This document shows, piece by piece, positions 1-40,812 of a stretch of 40,812 nt of DNA. The position numbers and the translations under genes are program-made. Origin of the DNA: a virus; the IMG/VR virus record IMGVR_UViG_3300031524_000030, positions 1-40,812 of that record. The stretch is one strand, 5' to 3'. Each line of letters opens with the position of its first letter. Position 1 is the first letter of the stretch. The notes beneath the pieces are model-generated. The model was not told the origin of the DNA. It did not search any database and saw only the letters and a list, made by a program, of their open reading frames with translations.

Positions 1-174
1 GAATTCATCCGGCGACACCATCTGAGTCTGACCAGGACCAGTAAGCGAGAAGGTAGCGCCAGTAATGGTTGTCAGATCCATAGGCTGGTCGAAGATTATG
101 GATACGCTGACACCCAGTACGACGTCAACCTGGTTGGGGTTCGGAGATACCTGGACGATACTGGGTGCAGACAT
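1..174 (-). CDS. Ig-like (SbsA/Big_5-type) domain protein, N-terminus only
   Basis: The reading frame starts with ATG at 174 and runs off the left edge, leaving 58 residues. The start overlaps the stop of the upstream gene as TAATG, so translation is probably coupled. The visible part (SPNPNQVDVVLGVSVSI, then FDQPMD, then ITGATFSLTGPG) has the rhythm of bacterial SbsA/Big_5 Ig-like domains: a Pro-containing lead, a hydrophobic strand, an F-x-x-P-M-D turn and a T-F-x-L strand. In phages such domains sit on capsid or tail proteins and bind surfaces weakly. Its place just downstream of the capsid genes suggests a virion protein. The full architecture lies outside the window. Confidence 0.6.
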   Translation of the reverse strand, partial: MSAPSIVQVSPNPNQVDVVLGVSVSIIFDQPMDLTTITGATFSLTGPGQTQMVSPDEF

Positions 175-689
175 TAGATCTCCCGATCAAGAGGCGGTTG
201 TGGAAGCTCCTCCTCGTAGACAGCTCCCAGCCCAACGAACTGGTTGCGCTTGGGCTTCTCCACGCGCAGGTGCCCGGTCTCCTTCAGTTCGTTCTGCATA
301 CGTTCGTAGTCGGCCTGATCCTTTGGCGTGATGATGTAGGAGTTGCCGGCTGCATCCTTGCCCATCAAGACCGGCAGTCCCACTTCCTCGTCTATAGTCT
401 CCGCAATGACTCCCGCCTGTACGGCCTTATCGATCGCCTGGACGGTCTTGTCTACGGCCGCCGGAGTCGAGTTCATGTTGGTGACGTCCAGCAGGATCCC
501 TTCCTTGAGAGCATTGCGCAGCGGAACTTCCTGATACAACTGTGGTTGTGGCACGATCTGGATCGGGTTGTTGAGCGATACAGCGAAGCCGTAGCACTGG
601 AACCGCTTGGCCTTCTCAGTGTTGAGCATTAGGGCCCGTCCGGTAAGTGGTCCTTCCGGGGTGGACTCGAGCGTGATGAGTGAACTCAT
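174..689 (-). CDS. conserved phage protein of unknown function downstream of the major capsid gene
   Basis: This encodes 171 residues. The start at 689 is preferred over one 10 codons upstream because AGAGG lies six bases before it. I see no recognised domain. The middle is acidic and helical (about residues 70-120), and the C-terminus is Pro/Glu-rich, ending EELPQPPLDREI. It follows the major capsid gene after a terminator-like hairpin and a TATAGT hexamer (714-709 on the minus strand), so it may have its own promoter. By position it could be a head-completion or minor head protein, but nothing in the sequence proves that. Confidence 0.75.
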   Translation of the reverse strand: MSSLITLESTPEGPLTGRALMLNTEKAKRFQCYGFAVSLNNPIQIVPQPQLYQEVPLRNALKEGILLDVTNMNSTPAAVDKTVQAIDKAVQAGVIAETIDEEVGLPVLMGKDAAGNSYIITPKDQADYERMQNELKETGHLRVEKPKRNQFVGLGAVYEEELPQPPLDREI

Positions 690-722
690 GCTGAACCTCT
701 CTTGGGTCACTATACACAAAGA

Positions 723-747
723 GCGACGACGGAATGTCCGCCGTCGC
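723..747 (-). terminator. probable intrinsic terminator after the major capsid gene
   Basis: On the minus strand an 11-bp stem with one mismatch (GCGACGGCGGA / TCCGTCGTCGC) closes a 3-nt loop and is followed by TCTTTGTG. It lies 23 bases past the capsid stop codon. This is the only hairpin in the late block that I see followed by a T-rich run. Confidence 0.6.
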
Positions 748-769
748 CCGATGTATTCCTGCCGCAGGG

Positions 770-2122
770 TTATATCGCGTTGTTGACATCCAGCGGTGTC
801 GTGGTATCGAAGATCTTGTACGCCGGGTCCATGAGATCCTGGAACGTGTTGTTGGCTTCCGACAGGTTGAAGACCGTGCGTGCCGGCAGCACAAACTCGT
901 TGGGGCGGACCTTGACGTTCTTGGCTACTGCGACAGCCTGTGCCTCGTGCAGGATGCCAAAGCCGTAGGTTTCCTCGATGGCCATGTACTGCAGACCATA
1001 ACGGGGATCCTGCCAGTCCTTCACGTGGGCGTCCTCGCCTACGATCAGCGCGCCCAGGTTGCGGGACTCGAACATCAGGATGTTCGTCACACGGTTGATA
1101 GGATCGAAGTACACGAACGGCGATACCAGGATCTTGAACGGCAGACCCAGGTAGCTAGGCAGCTCGAAGTACGACTTCTGGTTCTGCGGGAGGCCTTCCG
1201 CCTTGGAAGTCGCTCCGCCAACCAGCTTGGGATCCTCGCCTGACGTGCCTGCCTGGTAGTACCGACCCTGCTGGCCTTGCCCGTATCCAAGTCCACGGTT
1301 GTTGTAGAACTTGTTGCCCAGCGAGGCAGGATCACCGCCCCAGTTGGCGAAGAAGGAACCGCCACCGGCTTGGATCGCGAACTCGCGGAGAACAGGATCC
1401 TTAACCCACATCAGCCACGCCATGGGGTGGACCAACAGGGTATCCGGAATGAAGCCCTGGGCCATAACCTGGGCGTACATGTCGAAGATGTCATCCAGTG
1501 TCATGGAGCCGTTGAGCTGGCCCTTGTAGTTACGCCCTGTGGTCGTGCCACGAACCGGTTGCACCGGTGCCGTAGTCAGACGAGCAGCCGGGGAGTTGTC
1601 ATAGACAACTGTGCCAAGCTGGGTGATGAAGGAGAAGATGTACTCCTCCTTGTGGCGCGCCAGTGCGTTGCCGGCAAGGCGCAGCCAGTAGTTGATCCAG
1701 GGGTAGGTCGACTCGCGTACGAACCGCTCGTGGATCTTGAGGCCAATGCCGTGACGCTTGACAGTGACCGCGAAGCTCTGGGCTCCGCCGATGTTGATGT
1801 TCACGAACGGAACATCAGCACCGTCTGCGACCTCTTCTGCGCGCAGAGGTTCGATTGCGGGGAAGACGGTCATCATACCCTGCTCGTACTCGATACGCTG
1901 CAACAGAGCGGTACCGATGAGAAGAGGTTCGATGCCTTCCTGCACCATTGTCGTCATGACACGAGGGATCAAGAACGCTGCGTTCTGGATGTCCATCGCG
2001 TCCTGAATGGTGAGCGTCTTCTTCGACTCCGGATCATACCCATTGTTCCGGAAGATGGCTTCAAGACGACCCAGATTCTTGACATCATCGTCAGTCATCT
2101 GGAAACTAGCTCCAGTACGCAT
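770..2122 (-). CDS. major capsid protein (HK97-fold type)
   Basis: This encodes 450 residues and starts eight bases after a perfect AGGAGG. It shows features common to phage major capsid proteins: an N-terminal helical arm (about residues 1-60), the stretch FLIPRVMTTMVQEGIEPLLIGT, and an E-loop-like region rich in V, G and N (about 85-120). A central dimerising core and the segment IPDTLLVHPMAWLMW follow, and the C-terminus contains GLPFKILVSPFVYFDP and a P-domain-like strand region. It follows the portal, protease/scaffold and accessory capsid genes in the usual order. Assignment rests on pattern and position. The fold itself is inferred. Confidence 0.85.
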   Translation of the reverse strand: MRTGASFQMTDDDVKNLGRLEAIFRNNGYDPESKKTLTIQDAMDIQNAAFLIPRVMTTMVQEGIEPLLIGTALLQRIEYEQGMMTVFPAIEPLRAEEVADGADVPFVNINIGGAQSFAVTVKRHGIGLKIHERFVRESTYPWINYWLRLAGNALARHKEEYIFSFITQLGTVVYDNSPAARLTTAPVQPVRGTTTGRNYKGQLNGSMTLDDIFDMYAQVMAQGFIPDTLLVHPMAWLMWVKDPVLREFAIQAGGGSFFANWGGDPASLGNKFYNNRGLGYGQGQQGRYYQAGTSGEDPKLVGGATSKAEGLPQNQKSYFELPSYLGLPFKILVSPFVYFDPINRVTNILMFESRNLGALIVGEDAHVKDWQDPRYGLQYMAIEETYGFGILHEAQAVAVAKNVKVRPNEFVLPARTVFNLSEANNTFQDLMDPAYKIFDTTTPLDVNNAI

Positions 2123-2155
2123 TGTGTTTGCCTCCTAAGGCGGTTGGGTTAAGGG

Positions 2156-2359
2156 TCACAGTCGAGCGACCTGTACTTCCACTTCCGACTTACATCGATC
2201 GCATCTAAAGCAGCCGGCAATCTGACCGTGCATATTGGCCTTTGCCAACAGCTTGTTACAAGTCCTACTGAGATCTCCAACCCTAGGAGCGTTACAGCGG
2301 AGGCCGCCGTTCGATATGACGGCGGCTCCCCGCGAGATGATTACCTGTTGCTGCACCAT
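2156..2359 (-). CDS. Com-like small zinc-finger protein
   Basis: This encodes 67 residues. The core TCNKLLAKA, then a Gly-containing turn, then GCFRCDRCKSEVEV closely resembles the zinc-finger core of phage Mu Com and its relatives (C-N-K-L-L-x-K-A ... C-x-x-C). Com activates translation of mom in Mu; here there is no mom gene, so that role is not implied. The first finger Cys pair is altered: the position before RTC is Ser, and the nearest other Cys is 12 residues upstream (RCNAP). The start is uncertain because no good SD precedes 2359. A GC-rich hairpin (about 2299-2325) lies inside the 5' part of the frame, so the true start might be later. Confidence 0.6.
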   Translation of the reverse strand: MVQQQVIISRGAAVISNGGLRCNAPRVGDLSRTCNKLLAKANMHGQIAGCFRCDRCKSEVEVQVARL

Positions 2360-2381
2360 CGTCGGGTGTCTCGCTCTCGAG

Positions 2382-4043
2382 TTAGAGGTTCACACGCACA
2401 ATAACATGCGTCGAGTATTCAGGGTGAAGCTGCTTACCTTGGTCGTACGCACGCTTGAAGATCGCGTCAGTAGTGACCGAGATGTGATAAGGAATACCAC
2501 CGGTTGCCGAGCCGCCCATCCGTATGGCCGCCGGGTTCGGATCGACCATAGGCCCTACCATGGGACGATCGAACAACGTGCGGACGCGGTTGAGGAACCC
2601 TACCGGTACCAAGTTCTGGACATCCAGCACACGCCCTACGATATCCATGGGGGTGTGGATCGCCGGATTGTACAGAGTGAAGTTGCCGGCATCAGCCCCA
2701 CTGCAAGCTGCGATACCGGTGCCTGGAGCGAAGCCTGACCCAGTAAAGTGTGTGAAGGTACGGCCGAACGCCTGTACGTACCCAACCACACCGTCATTGG
2801 AAGCCAACGTGGTCAGAGTCGTGGGTGTCGCGCCAATCCAGGGCAGCTTGAGAACGAACTGCGTCTGAATCGCCGTGCCCATCTCGTGCATGTAGTTCAT
2901 CACGATGAAGCCGACCGGAACCACACCGTCCAGGACATAGTTGATGCCTGTGGCCGAAGTGGTCGCGAATGCCGTCACGTTGGCACCCACGTTCACGCCG
3001 CCAATGTACTGGTAGACGTTGCGTACTGCGCAGCCGATCGGGCGGCATATGCCATAGGCATAGGTGATTGCCGTCGAAGCCGTGCCGATATCGTCCAAGG
3101 CGATGTTGGTGATCGCGACGGCGTTGGTGCCGGCTACAGTAGCGTCAACCGGACCGGTAAGAATGATCTGGTTGGTGAAGCCCACCCCACCCTGCGCAGC
3201 AACCGTGCCAGTAAGCAGCGCGGCCTGAGCAGTAGCAGTCGTAGCACCAGCAGTATTGCCGGCAGCGGTATCCGCTGTGGCCTGAGCGGTCAAAGCAGTC
3301 GCGGCAGCCGTGATCGCTGCGTTAATAGCGGTGACCGTGTCGACGATCGATGTGTTGGCAAGCAACTTCACTGACACCGGAACTCCGGCTACCGTGAAGT
3401 CGATCTCGCCGAACAGGTTATCGGTCCCAGCCGCTGCCGCAAAGGTCACGGTAGCTCCAGCCGACAACGTGGAGGCAGTGATCACCGGAGCGTCGATCGG
3501 AACCGCAGTGCTGACGGTAGATACATCCACGCCACTCAGTGAGGCCAGTCCGTACGGGAACAGGTCGCACTTCCAGGCGAAGTCCAAGTCAGAGGCTTTG
3601 ATGGTAACCGTGATGCCGTTGGGGAGAGTGACAACGTCGCCTACCACACCATCAGCAGGGGCGGCCAGAACAGCGTACTCGCCAGCCGACGCCACTAACT
3701 TGGAGGTCTGTGGGTTGTAAGCGAAGCCTACGTCGGCAGCGGAGTAGACCACCACGCAATACTGCCCGCCGTCGGCCTTGATCTGTGTAGTGCCGGAAGC
3801 GTAACCAGCAGGTACCAGACCACCGTTCTTGTCCTTGCCCACAAGCATGTGAGCGCCGATGACGATACCGGCCAGCTTGGGGTGACCTTGATCCTGACGC
3901 AGGGTCGGGAGCCACGGTGCGGGGTAAGCTATCGGGAGCCACGGCCGCAACCACTCAGACGATTCGAGATCCGGAGTCGTCTGGCCGATACGATCCTGCC
4001 CGTAAAGCTGTCCGTAGTACTGTCCATTCACATCGATAGGCAT
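2382..4043 (-). CDS. probable capsid accessory or decoration protein
   Basis: This encodes 553 residues with an AAGGA SD before the start. I recognise no named family. The protein is rich in Val, Thr, Gly and Ala, as beta-sandwich virion proteins are. It has a low-complexity Ala/Thr helix-like insertion around residues 240-290. The C-terminal part (MDIVGRVLDVQNLVP ... RVRTLFDRPMVGP ... YSTHVIVRVNL) reads like a folded head protein. It sits between the protease/scaffold and the major capsid gene, where many phages encode a head decoration or stabilising protein. The size is large for a decoration protein, so a second capsid subunit is an alternative. Confidence 0.65.
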   Translation of the reverse strand: MPIDVNGQYYGQLYGQDRIGQTTPDLESSEWLRPWLPIAYPAPWLPTLRQDQGHPKLAGIVIGAHMLVGKDKNGGLVPAGYASGTTQIKADGGQYCVVVYSAADVGFAYNPQTSKLVASAGEYAVLAAPADGVVGDVVTLPNGITVTIKASDLDFAWKCDLFPYGLASLSGVDVSTVSTAVPIDAPVITASTLSAGATVTFAAAAGTDNLFGEIDFTVAGVPVSVKLLANTSIVDTVTAINAAITAAATALTAQATADTAAGNTAGATTATAQAALLTGTVAAQGGVGFTNQIILTGPVDATVAGTNAVAITNIALDDIGTASTAITYAYGICRPIGCAVRNVYQYIGGVNVGANVTAFATTSATGINYVLDGVVPVGFIVMNYMHEMGTAIQTQFVLKLPWIGATPTTLTTLASNDGVVGYVQAFGRTFTHFTGSGFAPGTGIAACSGADAGNFTLYNPAIHTPMDIVGRVLDVQNLVPVGFLNRVRTLFDRPMVGPMVDPNPAAIRMGGSATGGIPYHISVTTDAIFKRAYDQGKQLHPEYSTHVIVRVNL

Positions 4044-4059
4044 GTCGGTTGTCCTTTAC

Positions 4060-6438
4060 TTACTGAGGTTTCGCTGCGGCTTCGAAGGCCAGATCGGCCA
4101 AGTACCGTGCCTTTTGGGGCTCGGTCATATAACGGAGTTTGAGCAGGAATCTATCTCGGGACGCTTGGTCCTCAGCCTGGTTCCGCGTAGAGTCGGTGGC
4201 GTTCGACCCGACCTGCGCGTCATCCGTTATCCGCACGTTATTGTCCATCGGCTTCAGAGACGCTCCGGTCGTGGAAGCCGAATCGACGTTCTTGGTCCAC
4301 TTAATGCTGGACAGAATGTCCTGCACCGTGTCTTTCAAGCTTGTAATGTGCCGCTTGGCGAGTTCGTTAACCTTCTCGTCCAGCTGCTCCGGCTTCAGAT
4401 CCTTGTAAGCATCCTGACCGGTGAGCACTCCATGCATGACGATCTGCTGTGCCAAGGTCCTCTTGGAAGCCGTCAGAATAGCCTGACGTGAGTCCTTAAG
4501 TGCTTCAACCTCTTTGGCTAGAGCGTCCTTCTCGGTCATAACTCCGTTAAGCGCCTCGTCCTTGTCAGAAGCCTCAGTCTTGGTCATGACCACGTAATCC
4601 TTGTGCTCGGAAATCGACTTGCGGCAGTACTCAACCCAATGGTCTTTGCCCCAGCGCTCTCCCAATGCGTTATGCAGATCGTGCATCTTCCAACGTAGAC
4701 TGTCGGAGGCTCCCTTGTGGTGCTTGTCGAGGTCGCTATAGAGACCCAGGACTTCCTTCGCCCTGGTGGCTTCGTTCACTGCCCCAGCCGCTGAAGTATC
4801 CACATCAAGGAGCAGAACCGCTGCCGGCAAAGCACTGATCTCGGCATCGACCTCCACAGTAACCTCTGCAGGAACGATCGGTACCACCGTCACGTCCTGC
4901 TCATCCTTCTTCTTGGCTGAACCGCAGCCCATCTTGCTGGCTTTGCCGGATACACACGACAGGATCTTGGACTTAGTGGCGTCGGATACCTTGGCCCGAC
5001 CAATCAACCTACGGGCAGCGGTCACGTGCGCGCAGTCAGGTACCGGGAACGACCGGCCCGGCCCGCAGAACGTGCCACCAGACAGCTTCTTGCGCGACTC
5101 GGTAGACAACTTAGCATCCTGCGCCGGCAACTCCCCGGCAGCCACGGCCGCATCGATCTCCATCTCCAACTCTTCATTGATACCGTCAATGTCAGCGAAG
5201 AAGGCCTTGTCTTCCTCGGTGGATTCCTGATCCCAGTTGGTCCAATCGCAAGCTTCGCCACAGTCATTAGGCGGAGCAGTTACGGTAGTGGTATCCGTCA
5301 TCAACTCAGTTAGTTCCGCTGCGATCTTGTCATCCTGAACCACGGTGGCTGCATCCCAACCGTTCTTGCGGATGCGGGCATTGATTGTAGACACCAAGGA
5401 GCGGCGCTCCGTCTTCAACTCATCCGTGTCCGGGGACCATGCCACCAGCTCGGCCTTTAGAACCTTGGCCTTATCAGCCGTAAGGTCTGGTGCTTTGATC
5501 TCGTCGCGCAACTTAACTGGGTCTATGGTCGTTTCAACGCCTGGTGTGTTCATCGGCTCCTCTGTCGCTACGATGTCAGAGTCGTACAGCCCGTCCGTCA
5601 TACGCATGCTGCCGGCTGCGCCTGCTGCCAAGAGGCTACCCTGCTGTTGTGTAGTAAGGCCCAGGAAGAACATCTTCTCTAGACTGTCGGTCAGCACTTC
5701 CTTGCTGATCGTGGTCGCGAAAGGATCGGCGGCGAAGTTGATGAAGCTGACTTCCTGGTTATCGAAGCACCCGGAGATCAGGAACATCTGGTCGCCATCC
5801 ACCTTCTGGCCCAGCTTGTGCTCGCACTTGCCGTCCTCGGCCCAATCGGTGTGGCAGATCGAGCAGAGTGCGGAATCCGTCTTGAACCCTACTGATACGG
5901 TGAGATACTCATCGGCCAGGATCTTGCGTATGCCGTCCGGATTGGTGATCCGAACGCCCAGGTCGGTATAGCCCAGACCGGTGTACTCATCCAGCGGCAT
6001 CAGGTTCTTCACTACCCAGTCGACAGACTTGAATAGGTCGTGACGCTTCTTACCGTCCCTCTGATAGAACAAGAAGTCCTTGACCATGGGGAAGTCGTTG
6101 ACATAACGCCAGCTATCGTCCACATACTTGGCGTCCAACACACGTCCCAGGACGTCCCCGCGCTCATCATGCTTGATCAGGACTGGGCGCGGCGTCTGAA
6201 GCACCACCCCATCCTTGGTCGACTTTGGCAGCCAGGTGTGAATACCTTCCTGCATCTTGTCGGGGCGATAGAAGCGCATATTGCCATTCACGATACCGGC
6301 ATGCGTCGCCGCCATACGAACGAGCAGACTATGGCCGGTGTCCGACTGAGAGTCGCGGCATTCGAAGAGATTGCGCTTGTTCTCTAGGACTTCCTTGGTC
6401 TTGAAGGTCCAGAAGTCCTTCATCTCTAACCAGGCCAT
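4060..6438 (-). CDS. prohead protease with Cys/His region and scaffold-like C-terminus
   Basis: This encodes 792 residues; GAGG precedes the start. Residues 1-245 look like an S78/U35-type prohead protease: PVLIKHDERGDVLGRV gives the His-Asp motif (H90), LTVSVGF the Ser motif (S182), and EVSFINFAADPFA the closing strand. A CxxC...CxH cluster (C192, C195, C205, H207) sits inserted after the Ser motif. Residues about 455-505 hold FCGPGRSFPVPDCAHVTAARRLIGR, a Cys/His module I know from other phage head proteins. Residues 545-792 are charged, helical and coiled-coil-like, as expected for an internal scaffold. At 792 residues it is much longer than a plain protease of about 200-250, so it looks like a natural protease-scaffold fusion that releases itself during head maturation (inference). 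Confidence 0.75.
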   Translation of the reverse strand: MAWLEMKDFWTFKTKEVLENKRNLFECRDSQSDTGHSLLVRMAATHAGIVNGNMRFYRPDKMQEGIHTWLPKSTKDGVVLQTPRPVLIKHDERGDVLGRVLDAKYVDDSWRYVNDFPMVKDFLFYQRDGKKRHDLFKSVDWVVKNLMPLDEYTGLGYTDLGVRITNPDGIRKILADEYLTVSVGFKTDSALCSICHTDWAEDGKCEHKLGQKVDGDQMFLISGCFDNQEVSFINFAADPFATTISKEVLTDSLEKMFFLGLTTQQQGSLLAAGAAGSMRMTDGLYDSDIVATEEPMNTPGVETTIDPVKLRDEIKAPDLTADKAKVLKAELVAWSPDTDELKTERRSLVSTINARIRKNGWDAATVVQDDKIAAELTELMTDTTTVTAPPNDCGEACDWTNWDQESTEEDKAFFADIDGINEELEMEIDAAVAAGELPAQDAKLSTESRKKLSGGTFCGPGRSFPVPDCAHVTAARRLIGRAKVSDATKSKILSCVSGKASKMGCGSAKKKDEQDVTVVPIVPAEVTVEVDAEISALPAAVLLLDVDTSAAGAVNEATRAKEVLGLYSDLDKHHKGASDSLRWKMHDLHNALGERWGKDHWVEYCRKSISEHKDYVVMTKTEASDKDEALNGVMTEKDALAKEVEALKDSRQAILTASKRTLAQQIVMHGVLTGQDAYKDLKPEQLDEKVNELAKRHITSLKDTVQDILSSIKWTKNVDSASTTGASLKPMDNNVRITDDAQVGSNATDSTRNQAEDQASRDRFLLKLRYMTEPQKARYLADLAFEAAAKPQ

Positions 6439-6446
6439 GCTTACCT

Positions 6447-6608
6447 CTACTTCGTTATTGGGTTGATGATCGTTCCGTTGGGCAGGTTAATGGGGATCTG
6501 CCCCTCGAACCGAGGTGGAATAGGAGACTTGCGAACCGGCTGCGGAACGAACTGATAATCAGGCGTCAGCGGTTGCTTCCGGATCGTCGGTATCTGAGAT
6601 TCTGCCAT
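6447..6608 (-). CDS. small Pro-rich protein nested at the portal gene end
   Basis: This encodes 53 residues, starting inside the last 50 bases of the portal gene in another frame. The start has GAGG six to seven bases upstream. The protein is rich in Pro and Ile (IPTIRKQPLTPDY, PIPPRFEGQIPINLPNG) and has no predicted membrane segment. The frame fills the gap between the portal and the protease genes exactly, and ends just before the protease SD, which supports real coding. Function is unknown. Confidence 0.6.
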   Translation of the reverse strand: MAESQIPTIRKQPLTPDYQFVPQPVRKSPIPPRFEGQIPINLPNGTIINPITK

Positions 6609-8721
6609 TCTCATCCTCATTGTCACTCAGCGCCGATGTAATCAGTACTGAGAGAAGTTCGGGGTCATAAGTGGTACCTGCCACAGTGGCCAGGTAATCC
6701 AACCCCTTTCGTGCCTGTCTAGTATAGTCATTCTCTTCAGCGTTAGGGATTCCTCCTTCTTCACGAGCCAGGATACCTTCCAGGGTAGACCGGATCTTAT
6801 CCTGGTATGCTTCGTGATCGATCGTCCCGTTCTCGTCCTTCAGCTCCCCCATCAACTGTACGAGGGAGTCTGTCCACTCTGCAGCGAGGTGCTCCAGACC
6901 ACTCTTGGCCTTGGTCGGACCCAGGTTAGACCCATGCTGGTTGGTAGGAGTCTCCTTGTTCTGCACACTCTTCTGGGCCGGGTTGGACTTCTTGGCTGTA
7001 GCCCTCTGTGGTGCTCCTCCTGTACCGGTGGCCTTGAAGTGTTCGGTCTTTGCCTGCAACAAGGAGATGGTTGCAGCGGTCTTGCGCTCGTGGTGTTCGG
7101 TCAGTGTGCCTGACTTCTTCATCTCGATGTTGGCCTGTGCCTTAGCAGCTTCGGTCTGAACAGGGATAAGCTTCAGCTGCTGCTGAGTGGCATGCTCGGC
7201 GATCTCAATGGCGGAGTCTGCCTTGGCTTCAGCGGTCTCCTTTACCAGCCGGACTACATGGAGATCGAAGTTCAGCTTCTTCTTCTGGGCGGACTTGAAC
7301 GCCTGCTTACCGACCAGCTTGCGAGCCTCGTCCTCATCAACCAAGTTGTTCAGGAACAACTGGATAATGTGATTCTCGAACTTGATCTTGTTGTCCAGAT
7401 CGATCTCATGGAAGTGCAACCAGGTACGAGCAACAGCCCTCTGAACGGAGACCGAGTAGGTAGCCTCGCTGAAGAACTCCTTGAAGATGGACATGCGGAT
7501 CAGTCCACCGAACATCTCCAGATCAGCCTTGACGGCATCCTTCAGGTTCTGGGAGATGTTGTCGGCCGTTGAACGAGAGCCGGCACCCTTGCTGTCTCCC
7601 ATATCGACCGCGCTCATACCCAGGCCTACGTAGATGCGGCTCTTGTAGTGCTCGATCAGCTTGGAGTAGTCGAGAGCCTTACCCTCGGAGCCTACTGCCT
7701 TTACGATGACCCGCTCGTCGGTGACGAACATACCCTCCTTGGGCATGTTCTGGATCTGCCACTGGACCATCTGCACTTCGTCCATGCCACTCTCAGTGTC
7801 AAAGCCGGCCGGGTTCTCCTTGCTTCCCACAGCCACGTGGAACAGCGGGAAGAGGAAGTTGACGAACAGCAGCTCGACGTTCTCCTCTAGCCTGCGCAGG
7901 GCAAACAGGTCGTCTCTGACTCCAACAGTCCTGGGAGTACCGAACCGATGTCCTGGCTTGACGTCCCACTTGAGATGAACGATGTCCTCGAGGGATATGT
8001 CCTCGAACGGAGCTCCGGTGTCGAAGAAGCGACGCCATTTGGCTGGTATACCGTTCTCCAGGTAGGGGAAGATCATGTGTGAGGGGATCAGACGATAGCC
8101 GGCTACCGGTACAGGCCGGCCTGGCTTCTTGGACACAATGGTCGCGTTCTCATGACGGATCTTCTGCAGGAAGCAGTTGGAGCATAGCAGCAGATTGATC
8201 AGGATCTGCTTGTAGAAGCTCTCCGTGGTACGCTCCATGACGTATTCCATAGCGTCCAGTCGGCGCTGGAGGTATTCGATATCTGGATCCTGATCACCTA
8301 TGATCTCGAAGCCGTTACGGAACATCAGGGAGATCTTACGATTGATGGCCTGACGGACGAATGGCTCGGAGTCGAAGATGGTGAATGGCTCGAGCAGGTT
8401 GTACTCCGGCTGGATGATTCCCCATAGGCGACGATAGGTCTGGTTGGCGTCGTCGACTCTCTGAGCCATGGTGATACCTAGAGGCTCCAGCTTCTTGATG
8501 CCGTCTCCTTGGAACAGCTCTCTATCACTGATGAAGCGCTCGCTCATTGAAGCCGGACCTTCATTCAGATCCGCATGTGTGGCTAGCCCATCAAGGCATG
8601 GCTTCATCAGAGCTGTGTCCTTGCGCACCGGACGACCGGCAACGAGCTTATCTGCAGACCACTCGCGTACACGCTTATTGATCACCAGCTGCTGATCTAT
8701 CACCTTCGTAGCACTAGCCAT
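6559..8721 (-). CDS. portal protein
   Basis: This encodes 720 residues with GGGAG upstream. The N-terminal half carries the features of phage portals: RQAINRKISLMFRNGFEI (clip and wing entry helices), YKQILINLLLCSNCFLQK, the strand RLIPSHMIFP, and the DIVHLKWD turn. ENVELLFVNFLFP and SRIYVGLGMSAVDMGD follow, the latter shared by many portals just before the channel helices. Residues about 490-620 are a long charged helix, probably the crown. The acidic C-terminus from about residue 630 is extra. The protein forms the dodecameric DNA entry ring at one capsid vertex and binds the terminase. It lies in the usual order between the terminase and the protease. Confidence 0.85.
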   Translation of the reverse strand: MASATKVIDQQLVINKRVREWSADKLVAGRPVRKDTALMKPCLDGLATHADLNEGPASMSERFISDRELFQGDGIKKLEPLGITMAQRVDDANQTYRRLWGIIQPEYNLLEPFTIFDSEPFVRQAINRKISLMFRNGFEIIGDQDPDIEYLQRRLDAMEYVMERTTESFYKQILINLLLCSNCFLQKIRHENATIVSKKPGRPVPVAGYRLIPSHMIFPYLENGIPAKWRRFFDTGAPFEDISLEDIVHLKWDVKPGHRFGTPRTVGVRDDLFALRRLEENVELLFVNFLFPLFHVAVGSKENPAGFDTESGMDEVQMVQWQIQNMPKEGMFVTDERVIVKAVGSEGKALDYSKLIEHYKSRIYVGLGMSAVDMGDSKGAGSRSTADNISQNLKDAVKADLEMFGGLIRMSIFKEFFSEATYSVSVQRAVARTWLHFHEIDLDNKIKFENHIIQLFLNNLVDEDEARKLVGKQAFKSAQKKKLNFDLHVVRLVKETAEAKADSAIEIAEHATQQQLKLIPVQTEAAKAQANIEMKKSGTLTEHHERKTAATISLLQAKTEHFKATGTGGAPQRATAKKSNPAQKSVQNKETPTNQHGSNLGPTKAKSGLEHLAAEWTDSLVQLMGELKDENGTIDHEAYQDKIRSTLEGILAREEGGIPNAEENDYTRQARKGLDYLATVAGTTYDPELLSVLITSALSDNEDENGRISDTDDPEATADA
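6714..6726 (-). repeat. 13-bp repeat TATACTAGACAGG, copy 1
   Basis: Read on the minus strand, this 13-mer is identical to copies at 15502-15514 and 16294-16306. This copy lies inside the 3' part of the portal gene (codons for Y-T-R-Q), so it could be chance, but it lies upstream of the small gene that ends that operon section. Confidence 0.5.
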
Positions 8722-8722
8722 T

Positions 8723-10300
8723 CTAGCTCCCCACCGGACTGAGTCCGGTCAATGAACTCTGGATACCTGACTTGGCAAACACCGCAGCCGCACTTGGAGT
8801 TACAGGAGGCACGGCCAGGGGAGTTACAGACACTACCCCGTTCTGAACCACATAAGACGCGCCAGAACCAGTCGTGGATGAAGCCAGCACACTCCCAACG
8901 GTCGCGAGCTGTGTAGAGGGGTTCTGAGTTGATACAACCTTACTGCTCTGCTGCTGCTTGATGAACGCTGTCACCATAGACGCCAGAGAAGCCATGCTGG
9001 AAATGGCCGCCAGTATCTGTACCGACTTGCCCATATCTGCGTTCACTCTGGCAGTCAGTCGCTGGAATGAATCCTGCTGCAGCGCCTGAGTTCCACTAGT
9101 CTTGCTTGAGCAGAAGCTCATTATACTGCTCATCTCACTGATGCCAGGGCTCATTCCCAGACTTGCCATCGACGGAGGCATAGGATTGCCGATGGGCAAC
9201 CCGCTGCACGCCGAGTTGATCATCGGCATGCCAGCCAATGGACCCGTGGTCTGCACAGGAGACGGCAGCTTCATGGAACGAACTACGCCAACCAGAGAGC
9301 CGGCAGTCTTCATTACTCCGGACAACAGCTGCGTCGCGGACGTTACCGCGTTGCTGGCGGACGAGTTTGGTTTGACCGCCATCTGCACGATCCTGTCCAA
9401 CTGCATCATCAGTCCAGAGGCCTGGGCCACAGCTTGCGGAAGGATGAAGGAAGACATTCCAGTTGACAGACCCTGCGACGAGCTGGTCAGAGACCCGCTG
9501 GTCATGCTGAGCAGAGAGCTCATGCGAATCAAGTCAGCGATACCAGAAGTCGCCAAAGCCGCTACTACATTGATCGCGTCCGAAGCAATAGGATCTGGCT
9601 GAGTCAGGGATTGATACATAGAAGAGCTAACCAGTCCTGCCGCATCGATCTGAGACTGAACCAGCGCCGCTGTATCGCTGCCGATATCAATAGTGCTGGC
9701 TTGGATGACGTTCAAGCCTGGTGTTGAGGGAGTAGGGGTAGCCGCCGGATATGCCATAAGCTGGCTCTGTATCCCAGCGTTCATGATGGCGCTGGACTTC
9801 AGAGATCTCAGCAGCAATGCCGACTGGGCTGCTACTCCTCCGTCTGCCGCTAGCTGTGATTCGACTGACTTGTTGACTGTCATCAGAGCCTGATGCTGAA
9901 GGGTATTGGCTTCAACCCCAGCATTAGGGCCGGCTATTTGATTGACCTGCAGGACCCCTAACTCAGCATCCAGCATGTTCGCATACATCGTCAGTGATAC
10001 CGCCGCAGGCACCTGCCCGTTGTATATCGTGCTGAGGGCCATTGCAAGCTCTGGATTACTGGACTGATCTACTGTAATCCCCAGTCCTGAATACAGGCTT
10101 TGGATAACAGACTGAAGATACCCTGAGGTTGCCACCAGATCTCCCAACTGGGCAGCCAATGAGGCAGCCAAGGAGGTATTGGACGGGACTGTGGCTCCCG
10201 GTGCTGCAACTGGCGGTTCGGCCACCGCAACTCCACCCAGTTCCTGATCAGGAACAGTGGGCGGCGGAGTATAGGCAAAGGTAATCGGCTCGAACGACAT
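8723..10300 (-). CDS. Ser/Ala/Met-rich virion-type protein of unknown function
   Basis: This encodes 525 residues. The start overlaps the stop of the upstream gene as TAATG. The composition is strongly biased to Ser, Ala, Gln, Met and Leu with few charges. Residues 1-45 are Pro-rich and disordered, and the rest is predicted helical, with a second Gly/Pro/Met-rich break near residues 350-385. No catalytic motif is visible. It stands between the terminase and portal genes, an unusual insertion point. Such helical, low-charge proteins are often internal head or ejected proteins, but that is inference only. Confidence 0.7.
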   Translation of the reverse strand: MSFEPITFAYTPPPTVPDQELGGVAVAEPPVAAPGATVPSNTSLAASLAAQLGDLVATSGYLQSVIQSLYSGLGITVDQSSNPELAMALSTIYNGQVPAAVSLTMYANMLDAELGVLQVNQIAGPNAGVEANTLQHQALMTVNKSVESQLAADGGVAAQSALLLRSLKSSAIMNAGIQSQLMAYPAATPTPSTPGLNVIQASTIDIGSDTAALVQSQIDAAGLVSSSMYQSLTQPDPIASDAINVVAALATSGIADLIRMSSLLSMTSGSLTSSSQGLSTGMSSFILPQAVAQASGLMMQLDRIVQMAVKPNSSASNAVTSATQLLSGVMKTAGSLVGVVRSMKLPSPVQTTGPLAGMPMINSACSGLPIGNPMPPSMASLGMSPGISEMSSIMSFCSSKTSGTQALQQDSFQRLTARVNADMGKSVQILAAISSMASLASMVTAFIKQQQSSKVVSTQNPSTQLATVGSVLASSTTGSGASYVVQNGVVSVTPLAVPPVTPSAAAVFAKSGIQSSLTGLSPVGS

Positions 10301-10752
10301 TAGCTACCTATGATGTTGATAGACGAGTCGGACAGCACCGTGGCTGTGGCGTTAGGGTTGTCCATCGCGGCTTGCAGCGTACCTGGCTGCTTCAGTTGGT
10401 CTGGGGATACTGCGAATGCTTCTCCAAAGCTAGGCAATGCTTGGAACTCAGTCCCCACCATACCAAGTATCGGTGATGGGAACATGCGCAGCAGAACCGA
10501 CGGATTGCTTGGTGCCAGCTGCTTGATCACGTTCCAGGCTGCACTCAGAATGCCGTTGGTGCTGGAATACTCTCCCATCTGTACGTTGAAGTCCTTCACT
10601 CCGTGGAAGGTCTGGTTGTGATGTACCAGCGAACCAGCGAATCCCATCAACTGCAGGATAGGCCACTTGGTAAGCTTGGACTGCACGGACACACCTATAG
10701 GACCTTCGAATGCAGACAGATATCCAGCTGCTATGTTCGTATCAACGGCCAT
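10300..10752 (-). CDS. conserved phage protein of unknown function overlapping terL
   Basis: This encodes 150 residues. The start at 10752 (MAVDTNIAAGYLSAFEGPIG) is chosen because GGGAG lies five to six bases upstream. It overlaps the last 11 bases of the terminase gene. The protein has hydrophobic stretches (ILQLMGFAGSLV; SILGMVGTEF-like loops) and looks like a compact folded domain. A longer in-frame extension upstream is a shadow of the terminase gene. It is likely translated with its neighbours. Its role is unknown, perhaps virion-associated. Confidence 0.7.
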   Translation of the reverse strand: MAVDTNIAAGYLSAFEGPIGVSVQSKLTKWPILQLMGFAGSLVHHNQTFHGVKDFNVQMGEYSSTNGILSAAWNVIKQLAPSNPSVLLRMFPSPILGMVGTEFQALPSFGEAFAVSPDQLKQPGTLQAAMDNPNATATVLSDSSINIIGS

Positions 10753-12859
10753 TACCACTCCCAAAGGGCATGCCCTTGCCGAACACCAAGCCCGTGGCGA
10801 TTGAGTTGAATGGAGAACTTGGGATTGAGGGTTTGGCCTGCTGGAAGAACGCCGTTCGTGAAGGAACTCTCCCTGCCTGTTGCTGACTTGCATCCCTAGC
10901 TACGTAAGCCATACCTCTTCCGCTATATACTACGCGCGAAGCCGACCGTGGAGTTCGAATGGCCCTGGAAGGAACCCCGGATCGATTGCGCAGAGCACTA
11001 CGGTTAGCCTCTTCAGGTGTCGTAGGCTCATCGGACATGATTGGGTCAGCCGGAGCCGCCATCCCTGGCCCTGAACCCCAGCTGGCTACATGGAAGATCT
11101 GTGCCAAGCGTCGCACGGCTTCAACGGTCTGGTAGAGACCATAGTTGATCTCAATGCCCAACATAGCCAGCACCCAGGCGTCGTGATCGTGGTCGCCAGT
11201 CTCAGCATCTGTCTCATAGCTGGCTGGCATACCATGCGCAGACCAAGTCTTGACTCTGTAACCACGCATCTGGTCAATCAGGATCTTGTCGTCGTCTTGG
11301 GATAGCTCTACCAGCTCCTGCTCCATAGCCATCACTGCGCCTTCAACCATGAATGGCTTGGTACGGCGCTTCTCCTCATCTTCCTTGATGGACTGTGGGG
11401 TCTTCTTCTCACCCGGTTCCCTATTGGGAACCAGCTTATTGAAGATCAGGGATCCTCCGAAGTCGATCTTGTGGATGTTCTTCAGCTTGTAGGTTTGGGC
11501 ATCACTCTTGCCTGCCATCTGACCTTCCAGCTTGATCAACTCATCCTGGGAAGCACCGAAGCCGGCATCCACATAAATGTGGTCGCACATCCACTTCTTG
11601 TTGAGGCGCTTGATCTCGGCAATAGACTTCACCGTGGTCGCATCGACCTCATCTACAACGGAATGATCCACCGTCCGACGCCGTCTGGTCTCCGGGTCGT
11701 ATTCGAGGATATAGATCCTGGTGCCGGTTCCTTCACCATTCCAGTCGACTCCCATGATGTAGCGTCTGGCAGGACTCCACCTAACATCCTTGTGGCGGTG
11801 GAAGTCTGTAGCACGATCGACGAAGATAGCCTTGTATACACCTGCCAGTGGGGATCCGAACTCCGCCAAGTATTCATGCTGGTAGCGCTCGGTGGTCTTT
11901 GCCTCGCGCATGCACGCTTCACGCATCTCCTCGGAGTAATCCGGATGGTCAGTGATTGGATGGTAGAACTCCCTGTAGTCAGGGAAGATCCTGCACATGC
12001 GATAGTAAGTCTGACGCAGACCGGTCGGGGTTGATGACCCATGGAAAGTCAACTCCTTGAAGCGACGCAGCAGTGGTTGAATGGCGTCGTAATCAGCCTC
12101 AGCCAGGTAGTCCTGCTCGTCAATCCGTATACGACGAGGGTTCTGACCGCGAATGGCTCCGCCCTTCTTACCTGAACCTGATCCAGCAGTGAAGATCTTG
12201 ATCAGCGACCCGTTGTTGAAGCGCAGCAGGTAATAGGGAGACTGCTTCTGTCCAGCCAAGACGTCGCCCAGTGTTGGCGAGTTATTGACCTGATCCAGGA
12301 TCTCTACGTACCACTGCTCAGCCTGAGTCTGCTGCGGGCAGACAATAGCCGTCTCCAGGTTCTTGCGAGTCAGGGACAAGTGAAGCTCTTCGCATACACC
12401 ATTCAGGGTCTTTCCAAGACCACGCCCCCACCTATCAATCTTGCGAGGCGCGGTGCATACTAGGGCTTCTCTCTGATACCAGCGAGCTACGAACGGCTTG
12501 TATTCACTGTCGGAGTTCCTGGCTACGATGTGACGCAGACCCCAGAATGCAGGGTCGTAGATCTCACGTACTTCCTCGAGAGGCATGGCTTCCCCAGCAT
12601 CCTCCATCTGCTGACGCTTCTTCTCGAAGAACTCGTCATCATAGATGCCGCGACATTTGATATCGAATGGCTGACCAGGGAACTTCGTCTGATACTCCGC
12701 GTGGCACTTCTTGCAGATGTCGTTCTGCATGCGGCGCACAATGCCCTTATCGCTGCCATCGGGGTTCAGATCGCGGCCGACTACTCTCGATAAGAAGATC
12801 TGCTCAGCCTTCGGCTTGGCACTCATGAAAGCCAGCAGGGGAATGAACTGAGTACTCAT
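10742..12859 (-). CDS. terL: terminase large subunit (packaging ATPase-nuclease)
   Basis: This encodes 705 residues from an ATG at 12859 with AGGAG four bases upstream. The ATPase domain shows a Walker A variant RGLGKT (residues 146-151), Walker B RIRIDEQD (D247, E248) and the coupling motif SST (275-277). The nuclease domain opens with YIMGVDWNGEGTG (D372), continues with IYVDAGFG (D431) and has a late acidic/His stretch DHDHDA. It drives DNA into the prohead and cuts concatemers. A CxxC pair (C49, C52) near the N-terminus suggests an extra zinc-binding part. The last 90 residues are basic and disordered, unusual for the family and perhaps a DNA or portal contact. Confidence 0.92.
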   Translation of the reverse strand: MSTQFIPLLAFMSAKPKAEQIFLSRVVGRDLNPDGSDKGIVRRMQNDICKKCHAEYQTKFPGQPFDIKCRGIYDDEFFEKKRQQMEDAGEAMPLEEVREIYDPAFWGLRHIVARNSDSEYKPFVARWYQREALVCTAPRKIDRWGRGLGKTLNGVCEELHLSLTRKNLETAIVCPQQTQAEQWYVEILDQVNNSPTLGDVLAGQKQSPYYLLRFNNGSLIKIFTAGSGSGKKGGAIRGQNPRRIRIDEQDYLAEADYDAIQPLLRRFKELTFHGSSTPTGLRQTYYRMCRIFPDYREFYHPITDHPDYSEEMREACMREAKTTERYQHEYLAEFGSPLAGVYKAIFVDRATDFHRHKDVRWSPARRYIMGVDWNGEGTGTRIYILEYDPETRRRRTVDHSVVDEVDATTVKSIAEIKRLNKKWMCDHIYVDAGFGASQDELIKLEGQMAGKSDAQTYKLKNIHKIDFGGSLIFNKLVPNREPGEKKTPQSIKEDEEKRRTKPFMVEGAVMAMEQELVELSQDDDKILIDQMRGYRVKTWSAHGMPASYETDAETGDHDHDAWVLAMLGIEINYGLYQTVEAVRRLAQIFHVASWGSGPGMAAPADPIMSDEPTTPEEANRSALRNRSGVPSRAIRTPRSASRVVYSGRGMAYVARDASQQQAGRVPSRTAFFQQAKPSIPSSPFNSIATGLVFGKGMPFGSGNGR

Positions 12860-12866
12860 CAAGCTC

Positions 12867-13313
12867 CTAGTTCAGGCGATTGCATCCGATGGCTATGGTA
12901 CCTGCACCGGTGTAGTTCGTGATAGCCACCTTGATGCTGCGTCCGCCCAGGCTGATGTTGTTGGTGAACTCACCTACAGATAGATTGCTGCAGTTGATCA
13001 TGCTCACCTTGTTGAAGCTGGCTAACTCTACGAAGTTACCTGTGCCGTCGTCACCATAGACGACTATGGAGCACGTGGTAACGTTGTCGGAGAACGTAGC
13101 CCACAGTTCTACCGAGTTAGCATGTGGATCGAAGGCTGCAGACGTGGCGTTGCCAGCCGTCGCAGTGATCAGACTGACTGGTGTTGAGTAGGACTGTGGC
13201 AGATCGCCAACGTTCCAGCGAGGCGGAAGTCCCATGACAGGAGCGGGGGAGAAAGTACTGCGCAGCTGACCTACTTGATCGGACTTCGGATCATTCATCG
13301 GGGGTATGGCCAT
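12867..13313 (-). CDS. small beta-rich virion-type protein
   Basis: This encodes 148 residues with AGGAG before the start. After a Pro-rich N-terminus of about 45 residues, the rest is a strand-rich domain (VELWATFSDNVTTCSIVVYG, SIKVAITNYTGAGTIAIG) typical of jelly-roll or Ig-like virion proteins. It is the first gene after the glycine-zipper cluster and directly precedes the terminase. Likely a structural or host-contact component, but it is not assigned to a family. Confidence 0.7.
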   Translation of the reverse strand: MAIPPMNDPKSDQVGQLRSTFSPAPVMGLPPRWNVGDLPQSYSTPVSLITATAGNATSAAFDPHANSVELWATFSDNVTTCSIVVYGDDGTGNFVELASFNKVSMINCSNLSVGEFTNNISLGGRSIKVAITNYTGAGTIAIGCNRLN

Positions 13314-13322
13314 TGATATCTC

Positions 13323-13832
13323 CTAGCGGTGAAGGGTAAGGGCTTCCTGCCCTAACCACTGTCGGGCTGGAGTTAATGCTCCAGACATCTCGCGCATTGC
13401 TCGCTGGCGACGCTTCTGAGCGGTTGCTGTGTCGTCCACACTACCGCCGAAAGTAACATGCCTTCCTTCCTGCCCACGCTTACTGACCCAGCTCAACCCT
13501 TTGATCAGAGGATCTTCCATCTTGGTCGATAGATACGCAGCCAACAAACCTCCAGCTATGGCCGCAGCTGCTGGAGGACAACCAATCGTGGCGACTAGCG
13601 CAGCCGATACTGCGCCACCTAGTGCAGGCTGCACGGCCAACCCGGCAAGCCGGCCCGTCATGATTGGTACTGCTTCCCCTGGCTGAGCCGTGCCTGCTTC
13701 CAGAGCTAACGCCGGTATGCCCCACAAGATGTTGTCCTTGGTCATCTTGTGTCCGCTCCAGAACGCACCCTTCATGTCCCTGAACATGGAGGCTTCGATC
13801 ACCGGCGATTCGCGTGGACTGATCTCGAGCAC
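13323..13832 (-). CDS. Ala/Gly-rich amphipathic protein (zipper cluster member 4)
   Basis: This encodes 169 residues from a GTG start with GAGG five bases upstream. Residues about 60-105 form an Ala/Gly-rich hydrophobic stretch (GRLAGLAVQPALGGAVSAALVATIG, broken by prolines, then AAAAIAGGLLAAYLS) that could insert in a membrane. The C-terminal 60 residues are basic and hydrophilic. It continues the run of similar proteins upstream, but shares composition rather than clear sequence with them. Function unknown. Confidence 0.65.
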   Translation of the reverse strand: MLEISPRESPVIEASMFRDMKGAFWSGHKMTKDNILWGIPALALEAGTAQPGEAVPIMTGRLAGLAVQPALGGAVSAALVATIGCPPAAAAIAGGLLAAYLSTKMEDPLIKGLSWVSKRGQEGRHVTFGGSVDDTATAQKRRQRAMREMSGALTPARQWLGQEALTLHR

Positions 13833-13834
13833 AT

Positions 13835-14680
13835 CTACCTCGCATTATGCAGGCCCAGCACTACATCGCCGGTCGCCCCAATAGCATTCATTCTGTCATG
13901 CATTCCGTAGTCTTCCCTCTGAGCCACATCCACAGAAGCATACTTGGGTCTAGCTACAGCTGTTGTCGCTCCAAAGGCCAATAAGCTGAGTGCTCCAATT
14001 GCCCCTCCCTTGCCAACAGCGCCGAACTTGTTCCACACCCTCGAAGCTCTGATCCCATGTGAGATTGCCAAGCCTGCGCCGCCTCCGACTACAGCCCCTT
14101 TCATGGCACCACGTCGGGGATCGTCCTTATCCAACTTGCTGCCAATCAGAGCTCCTATGCCGGCACCTGCGCCGATCATCAGGCCCTTCTGCTTCTCCAT
14201 GACCTCCATTGCTCCACCCTGCATACCTTCCCAGTGCATGGCGGAGGTGGCTGCTTTGGATAGAGGCCCTTCGGCCGCTTGCCGACCTACTCCGAACTCA
14301 CCTTCCAGAACCTCATTGCGAGCCCGGACGGCTCCTTTGTTGTAACTACCGGTTACATCCCAGCGATACTTCCTGGCCCTGTTGGGTATGCTGCCTGTGA
14401 AGCGTCCGGCAGCTTTACCTATACCCCCGGTAATGCCCAGGGCTGGGTTGGCTACTACCGACAGAGCTCCCAACCCCAGCACTCCGCCTAGAGCATACCG
14501 ACTAGCCGACTTACCAGCTGCTTCGGAACGCTCTCCTATGGAGCCGTCGGAAGCCGCGAAGGTGTGAGCCCCGGCATAAGCTCCAGCACCCAAGCCTCCA
14601 GCTATACCTATACTCAGCAGTGGATTGGTTCGCCAGAGACCGGCACCAATCCGTCCGGCAATAGAATCAGCTACGGCCAC
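13835..14680 (-). CDS. glycine-zipper protein (zipper cluster member 3)
   Basis: This encodes 281 residues from a GTG start; GAGG lies seven bases upstream and the start follows the previous stop directly. It contains at least three Gly-zipper hydrophobic blocks: about residues 22-38 (IGIAGGLGAGAYAGA), 62-88 (ALGGVLGLGALSVV) and 168-205 (IGAGAGIGALIGSK; AVVGGGAGLAISHG). The linkers are charged. Glycine zippers pack helices in membranes or in oligomeric pores, and phages use such proteins for genome ejection or lysis. Which applies here cannot be told. Confidence 0.65.
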   Translation of the reverse strand: MAVADSIAGRIGAGLWRTNPLLSIGIAGGLGAGAYAGAHTFAASDGSIGERSEAAGKSASRYALGGVLGLGALSVVANPALGITGGIGKAAGRFTGSIPNRARKYRWDVTGSYNKGAVRARNEVLEGEFGVGRQAAEGPLSKAATSAMHWEGMQGGAMEVMEKQKGLMIGAGAGIGALIGSKLDKDDPRRGAMKGAVVGGGAGLAISHGIRASRVWNKFGAVGKGGAIGALSLLAFGATTAVARPKYASVDVAQREDYGMHDRMNAIGATGDVVLGLHNAR

Positions 14681-15010
14681 CTATATTCCTCGTCCCAGCA
14701 TCCTCGCTGCCCCAGCTCCCGATCCTAGCCAACGAGCAGCAGCGGATGCCCCTGCACCGGCTAAGCCTAACCCTGCCATTGCACCCACAGCTGCTCCTGC
14801 CATTGAACCCCTAGCTCGGCGACCGCCCCAGTAACTACCTCCGGCAGCTTTAGCACCGACTAGCGATCCAATACCAGCTCCTATAAACCCTGTCGTAGGA
14901 GCAAAGGCCATGCGACTGGCAATACGACCAGCTGCAGACGCACCGTGGGAATGCAGGAATGCACCAGCTGCTCCACCTATCCTGATCACTGGTTCACTGA
15001 ACAAGTTCAT
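14681..15010 (-). CDS. glycine-zipper protein (zipper cluster member 2)
   Basis: This encodes 109 residues with AGGAG seven bases before ATG. It is clearly related to the next upstream gene: both have R-x-x-SR-[ML]-A-[FY]-AP, then a Gly-zipper IGAGIGSLVGAKA, then SMAGAAVGAMAGLGL, and end with a GSGA-x-x-R-[ML]-LG tail. The two therefore look like a tandem duplication. A single amphipathic hydrophobic core of about 60 residues is flanked by Arg-rich turns. Confidence 0.65.
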   Translation of the reverse strand: MNLFSEPVIRIGGAAGAFLHSHGASAAGRIASRMAFAPTTGFIGAGIGSLVGAKAAGGSYWGGRRARGSMAGAAVGAMAGLGLAGAGASAAARWLGSGAGAARMLGRGI

Positions 15011-15020
15011 ACCACATCTC

Positions 15021-15485
15021 CTACATCAGCTTCGTAGCTGGTTGCGTAATGAAGGTCGGGCCCCAGATGTTTCTACTCTCAATCCCAGGACCTCTCCCAC
15101 CAGGACCGAGTCTCAATCTGTCCGGACCACCCATACCAAACGGTCCACGAGGACCAATAGGATTAGCACGCCCACGAGTAGATCCGCCTAACAACCTCTG
15201 AGAAGCTCCGGATCCTAGCATCGTTCCGCGAGCACCGGCGGCTGCCCTCAGACTAACCCCAGCCAGTGAGCCCAGACCGGCCCCAGCCATGGCACCTGAT
15301 AACCGGTGATCACGTCCTCCGGCTCCTGCGCCCACAATAGCTCCGCCTGCAGCACCTATTGCACCGAGCTTCGGAGCATATGCCAGACGGCTGGCTACGG
15401 CTCTAGCCCTCATCGCTGGGCCTGAACTATAGTACTTACCTGCGATCCCACGGAACGAGTTGATTGCTTCACCGAAGACACTCAT
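15021..15485 (-). CDS. glycine-zipper protein (zipper cluster member 1)
   Basis: This encodes 154 residues. The start at 15485 has AAGGAAG five bases upstream; a TTG further up is less likely. The core (about residues 35-95: SRLAYAPKLGAIGAAGG, AIVGAGAGG, SGAMAGAGLGSLAGV) parallels the next gene downstream. It adds a Gly/Pro/Arg-rich C-terminal tail of about 55 residues (RGPFGMGG, RLRLGPGG) that its paralogue lacks. It lies just downstream of the repeat copy at 15502 and may be the first gene of a transcription unit. Confidence 0.65.
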   Translation of the reverse strand: MSVFGEAINSFRGIAGKYYSSGPAMRARAVASRLAYAPKLGAIGAAGGAIVGAGAGGRDHRLSGAMAGAGLGSLAGVSLRAAAGARGTMLGSGASQRLLGGSTRGRANPIGPRGPFGMGGPDRLRLGPGGRGPGIESRNIWGPTFITQPATKLM

Positions 15486-15501
15486 GAGACTTCCTTTCAA
15501 C

Positions 15502-15514
15502 CCTGTCTAGTATA
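15502..15514 (-). promoter_or_regulatory. 13-bp repeat TATACTAGACAGG, copy 2; possible late promoter element
   Basis: On the minus strand this repeat starts with TATACT, a fair -10 hexamer, and lies in the 34-base gap before the glycine-zipper gene, 17-29 bases ahead of its ATG. The same 13-mer stands in the same relation to the gene starting at 16278. I see no good -35 hexamer at the usual distance, so a phage-specific activator or a non-promoter role is possible. Confidence 0.35.
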
Positions 15515-15519
15515 GTGGT

Positions 15520-16278
15520 TTAGTCAAAGACAGGATCCAGCCCACGTAGCTTGGCGGCCCTCTGCGCCTGACGAGAGCCCAAGTCAGTTCCCTTGGCATT
15601 GATCTCGGACTTGGCTATCCTCCAACGCTGCTCATTGTTCAACATAGCGTCCTTGAGGAGCATGCGGCGGCGATCTTGTAGGCTGTCCAGGCGCAGGGTG
15701 TTCACGTGCATCACCCGTTCCCAGGTCAGGGGAAGTACTTGCTGTTCTCCCTCTCCGTCGGTGTAGTTGACTGCCTCAGTAATGTTCGTCTGGGTCATGC
15801 GGGCGGCTTCACCGGTGGACAGGATGTTCACACAGCGCTGGATCTGCAGATCCATCCAAACCAGATCCGATACCAGGGTCCTCATATCCTCGGTCAGCTG
15901 ATCTGGCTCCTGGCCTACCACCTTGCACCAGCTGGAGAACCTTTGCTCGGTAATCGTCCTCTCGATTGGGCACAGCTTGCCCTGTGGGGCCTTCTTCATA
16001 CGTATAAGAGGACACTTGGCTGCATAGGCACACTTCTTGTCATCGGTCAGGTCTTCCTGATTACCCGGACACACCAATACTGATCCAGCCGCCGGTCCAA
16101 GGATGACTAACGAGGCTTCGAATGCTGCCAACTCATCTACCTGAGACTGAGACAGGTTGAGATCGCTGGCCTTAGGCAGTAGTGCATCATAGGTGAACTT
16201 GACAGGGGAATCCACCGCCGTGCCGTTGGGTAGCTGAGGCAGCATGTCTTCCGATCGGGTGTCAGGTTGCATGGGCAT
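15520..16278 (-). CDS. Cys-cluster protein in terminase small subunit position
   Basis: This encodes 252 residues. A four-Cys cluster (C70, C83, C89, C103; CAYAAKCP and KLCPIE) suggests a metal site, zinc or Fe-S. The C-terminal half is helical and basic (RRRMLLKDAMLNNEQRWRIAKSEINAKG). It lies four genes upstream of the large terminase on the same strand, and no other gene here looks like a small subunit. It may therefore recognise DNA for packaging, though small terminases usually carry a helix-turn-helix that I cannot see. Its SD (GAGG) is buried in the hairpin just upstream. Confidence 0.6.
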   Translation of the reverse strand: MPMQPDTRSEDMLPQLPNGTAVDSPVKFTYDALLPKASDLNLSQSQVDELAAFEASLVILGPAAGSVLVCPGNQEDLTDDKKCAYAAKCPLIRMKKAPQGKLCPIERTITEQRFSSWCKVVGQEPDQLTEDMRTLVSDLVWMDLQIQRCVNILSTGEAARMTQTNITEAVNYTDGEGEQQVLPLTWERVMHVNTLRLDSLQDRRRMLLKDAMLNNEQRWRIAKSEINAKGTDLGSRQAQRAAKLRGLDPVFD

Positions 16279-16283
16279 GGAAC

Positions 16284-16320
16284 TATCCTCAAGCCTGTCT
16301 AGTATACAGGCTTGAGGATA
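16284..16320 (-). promoter_or_regulatory. 14-bp perfect hairpin overlapping the SD and repeat copy 3
   Basis: A perfect 14-bp stem (16284-16297 with 16307-16320) closes a 9-nt loop. On the minus strand the 3' arm contains GAGG, the SD of the gene starting at 16278, so read-through mRNA would hide it. The 13-mer TATACTAGACAGG (16306-16294) covers the loop and the inner part of that arm. A transcript starting just after TATACT could not form the hairpin and would leave the SD free. Confidence 0.6.
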
Positions 16321-16323
16321 AGG

Positions 16324-16500
16324 TTAAGCGGCCCAACGTCTTTGGCTCATAGCCTTTCCCCCGATAGATCTACCTTCTCGGAGGAGCCGCGCGGATAGGA
16401 ACCCGCACAACGCAAGCACTCTGAACCCCCAAGATGGGAATGTGAGGGCTGCCAACACAACTATGGTAAGCCAAATCCAGAACCTCTCACTGCGACTCAT
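16324..16500 (-). CDS. small single-pass membrane protein
   Basis: This encodes 58 residues with GGAGG six bases before ATG. One hydrophobic segment (about residues 7-36, FWIWLTIVVLAALTF onward) is followed by a basic tail (SARLLREGRSIGG; MSQRRWAA), giving an N-out or hairpin topology. It lies between two late genes on the same strand. Its size and charge fit a holin-like or accessory lysis protein, but the lysozyme gene is 2.6 kb away, so this is only a possibility. Confidence 0.6.
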   Translation of the reverse strand: MSRSERFWIWLTIVVLAALTFPSWGFRVLALCGFLSARLLREGRSIGGKAMSQRRWAA

Positions 16501-16515
16501 GGTCGTCCTCCGATA

Positions 16516-16920
16516 CTACTTAGCTACCCAGTCTTCATCGATCGGATAGATGCGGTACTCGGGGGCCCCATTCATCACTGCGGAGAGGTGCCTGGTACAT
16601 ACCGCGCGCCGAGACATGTCGTTGGCTATCCCGTACATGACGACGTATTCCGCCAGGTCCATGCATTGCTCGACCGGGTCGGTATAGGAGCACAAGGATC
16701 GACTGGATCGTTCCCAGCAACCCTGGCCGTTGGCGAAGCAAAGCACTTCGTACTTGCCGTTGGCCCGCTTCAGGTAGTAAGCGGGCATGTTCATGCGGTG
16801 ACAACAGGTGCAAGCCAGTGGTGTGCCTGGGCTTACAACCAACTTGGGCTCGGCTGGCTCTGATTCAAAGCCTACCTGCCCGCCTGCTTCCGGGTACTCA
16901 TTGACAGGGTACTCGCTCAT
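16516..16920 (-). CDS. Cys-rich probable zinc-binding protein
   Basis: This encodes 134 residues; the start at 16920 has GGAGG four bases upstream. A disordered N-terminus of about 35 residues is followed by CTCCHRMNMPAYYL and VLCFANGQGCW, a probable treble-clef or zinc-ribbon site, and a helical C-terminal half with more Cys residues. The protein is probably cytoplasmic. I do not recognise the family. Confidence 0.65.
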   Translation of the reverse strand: MSEYPVNEYPEAGGQVGFESEPAEPKLVVSPGTPLACTCCHRMNMPAYYLKRANGKYEVLCFANGQGCWERSSRSLCSYTDPVEQCMDLAEYVVMYGIANDMSRRAVCTRHLSAVMNGAPEYRIYPIDEDWVAK

Positions 16921-16935
16921 GTTCTCCTCCATACG

Positions 16936-17220
16936 CTAGGTCTTACTGGACATTGGGGTATTGTTGCCACTCGGATCAAACCGATTGAGCATAGGACCCA
17001 GGTAAGGCGACACTGTGCCTATATTGGTTGCGCAGTAGCGCTCGCAATCCATCAGGTAGTTGTAGATGTCGGCTGCGTGGCCGCCGGTGGCGACCAGTCT
17101 GGTCCCATCCTCTAGAAGGATGTTGATGTCTACGGCCTTGACCAGGCCAGCTGACGCATACGTATTAGCTGGCAAGGGGATGGGCTTCTTGGGTGGTAAA
17201 GGCTTGATCATGCTCGGCAT
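16936..17220 (-). CDS. hypothetical protein
   Basis: This encodes 94 residues. The start at 17220 is chosen for AGAGAGG six bases upstream. A Pro/Lys-rich N-terminus (IKPLPPKKPIPLP) precedes a small alpha/beta-like domain (AVDINILLEDGTRLVATGGHAADIYNYL) with two Cys near CERYCAT. No catalytic motif is apparent. Confidence 0.6.
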   Translation of the reverse strand: MPSMIKPLPPKKPIPLPANTYASAGLVKAVDINILLEDGTRLVATGGHAADIYNYLMDCERYCATNIGTVSPYLGPMLNRFDPSGNNTPMSSKT

Positions 17221-17248
17221 ATAGATCCTCTCTGGTGAGATTCTAGCA

Positions 17249-17422
17249 CTACTGCTTACCCTGCTCTCGTAACCATTCCCGCAGCTGCTCTTCGGACACC
17301 GGTGGAGTGTCCTGTCCAGGAGTCGACCGGTTCTTCTTCCTGCCACCCATACTAGGCGTACCCTTCTTGCGACCTTGTCCCTTGGGCTTCGGAGGGTCTG
17401 GTGGTTTTGGCTTGCCGCTCAT
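17249..17422 (-). CDS. small basic Pro/Lys/Gly-rich protein
   Basis: This encodes 57 residues. The start overlaps the previous stop as ATGA. The first 35 residues are Lys, Pro and Gly (MSGKPKPPDPPKPKGQG, RKKG), likely unstructured, and a short acidic helix closes the protein (SEEQLREWLREQGK). Such a charge pattern suits an RNA-, DNA- or protein-bridging role. Function unknown. Confidence 0.55.
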   Translation of the reverse strand: MSGKPKPPDPPKPKGQGRKKGTPSMGGRKKNRSTPGQDTPPVSEEQLREWLREQGKQ

Positions 17423-18132
17423 CCAGGGTAGTTCCTTCCCATCATGTCTTCGAACCTCTTCCTGGTGTTGTCCACTGCTTGCTGGAAGAGGGCCTTGTTC
17501 TCGTCGGATATGGGCGATGGTAAGTGCCATGTATAGAACTTGATTCCGCCCACGGAGGCGTTCCTGACAGACTGCCGGCCTACGTAGATCTTGTAGCTCT
17601 TGTCGGAGGGCTCGATCTCTACAACCTCTTCAGCTCCACCTTCGGCCGCCTGCCTGACCAGCTCCATGAAGTCGTCTGGATGAAGAGACCCGCAGAAGCT
17701 GCAGATCCTATCTCCATTGGGGCTATACTCCCAGGTATCCAATCCTTCCCTGTACTCCCATGGTCCGCGCTGCTCCATTCGACTACGACAGGTCATATGA
17801 GTGATCTCAGATGAACCGGTATCCTTCTTGGCGTGGCCTGCTTCTATGACGTCCTTGATGTCGATGGCGTCGCCGTCCGAGCCAATGAACATCTGTATTG
17901 GTTGAAGTGGCCCGCCGAAGGTGAACAGATTGAGGAAGATGTCCTTGCCGGCATAGATCGCCATCCTCTGTTCCTCGGTTGGCGACCACCTGGACAGGAC
18001 CGGTACTTCGACAGCAGCTCCTCTCAGTGTCCGAAGGGGGTTGTACTCCTTCTGATCCCTGGCGTAAACCACTTCCCGTTCCTCCTCGCCTGGGAGGACG
18101 GGCCCGTTCTTGGGGTTGATGTAGCTAAGCAT
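17419..18132 (-). CDS. conserved phage protein with CxxC-x3-H motif
   Basis: This encodes 237 residues with AGGAG before the start. The centre has ICSFCGSLHPDDFM (C144, C147, H151), plus C115 nearby, a probable zinc site. A strand-rich C-terminal part follows (DKSYKIYVGRQS, GGIKFYTWHLP) and a terminal helix. I recall similar architectures among phage structural-region proteins of unknown function. Its place in the late block suggests a virion or assembly role. Confidence 0.65.
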   Translation of the reverse strand: MLSYINPKNGPVLPGEEEREVVYARDQKEYNPLRTLRGAAVEVPVLSRWSPTEEQRMAIYAGKDIFLNLFTFGGPLQPIQMFIGSDGDAIDIKDVIEAGHAKKDTGSSEITHMTCRSRMEQRGPWEYREGLDTWEYSPNGDRICSFCGSLHPDDFMELVRQAAEGGAEEVVEIEPSDKSYKIYVGRQSVRNASVGGIKFYTWHLPSPISDENKALFQQAVDNTRKRFEDMMGRNYPG

Positions 18133-18140
18133 AGAGTCTC

Positions 18141-18878
18141 CTATGTGATCGTAGCCAAGTCAGCTTCAAGTGCGGCCATGTTGAATCCCGATGGCGCTTC
18201 GGTGTTGCTCCTTATGAACACCGGGGATAGAAGGGCATAGACTTCCTCGACATACTCTGTCCAGAAGCCGTTGGTCATGGAGAGAGGTTCTCCCCAGCTA
18301 ATAGCGGTGAGGCCAGACGAACCGTATGCGGGGACGAAGACTGCATGCCCACCCCAGGATCCAGGAACACTATCCGGCCCCGACACTGGATACCAGATGT
18401 TCTGGTTCTGGGCACTCAGAGGAAGGTTGATACCTATATAGACTCCGCCGAACAGGTTGATCGCCTGCCTGACCTCACCCAGGTTGGCTGGATTGACCGA
18501 AGCGTAGGCAGCGAGGTTGTGACCAGCAAAGCCGTTATGCAGCCAATCCCCAAGGACATCTAGCTCAACTCCACCGTTATCAGTGTTCGGGTCACCAGGT
18601 ACATATCCGCACCATTTCTCATAGATGGTCTCAATCTCAGAGTCAGGCACAGTGATCTCCGTGCCACTGGCATTCAAGGACCATATCTGGACGGCGTGTC
18701 CACAAGCCGCGATCGTACAATCACCCAACTGATCGTTTAGCATTTCCCCAAAGCTCGAGACCCCGTGGAACCAGCTACGGGACTTAGGAGCTGGAGGTAA
18801 TGCTTGCAAGTACTTGCCCAGCTTAAGAGTGCGGCTGTCCTTCTTGAACCCTTTTACTCCTAGCTTGCGATTCCTCAT
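18141..18878 (-). CDS. papain-like (C39/C1-type) cysteine peptidase, putative
   Basis: This encodes 245 residues; AGGAGG lies four bases before ATG. NDQLGDCTIAACGH places a candidate nucleophile C54 at the head of a helix. SWGGHAVFVPAYG gives the His (H178), and SGLTAISWGEP follows as the usual strand with Trp-Gly. This Gln/Asp-Cys, Gly-His, S-W-G order is that of papain-fold peptidases. No signal peptide is seen. In a late phage operon it could be a peptidoglycan cross-bridge endopeptidase working with the lysozyme, or a virion processing enzyme. Substrate unknown. Confidence 0.6.
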   Translation of the reverse strand: MRNRKLGVKGFKKDSRTLKLGKYLQALPPAPKSRSWFHGVSSFGEMLNDQLGDCTIAACGHAVQIWSLNASGTEITVPDSEIETIYEKWCGYVPGDPNTDNGGVELDVLGDWLHNGFAGHNLAAYASVNPANLGEVRQAINLFGGVYIGINLPLSAQNQNIWYPVSGPDSVPGSWGGHAVFVPAYGSSGLTAISWGEPLSMTNGFWTEYVEEVYALLSPVFIRSNTEAPSGFNMAALEADLATIT

Positions 18879-19065
18879 ATATCCTCCTGATCCAACGCCG
18901 GCAGAACTGCCGGGCTCTCAACCTTGACCCGAATGGTCCACCCCACCAGAAGACCCGGATGGGTTCATACATCAGTTTACCGTCATTCCTGACCAGCTGT
19001 TTATAAACCCCCCAGCCTACCCGGAACCAATACCGTATTGGAGCTACGTAATAGGGTCCGCGCAT
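18823..19065 (-). CDS. small basic aromatic-rich protein
   Basis: This encodes 80 residues with AGGAG seven bases before ATG. Its end overlaps the cysteine peptidase gene by 56 bases. It is rich in Arg, Trp and Tyr (YYVAPIRYWFRVGWGVYKQL; RLRARQFCRRWIRRIYEE), so it may bind membranes or nucleic acid at their surface. The frame fills the gap between lysozyme and peptidase, which favours real coding. Confidence 0.55.
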   Translation of the reverse strand: MRGPYYVAPIRYWFRVGWGVYKQLVRNDGKLMYEPIRVFWWGGPFGSRLRARQFCRRWIRRIYEESQARSKRVQEGQPHS

Positions 19066-19078
19066 AGGCTTACTCCTG

Positions 19079-19492
19079 TCAACAGGGCGTCATGAACAAT
19101 GCCAACTCTGCCGCCCTTCTCTTGGTCAAGGCAGGATCCACCACCCCTCCTGAGTAGTCCCACTTTGGCAGCTGATCTGGTATCTTACTGAATCCATGTG
19201 CGAGCATGACCTTCAGCCCAAAGACTCCGGCGTTGTAACCGAAGCTGCACAAGGCGTCGAACTGGTTCTGGTTGCACTGAGGCATCAGGGACGTAACCTC
19301 CTTCTCCACCGGCTGAAGATCCTCAAGGAGCAAGGCGTTGGCCTGTATCTGGTTGATCCCATTGGGGTAGCTCTGTCCGGGCAGTAGATCATGGCCGTAC
19401 CCGATCGCCTGATGGCCGGCGTCCCCATAGACAGTCGGCCGAAACCCCTCCTGCCCTTTGATGAAGACTATCCCTGGACCAGAGACATACAT
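19079..19492 (-). CDS. GH24-type lysozyme (endolysin), catalytic Thr replaced by Ala
   Basis: This encodes 137 residues from ATG at 19492; AGAG lies upstream, and the family normally begins with a short G-x-x-F-I-K helix as here. An in-frame ATG at 19540 would add 16 basic residues but has no SD. The motif FIKGQEGFRPTVYGDAGHQ, then AIGYGH, gives Glu15 and Asp24 of the T4-type triad. The third position, usually Thr (TIGYGH), is Ala29. The C-terminal half keeps the NQFDALCSFGYNAG helix of phage muramidases. It cleaves the peptidoglycan glycan chain. It is the first gene of the late block. Confidence 0.8.
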   Translation of the reverse strand: MYVSGPGIVFIKGQEGFRPTVYGDAGHQAIGYGHDLLPGQSYPNGINQIQANALLLEDLQPVEKEVTSLMPQCNQNQFDALCSFGYNAGVFGLKVMLAHGFSKIPDQLPKWDYSGGVVDPALTKRRAAELALFMTPC

Positions 19493-19613
19493 GAGTAGAA
19501 CTCTACACGAATCCCGCGCGCGTAGGGGAATCACTTTCATATGTATAGCCGGGAGACTTCTACATATATGTACCCCAAGACCACTGGGGCTTCGTTACCA
19601 CCTTTGATGGTCA

Positions 19614-19651
19614 ACAGAGAGACCACATACAGAGAACACTCCATACAGAGA
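19614..19651 (+). repeat. three ACAGAGA repeats at about 15-bp spacing
   Basis: ACAGAGA occurs at 19614, 19629 and 19645; the last two copies extend to ATACAGAGAA. The regular 15-16 bp spacing, about 1.5 helical turns, suggests tandem binding sites for a regulator. Confidence 0.45.
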
Positions 19652-19666
19652 AGACACTAGGTTAGT

Positions 19667-19727
19667 TGTGTAGGAGGTACTGGTGGGGAGTCTCATTTCG
19701 AGCCCACCCCCAGTTAACTCCTACACA
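19667..19727. other. large imperfect hairpin (10-bp perfect outer stem)
   Basis: TGTGTAGGAG (19667-19676) pairs perfectly with CTCCTACACA (19718-19727). Inside, ACTGGTGGG can pair with CCCACC...CAGT, leaving an apical loop near TCTCATTTCGAG. It is not a tRNA: no D- or anticodon arm fits. It could work as a structured 5' leader, a terminator for antisense transcripts or an operator. Confidence 0.5.
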
Positions 19728-19777
19728 CCGTAGCACTTAAGTCCTGACCGAGAGGCAGGCAGTGCAAGGAGGACATC

Positions 19778-20164
19778 ATGTCCAACACAACCGTTTCAGG
19801 CCTCGAGGTGTTCGAGGCTTCCTTGGCAACCTTCAACAGGTTGTCAGTGTCGTTGGATCTCATCCTTGACTGTGATTCCACAGTTGAGGATGTGCGGTCG
19901 GGCTTGGAGACAACGGTCTCCGAGCTGATGGATCGCATCGAGACTGGCGACTACCAGTTCGTGCAGGCGCAAGCAGAGATCAAGTCTCTGCTTGCAATGC
20001 CTGTGGTGGGCACGAGCGTAGCGTTCGTGCCCTACAAGCAGAGCGGCTACAGCGGCTCTGTGATCTTCGGCTCGAAGAGAGTCGAGATCGTGACGTCTGT
20101 GGAAGACGTCCGCCGTGCAGTTGTACATGCACGCAACGCAATGCTCACAGCCTTCGGGCTGTGA
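19778..20164 (+). CDS. hypothetical early protein
   Basis: This encodes 128 residues and starts after AAGGAGG, the strongest SD in the early block. The N-terminal 70 residues are helical and acidic (SLDLILDCDSTVEDVRSGLETTVSELMDRI). The rest looks alpha/beta (VGTSVAFVPYKQSGYSGSVIFGSKRVEIV). It has no membrane segment. As the first gene of the plus-strand block it may be strongly expressed early. No family recognised. Confidence 0.7.
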   Translation: MSNTTVSGLEVFEASLATFNRLSVSLDLILDCDSTVEDVRSGLETTVSELMDRIETGDYQFVQAQAEIKSLLAMPVVGTSVAFVPYKQSGYSGSVIFGSKRVEIVTSVEDVRRAVVHARNAMLTAFGL

Positions 20165-20176
20165 GTGCAGGGCGAA

Positions 20177-20222
20177 ACATGGACTGTCGTGAGACAGACC
20201 ATGTAGTGGCGTTACGCGCCAC
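20177..20222 (+). other. two adjacent intergenic hairpins
   Basis: The first hairpin (20177-20204) pairs ACATGG with CCATGT and CTGTC with GACAG around a GTGA tetraloop. The second (20206-20222) pairs GTGGCG with CGCCAC. Neither is followed by a T run, so RNA stability or processing is as likely as termination. Confidence 0.5.
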
Positions 20223-20294
20223 CTGATGAGCCCATCAGCAATGTAGTAAGAGCGCCAGCTCTACCTGGCAGTAACTGCACAAAGGAGAACTATC

Positions 20295-20426
20295 ATGAAG
20301 AACTTCATCAGCTCAGCACGTCCGTATGCCGTACTCACAGTGATCTTCATCGCAGCAATCGTGTTCGTCGCCATGTTGGCCGTATCCATGGAGCATGCCT
20401 CCGGATTCGTCACCATCTTTGGATAG
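20295..20426 (+). CDS. tiny membrane protein
   Basis: This encodes 43 residues with AAGGAG before the start. One transmembrane helix covers about residues 11-31 (YAVLTVIFIAAIVFVAMLAV), after a short basic/polar N-terminus. It belongs to a run of very small early genes with the same leader sequence. Role unknown; small phage membrane proteins often act on host membrane proteins or exclude other phages. Confidence 0.6.
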   Translation: MKNFISSARPYAVLTVIFIAAIVFVAMLAVSMEHASGFVTIFG

Positions 20427-20465
20427 GCGTATACCCCGTACCGGCTATCCATCCTTGGATAGGTC

Positions 20466-20503
20466 AGTTCAACCACAACGTAGTTCAACCGCAATGGAGG
20501 AGA
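20466..20503 (+). repeat. duplicated leader, copy 1
   Basis: A stretch of nearly 40 bases with two TTCAACC units, ending in a GGAG SD, recurs with few differences at 21464-21501. It is part of a leader shared in shorter form by most genes between 20281 and 23748. Confidence 0.5.
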
Positions 20504-20508
20504 ACATC

Positions 20509-20766
20509 ATGTTTAAGGACATCCGCAACATCATGAAGTATGGAACAACGAAGCAGAAGCTTATCGTGGCAGCGTCAGTGACCAGCGATGTATTGGTGGT
20601 TGGCGGCTTGGTAGTACTGTGCACAGGAGTAGCAACCAAGGCAGCCATCGTTGCAGGCGTCACTGGTGGAGTACTGATGGTCGGCGCATTAGCCGCCGGC
20701 GTGCACGAAGTAGACAGACTCAAAGGCATGGGCATCAATGCCAAAGCAACCGCCTGGTACAACTAA
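20509..20766 (+). CDS. small two-helix membrane protein
   Basis: This encodes 85 residues; the start at 20509 lies eight bases after GGAGG. Two hydrophobic Gly/Val/Ala-rich segments (about residues 20-42 and 46-64: VVGGLVVLCTGVA; IVAGVTGGVLMVGALAAGV) form a likely membrane hairpin with a basic N-terminus. The layout is holin-like in shape, but it lies in the early block far from the lysozyme, so that function is doubtful. Confidence 0.6.
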   Translation: MFKDIRNIMKYGTTKQKLIVAASVTSDVLVVGGLVVLCTGVATKAAIVAGVTGGVLMVGALAAGVHEVDRLKGMGINAKATAWYN

Positions 20767-20790
20767 CTCCGACCTGTAGTAAGGGTCGTA

Positions 20791-20813
20791 ATACCCTCCA
20801 TCGTGGAGGGTAT
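20791..20813 (+). terminator. 10-bp perfect hairpin, terminator-like without T run
   Basis: ATACCCTCCA pairs perfectly with TGGAGGGTAT around a 3-nt loop, then a second short hairpin follows (ACGGG/CCCGT). It lies between two small genes. The missing T run leaves its role open. Confidence 0.45.
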
Positions 20814-20893
20814 AGGACGGGTATGCCCGTTCCTGATGACGGCTATATGGCCGGGAGTACAACCACTAACCTCGTATCACAAGGAGAATCACC

Positions 20894-21220
20894 ATGGCTA
20901 CAACAATCAATGCAACTGTCGATGCAACAACAGTGTCAGAACCCATTCCCGCTTCAGAGCGCTTCGCAGCCACAATGTCTTCACTGTGGGGCAACGTCAT
21001 CTGCAAGGGTGCCACCAAGGCTGTCAAGGCAGTTGACTCCGGTCTCGGTGTCGTGCTGGACGCGTACGTAGGCGTCCTGCAGGCGAATGACAACATCGCC
21101 ATTGCCTCGTCGCTCTCGACGCTCAATCGTGTGCTTGCATACGACGCAATCAACAAGAAGTATGGCGTGGCTGCGAAGTCAGCCAAGGCGGCTGTAACCA
21201 CAGTGTTGTCAGGCCAGTAA
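20894..21220 (+). CDS. hypothetical Ala-rich helical early protein
   Basis: This encodes 108 residues with the standard CACAAGGAGAATCACC leader. It is Ala/Val-rich and helical, with a moderately hydrophobic centre (AVDSGLGVVLDAYVGVLQ) but no clear membrane segment. No family recognised. Its stop codon overlaps the next tiny frame. Confidence 0.65.
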   Translation: MATTINATVDATTVSEPIPASERFAATMSSLWGNVICKGATKAVKAVDSGLGVVLDAYVGVLQANDNIAIASSLSTLNRVLAYDAINKKYGVAAKSAKAAVTTVLSGQ

Positions 21221-21291
21221 TGGCCTCGTACGTGGTAATCATCGTTGCCATCGTTCGCTACTTGGTCACTGGGAAACCAGTGATCAAGTAA
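21220..21291 (+). CDS. possible 23-residue hydrophobic peptide
   Basis: A TAATG overlap with the upstream stop opens a frame for MASYVVIIVAIVRY and nine further residues. It is hydrophobic enough to span a membrane. A hairpin with a GAAA tetraloop (CACTGG/CCAGTG, near 21266-21283) lies within its 3' end. Coupling supports expression, but the length is near chance, so this is tentative. Confidence 0.35.
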   Translation: MASYVVIIVAIVRYLVTGKPVIK

Positions 21292-21320
21292 CAACCACAA
21301 ACCACAAAGGAGATAACACA

Positions 21321-21461
21321 ATGTTGGGTAACATCTGGGGTTGGATCATTAGTCTCAGTACGTTCGAAACGATCGAATTGGTCGTTGGAACAGTAATGGG
21401 AGTGCTCACACTCTATTACTGGATCGCGGGGTTGCTCATTGGCGTAGCGCCCCGTAGCTAG
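21321..21461 (+). CDS. tiny membrane protein
   Basis: This encodes 46 residues with AAGGAG ten bases upstream in the shared leader. Two weak hydrophobic segments (LGNIWGWIISL; IELVVGTVMGVLTLYYWIAGLLIGV) suggest a membrane hairpin or one long helix. No family recognised. Confidence 0.55.
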   Translation: MLGNIWGWIISLSTFETIELVVGTVMGVLTLYYWIAGLLIGVAPRS

Positions 21462-21463
21462 TA

Positions 21464-21501
21464 GTTTAACCACAATGTAGTTCAACCACCACCACAAGGA
21501 G
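21464..21501 (+). repeat. duplicated leader, copy 2
   Basis: Near copy of 20466-20503, ending in AAGGAGAA just ahead of the next small gene. The duplication suggests that genes and leaders have multiplied or been exchanged as cassettes. Confidence 0.5.
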
Positions 21502-21508
21502 AATCACA

Positions 21509-21715
21509 ATGATGCAGTTACTCGTAGTACTTGCAGTAATGGTATTGATCGTCGTAATCATTGGGACGCCTGTCAAGGCATTCCTCAAAGCACAGCGCCA
21601 GATAGCGCTTGTCAATGAAGTGGAAGCTGCTGAGGCAAAGCGTGCTGAGTTGTACAACCAAGCAATCGCTCAGTCAGACCGGTATGAGGATACCTATACC
21701 AGCATGCTGAGCTAA
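21509..21715 (+). CDS. membrane-anchored coiled-coil protein
   Basis: This encodes 68 residues. The N-terminal 20 residues are one transmembrane helix (MMQLLVVLAVMVLIVVIIG). The rest is a charged helix on the cytoplasmic side (LKAQRQIALVNEVEAAEAKRAELYNQ). Either of two adjacent ATGs could start it. The layout resembles small phage spanin- or Rz-like inner membrane proteins, but no partner is visible. Confidence 0.6.
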   Translation: MMQLLVVLAVMVLIVVIIGTPVKAFLKAQRQIALVNEVEAAEAKRAELYNQAIAQSDRYEDTYTSMLS

Positions 21716-21728
21716 CTAACTTGGTCAG

Positions 21729-21757
21729 CCTGCAGGCGTCTATACGCAGCTTGCAGG
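21729..21757 (+). other. intergenic hairpin
   Basis: CCTGCA (21729-21734) pairs with TGCAGG (21752-21757), with an inner GCG/CGC. It fills the gap between two small genes and has no T run. Confidence 0.4.
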
Positions 21758-21799
21758 GTGCTCATTAGTAACTGAGTATCAATCACAAGGAGATAGATC

Positions 21800-22114
21800 A
21801 TGAACGCATTTGGATGTGGAGTATTCCAGGTAGCTCGCAGCATCAAGTATGGTGTGAAGCGCACCGTACGTCATGCTGTTGCTGCTCATCAGCAACGTCA
21901 GTTCAACAGCGTTAAACCGCCAATGGAGTCAATCGCTCTTATCGGCGCGATGTACAAACGTGAACTGGATGCTATCCAGCATCCCAGTGTTACAACTACC
22001 GGTGTTCCGTATGATGCCAGCAATCTGTATCGTACGAAGCACCTTATTGAGCGTCATGGCATGAACTACGATCAGGCCCTTAGCACGCTTAAGGTCCTTG
22101 GCTATATCAAGTAA
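21800..22114 (+). CDS. hypothetical basic early protein
   Basis: This encodes 104 residues with CAAGGAGATAGATC before the start. The N-terminal 40 residues are basic (RSIKYGVKRTVRHAVAAHQQRQ). The C-terminal part (NLYRTKHLIERHGMNYDQALSTLKVLGYI) reads like a small helical DNA-binding fold, though no defined motif can be named. Confidence 0.6.
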   Translation: MNAFGCGVFQVARSIKYGVKRTVRHAVAAHQQRQFNSVKPPMESIALIGAMYKRELDAIQHPSVTTTGVPYDASNLYRTKHLIERHGMNYDQALSTLKVLGYIK

Positions 22115-22133
22115 CTCATGAACTAGCTCCCTA

Positions 22134-22174
22134 GGCATAGGGCGGCTGCCTGCACAGAGGCAGCCTGCTATGCC
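22134..22174 (+). other. two-step perfect intergenic hairpin
   Basis: GGCATAG pairs with CTATGCC and, inside it, GCTGCCT with AGGCAGC around the loop GCACAG. The same loop GCACAG caps the hairpin at 23656-23679, so the two may be recognised alike. Confidence 0.5.
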
Positions 22175-22208
22175 CAGCTCAACTGGAGCATATACAAGGA
22201 GAATCACA

Positions 22209-22283
22209 ATGGATATCAGACAATCAATAGCTAACGCTACATCAACCAAGTACCACAAGGAGAACCACAATGAAGTTCAGTGA
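22209..22283 (+). CDS. possible 24-residue leader peptide
   Basis: ATG at 22209 has the full shared leader, and the frame runs 24 codons, passing through the SD and start of the next gene and ending 13 bases into it. The peptide is polar. It may be a coupled leader, or the remnant of a deleted gene whose start signal survives. Confidence 0.35.
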   Translation: MDIRQSIANATSTKYHKENHNEVQ

Positions 22284-22611
22284 AAGCATCATGGGAGTAG
22301 TCAATACGGTAGCCGGCGATCTTGAGAAGGCTATCAATGAAGAAGAGACCACAGGGACAGTTAGTGTCACAAGTCTCTTCAACCTGCAGAAGGGCTCCAG
22401 GCTGTTGGATGAGGCAGTTACCGCAATCCAAGAGCGCTATGACTCTAATCCGCAGGTACGTCTGAACTGCACAGTCAAGCAGGTCATCGATCTGATCAGG
22501 GAGATCTTCGTGGTCAAGGAAGCGGTAGATGAGGCATTCGAGCAATCGGCCGCGTCCACCCTTCACCTCGAAGAGCTCATCAAGCTGATGGATACAAGGA
22601 GCGAACTGTGA
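22270..22611 (+). CDS. hypothetical helical acidic protein
   Basis: This encodes 113 residues with CACAAGGAGAACCACA upstream. It is nearly all helix and acidic (LEKAINEEETTG; VKQVIDLIREIFVVKEAVDEAFEQ). Its start lies inside the end of the preceding tiny frame, and its end overlaps the next gene as GTGA. No family recognised. Confidence 0.65.
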   Translation: MKFSESIMGVVNTVAGDLEKAINEEETTGTVSVTSLFNLQKGSRLLDEAVTAIQERYDSNPQVRLNCTVKQVIDLIREIFVVKEAVDEAFEQSAASTLHLEELIKLMDTRSEL

Positions 22612-23009
22612 ATACAACGCAATTGCAGTATGTCAAGCAGGCATTGAAGTTGGCATTGGATTATGTCCGACTGCCCAAGTCTGAGCCTGCTGGCAGTAAC
22701 CAGCTGAATCTGCATACGAACCATGAGAAGCATCTTGAACGGCAGATACAGAATGCCCAGTCGTTGGTAGGCAATGAGCTTGCTCCTGTCTACCACGACC
22801 AGAACGTATTGCCCTTTGTTCTAGGGGCAACCTACCTGTTCATCGTCAATCACGAGCCCAAGTTCGTGTTGGATGATTGGGCAGCCGCTGATACCACGTA
22901 CAACTACATGCGCAGGCATAAGGCTGATCTGTTCATTGCAGATCTGCGCGTTAAGCCCGTCATCCATAATCCATTGGACGACGACGATGTTGAAGCAGCA
23001 ATCCTGTAA
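22608..23009 (+). CDS. hypothetical early protein
   Basis: This encodes 133 residues from a GTG that overlaps the upstream stop, with AAGGAG before it. It is mostly helical with a hydrophobic centre (NVLPFVLGATYLFIVNHEPKFVL) and an acidic C-terminus (NPLDDDDVEAAIL). It is probably translated in concert with the upstream gene. Function unknown. Confidence 0.65.
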   Translation: MNTTQLQYVKQALKLALDYVRLPKSEPAGSNQLNLHTNHEKHLERQIQNAQSLVGNELAPVYHDQNVLPFVLGATYLFIVNHEPKFVLDDWAAADTTYNYMRRHKADLFIADLRVKPVIHNPLDDDDVEAAIL

Positions 23010-23034
23010 CACCAACTACCACAAGGAGAATGCA

Positions 23035-23649
23035 ATGACGAACGTAATCATGTTCGCTGAGGGAGTGTGTGTATCTAGCACATTCAGTGCCAACGCTGGT
23101 GAATACCAGGTTTCGTTGGTGTGCGGTAGCCACGTCAAGACGTTCTCAGCCAAGCAGGTTAATACCAGCAGGCTGCAGATGGAGTTGACTGCTGTGATCA
23201 CCGGATTCAGCAAGCTGAAGGAAGCTTGCAACGTCACCGCTTGCGTAGAGAGCTGGTACGTCAAGAACGCAGTGAATGACAAGGACGGCTGGCTGAAGGG
23301 CTGTATTGCCAGGGGCTGGAAGACAGCCCGTGGCGAAGACCTTCAGCACAAGGAACTCTGGGTGGCATTGGTTGATGCAATGAAAGGGCATACGGTTACG
23401 TGGGTCTGGACATTGTATGAACTGAGGGGAATACCCACTATTCCCACACTCAGGAAGCCGATCGGTGGAGTAATGAAGCCTGTGAAGACGCAGGCTGCAC
23501 TCACACTCGATCAGGCATTGGGCATGCTCAATGCAATGACTGAGGATGATAAGAAGCAGGTCCTCAAGATCATGCGCAAGAAGCCCGTTAAGGCTGTGGC
23601 ATCTGATGTAGTACGCGGTGGCGCGGCTGCAGAAGAGCACACAGCGTAG
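23035..23649 (+). CDS. RNase H-like domain protein with altered active site
   Basis: This encodes 204 residues; the start follows CACAAGGAGAATGCA. Residues 1-128 follow the RNase HI plan: strand one MFAEGVCVSS, helix RLQMELTAVITGFSKL (E50, the family's conserved Glu), strand four NVTACVESWYVKNAV (normally TDS-x-YV), then GWKTARG, LQHKELWVALVDAM and HTVTWVW. The usual Asp at strand one is Glu9, and the TDS Asp is Glu72. The final GH...D segment is missing. So the fold is likely, but normal two-metal cleavage is doubtful. The last 70 residues are a separate basic tail (KKQVLKIMRKKPVKAV). It lies 100 bases before the polymerase-like gene. Confidence 0.55.
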   Translation: MTNVIMFAEGVCVSSTFSANAGEYQVSLVCGSHVKTFSAKQVNTSRLQMELTAVITGFSKLKEACNVTACVESWYVKNAVNDKDGWLKGCIARGWKTARGEDLQHKELWVALVDAMKGHTVTWVWTLYELRGIPTIPTLRKPIGGVMKPVKTQAALTLDQALGMLNAMTEDDKKQVLKIMRKKPVKAVASDVVRGGAAAEEHTA

Positions 23650-23655
23650 GCAGAG

Positions 23656-23679
23656 AGGCGGCTTGCACAGAAGCCGCCT
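23656..23679 (+). other. 9-bp perfect hairpin between the RNase H-like and polymerase-like genes
   Basis: AGGCGGCTT pairs with AAGCCGCCT around loop GCACAG, with CAG/CTG pairing outside. No T run follows; it may moderate read-through or protect mRNA ends. Confidence 0.5.
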
Positions 23680-23748
23680 ACTGTGCTTATGGGCACAACA
23701 CTGAGTTACTCAGTGTACACGCAGTATCAACCGCAATGGAGGAAGTAT

Positions 23749-26700
23749 ATGCATACTAAGAAGAACTTCGCTATCGACTACGTTGATAGCAAACTGGGAC
23801 TTCTACGACTTGGTTTCGATACCGAGAACGGTTCCACAGCCGAAGCAATCAAGCTGTATCCGTTCGACAAGTATCCCAACCACGACTACAGGTCATTCAA
23901 CAAGGAGTATACGTTTCACACCACGTGGGACACATCGAACTTGTTCGAGCTGTTCCTTGATGAGGGAGTCACCTATGGTGAGTTCCGCTTCAAGGGAAGG
24001 AACAGGGATCATGTAGCCTCGGCGTCACGTGTCCTGGCTAATGTCTCCGGTGCTCATGTACTGGAGAATGGGTCTCGTGGCTTCCAGCATCCGAGCATGC
24101 CTGTTGTCGAACCTCACTATGTACTCTATGGTGATTGGTACGATGACGGCACTGGAAGTGCCATCCTGGTACCGGCACGGTTCATCGCGCCGGACGGCAA
24201 GCGCATCAAGACGCTGTCCGAGATGATCGGACTGACGTGGCATATCCGCACCAAGGCCGACAGGCTGAAGGCAAGGAAGTACATGAAGCGTCTCAAGGCC
24301 CATCATCTGTGGGCAGTGAGAGGTGAACCGATCGGTGAACAACAGGTATCCGTGCAGGAGCCGACTGAAGTAAGGGTCAAGCTGCTGCATGGAGAGGCAT
24401 TCCAATTAGGCCGCAAGGTCGTTGGAGCGGCTATCGATGTGCTGTTCGGTAAGGTGAAAGCCACCGCATTGCATGTCGACCTGGATCAGTTCGGTGATGA
24501 CGAAGTGTCCATGGTGGACGGTAGCTGCTACATCGATGTCAACTTCCTGCATCAGCTGGGAGAGGACTTGATGGAGCGTGCTGTTACCAAGCAGGAGAAG
24601 GACGAGGCAGAGTTACTCATGGCTTATGAAGTCGGTGACGCCTTCATGGGTACATGGATTGCCAAGTCCAACTTCGGCAAGGGCATCTGGCACGTACGTG
24701 ACATGGACGGGCCTTATCAGATCATCGTGTACGGTCCCAAGATGCAGGGAGAGTCCGAGCACGTGTTCCTTGGGTGCCTGAGCGCAGTGAAGGCAGGTGT
24801 CGCATTCACTGAGATTCAAAGCATGCTCAGCTTCATGAGCAATGCCACGAGCAAGCTCTGGACCAGCCTGGCCAATCAGTATCTGCTTGGCCTCAAGGCT
24901 GCCGTACATGACGAGGATATGCTGCGTCATTACTTCCTCGTTCACATCGCACCACTGGCTGGGATGCTGGAAGATCAGGATCCCGACGGTGAGGTATGGA
25001 GTCTGATTGAGGCGCTCCGTAATGGAGTACCGATACTCAGATTCCCGGGCCTGTTCAGGAGGGTGGTCAATCACCTGATGAACGTCGCGATGCAGTGCGA
25101 CAGAGGCAGGATACCGTATGAGGACAAGGCATATCGTGCGTACTTCCAGCCCGATGACAATGCCATTGACTTCCGTACGGGGAATGTCGATGTCAGGAAG
25201 AGTGTGATCCCTGAGGGATGCGTCTGTGCAATGGACGCGCCTGCGGGTCAGACCATCGTCATCTACAGGCAGCCGCTGGCTCATAACCAGGAGGCAATCA
25301 TTGCCTACAACATCGGTGAAGATGATAGGAGGAGATTCAAGCGGTTTGCCGGCCGTGGTCGGATCATCATGGGAAGAAGCGTACGTGAGCAGCTGAAGAG
25401 AGCTGGCGGCGCGGATCATGATGACTCCGCTGTCGTACTGACAGATCCAAAGCTGGTGGAGGCATTTGCCACAGTGCCGCCATATCCTGAGGCTACAGTA
25501 CCAATGGATACTGGCAAGTCGAAGGATGATGACGACGAGGACAATCCGTTCATCTCGGGTGGAGAACTGGAGATCGACGACCAAATGGTCAAGATCCCGG
25601 GACTCGAGCGTGGTCTCACCGAGCCACGTATCTGGGGCATGCCCGACTTGTACAAGGCATGCTTGGATGCAACCAAGCTCCAAGTGACCATTGGTCCACT
25701 GGACAATGCCATCAGGTTGGACGTCCATCTGAGTGGCGACAACAAGAGGCATATGCTCATCAACCTGGCAGAGCAGTGGAAGGAAGCTGATGCTGCCGGC
25801 AATTGGGACAGATGCGAACTGATGGCTGAGTGCTTCGAATGGCTCAGCAAGAGGAAGGATCATCAGCTGCGGGATCTCGCACGCAAGCTGGAGGACTCCA
25901 TCGATCGCATCAAGATGGGCAAAGGTGGTCCAGCAGATACTGATCTGTTGGACAAAGCCAATGATGTCATCAACCTCAGCAAGGTGTATCCACGTTGCTG
26001 GAACTGGATGGGCAGGCGGAAGGATGCAAATGACGTCCCGGTGGGACGCATACCTGCATTCCGGAAGCTGGCTGGTGACTATGTCAGCGAGCCCAGTTTG
26101 GTGGATGAGACACTCGAATCCATCAAGAACGTACGGGATGCCATGAACGACTCCTTCTTGGAGGAGCAATGGCGCATGGTAAAGCCTATCCCGTACAAGC
26201 TGGACGTGATGTTCCCTCATGAACAGACCGTTGGTCGGTTCGTCGGAGAGCTCAGAAGGTTGTGGTTCGAATCCTGGCAGCCGTTCTTCAGCGGTCAGGT
26301 GGATCATACCCGTATAGAGCGCAACAGAGTGGGACAGATCGTCCAGAACGGTGGAGAGCTTCCACTCATCGGAGGGGGCACAATCATGCTCCCTGGGGTG
26401 AGGGCCATGTTCCTGCAAGGAACAAGGACCATGGCAGCTCAAGCCAGGGCCGGTGGATTGGAGATCACCGAGGACATGCTGCAATGCTACGTGGCTGTGG
26501 AAGTCGCGAGGCGGAGCTATTCAGGTACGTTTGACGCTGCCGAGAAGAACCTCGATGGCGACAAGATGCAGTACCGGGATGGTCTGCTGTGGACCGACTT
26601 TATGGCTAAGGCGTTCGTCGGGGCCCTAAAGGCGGCCGAACTGACTGGGATCTATCTCCCAGTGAAGTTCGACAAGTATGTCAACAACCTGCGCATCCGG

Positions 26701-27012
26701 AGCCAGAGGGAGCTGCTGAAGAGCAGCTCTGACAGGATCCAGAGCGTCGAGCCTGAGGTAATGGAAGGAGAGGAAGTCTTTGACCAGGAGATGAGGACCG
26801 GTAAGGTCCAAGTCCTGCTGGTAGGGAGCATCGTCAAGCGTGCGCGTGACCTGGCCCTGATTGGCTACACTCTCAGCGATGAAGTCGTCCCAGATGGGGA
26901 ATACACCATGGTGGACGGCCTTATCGTGGTCAGGGAAGCCAGTGCGCAGCTTACTGGCAAGCGCATTGACATGGAAGGACTGGGGAATCCAGTTGACTTA
27001 GAAGGCAAGTGA
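23749..27012 (+). CDS. putative two-barrel RNA polymerase-like protein (YonO/QDE-1 type)
   Basis: This encodes 1087 residues, the largest gene here; the start at 23749 follows GGAGG by six bases, while an upstream in-frame ATG has no SD. Four spaced motifs match the order of single-chain double-psi-barrel RNA polymerases. They are VDGSCYID (D257-G258), KSNFGKG (K306, K311), YRQPLAH (R507, P509, H512, compare R-x-P-x-x-H of beta-prime) and GGADHDDSAVVLTDPKLV (D556, D558, D559). In known enzymes the last reads D-x-D-G-D; here it is D-H-D-D-S, so the third metal ligand is shifted or lost. The C-terminal 500 residues are helical and match nothing I know. The motif match is my own reading, and a structural or unrelated protein remains possible. 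Confidence 0.45.
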   Translation: MHTKKNFAIDYVDSKLGLLRLGFDTENGSTAEAIKLYPFDKYPNHDYRSFNKEYTFHTTWDTSNLFELFLDEGVTYGEFRFKGRNRDHVASASRVLANVSGAHVLENGSRGFQHPSMPVVEPHYVLYGDWYDDGTGSAILVPARFIAPDGKRIKTLSEMIGLTWHIRTKADRLKARKYMKRLKAHHLWAVRGEPIGEQQVSVQEPTEVRVKLLHGEAFQLGRKVVGAAIDVLFGKVKATALHVDLDQFGDDEVSMVDGSCYIDVNFLHQLGEDLMERAVTKQEKDEAELLMAYEVGDAFMGTWIAKSNFGKGIWHVRDMDGPYQIIVYGPKMQGESEHVFLGCLSAVKAGVAFTEIQSMLSFMSNATSKLWTSLANQYLLGLKAAVHDEDMLRHYFLVHIAPLAGMLEDQDPDGEVWSLIEALRNGVPILRFPGLFRRVVNHLMNVAMQCDRGRIPYEDKAYRAYFQPDDNAIDFRTGNVDVRKSVIPEGCVCAMDAPAGQTIVIYRQPLAHNQEAIIAYNIGEDDRRRFKRFAGRGRIIMGRSVREQLKRAGGADHDDSAVVLTDPKLVEAFATVPPYPEATVPMDTGKSKDDDDEDNPFISGGELEIDDQMVKIPGLERGLTEPRIWGMPDLYKACLDATKLQVTIGPLDNAIRLDVHLSGDNKRHMLINLAEQWKEADAAGNWDRCELMAECFEWLSKRKDHQLRDLARKLEDSIDRIKMGKGGPADTDLLDKANDVINLSKVYPRCWNWMGRRKDANDVPVGRIPAFRKLAGDYVSEPSLVDETLESIKNVRDAMNDSFLEEQWRMVKPIPYKLDVMFPHEQTVGRFVGELRRLWFESWQPFFSGQVDHTRIERNRVGQIVQNGGELPLIGGGTIMLPGVRAMFLQGTRTMAAQARAGGLEITEDMLQCYVAVEVARRSYSGTFDAAEKNLDGDKMQYRDGLLWTDFMAKAFVGALKAAELTGIYLPVKFDKYVNNLRIRSQRELLKSSSDRIQSVEPEVMEGEEVFDQEMRTGKVQVLLVGSIVKRARDLALIGYTLSDEVVPDGEYTMVDGLIVVREASAQLTGKRIDMEGLGNPVDLEGK

Positions 27013-27015
27013 GAG

Positions 27016-27053
27016 TACCATCAAGGAGCGCCGCAAGGGGCTCCTTGATGGTA
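27016..27053 (+). terminator. 14-bp perfect hairpin after the polymerase-like gene
   Basis: TACCATCAAGGAGC pairs perfectly with GCTCCTTGATGGTA around a 10-nt loop, four bases after the stop codon. It lacks a T run. It is the first of a series of such hairpins. Confidence 0.6.
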
Positions 27054-27084
27054 GGTAACACTTGACAACAACGAAGACCTGGAA

Positions 27085-27124
27085 TACCCTAGTGACAGCG
27101 CCTGAGGGTGCTGTCACTAGGGTA
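27085..27124 (+). other. 15-bp perfect hairpin with 10-nt loop
   Basis: TACCCTAGTGACAGC pairs without mismatch with GCTGTCACTAGGGTA. Its stem and loop size match the preceding hairpin, although the sequence is unrelated. Confidence 0.6.
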
Positions 27125-27134
27125 AGTCCAGCCT

Positions 27135-27256
27135 ACTCCTATGGGCTATACACGCCTATAGGAGTCGGCCTCATAGGTAAGCTATGAGGATCTCCGGCCG
27201 GTTAGATAGTATGCTCCAGGGCGGTCTCCCAAGATCTCCTGGAGGTGCTATCTAAC
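27135..27256 (+). ncRNA. three further consecutive hairpins, possible structured RNA
   Basis: Three hairpins follow: 27135-27165 (ACTCCTAT/ATAGGAGT with inner GGC/GCC), 27169-27189 (CCTCATAG/CTATGAGG) and 27201-27256 (GTTAGATAG/CTATCTAAC outside CTCCAGG/CCTGGAG). With the two before them, five near-perfect hairpins lie within 241 bases with almost no unpaired spacer. No open frame with an SD covers them. Confidence 0.5.
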
Positions 27257-27641
27257 TGAGAATGCAGTAAGTTGCGTCCCTTATAGGGGATGCTTGAGCT
27301 GGAGGAGAAACTGCTTGTGAAGCGATTAGGGCGAGTCATGCGATACAGATCCACGTAGTGCGGGGTAGAGCGTGGCTAAGTGTCACAGACTGAAGGGTCC
27401 TAGTGTTTACACCATACCACTGAAGGATACGGACAGTGAGTGGTGCTTGCACCCAGGGTGGTACTGGCAGACGGGGATACACACTATCCAAGGATGTTCT
27501 CTACTACTACACCTATTACATCTATACGAGTTCAGCGCGGCTTGTATGTATCTCCCTGTCTGGACTCTATATATAGATAGGTCAGTGACACACTGAATGT
27601 CTGTACCAACCACACACAACAAGAGGAAGGGGGTATTACCG
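27257..27641 (+). other. non-coding stretch before the acidic protein gene
   Basis: No convincing gene is present. Weaker pairings occur (GCGTCCC with GGGGATGC near 27275; CACCA/TGGTG around CACTG/CAGTG near 27410-27455). An AT-rich TATATATAGATAG run about 70 bases before the next start could be a -10 region, but no clear -35 is seen. Confidence 0.4.
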
Positions 27642-28052
27642 ATGGAACCGAACGATGAGGTAATGCAAACGCAGGACGAAGCCGCCGCTGTGGCGGGAAC
27701 AACCGAAGTTGCCGAGGCAGCTGCTGAGGGAACGGCCAATGAAGCCGCCACCGATGAAGTAGCCGAGGCCCAACCAGCCAAGGAAGGCATCCTCGAAGAG
27801 ATCCGTGAAGGTCTCCAGGCCGTCGAGGAGAAGATCGAGGAAGTAGTGGAAGGCGCTCTTGAGCCGGCTACTGCAGACACGGTCATTCATGCCGATGAGC
27901 CAGTCGGAGAAGCTGCGGCCGAAGAGCCGGCAGAGACTATCTCCGAAGTCAAGATCGATGAGCCTGTAGCCGAAGAGGCACAGGTAGTCGAGCCGGTCGC
28001 TGAAGCTGCAACTGCAGATGCGCCGGTCACGGCAGAACCAGTCGAGGCTTAA
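27642..28052 (+). CDS. acidic Ala/Glu/Val-rich low-complexity protein
   Basis: This encodes 136 residues; the start at 27642 has AGAGGAAGG upstream, while an earlier in-frame ATG has no SD. It consists largely of A, E, V, T and P in loose repeats (VAEAAAEG; EEPAETISEVKIDEPVAEEAQ), with one amphipathic helix near residues 50-75 (ILEEIREGLQAVEEKIEEVV). Such strongly acidic disordered proteins can mimic DNA or act as scaffolds. No specific role is supported. Confidence 0.6.
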   Translation: MEPNDEVMQTQDEAAAVAGTTEVAEAAAEGTANEAATDEVAEAQPAKEGILEEIREGLQAVEEKIEEVVEGALEPATADTVIHADEPVGEAAAEEPAETISEVKIDEPVAEEAQVVEPVAEAATADAPVTAEPVEA

Positions 28053-28071
28053 CCCAGCCTCCAACCGGTAA

Positions 28072-28095
28072 GGTGGCCCTCCGTTATGGGCCACC
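28072..28095 (+). terminator. 8-bp GC-rich hairpin after the acidic protein gene
   Basis: GGTGGCCC pairs perfectly with GGGCCACC around an 8-nt loop, 20 bases past the stop. No T run follows. Confidence 0.45.
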
Positions 28096-28099
28096 AGCA

Positions 28100-28266
28100 G
28101 TACCATCGCTGATAGGGACTTAGTTCCCTTGAGTGCAAGGTCCAAGCCTCACACTGTGGTGCACTGATAACCCGGGCTGTAGGGACGGTTCTTGTCAGGG
28201 CCAATCGCGGTAACCCACATACAGTGAGCTAGTAAGACCTGCCTCTCAGCCAATCACGGCCAATAT
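28100..28266 (+). other. intergenic stretch with small hairpins, 5' of the pseudoknot element
   Basis: No gene is seen. AGTGCA (28132-28137) can pair with TGCACT (28160-28165) around CAC/GTG, and CCTTG/CAAGG forms an alternative. This may be the 5' part of a longer structured RNA that continues to about 28,500. Confidence 0.35.
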
Positions 28267-28384
28267 GTCCTCCTCATGGGAGATATCCGGAATACCCAGT
28301 ACTGGGCTTCGGACGCTCTTGGGCTTGAGGAGGACTGAGGCCGTACAGTTTGAGTTCACCCACCGGGTCTCTGCCCCAAGAGCG
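28267..28384 (+). ncRNA. pseudoknot-compatible structured RNA candidate
   Basis: GTCCTCCTC (28267-28275) pairs perfectly with GAGGAGGAC (28327-28335). CGCTCTTGGG (28314-28323) pairs perfectly with CCCAAGAGCG (28375-28384). The two helices cross, as in an H-type pseudoknot, with only three bases between the second strand of one and the first of the other. CCCAAGAGC is also the exact 9-nt loop of a hairpin CTCTGC/GCAGAG (28369-28389), so the second helix could be a loop contact. The first loop carries its own hairpin (TCCG, CCCAG/CTGGG, CGGA). The match lengths are well beyond chance for so short a span. Confidence 0.45.
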
Positions 28385-28472
28385 CAGAGGTGGGAGAAGG
28401 GAAACGCCCCCCAAAGTCAGGCGGACCGGAATGGTCTCCGGGTTACGGCATGCTGAGTAGAGAGCGAAAGGC

Positions 28473-28685
28473 ATGTACAAGAGCAGACTCCCGATAGACC
28501 ACAGTCAGTGGGTCAAGCTGGCTCCGTGCCCTTATCAAAGTGGGTGTGACTGGTACGAAACCCAGTCTAACGAGTTTGATATCCGTGGTGGTCTAACCGC
28601 CATGGTAGCCAGCAGTCCGCTGCATTCCCTAGATCTTAGGACTGTATTAGGCGCGGCCGGGCTGCCCCAAGCGGTCCGGCCATGA
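28473..28685 (+). CDS. doubtful small protein with CPYQSGC motif
   Basis: The frame encodes 70 residues with a plausible composition and a Cys pair (LAPCPYQSGCDWYE). It ends just before a GGCCGG/CCGGCC pairing. The start lacks a properly spaced SD; GAGAG lies nine bases away. It lies in a stretch that otherwise looks like structured RNA, so it may be non-coding. Confidence 0.3.
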   Translation: MYKSRLPIDHSQWVKLAPCPYQSGCDWYETQSNEFDIRGGLTAMVASSPLHSLDLRTVLGAAGLPQAVRP

Positions 28686-28755
28686 ATTAGCCCCTTTCTT
28701 TGATACACAATGTGGCCGGGAGACTTACCGGCGATAGCCAAGGAAGGAGGGCCCA

Positions 28756-29082
28756 ATGTGGTGGAGAAAGCGTACCAAACCATCCTCCAGGCTGTTCGAG
28801 AGAGATAGTTCCCTCGATCAGCTTGTGACCAACGTGAATGATGCCATCGAGCAGCGCAAGTTCGATGCCCCATCGCTCAAGATCATTGCTTGCAACCAGT
28901 TGAGGACTCTCTGTCCCAACTATGAGCCGAGTCGTGTAATGCCCGACACCGTGCTCTGCCGAAGCGGTGAAGATAGCCACGGCTATCAATACCGACCTGA
29001 GTGCACTAATGGTTGCATTGTGAGCCAGTTCTCCCGCTCCGGGGTATTCACCGGTGAGGAAGAAGCCACGCCATCGGCATGA
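28756..29082 (+). CDS. hypothetical protein
   Basis: This encodes 108 residues; GGAGGGCCCA precedes ATG. The N-terminus is basic (MWWRKRTKPSSRLFERD), a helix follows, and the C-terminal half has four Cys in loose spacing (IIACNQLRTLCPNYEP; VLCRSG; ECTNGC). It could bind a metal, but the pattern fits no named motif. A GCCGG/CCGGC hairpin (near 28714-28731) lies in its leader. Confidence 0.65.
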   Translation: MWWRKRTKPSSRLFERDSSLDQLVTNVNDAIEQRKFDAPSLKIIACNQLRTLCPNYEPSRVMPDTVLCRSGEDSHGYQYRPECTNGCIVSQFSRSGVFTGEEEATPSA

Positions 29083-29146
29083 TGGCAGAACCAGATGCTG
29101 AAATGAGACTTAACTCAACTCAACCGATTCAAGAAGGAGTAATACA

Positions 29147-29896
29147 ATGGGCAAGATCATCAAGAACGTGACCCGGCGTGTACAGGCCGGTGTGGCAGGC
29201 ATGGGACTCATCAACGGAACTGAGACGTTCACCATGTTGGAGAACGGCAAGGTTCTGTCCTACCAAGAGGGCCGTTCCACTGGCTCGCTGTTGGACAATG
29301 AGCCCTACATCATGGCCCGGGTGCAAGTCGAGCCGGGACTCGTGATCCGCGTCGTCATCTACGGCGAAGATCAGTGCGTCAACATCGTCAAGACCTATCC
29401 GGCGCGCATCCTGAAGCCGGGTGGTGGAGTGGCAGGCGTCGCCCCGCAGGTCATGCAGGAACACAAGGGCGAACCCTCGTTCATCTCTGCGTTGCTCGAG
29501 CCGTTGGTCGGCGGAGGATTCGGTGGATTCGGTGGTGGCGCAACCCGCCCCGTCGATCCTCAGAACCTGAACACCGGCGGCGGATTCCGTGGCAACGATG
29601 GCAATGGCTATCGGCTCAGGGAAGTGGTTACCACCGTTCCCGTCGAGTCGATTCAAGCGGCCACAACAGCAGGAACGGGCGGCATCAGCCGTCTGGGTGC
29701 AGCCCTCATGGCAGCGGCAGGAGCACCAGCTCCGTCTGGCTTTGCCAGCCGCATCGAGGTGCATCCCCCTGCAGTTGCCCAACCGGCCGCTGAACGGGAG
29801 CACACCCAGCTTGGCGACAAGCTGAAGGACGCTCTCGCTCAGGTAGCCAACCAGGACGAGAACACCAGTCTGGAATCAGAGCAGGCTCAACAGTAG
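29147..29896 (+). CDS. hypothetical protein with Gly-rich middle
   Basis: This encodes 249 residues with AAGAAGGAGTAATACA upstream. The first 105 residues look like a strand-rich domain (FTMLENGKVLSYQEGRS; IMARVQVEPGLVIRVVIYGED). Residues about 124-150 are Gly-rich (LVGGGFGGFGGG). Residues 160-210 are Ala/Val-rich, and the end is acidic. The pattern of folded core, Gly linker and acidic tip is seen in single-strand DNA-binding proteins, but no OB-fold signature is clear, so this is only a suggestion. Confidence 0.65.
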   Translation: MGKIIKNVTRRVQAGVAGMGLINGTETFTMLENGKVLSYQEGRSTGSLLDNEPYIMARVQVEPGLVIRVVIYGEDQCVNIVKTYPARILKPGGGVAGVAPQVMQEHKGEPSFISALLEPLVGGGFGGFGGGATRPVDPQNLNTGGGFRGNDGNGYRLREVVTTVPVESIQAATTAGTGGISRLGAALMAAAGAPAPSGFASRIEVHPPAVAQPAAEREHTQLGDKLKDALAQVANQDENTSLESEQAQQ

Positions 29897-29907
29897 TCAA
29901 CCTGCAT

Positions 29908-29973
29908 CCAGACGTGAGTCTGGGTAGCAGAACAGGCGCTCTCGTTGCTAAACTACGGTCTAGCAACGAGAGC
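29908..29973 (+). terminator. GTGA-tetraloop hairpin followed by a 13-bp perfect hairpin
   Basis: CCAGAC-GTGA-GTCTGG (29908-29923) is followed by GCTCTCGTTGCTA (29938-29950) pairing perfectly with TAGCAACGAGAGC (29961-29973) around a 10-nt loop. It lies 11 bases past the stop codon. The second hairpin belongs to the same class as those at 27016 and 27085. Confidence 0.55.
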
Positions 29974-30026
29974 ACTGAGCATTGTGAACGGATTATGCCC
30001 CTATAGTCCGGGAACCGAGGTGCATC

Positions 30027-30209
30027 ATGGACATTACCAACACTGCAGTATCTATCCCCAGGGTCAGCGAGGCATTCTTCACTCCAACAGTGGCTCTTGA
30101 AAGGCGCAAGGCAGACCTGCGCAGGAGAATCGACGGGCTTAATGCCCGCATGGTTGAGATAGCAGAAGAGATAAGCCGTACCAGGGCTGAACTCAGGCTG
30201 CTGTCGTAA
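30027..30209 (+). CDS. small coiled-coil protein
   Basis: This encodes 60 residues with GAGGTGCATC before ATG. After about 22 residues the rest is one basic/acidic heptad helix (ERRKADLRRRIDGLNARMVEI). It probably forms a dimer or sits beside another protein. It is followed by a structured stretch of about 100 bases in which GGTCCGA (30216) can pair with TCGGACC (30302). Confidence 0.55.
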   Translation: MDITNTAVSIPRVSEAFFTPTVALERRKADLRRRIDGLNARMVEIAEEISRTRAELRLLS

Positions 30210-30327
30210 CGAGATGGTCCGATAGGCAGCGCCCCATGTGGTTGGGACGCCAAACAGGTGGCATACAACTCGCCCTCCTCGAGATTGCCATTCAATGCCC
30301 GTCGGACCGTACTATCAGAGGTGGTCA

Positions 30328-30942
30328 ATGTCAGAAGCACAGGATGTAAAGCCGCTTGAGTATCCCCAAGTAGAGACGGATCCAATCCGCCGCTGGACAT
30401 TCGAGGCACACCGTACTGACATCGAAGGCAAGCTGCCTAAAGGACTGAAGGTAAACATCTTCGGTGTGAAGGCTAATGCTGAGAAGATGCGCGCCTATCT
30501 ACAAGAGGCGTACAACAAGTACACCGCATCTCATCGACAAGATTACGCCGTGGAACTGGTCGCCGTACCTTGTGAACAGGTATCCGAGGAGACCAAGATC
30601 TCATTCGACGATGCCATCAAAGAGGTGGTTATCACCATTCGTGCTATGCAGATGGTGATAAACACTGTCATGGAAGATGCCCCGATGGAGCAGAAGAAGG
30701 AGTTCTTCGACATCGCAATGGATGCAGCCCGGAAGAGAGAGCTTGATGAACAACTCTGTCTGCGGGCAGCATTTGAGATAGGTCGGCGACAGATGACAGC
30801 GGGGATTGAAGAGGCTATCCAAGGTATCTTGGCCAAAGCCTCTCATGAACCAGGCCAGCATATGCATGTGATCTCGGTGAAGCTGAATCCTGATGGCTCA
30901 TCCGAAGCAGTAGAACTCACCGACAAGGACAAGTGGAACTGA
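30328..30942 (+). CDS. hypothetical protein, first of a three-gene operon
   Basis: This encodes 204 residues; the start at 30328 has AGAGGTGG upstream, whereas earlier in-frame starts have none. It is mostly helical (FDDAIKEVVITIRAMQMVINTVMED; MEQKKEFFDIAMDAARKRELDEQ) with a strand-rich C-terminus. No motif recognised. It ends 17 bases before the next gene. Confidence 0.7.
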   Translation: MSEAQDVKPLEYPQVETDPIRRWTFEAHRTDIEGKLPKGLKVNIFGVKANAEKMRAYLQEAYNKYTASHRQDYAVELVAVPCEQVSEETKISFDDAIKEVVITIRAMQMVINTVMEDAPMEQKKEFFDIAMDAARKRELDEQLCLRAAFEIGRRQMTAGIEEAIQGILAKASHEPGQHMHVISVKLNPDGSSEAVELTDKDKWN

Positions 30943-30959
30943 AAGGGAGCGGTACATCC

Positions 30960-31706
30960 ATGAAGAAGAAGGTAATAGAGGATGACGGATTGGAAGAGGA
31001 ATCTAAGGCCAAGGCTCCCAACTTCTACAGGATCTCACTGGCCGTTACCGAGGATATGCTGGGCACTGCGCCGGCTAATCCCGAGATATACAGCAGGTTC
31101 GTCGCCGACAAGGCCCTCAAGGACGAGAAGAAGCTCGCCAAGACCGAGGAAGAGAAGGCAGCAGTCCAGGAGAAGCAGGACGATGTCACCCGTGAGGAAC
31201 TCGCCATGCTTCCCGAAGACAATGCCAAGGGAATCACGGTGTTCCGTCGTGATCCTACCTCAGGTGCACTGATCCTTACAGACACGATGATTCGTGGCTT
31301 CCTCAAGGAAGGCGCGGCAGCCATCGGTCTGAATGGAGCAACCTGGGGAATGACAACCAAGATTGACAGGTTCGTCTTCGTCACCAACAAGGACAAACGG
31401 CCCATCCGTGTTATCCCTATCATTCGTGATGGTGCAATCGTCACTGCTCCCGATGACATATATGAGCGTCCACTGCGTGCTATGACCATGCAAGGACCTC
31501 GTGTCACACTCGCGGCGAGTGAACGTGTTAGAGCTCCATTCAGTCTGGAGTTCTACATCTACATCGTAGGTCTGGGCAGTACTGACAAGGGGAAGATCAC
31601 CCCCAAAGTCCTGAAGGAATGGCTGGACTACGGTGTCTACTGTGGACTCGGTCAGTATCGGACAGGCGGCCACGGTCGCTTCGATGCTATCGTAGAGCCT
31701 GTATGA
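30960..31706 (+). CDS. conserved phage protein with C-terminal Gly-rich GRF motif
   Basis: This encodes 247 residues from ATG at 30960, with GGGAG further upstream than usual. After a charged helical region (KDEKKLAKTEEEKAAVQEKQ) comes a compact alpha/beta domain (GFLKEGAAAIGL; VIPIIRDGAIVTAPDD). The protein ends WLDYGVYCGLGQYRTGGHGRFDAIVE. This last pattern, G-x-G-x-x-R-x-x-x-G-R-F, recurs in phage proteins of unknown role and resembles the Gly-rich loop of RAMP-type RNA-binding proteins. I do not claim homology. Confidence 0.65.
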   Translation: MKKKVIEDDGLEEESKAKAPNFYRISLAVTEDMLGTAPANPEIYSRFVADKALKDEKKLAKTEEEKAAVQEKQDDVTREELAMLPEDNAKGITVFRRDPTSGALILTDTMIRGFLKEGAAAIGLNGATWGMTTKIDRFVFVTNKDKRPIRVIPIIRDGAIVTAPDDIYERPLRAMTMQGPRVTLAASERVRAPFSLEFYIYIVGLGSTDKGKITPKVLKEWLDYGVYCGLGQYRTGGHGRFDAIVEPV

Positions 31707-31855
31707 AACCCACTCGTGAGGACCGAATCAAGCTATCCATCGACCGGCGCATGCGCAAGTTGGCTCAGAATAGCTGTGCCAAGGTTACTACCAAAGAGAC
31801 CGCCAAGATACGGAAGCTTGAAGAGGTCCTAACCACAATAACCCGCTCAGAATAG
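31703..31855 (+). CDS. small basic protein
   Basis: This encodes 50 residues. The start overlaps the previous stop as ATGA. Lys/Arg-rich and helical (IKLSIDRRMRKLAQ; ETAKIRKLEEVLTTI). Coupled translation with the preceding gene suggests a shared task. Unknown function. Confidence 0.5.
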   Translation: MKPTREDRIKLSIDRRMRKLAQNSCAKVTTKETAKIRKLEEVLTTITRSE

Positions 31856-31877
31856 GCTGCGGCTAAAGCCTGAATCT

Positions 31878-31897
31878 TGGGGTGGTAGTACCACCCC
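31878..31897 (+). terminator. 7-bp GC-rich hairpin ending the three-gene operon
   Basis: GGGGTGG (31879-31885) pairs perfectly with CCACCCC (31891-31897), loop TAGTA. It lies 23 bases after the stop; no T run follows. Confidence 0.5.
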
Positions 31898-31974
31898 GAG
31901 TTCACCCGTACAAGTCACGCGCCGTACTGCGTACCCAGGCAGAGGCTGGGTAATGCACAGCAATGCAAAGCAAG

Positions 31975-32392
31975 GGCATGGTGGGGCGCGGTCGCGTGCT
32001 GTAACGCCGTGGCAACGGCAAAGTCGTGTCGTGAGCAGCGGCGTAATGGCATAGTCCGGCTTTGTGGGGCAATGGCAACGTCTGGTTCAGCTCCGCAGAG
32101 GCTCCGCTGTATGTCGCAACGTCAGGCTTCGGCGAAGTTATGTGTCTCAGCGTATTGCCAGGGCAATGCGTGGTACTGCGGTGGCATCGGCAAAGTGCTG
32201 TGAGGCGTAGTTCTGCATAGGCAAGGCAATGTACTGCACTACGACGGCAACGTTTGACAGGGTCGAGCAATGGCAGCGCCACGCCCGGCCCTGCCGGGGC
32301 AATGTAAGGTGTCGCACGGTATTGGCAGAGTATCGCCGAGCGCCGTATGGCTTGGGCATAGTTTAGCCCGGCGTTGCAAGGTAAGGGCACGT
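31975..32392 (+). repeat. array of GGCANNGT octamers with half-helical-turn spacing, non-coding
   Basis: Octamers of the form GGCANNGT or close variants begin at 32017, 32048, 32074, 32115, 32131, 32162, 32189, 32225, 32246, 32272, 32298, 32324, 32355 and 32386, with weaker ones at 31975 and 32011. Successive distances are 31, 26, 41, 16, 31, 27, 36, 21, 26, 26, 26, 31 and 31. All but one equal 5n+1, close to multiples of half a DNA turn. The bases between are not conserved apart from a frequent AAT or ATT just before an octamer. No plus-strand frame with an SD crosses it. It may be an origin, a partition-like site, or a loading site for a DNA-binding protein. Confidence 0.6.
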
Positions 32393-32410
32393 GTAATAGG
32401 AGGCAACACA

Positions 32411-32911
32411 ATGGCAGCAGATGGCGAAGCAAGGTTCTGGTTCGGATCCATTGGGGATGCGTACAACTGGACCATCAACCGCGCTGACACTGAGGTCAAG
32501 GGAGTTTGGCGCAGTTGGGCCAAGCGTCGCCTTGAATCTGAGCTGTCAGACATCGTTCGGGTAGCATCCGGGCACAAGAAGGACAAAGTAGCCATCGGCG
32601 ACTCGAGGTATCAGGAGCTGTGGCGAATCGCAGACGAGAAGGTAACTACCTTCTGTAATCAGCATAACGTGCCGAGATCAAGCATTGAAGCGCAGGTCCC
32701 GGCATTAACAGAGTTGAAGGCGCTAGCCCAGGTACCGGTAGTGGTACCGCATCAGACTGCCAAGAGAATAGGAGCCGGCGCTGTAGGTGGCTCTATGTTG
32801 ATCATTGTATTAGGCATTATGTGTGGTTTCGTCCACTCTCTATTCCTGTTCGGCATGTCTGTATCCGAAGGTATCGGCCATGGTCTACATTGGCTGATTC
32901 ACCTTCTCTAA
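32411..32911 (+). CDS. hypothetical protein with C-terminal membrane anchor
   Basis: This encodes 166 residues; AGGAGG lies nine bases before ATG. A soluble, basic, helical N-terminal part of about 125 residues (WRSWAKRRLESELSDIVRV) ends in one or two membrane helices (GAVGGSMLIIVLGIMCGFVHSLFLF). It probably faces the cytoplasm. It is the first gene after the octamer array and heads a long overlapped operon. Confidence 0.65.
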   Translation: MAADGEARFWFGSIGDAYNWTINRADTEVKGVWRSWAKRRLESELSDIVRVASGHKKDKVAIGDSRYQELWRIADEKVTTFCNQHNVPRSSIEAQVPALTELKALAQVPVVVPHQTAKRIGAGAVGGSMLIIVLGIMCGFVHSLFLFGMSVSEGIGHGLHWLIHLL

Positions 32912-32929
32912 CTGGAATGGGGTACCACA

Positions 32930-33205
32930 GTGATCAAGAACATTATGTCCTGCGATGTATGCAAGGAAGACCAGCAGAAGACCAATGGCTGGATAGCAGC
33001 CTGGATCGACTCGCAAGGTAAGTTCAACTCCTGCCACTGTACCGATCTGAAGAAGATGGGTACTGTCGTAGACACAATGGAGAAGCAGACGATCGACGGA
33101 GTGGTGGTCAATCATGCGCATGGATCTGAGTGCGCAGTGAAGATGTACCAACGCTATCTGTCAACCGGATCGCTTCAACCGGAGAAGCCTGGAGGCACGT
33201 CGTGA
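32930..33205 (+). CDS. small Cys/His-containing probable zinc-binding protein
   Basis: This encodes 91 residues from a GTG preceded by a GGGG-type SD; an ATG five codons later has none. CDVCKED near the start and SCHCTDLKK in the middle give a CxxC ... CxC set, plus a HAHGSEC stretch. Probably binds zinc. The end overlaps the next gene as GTGA. Confidence 0.6.
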   Translation: MIKNIMSCDVCKEDQQKTNGWIAAWIDSQGKFNSCHCTDLKKMGTVVDTMEKQTIDGVVVNHAHGSECAVKMYQRYLSTGSLQPEKPGGTS

Positions 33206-33516
33206 TCTGGATCATTGGTTCAGCCATTGAGTTCGGTGTCTGGATTGGATGGCTGGGCACCAAGCTGGGGTCCAGAGCAAGGATCCACGCTCGGTTGATC
33301 GAGGGCACCAATGCTCAGAAGACCATCCCGTTCCTTGAAGCCAGGCTGGCGAAGGAACACAAGGCCACTGACAAGTGGGACAGGCTGGCAGCCAAGAACA
33401 TCGTCAAGGCTATCCGCAGCATATCCCAATATCATGCCTTCGAGATGCTGGTGGCTTACCTCATTCATATGAAGAGGTTGGGCGCGCCCACCAAGATAAG
33501 GATCTGTCTGCCATGA
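33202..33516 (+). CDS. small membrane-associated basic protein
   Basis: This encodes 104 residues from GTG at 33202 with GGAGG six bases upstream. One N-terminal hydrophobic helix (IWIIGSAIEFGVWIGWLG) is followed by a basic helical region (RLAKEHKATDKWDRLAAKNIVKAIRS). It overlaps both neighbours by four bases. Unknown function. Confidence 0.6.
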   Translation: MIWIIGSAIEFGVWIGWLGTKLGSRARIHARLIEGTNAQKTIPFLEARLAKEHKATDKWDRLAAKNIVKAIRSISQYHAFEMLVAYLIHMKRLGAPTKIRICLP

Positions 33517-33716
33517 GCCATAGAAAGTCAAGGCAAATGACCTTCTTGGTAAAGGAGCCGACTGGGAACGAGGACACGTATGTACTGGCCTTCTACCCGG
33601 AATACCACGTGAGCAGGGCCCAGTTCAATGAGATAACAGCAGTTCTCGACGAGCAGATCGAGAGGCTGGGACGAATAGAGAGGCTTCACCAACAGATCCG
33701 AAGGAGCAAGTCATGA
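33513..33716 (+). CDS. small hypothetical protein
   Basis: This encodes 67 residues; ATGA overlap with the previous gene. An alpha/beta start (MTFLVKEPT; TYVLAFYPEYHVS) runs into a basic coiled coil (VLDEQIERLGRIERLHQQIRRS). Likely cytoplasmic. The next gene again starts by a four-base overlap. Confidence 0.6.
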   Translation: MSHRKSRQMTFLVKEPTGNEDTYVLAFYPEYHVSRAQFNEITAVLDEQIERLGRIERLHQQIRRSKS

Positions 33717-34048
33717 CTCTGACACCCACGGCGCAATCCAGTGCCATCGCTGGCTTCGCTCTATGGCTTGTAGGCTGGGCAACGCTGTTTAAGGTAGACC
33801 ACATTCCGTTCATCGGCCGCTTCGTCAAGAAGGACAAGGTCACGGATTGGATCCTTGACAACAAGGTGCTGACCCTGTTGTGTACTGAGATCTTCAACTT
33901 CGGTGTTCATGGGATCAGCAATCCCGCCAGCGTCACCTTTGCGCTTGGTGGCACCGTATTCAATGCCCTAATGGTGTTCATCCTGTTGCCACTTGGACGT
34001 CGTCGTAACCGCAAGAGCAACAAGGTGGTATTGCAAGGAGCATTATGA
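33713..34048 (+). CDS. membrane protein with two or three helices
   Basis: This encodes 111 residues. Hydrophobic segments lie near residues 10-26 (AIAGFALWLVGWATLF), 52-65 and 74-94 (VTFALGGTVFNALMVFILLPLG), with a basic tail (RRRNRKSNK). It starts and ends by ATGA overlaps, so it belongs to the coupled chain. No family recognised. Confidence 0.6.
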   Translation: MTLTPTAQSSAIAGFALWLVGWATLFKVDHIPFIGRFVKKDKVTDWILDNKVLTLLCTEIFNFGVHGISNPASVTFALGGTVFNALMVFILLPLGRRRNRKSNKVVLQGAL

Positions 34049-34224
34049 AAGCATTCATCCTCATCGTCCTCATCCTGGACATGATCTTCAACTTCGTGCT
34101 CAGACTGGCTGTCTTCCTTTGTGCCATCCTAACCATCACATTCGTGAGCAGCATGCTGTTGGACCTGATACGGTTAGGCTTCGAGTCCGTATCCATATGG
34201 CGCGCGGAAGTATTGTCGGAGTGA
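34045..34224 (+). CDS. small membrane protein
   Basis: This encodes 59 residues with CAAGGAG upstream and an ATGA overlap. One long hydrophobic stretch (FILIVLILDMIF; RLAVFLCAILTITFVSSMLL) covers most of the chain, probably two helices broken at Asn/Arg. Unknown function. Confidence 0.55.
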   Translation: MKAFILIVLILDMIFNFVLRLAVFLCAILTITFVSSMLLDLIRLGFESVSIWRAEVLSE

Positions 34225-34228
34225 AGCC

Positions 34229-34372
34229 ATGAGAACTCTTATGAACTCTGTGTTTACCTATATCATCGGAGGCCTGTGCATCATTCTGGCCCTCCGTTGG
34301 ATAGTAAGACGCGTCCTGTACTGGCACAGGAAGCGCCTGATTCTGCAGTTTACCAGTAGAAATGGACTATGA
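34229..34372 (+). CDS. tiny membrane protein with basic tail
   Basis: This encodes 47 residues; GGAG lies seven bases before ATG. One transmembrane helix (VFTYIIGGLCIILALRWIV) is followed by Arg/Lys-rich residues (RRVLYWHRKRL), so the C-terminus is probably cytoplasmic. Confidence 0.55.
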   Translation: MRTLMNSVFTYIIGGLCIILALRWIVRRVLYWHRKRLILQFTSRNGL

Positions 34373-34375
34373 ACC

Positions 34376-34576
34376 ATGTTCAAACTCATCGGTGCTATCA
34401 CCTGCGGCTTGGCAGCCGCTGGTGCAGTAGCCTACTTTGCGATGCGTCCCTCAGAGCAGCGCGCGAACGACATGAGCACAGCGAAGAAGATAGCCAACGA
34501 CGCCGTGACCAGTGTCAAGGACTATGCCACCCAGCTGTTCCCGTCAAAGACCCCCAATCCACCGGCCTCCATCTAA
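34376..34576 (+). CDS. small membrane-anchored protein
   Basis: This encodes 66 residues. The N-terminal helix (LIGAITCGLAAAGAVAYFAM) anchors a soluble tail with a small Pro-rich end (FPSKTPNPPAS). The Cys at residue 10 is not in a proper lipobox. The SD is weak, and the gene begins three bases after the previous stop, so coupling is likely. Confidence 0.5.
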   Translation: MFKLIGAITCGLAAAGAVAYFAMRPSEQRANDMSTAKKIANDAVTSVKDYATQLFPSKTPNPPASI

Positions 34577-34610
34577 CCCGCACGCGCAACACGCAGCACG
34601 GAGAACGACA

Positions 34611-34889
34611 ATGCCAATGACGTTAGTCGTAATGCGGCGACCCTCCGAGGACTCCCTGACCATCTGCTTTGAGCCCATGAAGAACATGAAGGCTCTGAAG
34701 AAGAGGGTCAGGGAACTCGACGCCGGGGAGGCTGCAGCCATCAAGGCAGCCAAGAAGGCAGAGAAGCATGTGCTCAGCGAAGCTGGACGCAAGCGTATTG
34801 CGGAAGGCCAACGTAAGCGCTGGGCTGCCAAGAAGACCACTGGCAACTTAGGCGCACAGCCAGTTGCAAGGAAGAAGGCCAAGAAGTGA
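34611..34889 (+). CDS. basic protein with NUMOD3-like C-terminal motif
   Basis: This encodes 92 residues from ATG at 34611 with GGAG eight bases upstream. Residues about 40-85 are Ala/Lys/Arg-rich, and LSEAGRKRIAEGQRKRWAAKK resembles the short DNA-contacting NUMOD3 motif found beside homing nucleases and on phage DNA-binding proteins. No nuclease domain is present. Probable DNA or RNA binding. Confidence 0.55.
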   Translation: MPMTLVVMRRPSEDSLTICFEPMKNMKALKKRVRELDAGEAAAIKAAKKAEKHVLSEAGRKRIAEGQRKRWAAKKTTGNLGAQPVARKKAKK

Positions 34890-35122
34890 AGGCTATACTC
34901 GTTGTACTGGGAGTTATCTGCCTGACTGGGTCCAGCCTGCTCATATGGAAGCAGATAACCGAGGAGAAGAGATTCAACACGGATGCTTTCTGGGCTGGCA
35001 TCCTGTTCATCGTCGGATGCTTCTGCGTTGTAGCCAAGCCACTCCTGCCCGGCAGGACATATCACATGGGGCCCAATGGTCTCACCGAAGTTGTCCCCAT
35101 GGCGCAGATAGTCCAGCCATGA
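34886..35122 (+). CDS. small membrane protein
   Basis: This encodes 78 residues from a GTG that overlaps the previous stop. Two hydrophobic helices (AILVVLGVICLTGSSLLIW; FWAGILFIVGCFCVVAKPLL) flank a charged loop. A polar tail of about 25 residues follows. Unknown function. Confidence 0.55.
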   Translation: MKAILVVLGVICLTGSSLLIWKQITEEKRFNTDAFWAGILFIVGCFCVVAKPLLPGRTYHMGPNGLTEVVPMAQIVQP

Positions 35123-35304
35123 CAGCCGTGTTCAAGTTCATCGCCTTCATAGCCGGCGTAGTTGCTATCGTGCTACTGCTTGTCGGTTGGTACAGCAAGC
35201 GTGATCCAACCGTCAAGTTGGAGACGACTATGGAGGCGCTGGCATTAGCCTTTGGATTCGTCGGGTTGATGTCAGAGGTACGCAAGCCATCCCAACTTAT
35301 ATAG
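35119..35304 (+). CDS. small membrane protein
   Basis: This encodes 61 residues; ATGA overlap. One strong helix (FKFIAFIAGVVAIVLLLVGWY) and a weaker one near ALALAFGFVGLM. The pairing with the gene before, both two-helix proteins made by coupled translation, hints at a two-component membrane complex. Confidence 0.55.
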   Translation: MTAVFKFIAFIAGVVAIVLLLVGWYSKRDPTVKLETTMEALALAFGFVGLMSEVRKPSQLI

Positions 35305-35316
35305 AGAAGAGAGACC

Positions 35317-35532
35317 ATGGAGAACGATATCTGTAACAGGTGTAAAGCACCGATCAGGCGTGAACACACCGGTGATCCATGGGTTAACATCCGTACCAGC
35401 GAGCCTTGGTGCCAAGAATCAGGTCAGCGGCACCAACGGTTCATCGATGAGCCTGCCATAGTTGACACTGGATACAGGGCTATAGTAGATACCTTGGATT
35501 GGTTGGGCCAGTTATACAGAGACATGCTCTAA
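35317..35532 (+). CDS. small Cys-containing hypothetical protein
   Basis: This encodes 71 residues with GAGAG before ATG. NRCKAPIRREHTG near the start and EPWCQESGQRHQR further on give C, C, H and H residues in an order that could hold zinc. The C-terminus is helical (YRAIVDTLDWLGQLYRDML). Confidence 0.55.
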   Translation: MENDICNRCKAPIRREHTGDPWVNIRTSEPWCQESGQRHQRFIDEPAIVDTGYRAIVDTLDWLGQLYRDML

Positions 35533-35560
35533 CGCAATACCGTGAGGCCAGGAGTAAGTC

Positions 35561-36088
35561 ATGACTACACCAGAACAAGGTCCACCAAACCCGACAGGCA
35601 TGCAGATCATGATCCTGGCATTCGTAGCTACAGTTATAGCCACGCTCGGATGCACTTGGTTTGTCGTTCACGTCAACGGGACTTATGGAGACGGCTGGGG
35701 ATACCCATTAGGTTCGGACCAGGTGTACGCACCCGGGGACAACTGTCGAGACTTGGTATCCTTGCGAGTTGCTATCCCAAGCCAAGCTGGATATACAGAA
35801 GAGGACAAGTACTTCTGTACGGACTATATGGAAACCAAAGTCCAGATCCTGCAGCCTGATGGAACGTCTCTGACAATCACTCCTGAGACTTGGTCTCATA
35901 GGTGGTCTGGCAACAACGCCTTCATCATCATCAAGTACGACAAGTTCGCACCCAATGAATCTGAGTGGAAGGCATTCGTTCGGAAGTATCCAACGGAGCC
36001 AAGACTCAAGTTCCTGTCCTCTCTGTGCAGGACAGGTATCCCAGTACGCACAGTCGAAGGCAGTGCCTGTGCAGATCTACCAAGATAA
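35561..36088 (+). CDS. membrane-anchored protein with external domain
   Basis: This encodes 175 residues. After about 14 residues there is one membrane helix (MQIMILAFVATVIATLGCTWFV), then a polar domain with four Cys (DNC, YFCTDY, SLCRTG, SACADL), suited to disulphides outside the cytoplasm. The ATG follows a weak AGGAG farther upstream. It may meet the cell envelope or other phages; unproven. Confidence 0.6.
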   Translation: MTTPEQGPPNPTGMQIMILAFVATVIATLGCTWFVVHVNGTYGDGWGYPLGSDQVYAPGDNCRDLVSLRVAIPSQAGYTEEDKYFCTDYMETKVQILQPDGTSLTITPETWSHRWSGNNAFIIIKYDKFAPNESEWKAFVRKYPTEPRLKFLSSLCRTGIPVRTVEGSACADLPR

Positions 36089-36097
36089 GGAGCAATC

Positions 36098-36487
36098 GTG
36101 AAGCTAAGGCTGATCTTCCTAGTGACTCTATGCTCCACAGTCCTAGGACTACTGTTCTGGAGGAACTCATCCCGCTATCCTACGAAGTCCATCCTTTGGA
36201 GAGCCGGCAAGACCGTCATTGAACTCTCTCTCGTGCTTCTAACAGCACTGAGACTCCCCGTAATGCTTGTGTCTTGGTCATGCCTATGGATCACAAGACC
36301 AATCCAAACCCCATGGATTAAGGTCACTGTCGGCGTGGCAATAGGAACGATCCTTGGATTCCTGTCAATGTATGCCTTGGAACTGCTGATCATCATTGGT
36401 GTATTCGGCATTGACGATATCACTGGTGACCGTGATGGCTTCCTGATGAACCTGGCGAGGACCAGGAGAGAAGCCAAAGTTGCCTGA
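36098..36487 (+). CDS. multi-helix membrane protein
   Basis: This encodes 129 residues from GTG with AAGGAG seven bases upstream. Hydrophobic segments lie near residues 4-21 (RLIFLVTLCSTVLGLLFW), 40-62 and 74-100 (VTVGVAIGTILGFLSMYALE), about three helices. The last 25 residues are charged (TRREAKVA). Confidence 0.6.
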   Translation: MKLRLIFLVTLCSTVLGLLFWRNSSRYPTKSILWRAGKTVIELSLVLLTALRLPVMLVSWSCLWITRPIQTPWIKVTVGVAIGTILGFLSMYALELLIIIGVFGIDDITGDRDGFLMNLARTRREAKVA

Positions 36488-36510
36488 CATCAACAAGTTA
36501 GGAGAAGCAG

Positions 36511-36840
36511 ATGGATCGCGATGAACTGGATCAAGATGAACGAAGTATCATGACCGTAAGTGAGAGGGCAACAATACTAGCCCTCATGCTCGTGATATGG
36601 ACAGTCGCCCTATGCACTGTCCTCTCTCTAGTAGGCATTGGAATCGAGATTGCCAAGCATATCCCATTTGCATGGCGGTTCGTTGCGATCCCTGCCTACG
36701 TTATGCTTCTCTGCTACTCTGTACCCCGAATGATCCCACCCGTTCTATTGATGGTTATGCGAATGGTAGATCCGTACCTGAAGGGAACGGATACTGTGCA
36801 TACCCATTACCACGATAACGGGATTGGATCTGAAGGATAG
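36511..36840 (+). CDS. membrane protein with two helices
   Basis: This encodes 109 residues with AGGAG before ATG. An acidic N-terminus (DRDELDQDERS) is followed by two helices (ILALMLVIWTVALCTVLSLVG; FVAIPAYVMLLCYSVPRM) and a His-containing tail (TVHTHYHDNG). Unknown function. Confidence 0.6.
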   Translation: MDRDELDQDERSIMTVSERATILALMLVIWTVALCTVLSLVGIGIEIAKHIPFAWRFVAIPAYVMLLCYSVPRMIPPVLLMVMRMVDPYLKGTDTVHTHYHDNGIGSEG

Positions 36841-36860
36841 GAACGAAGAGGTCGATAGGT

Positions 36861-37094
36861 GTGACAATCCCCTGGAAGAGGGTTAGTCGTCACCGTATTG
36901 TCAGTCAGTTCAACGGACATGAGGTCGAGGTTAGGTTATGTTCGGAGGGTTGGCAGGTGGCAATTGACCACACATTGCACGAAGAGGTTTATCCTACCGA
37001 GAGTAGAGCACGCGGGGCCGTAGAGTCCGCCGCCCAAGATCTTCTGATCAACGAAGCTTGGAAAGAGATCAGGTCAAAGCACTTCAAGGCCTAG
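36861..37094 (+). CDS. small hypothetical protein
   Basis: This encodes 77 residues from GTG; GAGG lies nine bases upstream. The strand pattern (HEVEVRLCSEGWQVAIDHTLHEEVYPTESRA, spread over residues 20-50) and a closing helix look like a compact soluble domain. No family recognised. Confidence 0.55.
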   Translation: MTIPWKRVSRHRIVSQFNGHEVEVRLCSEGWQVAIDHTLHEEVYPTESRARGAVESAAQDLLINEAWKEIRSKHFKA

Positions 37095-37110
37095 AAAGGA
37101 GCCAACCTGT

Positions 37111-37311
37111 ATGGCATCATCACTAACAACGCCCTCCGGCATGACCGGTCTCAAGAGGCACTCCTGTACTCACAGCAAGGCTATCTGGGGTGCACTTCAA
37201 GTCAACTATATGACAGATGGCACCGCTATAGTCTGGCAAGGCGGTTCCTGCTCCGAATGCATGGCGAAGCTGATCGTCGAGTACGCCAGGCAAGAACCTA
37301 AGGCCGCCTAA
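37111..37311 (+). CDS. small hypothetical protein with Cys pair
   Basis: This encodes 66 residues with AAAGGAG ahead of ATG. Residues GLKRHSCTHSKAIWGALQ and GGSCSECMAKLIVEYA give H, C, H and CxxC, a plausible zinc site. It is soluble, probably cytoplasmic. Confidence 0.55.
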   Translation: MASSLTTPSGMTGLKRHSCTHSKAIWGALQVNYMTDGTAIVWQGGSCSECMAKLIVEYARQEPKAA

Positions 37312-37380
37312 TTAGCTCAATCATCCAAGACTGGCCGAACCATCAACCAAGGAAGGAACACAACAACATGAGGCAAACAG

Positions 37381-37710
37381 ATGTCCCAAGCATTGAAACG
37401 ATCGTCAGGCTCGCCGAACTCAGAGGATCGCTCCGCAAAGAAGTTCAGATTGTCGCAAGTAGCGCTCGCATATCTGAGGTCGACGCTGCCTCCTGGATGG
37501 GAGTCGATGGGCTTTACCATCAGGCGGGCAGGAACGGGTTACAGCATCGGCCCGATCAAGTGCCAGCATTGCGAGCACGGAACTCCGCCGGACTACTTGT
37601 CAACGGCGCAGAAGCGGCGCTGGCTGGAGGTGCACCTCGAGGTGTATCACATCAGCAAGACGATGAAGGTACCGACCAGTCCCTCCAAGCTCATTCACAT
37701 TCAAAGGTGA
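37381..37710 (+). CDS. C2H2-type zinc-finger-like protein
   Basis: This encodes 109 residues; GAGG lies seven bases before ATG. C61-x-x-C64 and H85-x4-H90 (IKCQHCEHGTP; WLEVHLEVYHISK) match a C2H2-like finger with a long linker. The rest is basic. The other frame across this gene is also open from an ATG at 37368 into the next gene, but its translation there looks like a shadow. The end overlaps the next gene as GTGA. Confidence 0.6.
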   Translation: MSQALKRSSGSPNSEDRSAKKFRLSQVALAYLRSTLPPGWESMGFTIRRAGTGYSIGPIKCQHCEHGTPPDYLSTAQKRRWLEVHLEVYHISKTMKVPTSPSKLIHIQR

Positions 37711-38204
37711 AGAAGCACAAGAGGGTATGGCGCAACCCCGATGGCAGCGCGATGACTGCAAAGCAGCGCAGCGAAGAGAACGCTCGTCGTGCTCAGAAGC
37801 GCTTGGAGAACAAGGCTGCGAGGGGCAAGACCGCCAAGCCGGCCGCCAAGACCAACGGAGTTGGACATCGCTTCCCTGCTGGCAAGGGATACGGCGTCGA
37901 AGACCTCAAGGGCTTCTTCACGCGGCATCCTGATAAGGCATACAAAGCCAAGGACATTCTGCATCTGACTACTCCAACCAAGCGCAAGTCAGCAGCAGGG
38001 AACATTCCTCCCGCGCTGGTCGGACTGGCACAGAAGAAGTTCCTGGTCAAGGTAGGGCCTGGCTTGTATCAGCTGAAGACAGCTACCAAGAAGCCGAAGA
38101 CATCAGTGGCCAAGAAGTCGCGTCACAAGAAGCCGGCCGCTATAGTGCAGCAGTTCCACGACGCTCCTCAAGAAGCCGCTGTGGAAGCTATCGTAACGCA
38201 GTAG
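37707..38204 (+). CDS. basic winged-helix DNA-binding protein with Lys-rich tails
   Basis: This encodes 165 residues from a GTG overlapping the zinc-finger gene. Residues 1-60 and 125-145 are Lys/Arg/Ala-rich and disordered (AKQRSEENARRAQKRLENKA; KKPKTSVAKKSRHKKPAA). Residues about 62-124 form a small domain with helix, turn, helix and a hairpin ending VKVGPGLYQLKT, the layout of a winged helix. Similar layouts occur in histone H1-like and nucleoid proteins. It could coat or compact DNA. In-frame translation from 37368 would give a 278-residue form. Confidence 0.6.
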   Translation: MKKHKRVWRNPDGSAMTAKQRSEENARRAQKRLENKAARGKTAKPAAKTNGVGHRFPAGKGYGVEDLKGFFTRHPDKAYKAKDILHLTTPTKRKSAAGNIPPALVGLAQKKFLVKVGPGLYQLKTATKKPKTSVAKKSRHKKPAAIVQQFHDAPQEAAVEAIVTQ

Positions 38205-38228
38205 TTGGCCAACAACTCAACCCTGTAG

Positions 38229-38252
38229 ATGGCACGGGATCTCCCGTGCCAT
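38229..38252 (+). terminator. 11-bp perfect hairpin followed by TTTCC
   Basis: ATGGCACGGGA pairs perfectly with TCCCGTGCCAT around a 2-base centre, and three Ts of a short T run (ATTTCC) follow. It lies 25 bases past the stop and just ahead of an exported protein gene. Of the early-block hairpins this is nearest to an intrinsic terminator. Confidence 0.55.
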
Positions 38253-38273
38253 TTCCATGTGGAAGGAACGTCA

Positions 38274-38696
38274 ATGTCAATGAGGAAGGTTATCTGGGCA
38301 GCAGTCATCACCACTATCTGGGTGATACTGGTCACCGCTGCGTTTGCAGCGCCGGCTCCAACATACAATCCCTATCTCTCCTGTGACCTGCCATACGAAG
38401 TAGTGGGCACTGTACCATTCCTTCCACTGCATTACAACATCACGCTGAACGAAGATGCTTACACAGTCTCCTGGATGGAAGAGCAGACCAAGGAGACGTT
38501 CCAGTACCACGCCCTGTTCTACAACAACATCATCTGGTTCAATCCAACCACTTCATCCACGGACATGATTAACCCAAAGGATCTGAGCTTCACTTCCAAG
38601 GTGACCATCATGTCCTCGGATGGTACTACGCTATTGGATCAGTACATACGCCATGGTCACTGCGTACATGGGGATCCTACCAACGGGAAGTTCTGA
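38274..38696 (+). CDS. exported protein with signal peptide
   Basis: This encodes 140 residues; AAGGAA lies ahead of ATG at 38274 (a second ATG is two codons on). A signal peptide is clear: basic MSMRKV, hydrophobic IWAAVITTIWVILVTAAF, likely cleavage after AAFA-A. The mature protein is a strand-rich domain with two Cys (LSCDLPYEV; GHCVHG) that may form a disulphide. It would act outside the inner membrane. No family recognised. Confidence 0.6.
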   Translation: MSMRKVIWAAVITTIWVILVTAAFAAPAPTYNPYLSCDLPYEVVGTVPFLPLHYNITLNEDAYTVSWMEEQTKETFQYHALFYNNIIWFNPTTSSTDMINPKDLSFTSKVTIMSSDGTTLLDQYIRHGHCVHGDPTNGKF

Positions 38697-38710
38697 TCAA
38701 GGAGTTCTCA

Positions 38711-39259
38711 ATGAGCCCGAAGAACATGGGTTTAGGCCATGGGATAAGCGATAGCGTCCGGAACTCCATTGGAGACTGGATGACTGATCGAGTCATTGAC
38801 ATCATGGCAAGTACTCTCAAGTATGCCAACTTTGTATCCCCCAGCAAGGAAAGGGACACATTCAAGAGCAGAGTACGCACTGCCGATGAATGGTCTCGCA
38901 TCAAGCGTGAGAAGGACCTGAAGGCCGGCGTCTGGAAGAGGACATACTACTCCAAGCTCTTCGGCAAAGATGGGCCAGGCCTCACAGTTCTCACCAACAA
39001 GGGTGACAAGACCAAGGAAGAGGATATGTATATCGAGTACGTAACCATCACCTACGGTAATAAGGTGATTGGCGGCGGGAAGGTATCCATACCCTCTGTC
39101 AAACTGTCCCAACTTGGGCGTAAGCCAACCATCAGGGACTTCCAGACGGAGAGCATCTTCGCTGAGTTCACTGAGAAGGAACTGGCAGTTCTATCAGCTG
39201 AGTTGGAGTTCGGCGACGCCGACTCGCTCACCATGATGTTGGAAGAGAGGTTCGTCTAG
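38711..39259 (+). CDS. hypothetical protein
   Basis: This encodes 182 residues with AAGGAG before ATG. The helical, basic N-terminal half (WSRIKREKDLKAGVWKRTYY) is followed by a strand-rich section (YIEYVTITYGNKVIGGGKVSIPS) and an acidic helical end (FTEKELAVLSAELEFGDAD). No domain recognised. The next gene starts at the base after its stop. Confidence 0.65.
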   Translation: MSPKNMGLGHGISDSVRNSIGDWMTDRVIDIMASTLKYANFVSPSKERDTFKSRVRTADEWSRIKREKDLKAGVWKRTYYSKLFGKDGPGLTVLTNKGDKTKEEDMYIEYVTITYGNKVIGGGKVSIPSVKLSQLGRKPTIRDFQTESIFAEFTEKELAVLSAELEFGDADSLTMMLEERFV

Positions 39260-39502
39260 ATGGATAAGGACAGAGCCAAGCAATTGCAGAGTGACTTCAT
39301 CCCTAATGGGGAATGGATAGATATATCAACGCTGGAGTTCCGTCGGACGCTGCCCGATGAAGTCTACCAATGCTGTGTACGGTCTGGACATGATATCCAA
39401 TCCGGTCCCATCTATTGTGGCAGAGTTGCTGAGTGGATAGCCTTTACTATCAAAGGCTCTGTTGCTCTCTGTGGACAGCGTACACACGTACCAAAGAAGT
39501 AG
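39260..39502 (+). CDS. small Cys-containing hypothetical protein
   Basis: This encodes 80 residues directly abutting the previous gene (TAG-ATG). It has four Cys (YQCCVRSG; YCGRV; LCGQR) and may bind a metal. Soluble; function unknown. Confidence 0.55.
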   Translation: MDKDRAKQLQSDFIPNGEWIDISTLEFRRTLPDEVYQCCVRSGHDIQSGPIYCGRVAEWIAFTIKGSVALCGQRTHVPKK

Positions 39503-39516
39503 GAGGAGGAAGTTAA

Positions 39517-39975
39517 GTGAGAGCAGTTATCTCTTTGGTAATCATCTCTATACTCACATTGTTCTTCAGCCCGCCAATCCTGGCGCAAGTACCTGACGCT
39601 CCAACTCCCGCACCAACGAGCTTCCTTGCAAGCAAGGTGAACCGCGCGCTGGTCATAACGGAGTTCTCAGTTAGACTCACTGATGCATACACCAGTCATC
39701 GGAACCTCAACGATCCATGCCACTGTTTCACTGAGACCAGTTCGCTCTTCGGCGAGAACCTCACTCCTGTATTCAAGAGCAGCGTTGGAGCCTATAGCTT
39801 TTCAGTTGGAGTAGCTACTGGGGTCACGCTGATTTCATGGTGGCTGTGGAAGAGGCATAGGCATCCCAAGGTATTCCATGGGATAGCACGGCTGGGCCTA
39901 ATGGAAGACTCTGCCTTTGATGCAGATGCGGATGTCAACAACATACATCTGTGGATAGAATACGGTACTCCATAG
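39517..39975 (+). CDS. exported, membrane-bound protein
   Basis: This encodes 152 residues from GTG with AGGAGGAGG upstream. The N-terminus is a signal peptide (MRAVISLVIISILTLFF, then PPILAQ as a cleavage site). Residues about 40-75 include TEFSVRLTDAYTSHRNL and DPCHCFTET. A membrane helix lies near 90-112 (GAYSFSVGVATGVTLISWWLW), with a basic stop-transfer and a soluble tail. The layout resembles small bacterial envelope proteins; I cannot name a family. Confidence 0.6.
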   Translation: MRAVISLVIISILTLFFSPPILAQVPDAPTPAPTSFLASKVNRALVITEFSVRLTDAYTSHRNLNDPCHCFTETSSLFGENLTPVFKSSVGAYSFSVGVATGVTLISWWLWKRHRHPKVFHGIARLGLMEDSAFDADADVNNIHLWIEYGTP

Positions 39976-39988
39976 GTAGGGGGTCGGC

Positions 39989-40102
39989 ATGAAGAAGCTG
40001 AGCGAGGTCCTCTTGAATGGTGACAGCTCAACATATCTGATACTCATGGGAGCCTTGGTTATGGCTACCCTAGTAGTATCTTGTGCGTTGGTTCGCCAAT
40101 AA
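39989..40102 (+). CDS. tiny membrane protein
   Basis: This encodes 37 residues with GGGGG before ATG. One membrane helix covers residues about 15-34 (YLILMGALVMATLVVSCALV). Short and simple; function unknown. About 150 bases without a gene follow, in which CCCACCC (near 40127) can pair with GGGTGGG (near 40205). Confidence 0.5.
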   Translation: MKKLSEVLLNGDSSTYLILMGALVMATLVVSCALVRQ

Positions 40103-40253
40103 GCTCCGTAAAGCCGGACGCGTCCCACCCAGGTAGACCGTGTTGTGGGGCCATGTAACCAGCAGCAGAGTTATAGCTGCCTTCTACAACCGCAGGAGAG
40201 GCATGGGTGGGGCCTAGCCGTGAGGCAAACTCATCCCCGACAACAGGAGCCTT

Positions 40254-40812
40254 ATGGATCAGTTAAGGGTGCTAGGCAGAGCTATCGCATTGACTGCCTT
40301 CGATAGGCTGGGAGATATCCTCAGCATCTTCGTAGCATCCAAGGGACAGTCGGCGGTGGCTAAGAGACTACCCATCGCTAAGGTCCGATGGATTACTGCA
40401 CCGCTCTGGACCGAAGTGGCTGTAGACGGTGCAGTTAAGTCAGGGGCCAGCAATAGAGCAGGAGCCAAGTATGCCATTCCGAAGGGATTGCCAGTTGATG
40501 GTGAACGCGCCCTGGCAATCGAGAATCCACCGCACGAGGTGACCGGATTCAGCGGTGTCATCGAATCCGGATATGGCAAAGGCGTGAAGACTCTGTTGGC
40601 TGATGAGATCGTAGCTATCAAGATCGAGGGAGTAACCAGCCTCTCGCGTATGAACTATCATGTGCACGACGCAGACAAAGCTGGGCGTCACTTCGATCTG
40701 GTGGTAGAGAACCTGCCGCCAGGAACCAAAGAGTGGGAGATGAACATCCCACGCGGCGAGTTCAAGGGAAGATATGCATTCCGCCAGACTGATCGTGGGA
40801 TGATCATCGTTC
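40254..40812 (+). CDS. probable ATP-dependent DNA ligase, N-terminal part with phosphoesterase-like motif
   Basis: The frame starts at 40254 with AGGAG four bases upstream and runs off the right edge (186 residues). NYHVHDADKAGRHFDL (H138-D139, H146, D148) matches the H-D-A-x(n)-H-[YF]-D signature of the LigD 3'-phosphoesterase domain. FDRLGDILS, KVRWITAP, YAIPKGLPVDG and SGYGKG, then MNIPRGEFKGRYAF, fit my memory of phage ligases that carry this module ahead of the nucleotidyl transferase. The adenylated Lys would lie outside the window. It would seal nicks after end clean-up. Confidence 0.5.
   Translation, partial: MDQLRVLGRAIALTAFDRLGDILSIFVASKGQSAVAKRLPIAKVRWITAPLWTEVAVDGAVKSGASNRAGAKYAIPKGLPVDGERALAIENPPHEVTGFSGVIESGYGKGVKTLLADEIVAIKIEGVTSLSRMNYHVHDADKAGRHFDLVVENLPPGTKEWEMNIPRGEFKGRYAFRQTDRGMIIV

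Follow-up and report, generated by a model that had tools for sequence, protein, structure and literature searches.

The window analysed here, i.e. the entire 40,812-bp stretch of a virus record from IMG/VR with matches to portal and major head proteins, raises the question of what is written in, and which protein reads, a non-coding region in which the octamer GGCANNGT recurs at distances that tend to 5n+1. In a preliminary description of this DNA the octamers were attributed to a protein that reads alternate faces of the double helix, as at origins or partition sites.

A pentamer lattice interrupted by extra G residues

The octamers and their spacings are present exactly as first described, with starts at 32017, 32048, 32074, 32115, 32131, 32162, 32189, 32225, 32246, 32272, 32298, 32324, 32355 and 32386, and distances of 31, 26, 41, 16, 31, 27, 36, 21, 26, 26, 26, 31 and 31; ten exact copies of GGCANNGT are located on the plus strand inside 388 bp. 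They are, however, an incomplete description of the region, since segmentation of 31914-32395 shows the entire stretch, and not the octamers alone, to be organized as a lattice with a period of five bases. HMM segmentation divides the non-coding segment from about 31908 to 32395 of the plus strand, which extends a little beyond the span reported earlier, into approximately 93 pentamers of the form GYNNN and 18 extra Gs. The features of the locus are as follows:

30960..31706, plus strand: vipr-like gene encoding a predicted RAMP/Cas7-fold protein (start ATG 30960 or GTG 30933; G-loop GVYCGLGQYRTGGHGRF C-terminal)
31703..31855, plus strand: basic 50-aa ORF in the interval from vipr to the array; overlaps the stop codon of vipr
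31876..31900, no strand assigned: hairpin GGGGTGGTA/TACCACCCC, directly ahead of the array, not a consensus terminator
31908..32395, plus strand: probable pentamer (GYNNN) guide array (HMM segmentation, shuffle score, adjacency to vipr in relatives)
31975..32386, plus strand: GGCANNGT octamers, the sequence surrounding the inserted-G slips
31944, 31975, 32011, 32017, 32048, 32074, 32100, 32131 and 32162, plus strand: extra Gs 1-9 of 18
32183, 32189, 32220, 32246, 32272, 32298, 32324, 32355 and 32386, plus strand: extra Gs 10-18 of 18

The first base of the pentamers is G in 93% of cases and the second is C or T in 97%, while base 5 is free in the arrays of the clade, being G in only 27-28%. 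The slips of the lattice are single-base insertions, nearly always of G, which follow each other as a rule every 5-7 pentamers. The pattern of the slip site, NNN-G-GCANN-GY, is the previously noticed octamer, and its 5n+1 spacing is a side effect of the lattice, because n pentamers plus one inserted G separate successive copies. The constant phase combined with variable spacers was thus correctly singled out as the key feature, and it is accounted for by the lattice and its slips. The local lattice score is 119, whereas 1000 dinucleotide-preserving shuffles average 8.6 and never exceed 22. The region is neither a CRISPR array nor a simple tandem repeat, as had been stated, and a repeat search of positions 31850-32450 found no array of identical repeats.

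A search for promoter and terminator consensus sequences at the array region found none, and a similarity search with this region against known phage DNA returned no match. Neither the array nor eight related loci match any Rfam family, therefore no known hammerhead is present there. The hairpin ahead of the array is a possible 5' boundary of the RNA; a structured 3' tail was not seen in the sequence at the array.

The predicted RAMP/Cas7-fold gene and its relatives

The vipr-like gene ends just upstream of the array, and its product is matched by no model in Pfam, NCBIfam or PHROGs. Its C-terminus GVYCGLGQYRTGGHGRF presumably corresponds to the G-loop of RAMP proteins, which it resembles. The profile of its family (A2) compared against the PDB identified type VII Cas7 (21bh_B, E 1.8e-5) and Csm4 (E 1.2e-3), and PADLOC reported a Cas7_IIId match in 21 of the 72 family members. 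Foldseek searches with the AlphaFold2 model of the window protein (pLDDT 84) retrieved Csm3 and type VII Cas7 with E-values of about 1e-6, and VIA-align superimposed the model on Csm3 with a Z of 13.5 and an rmsd of 3.8 over 172 residues. The vipr product is thus predicted to adopt the RAMP/Cas7 fold and, judging from the model, would be an RNA-binding protein and the likely partner of the array. The proteins encoded at 34611 and 37707, which had been named as candidate readers, very probably do not play this role.

VIPR is a phage RNA-guided DNA-recognition system described in a 2026 preprint, in which the phage RAMP protein Vipr and vrRNAs composed of tandem GGY/NN pentamers act on competing phages (PMC13142463). 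We placed the founder Vipr gene of phage SUSP1 at L083:28474-29061 on the basis of the locus architecture and the flanking YNNGG arrays. The hhalign comparison of family A2 with this protein gave an E-value of 3.1e-6 and a probability of 88, with an alignment that runs through the G-loop. Because the SUSP1 Vipr is a detectable relative of the family, we classify the window locus as VIPR-type.

Both of the first two relatives identified, with 33-36% protein identity, possess the lattice immediately downstream of the gene, in a different DNA sequence. Profile searches yielded 80 viral loci and 80 loci from bacterial or archaeal genomes, the latter mostly MAGs of Clostridia. A lattice on the same strand lies no further than 700 nt from the vipr relative in 138 of 167 loci; among these 167 loci, 107 hits are placed downstream of the gene and 38 upstream. 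Arrays beside the gene are always on its strand, which fits a co-oriented RNA, while elsewhere only eight same-strand lattice hits and not a single minus-strand-only hit were found in 2.5 Mb. The scan of relatives suggested in the preliminary description therefore shows that loci whose proteins are about 33-42% identical retain both lattice and slips in a differing sequence. The grammar of the arrays is nearly universal, with a mean step of 5.1-5.2 nt, an inserted base that is nearly always G and occurs mostly every 5-7 blocks, and the family consensus GCAAN-G-GCANN at the slips. No array was detected near the gene in 29 relatives, some of them at contig ends. Among members of the Vipr family, a distant relative in Hydrogenobaculum phage 1 (L167:3128-3898) has no detectable pentamer array nearby, and another on a contig filed under Lokiarchaeota (L128) also lacks a detectable array.

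Clustering of the neighbours at these loci recovered ordinary phage genes. We found no dedicated accessory (vap) gene: apart from ordinary early phage genes, the members of the clade share no conserved cluster of neighbours. The 50-aa ORF between vipr and the array has no match in Pfam and is absent from all co-conserved neighbour clusters. Elsewhere in the window, close to where the rightward gene block begins, a protein with an RNase H domain is encoded (22873-23649, plus strand), adjoined by a 1109-aa protein with no family match (23683-27012).

Reading of the triplets and candidate targets

Within units, i.e. series of blocks bounded by extra Gs, base 5 of a block and base 3 of the next one are dependent (chi2 60.9, 9 df, p 9e-10), in a pattern that resembles genomic dinucleotides (r 0.52), and across slips this dependence is gone (chi2 8.9, p 0.45). 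In the concatenated triplets AGGAGG is found in 30 units as compared to 15.0+-3.4 in triplet shuffles, GGAGG in 61 as compared to 36+-5, and TTGAC in 45 as compared to 24+-4; the triplets of some units spell a ribosome-binding site followed by ATG. GATC is depleted in the concatenated guide triplets of all arrays (57 vs 82+-8 expected), perhaps due to avoidance of that site by phage DNA.

Two target examples were found for arrays of relatives. A complete seven-block unit of phage L069 matches, at 21 of 21 positions, a site of the sister phage L074 that covers the ribosome-binding site and the start codon of alpA (AGGAGGAGATCATGGAAGAAA); the alpA product is assigned to PF05930 (Pfam). The gene is intact in L074 (1739-1930), the sole contig in the IMG/VR collection that carries this site, and truncated in L069 (9004-9072), where the site is missing. 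An 18-nt guide, ATGAAGGACTACATGGCA, is common to the arrays L039 (10774) and L104 (11336), the G-Y letters of which differ at several places; this sequence encodes part of the conserved BrxL motif IMKDYMASGSF in three contigs (brxL, PF13337 in Pfam). Base 5 agrees with the target at seven of seven blocks of the alpA guide and, in both arrays, at six of six blocks of the brxL guide. The triplet-motif and dependence statistics together with these two examples form the case that N3 N4 N5 of successive pentamers seem to spell one continuous piece of target DNA inside a unit and not across slips. A unit therefore probably represents one guide of 12-24 nt bounded by extra Gs.

The published rule for VIPR type II, established on SUSP1, is xNN, with pairing of bases 3-4 and a 1-nt skip (PMC13142463), and the same locus might follow it, with base 5 unread and the slips acting only as structural adjustments of the RNP filament. 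Besides this precedent, such a reading could draw on aligned array pairs, in which base 5 is slightly the most divergent (0.368 vs 0.309 and 0.330 for bases 3 and 4), but it leaves unexplained the agreement of base 5 throughout the alpA and brxL guides, the statistical link between base 5 and base 3 of the following block, which is lost across slips, and the enrichment of contiguous Shine-Dalgarno motifs, and we consider it unlikely.

For the window's own guides no convincing target was found, two 18-nt units being without an exact match in IMG/VR. A third unit matches mainly a single family of low-GC serine-rich genes, probably by chance. A search with all units in 5 Mb revealed little excess of targets apart from the alpA case, 36 selected guides compared with 50,697 phage records gave one marginal match, and guides from Porcincola intestinalis found no targets in its own genome. 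When different match rules were compared on a small local database, none stood out statistically but for the single alpA unit. Codon-phased guides were rejected as a general rule, because TGA triplets are not depleted; the absence of stops among the window's own 95 triplets is weak evidence, as only about 2.6 are expected from the base composition.

Comparison with known systems and proposed mechanism

Like VIPR type II of Escherichia phage SUSP1, the window locus combines a phage RAMP protein possessing a G-loop with adjoining non-coding tandem pentamers, in which G-Y is conserved and the other bases vary, and the candidate targets in its clade fit phage competition. The type II pentamer is GGY/NN with a fixed G at base 5, whereas this base is free here. 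A vrRNA of type II comprises 9-16 repeats followed by a structured 3' tail (PMC13142463), in contrast to the units described here, which mostly have 4-8 repeats and are joined in large numbers in one 480-nt array with an extra G between them; instead of the 1-nt skip, their triplets appear to be contiguous. The preprint also allows a "related consensus" and distinguishes seven types, between which the array architecture varies (PMC13142463); the window clade may be one of the types counted there. As it stands, the array looks like a new dialect of the system first reported in 2026. With Cas7 proteins of type III and type VII CRISPR systems (Csm3 and type VII Cas7) the vipr product shares the predicted fold and the G-loop, and a filament on the guide RNA would be expected by analogy, but the locus is without a CRISPR array and the block comprises 5 nt as opposed to 6 nt.

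The phages L057 and L061 contain two RAMP-type genes each, and the copy of the window's clade in L061 adjoins a GYNNN array. The other copies represent a second clade, characterized by the G-loop GIGEWRPEKDG and a GGYNN array directly after the gene in both phages:

L057: gene 8319-9062; array 9091-9469
L061: gene 5645-6376; array 6346-6690

The arrays of this second clade proceed in steps of about 5.0 nt and have minus-one slips approximately every 10-14 repeats, unlike the plus-one slips every 5-7 repeats in the window's clade. Two grammars beside two paralogues suggest that the grammar of the array is tied to the adjacent protein, and in both of them a one-base slip seems to recur at intervals near the expected guide length.

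These observations bear on the initial proposal that a filament-forming protein (of an origin, partition site or nucleoid) reads alternate faces of double-stranded DNA. Its appeal lies in the mean step of nearly all arrays, which is close to half a helical turn (10.4 bp per two steps). That a protein reads the array is indeed very probable, but that reader is very probably not of the helix-face type at an origin or partition site: the slips behave as information boundaries, gene-start motifs are enriched in the within-unit triplets, and another phage RAMP clade exhibits 5.0-nt steps with slips in the opposite direction. We dropped the half-turn reading, now very improbable, because the array accompanies a RAMP-fold gene and shares its strand, and because its slips behave as guide boundaries. 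That the region is a degenerate coding repeat, or low complexity produced by mutation, is hardly credible in spite of an open frame of 176 codons on the minus strand, as the open frames over the array are not retained in the relative L003, the five-base period with single-base slips breaks any frame, minus-strand-only arrays are lacking in the 2.5 Mb searched, and no conserved translated product has been found across relatives so far.

We hold it as highly likely that the window locus is a VIPR-type phage system, in which each block of the array probably provides three guide bases and which would operate in the following way. Transcription of the array would proceed on the plus strand, jointly with vipr or subsequent to it. 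Each RAMP-fold subunit would then occupy a single block of five bases, holding its fixed G-Y and leaving the others exposed to pair with the DNA of the target. Within a block, N3 N4 N5 would probably pair with three contiguous target bases, and the 4-8 blocks between two extra Gs would constitute one guide of about 12-24 nt. As the guides are sense-strand and enriched in motifs resembling ribosome-binding sites and -35 elements, the likely effect would be that the start regions of genes in rival phages are blocked, as are host defences. In VIPR type II, transcription, assembly of the RNP, the geometry of pairing and the biological effect have been demonstrated (PMC13142463).

With moderate confidence we extend this proposal to a VIPR clade that uses a contiguous triplet code, with three pairing bases per 5-nt block and an inserted G that separates many short guides per transcript. 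Such a clade would be widespread in phages of Clostridia and present also in other phyla, with guides aimed at the starts of regulators of rival phages (alpA) and at host defence (brxL of BREX). VIPR has been put forward by its discoverers as a precursor of CRISPR effector complexes (PMC13142463). If our reading is true, the fixed skip base became a third guide base and a one-base slip delimits the guides across a large clade, which would illustrate how a noncontiguous code turns contiguous, a step towards crRNA-like guides. For hundreds of phages that are still uncharacterised, the sequence would then suffice to predict targets, and guides against brxL would make the arrays tools of counter-defence in addition to weapons between phages.
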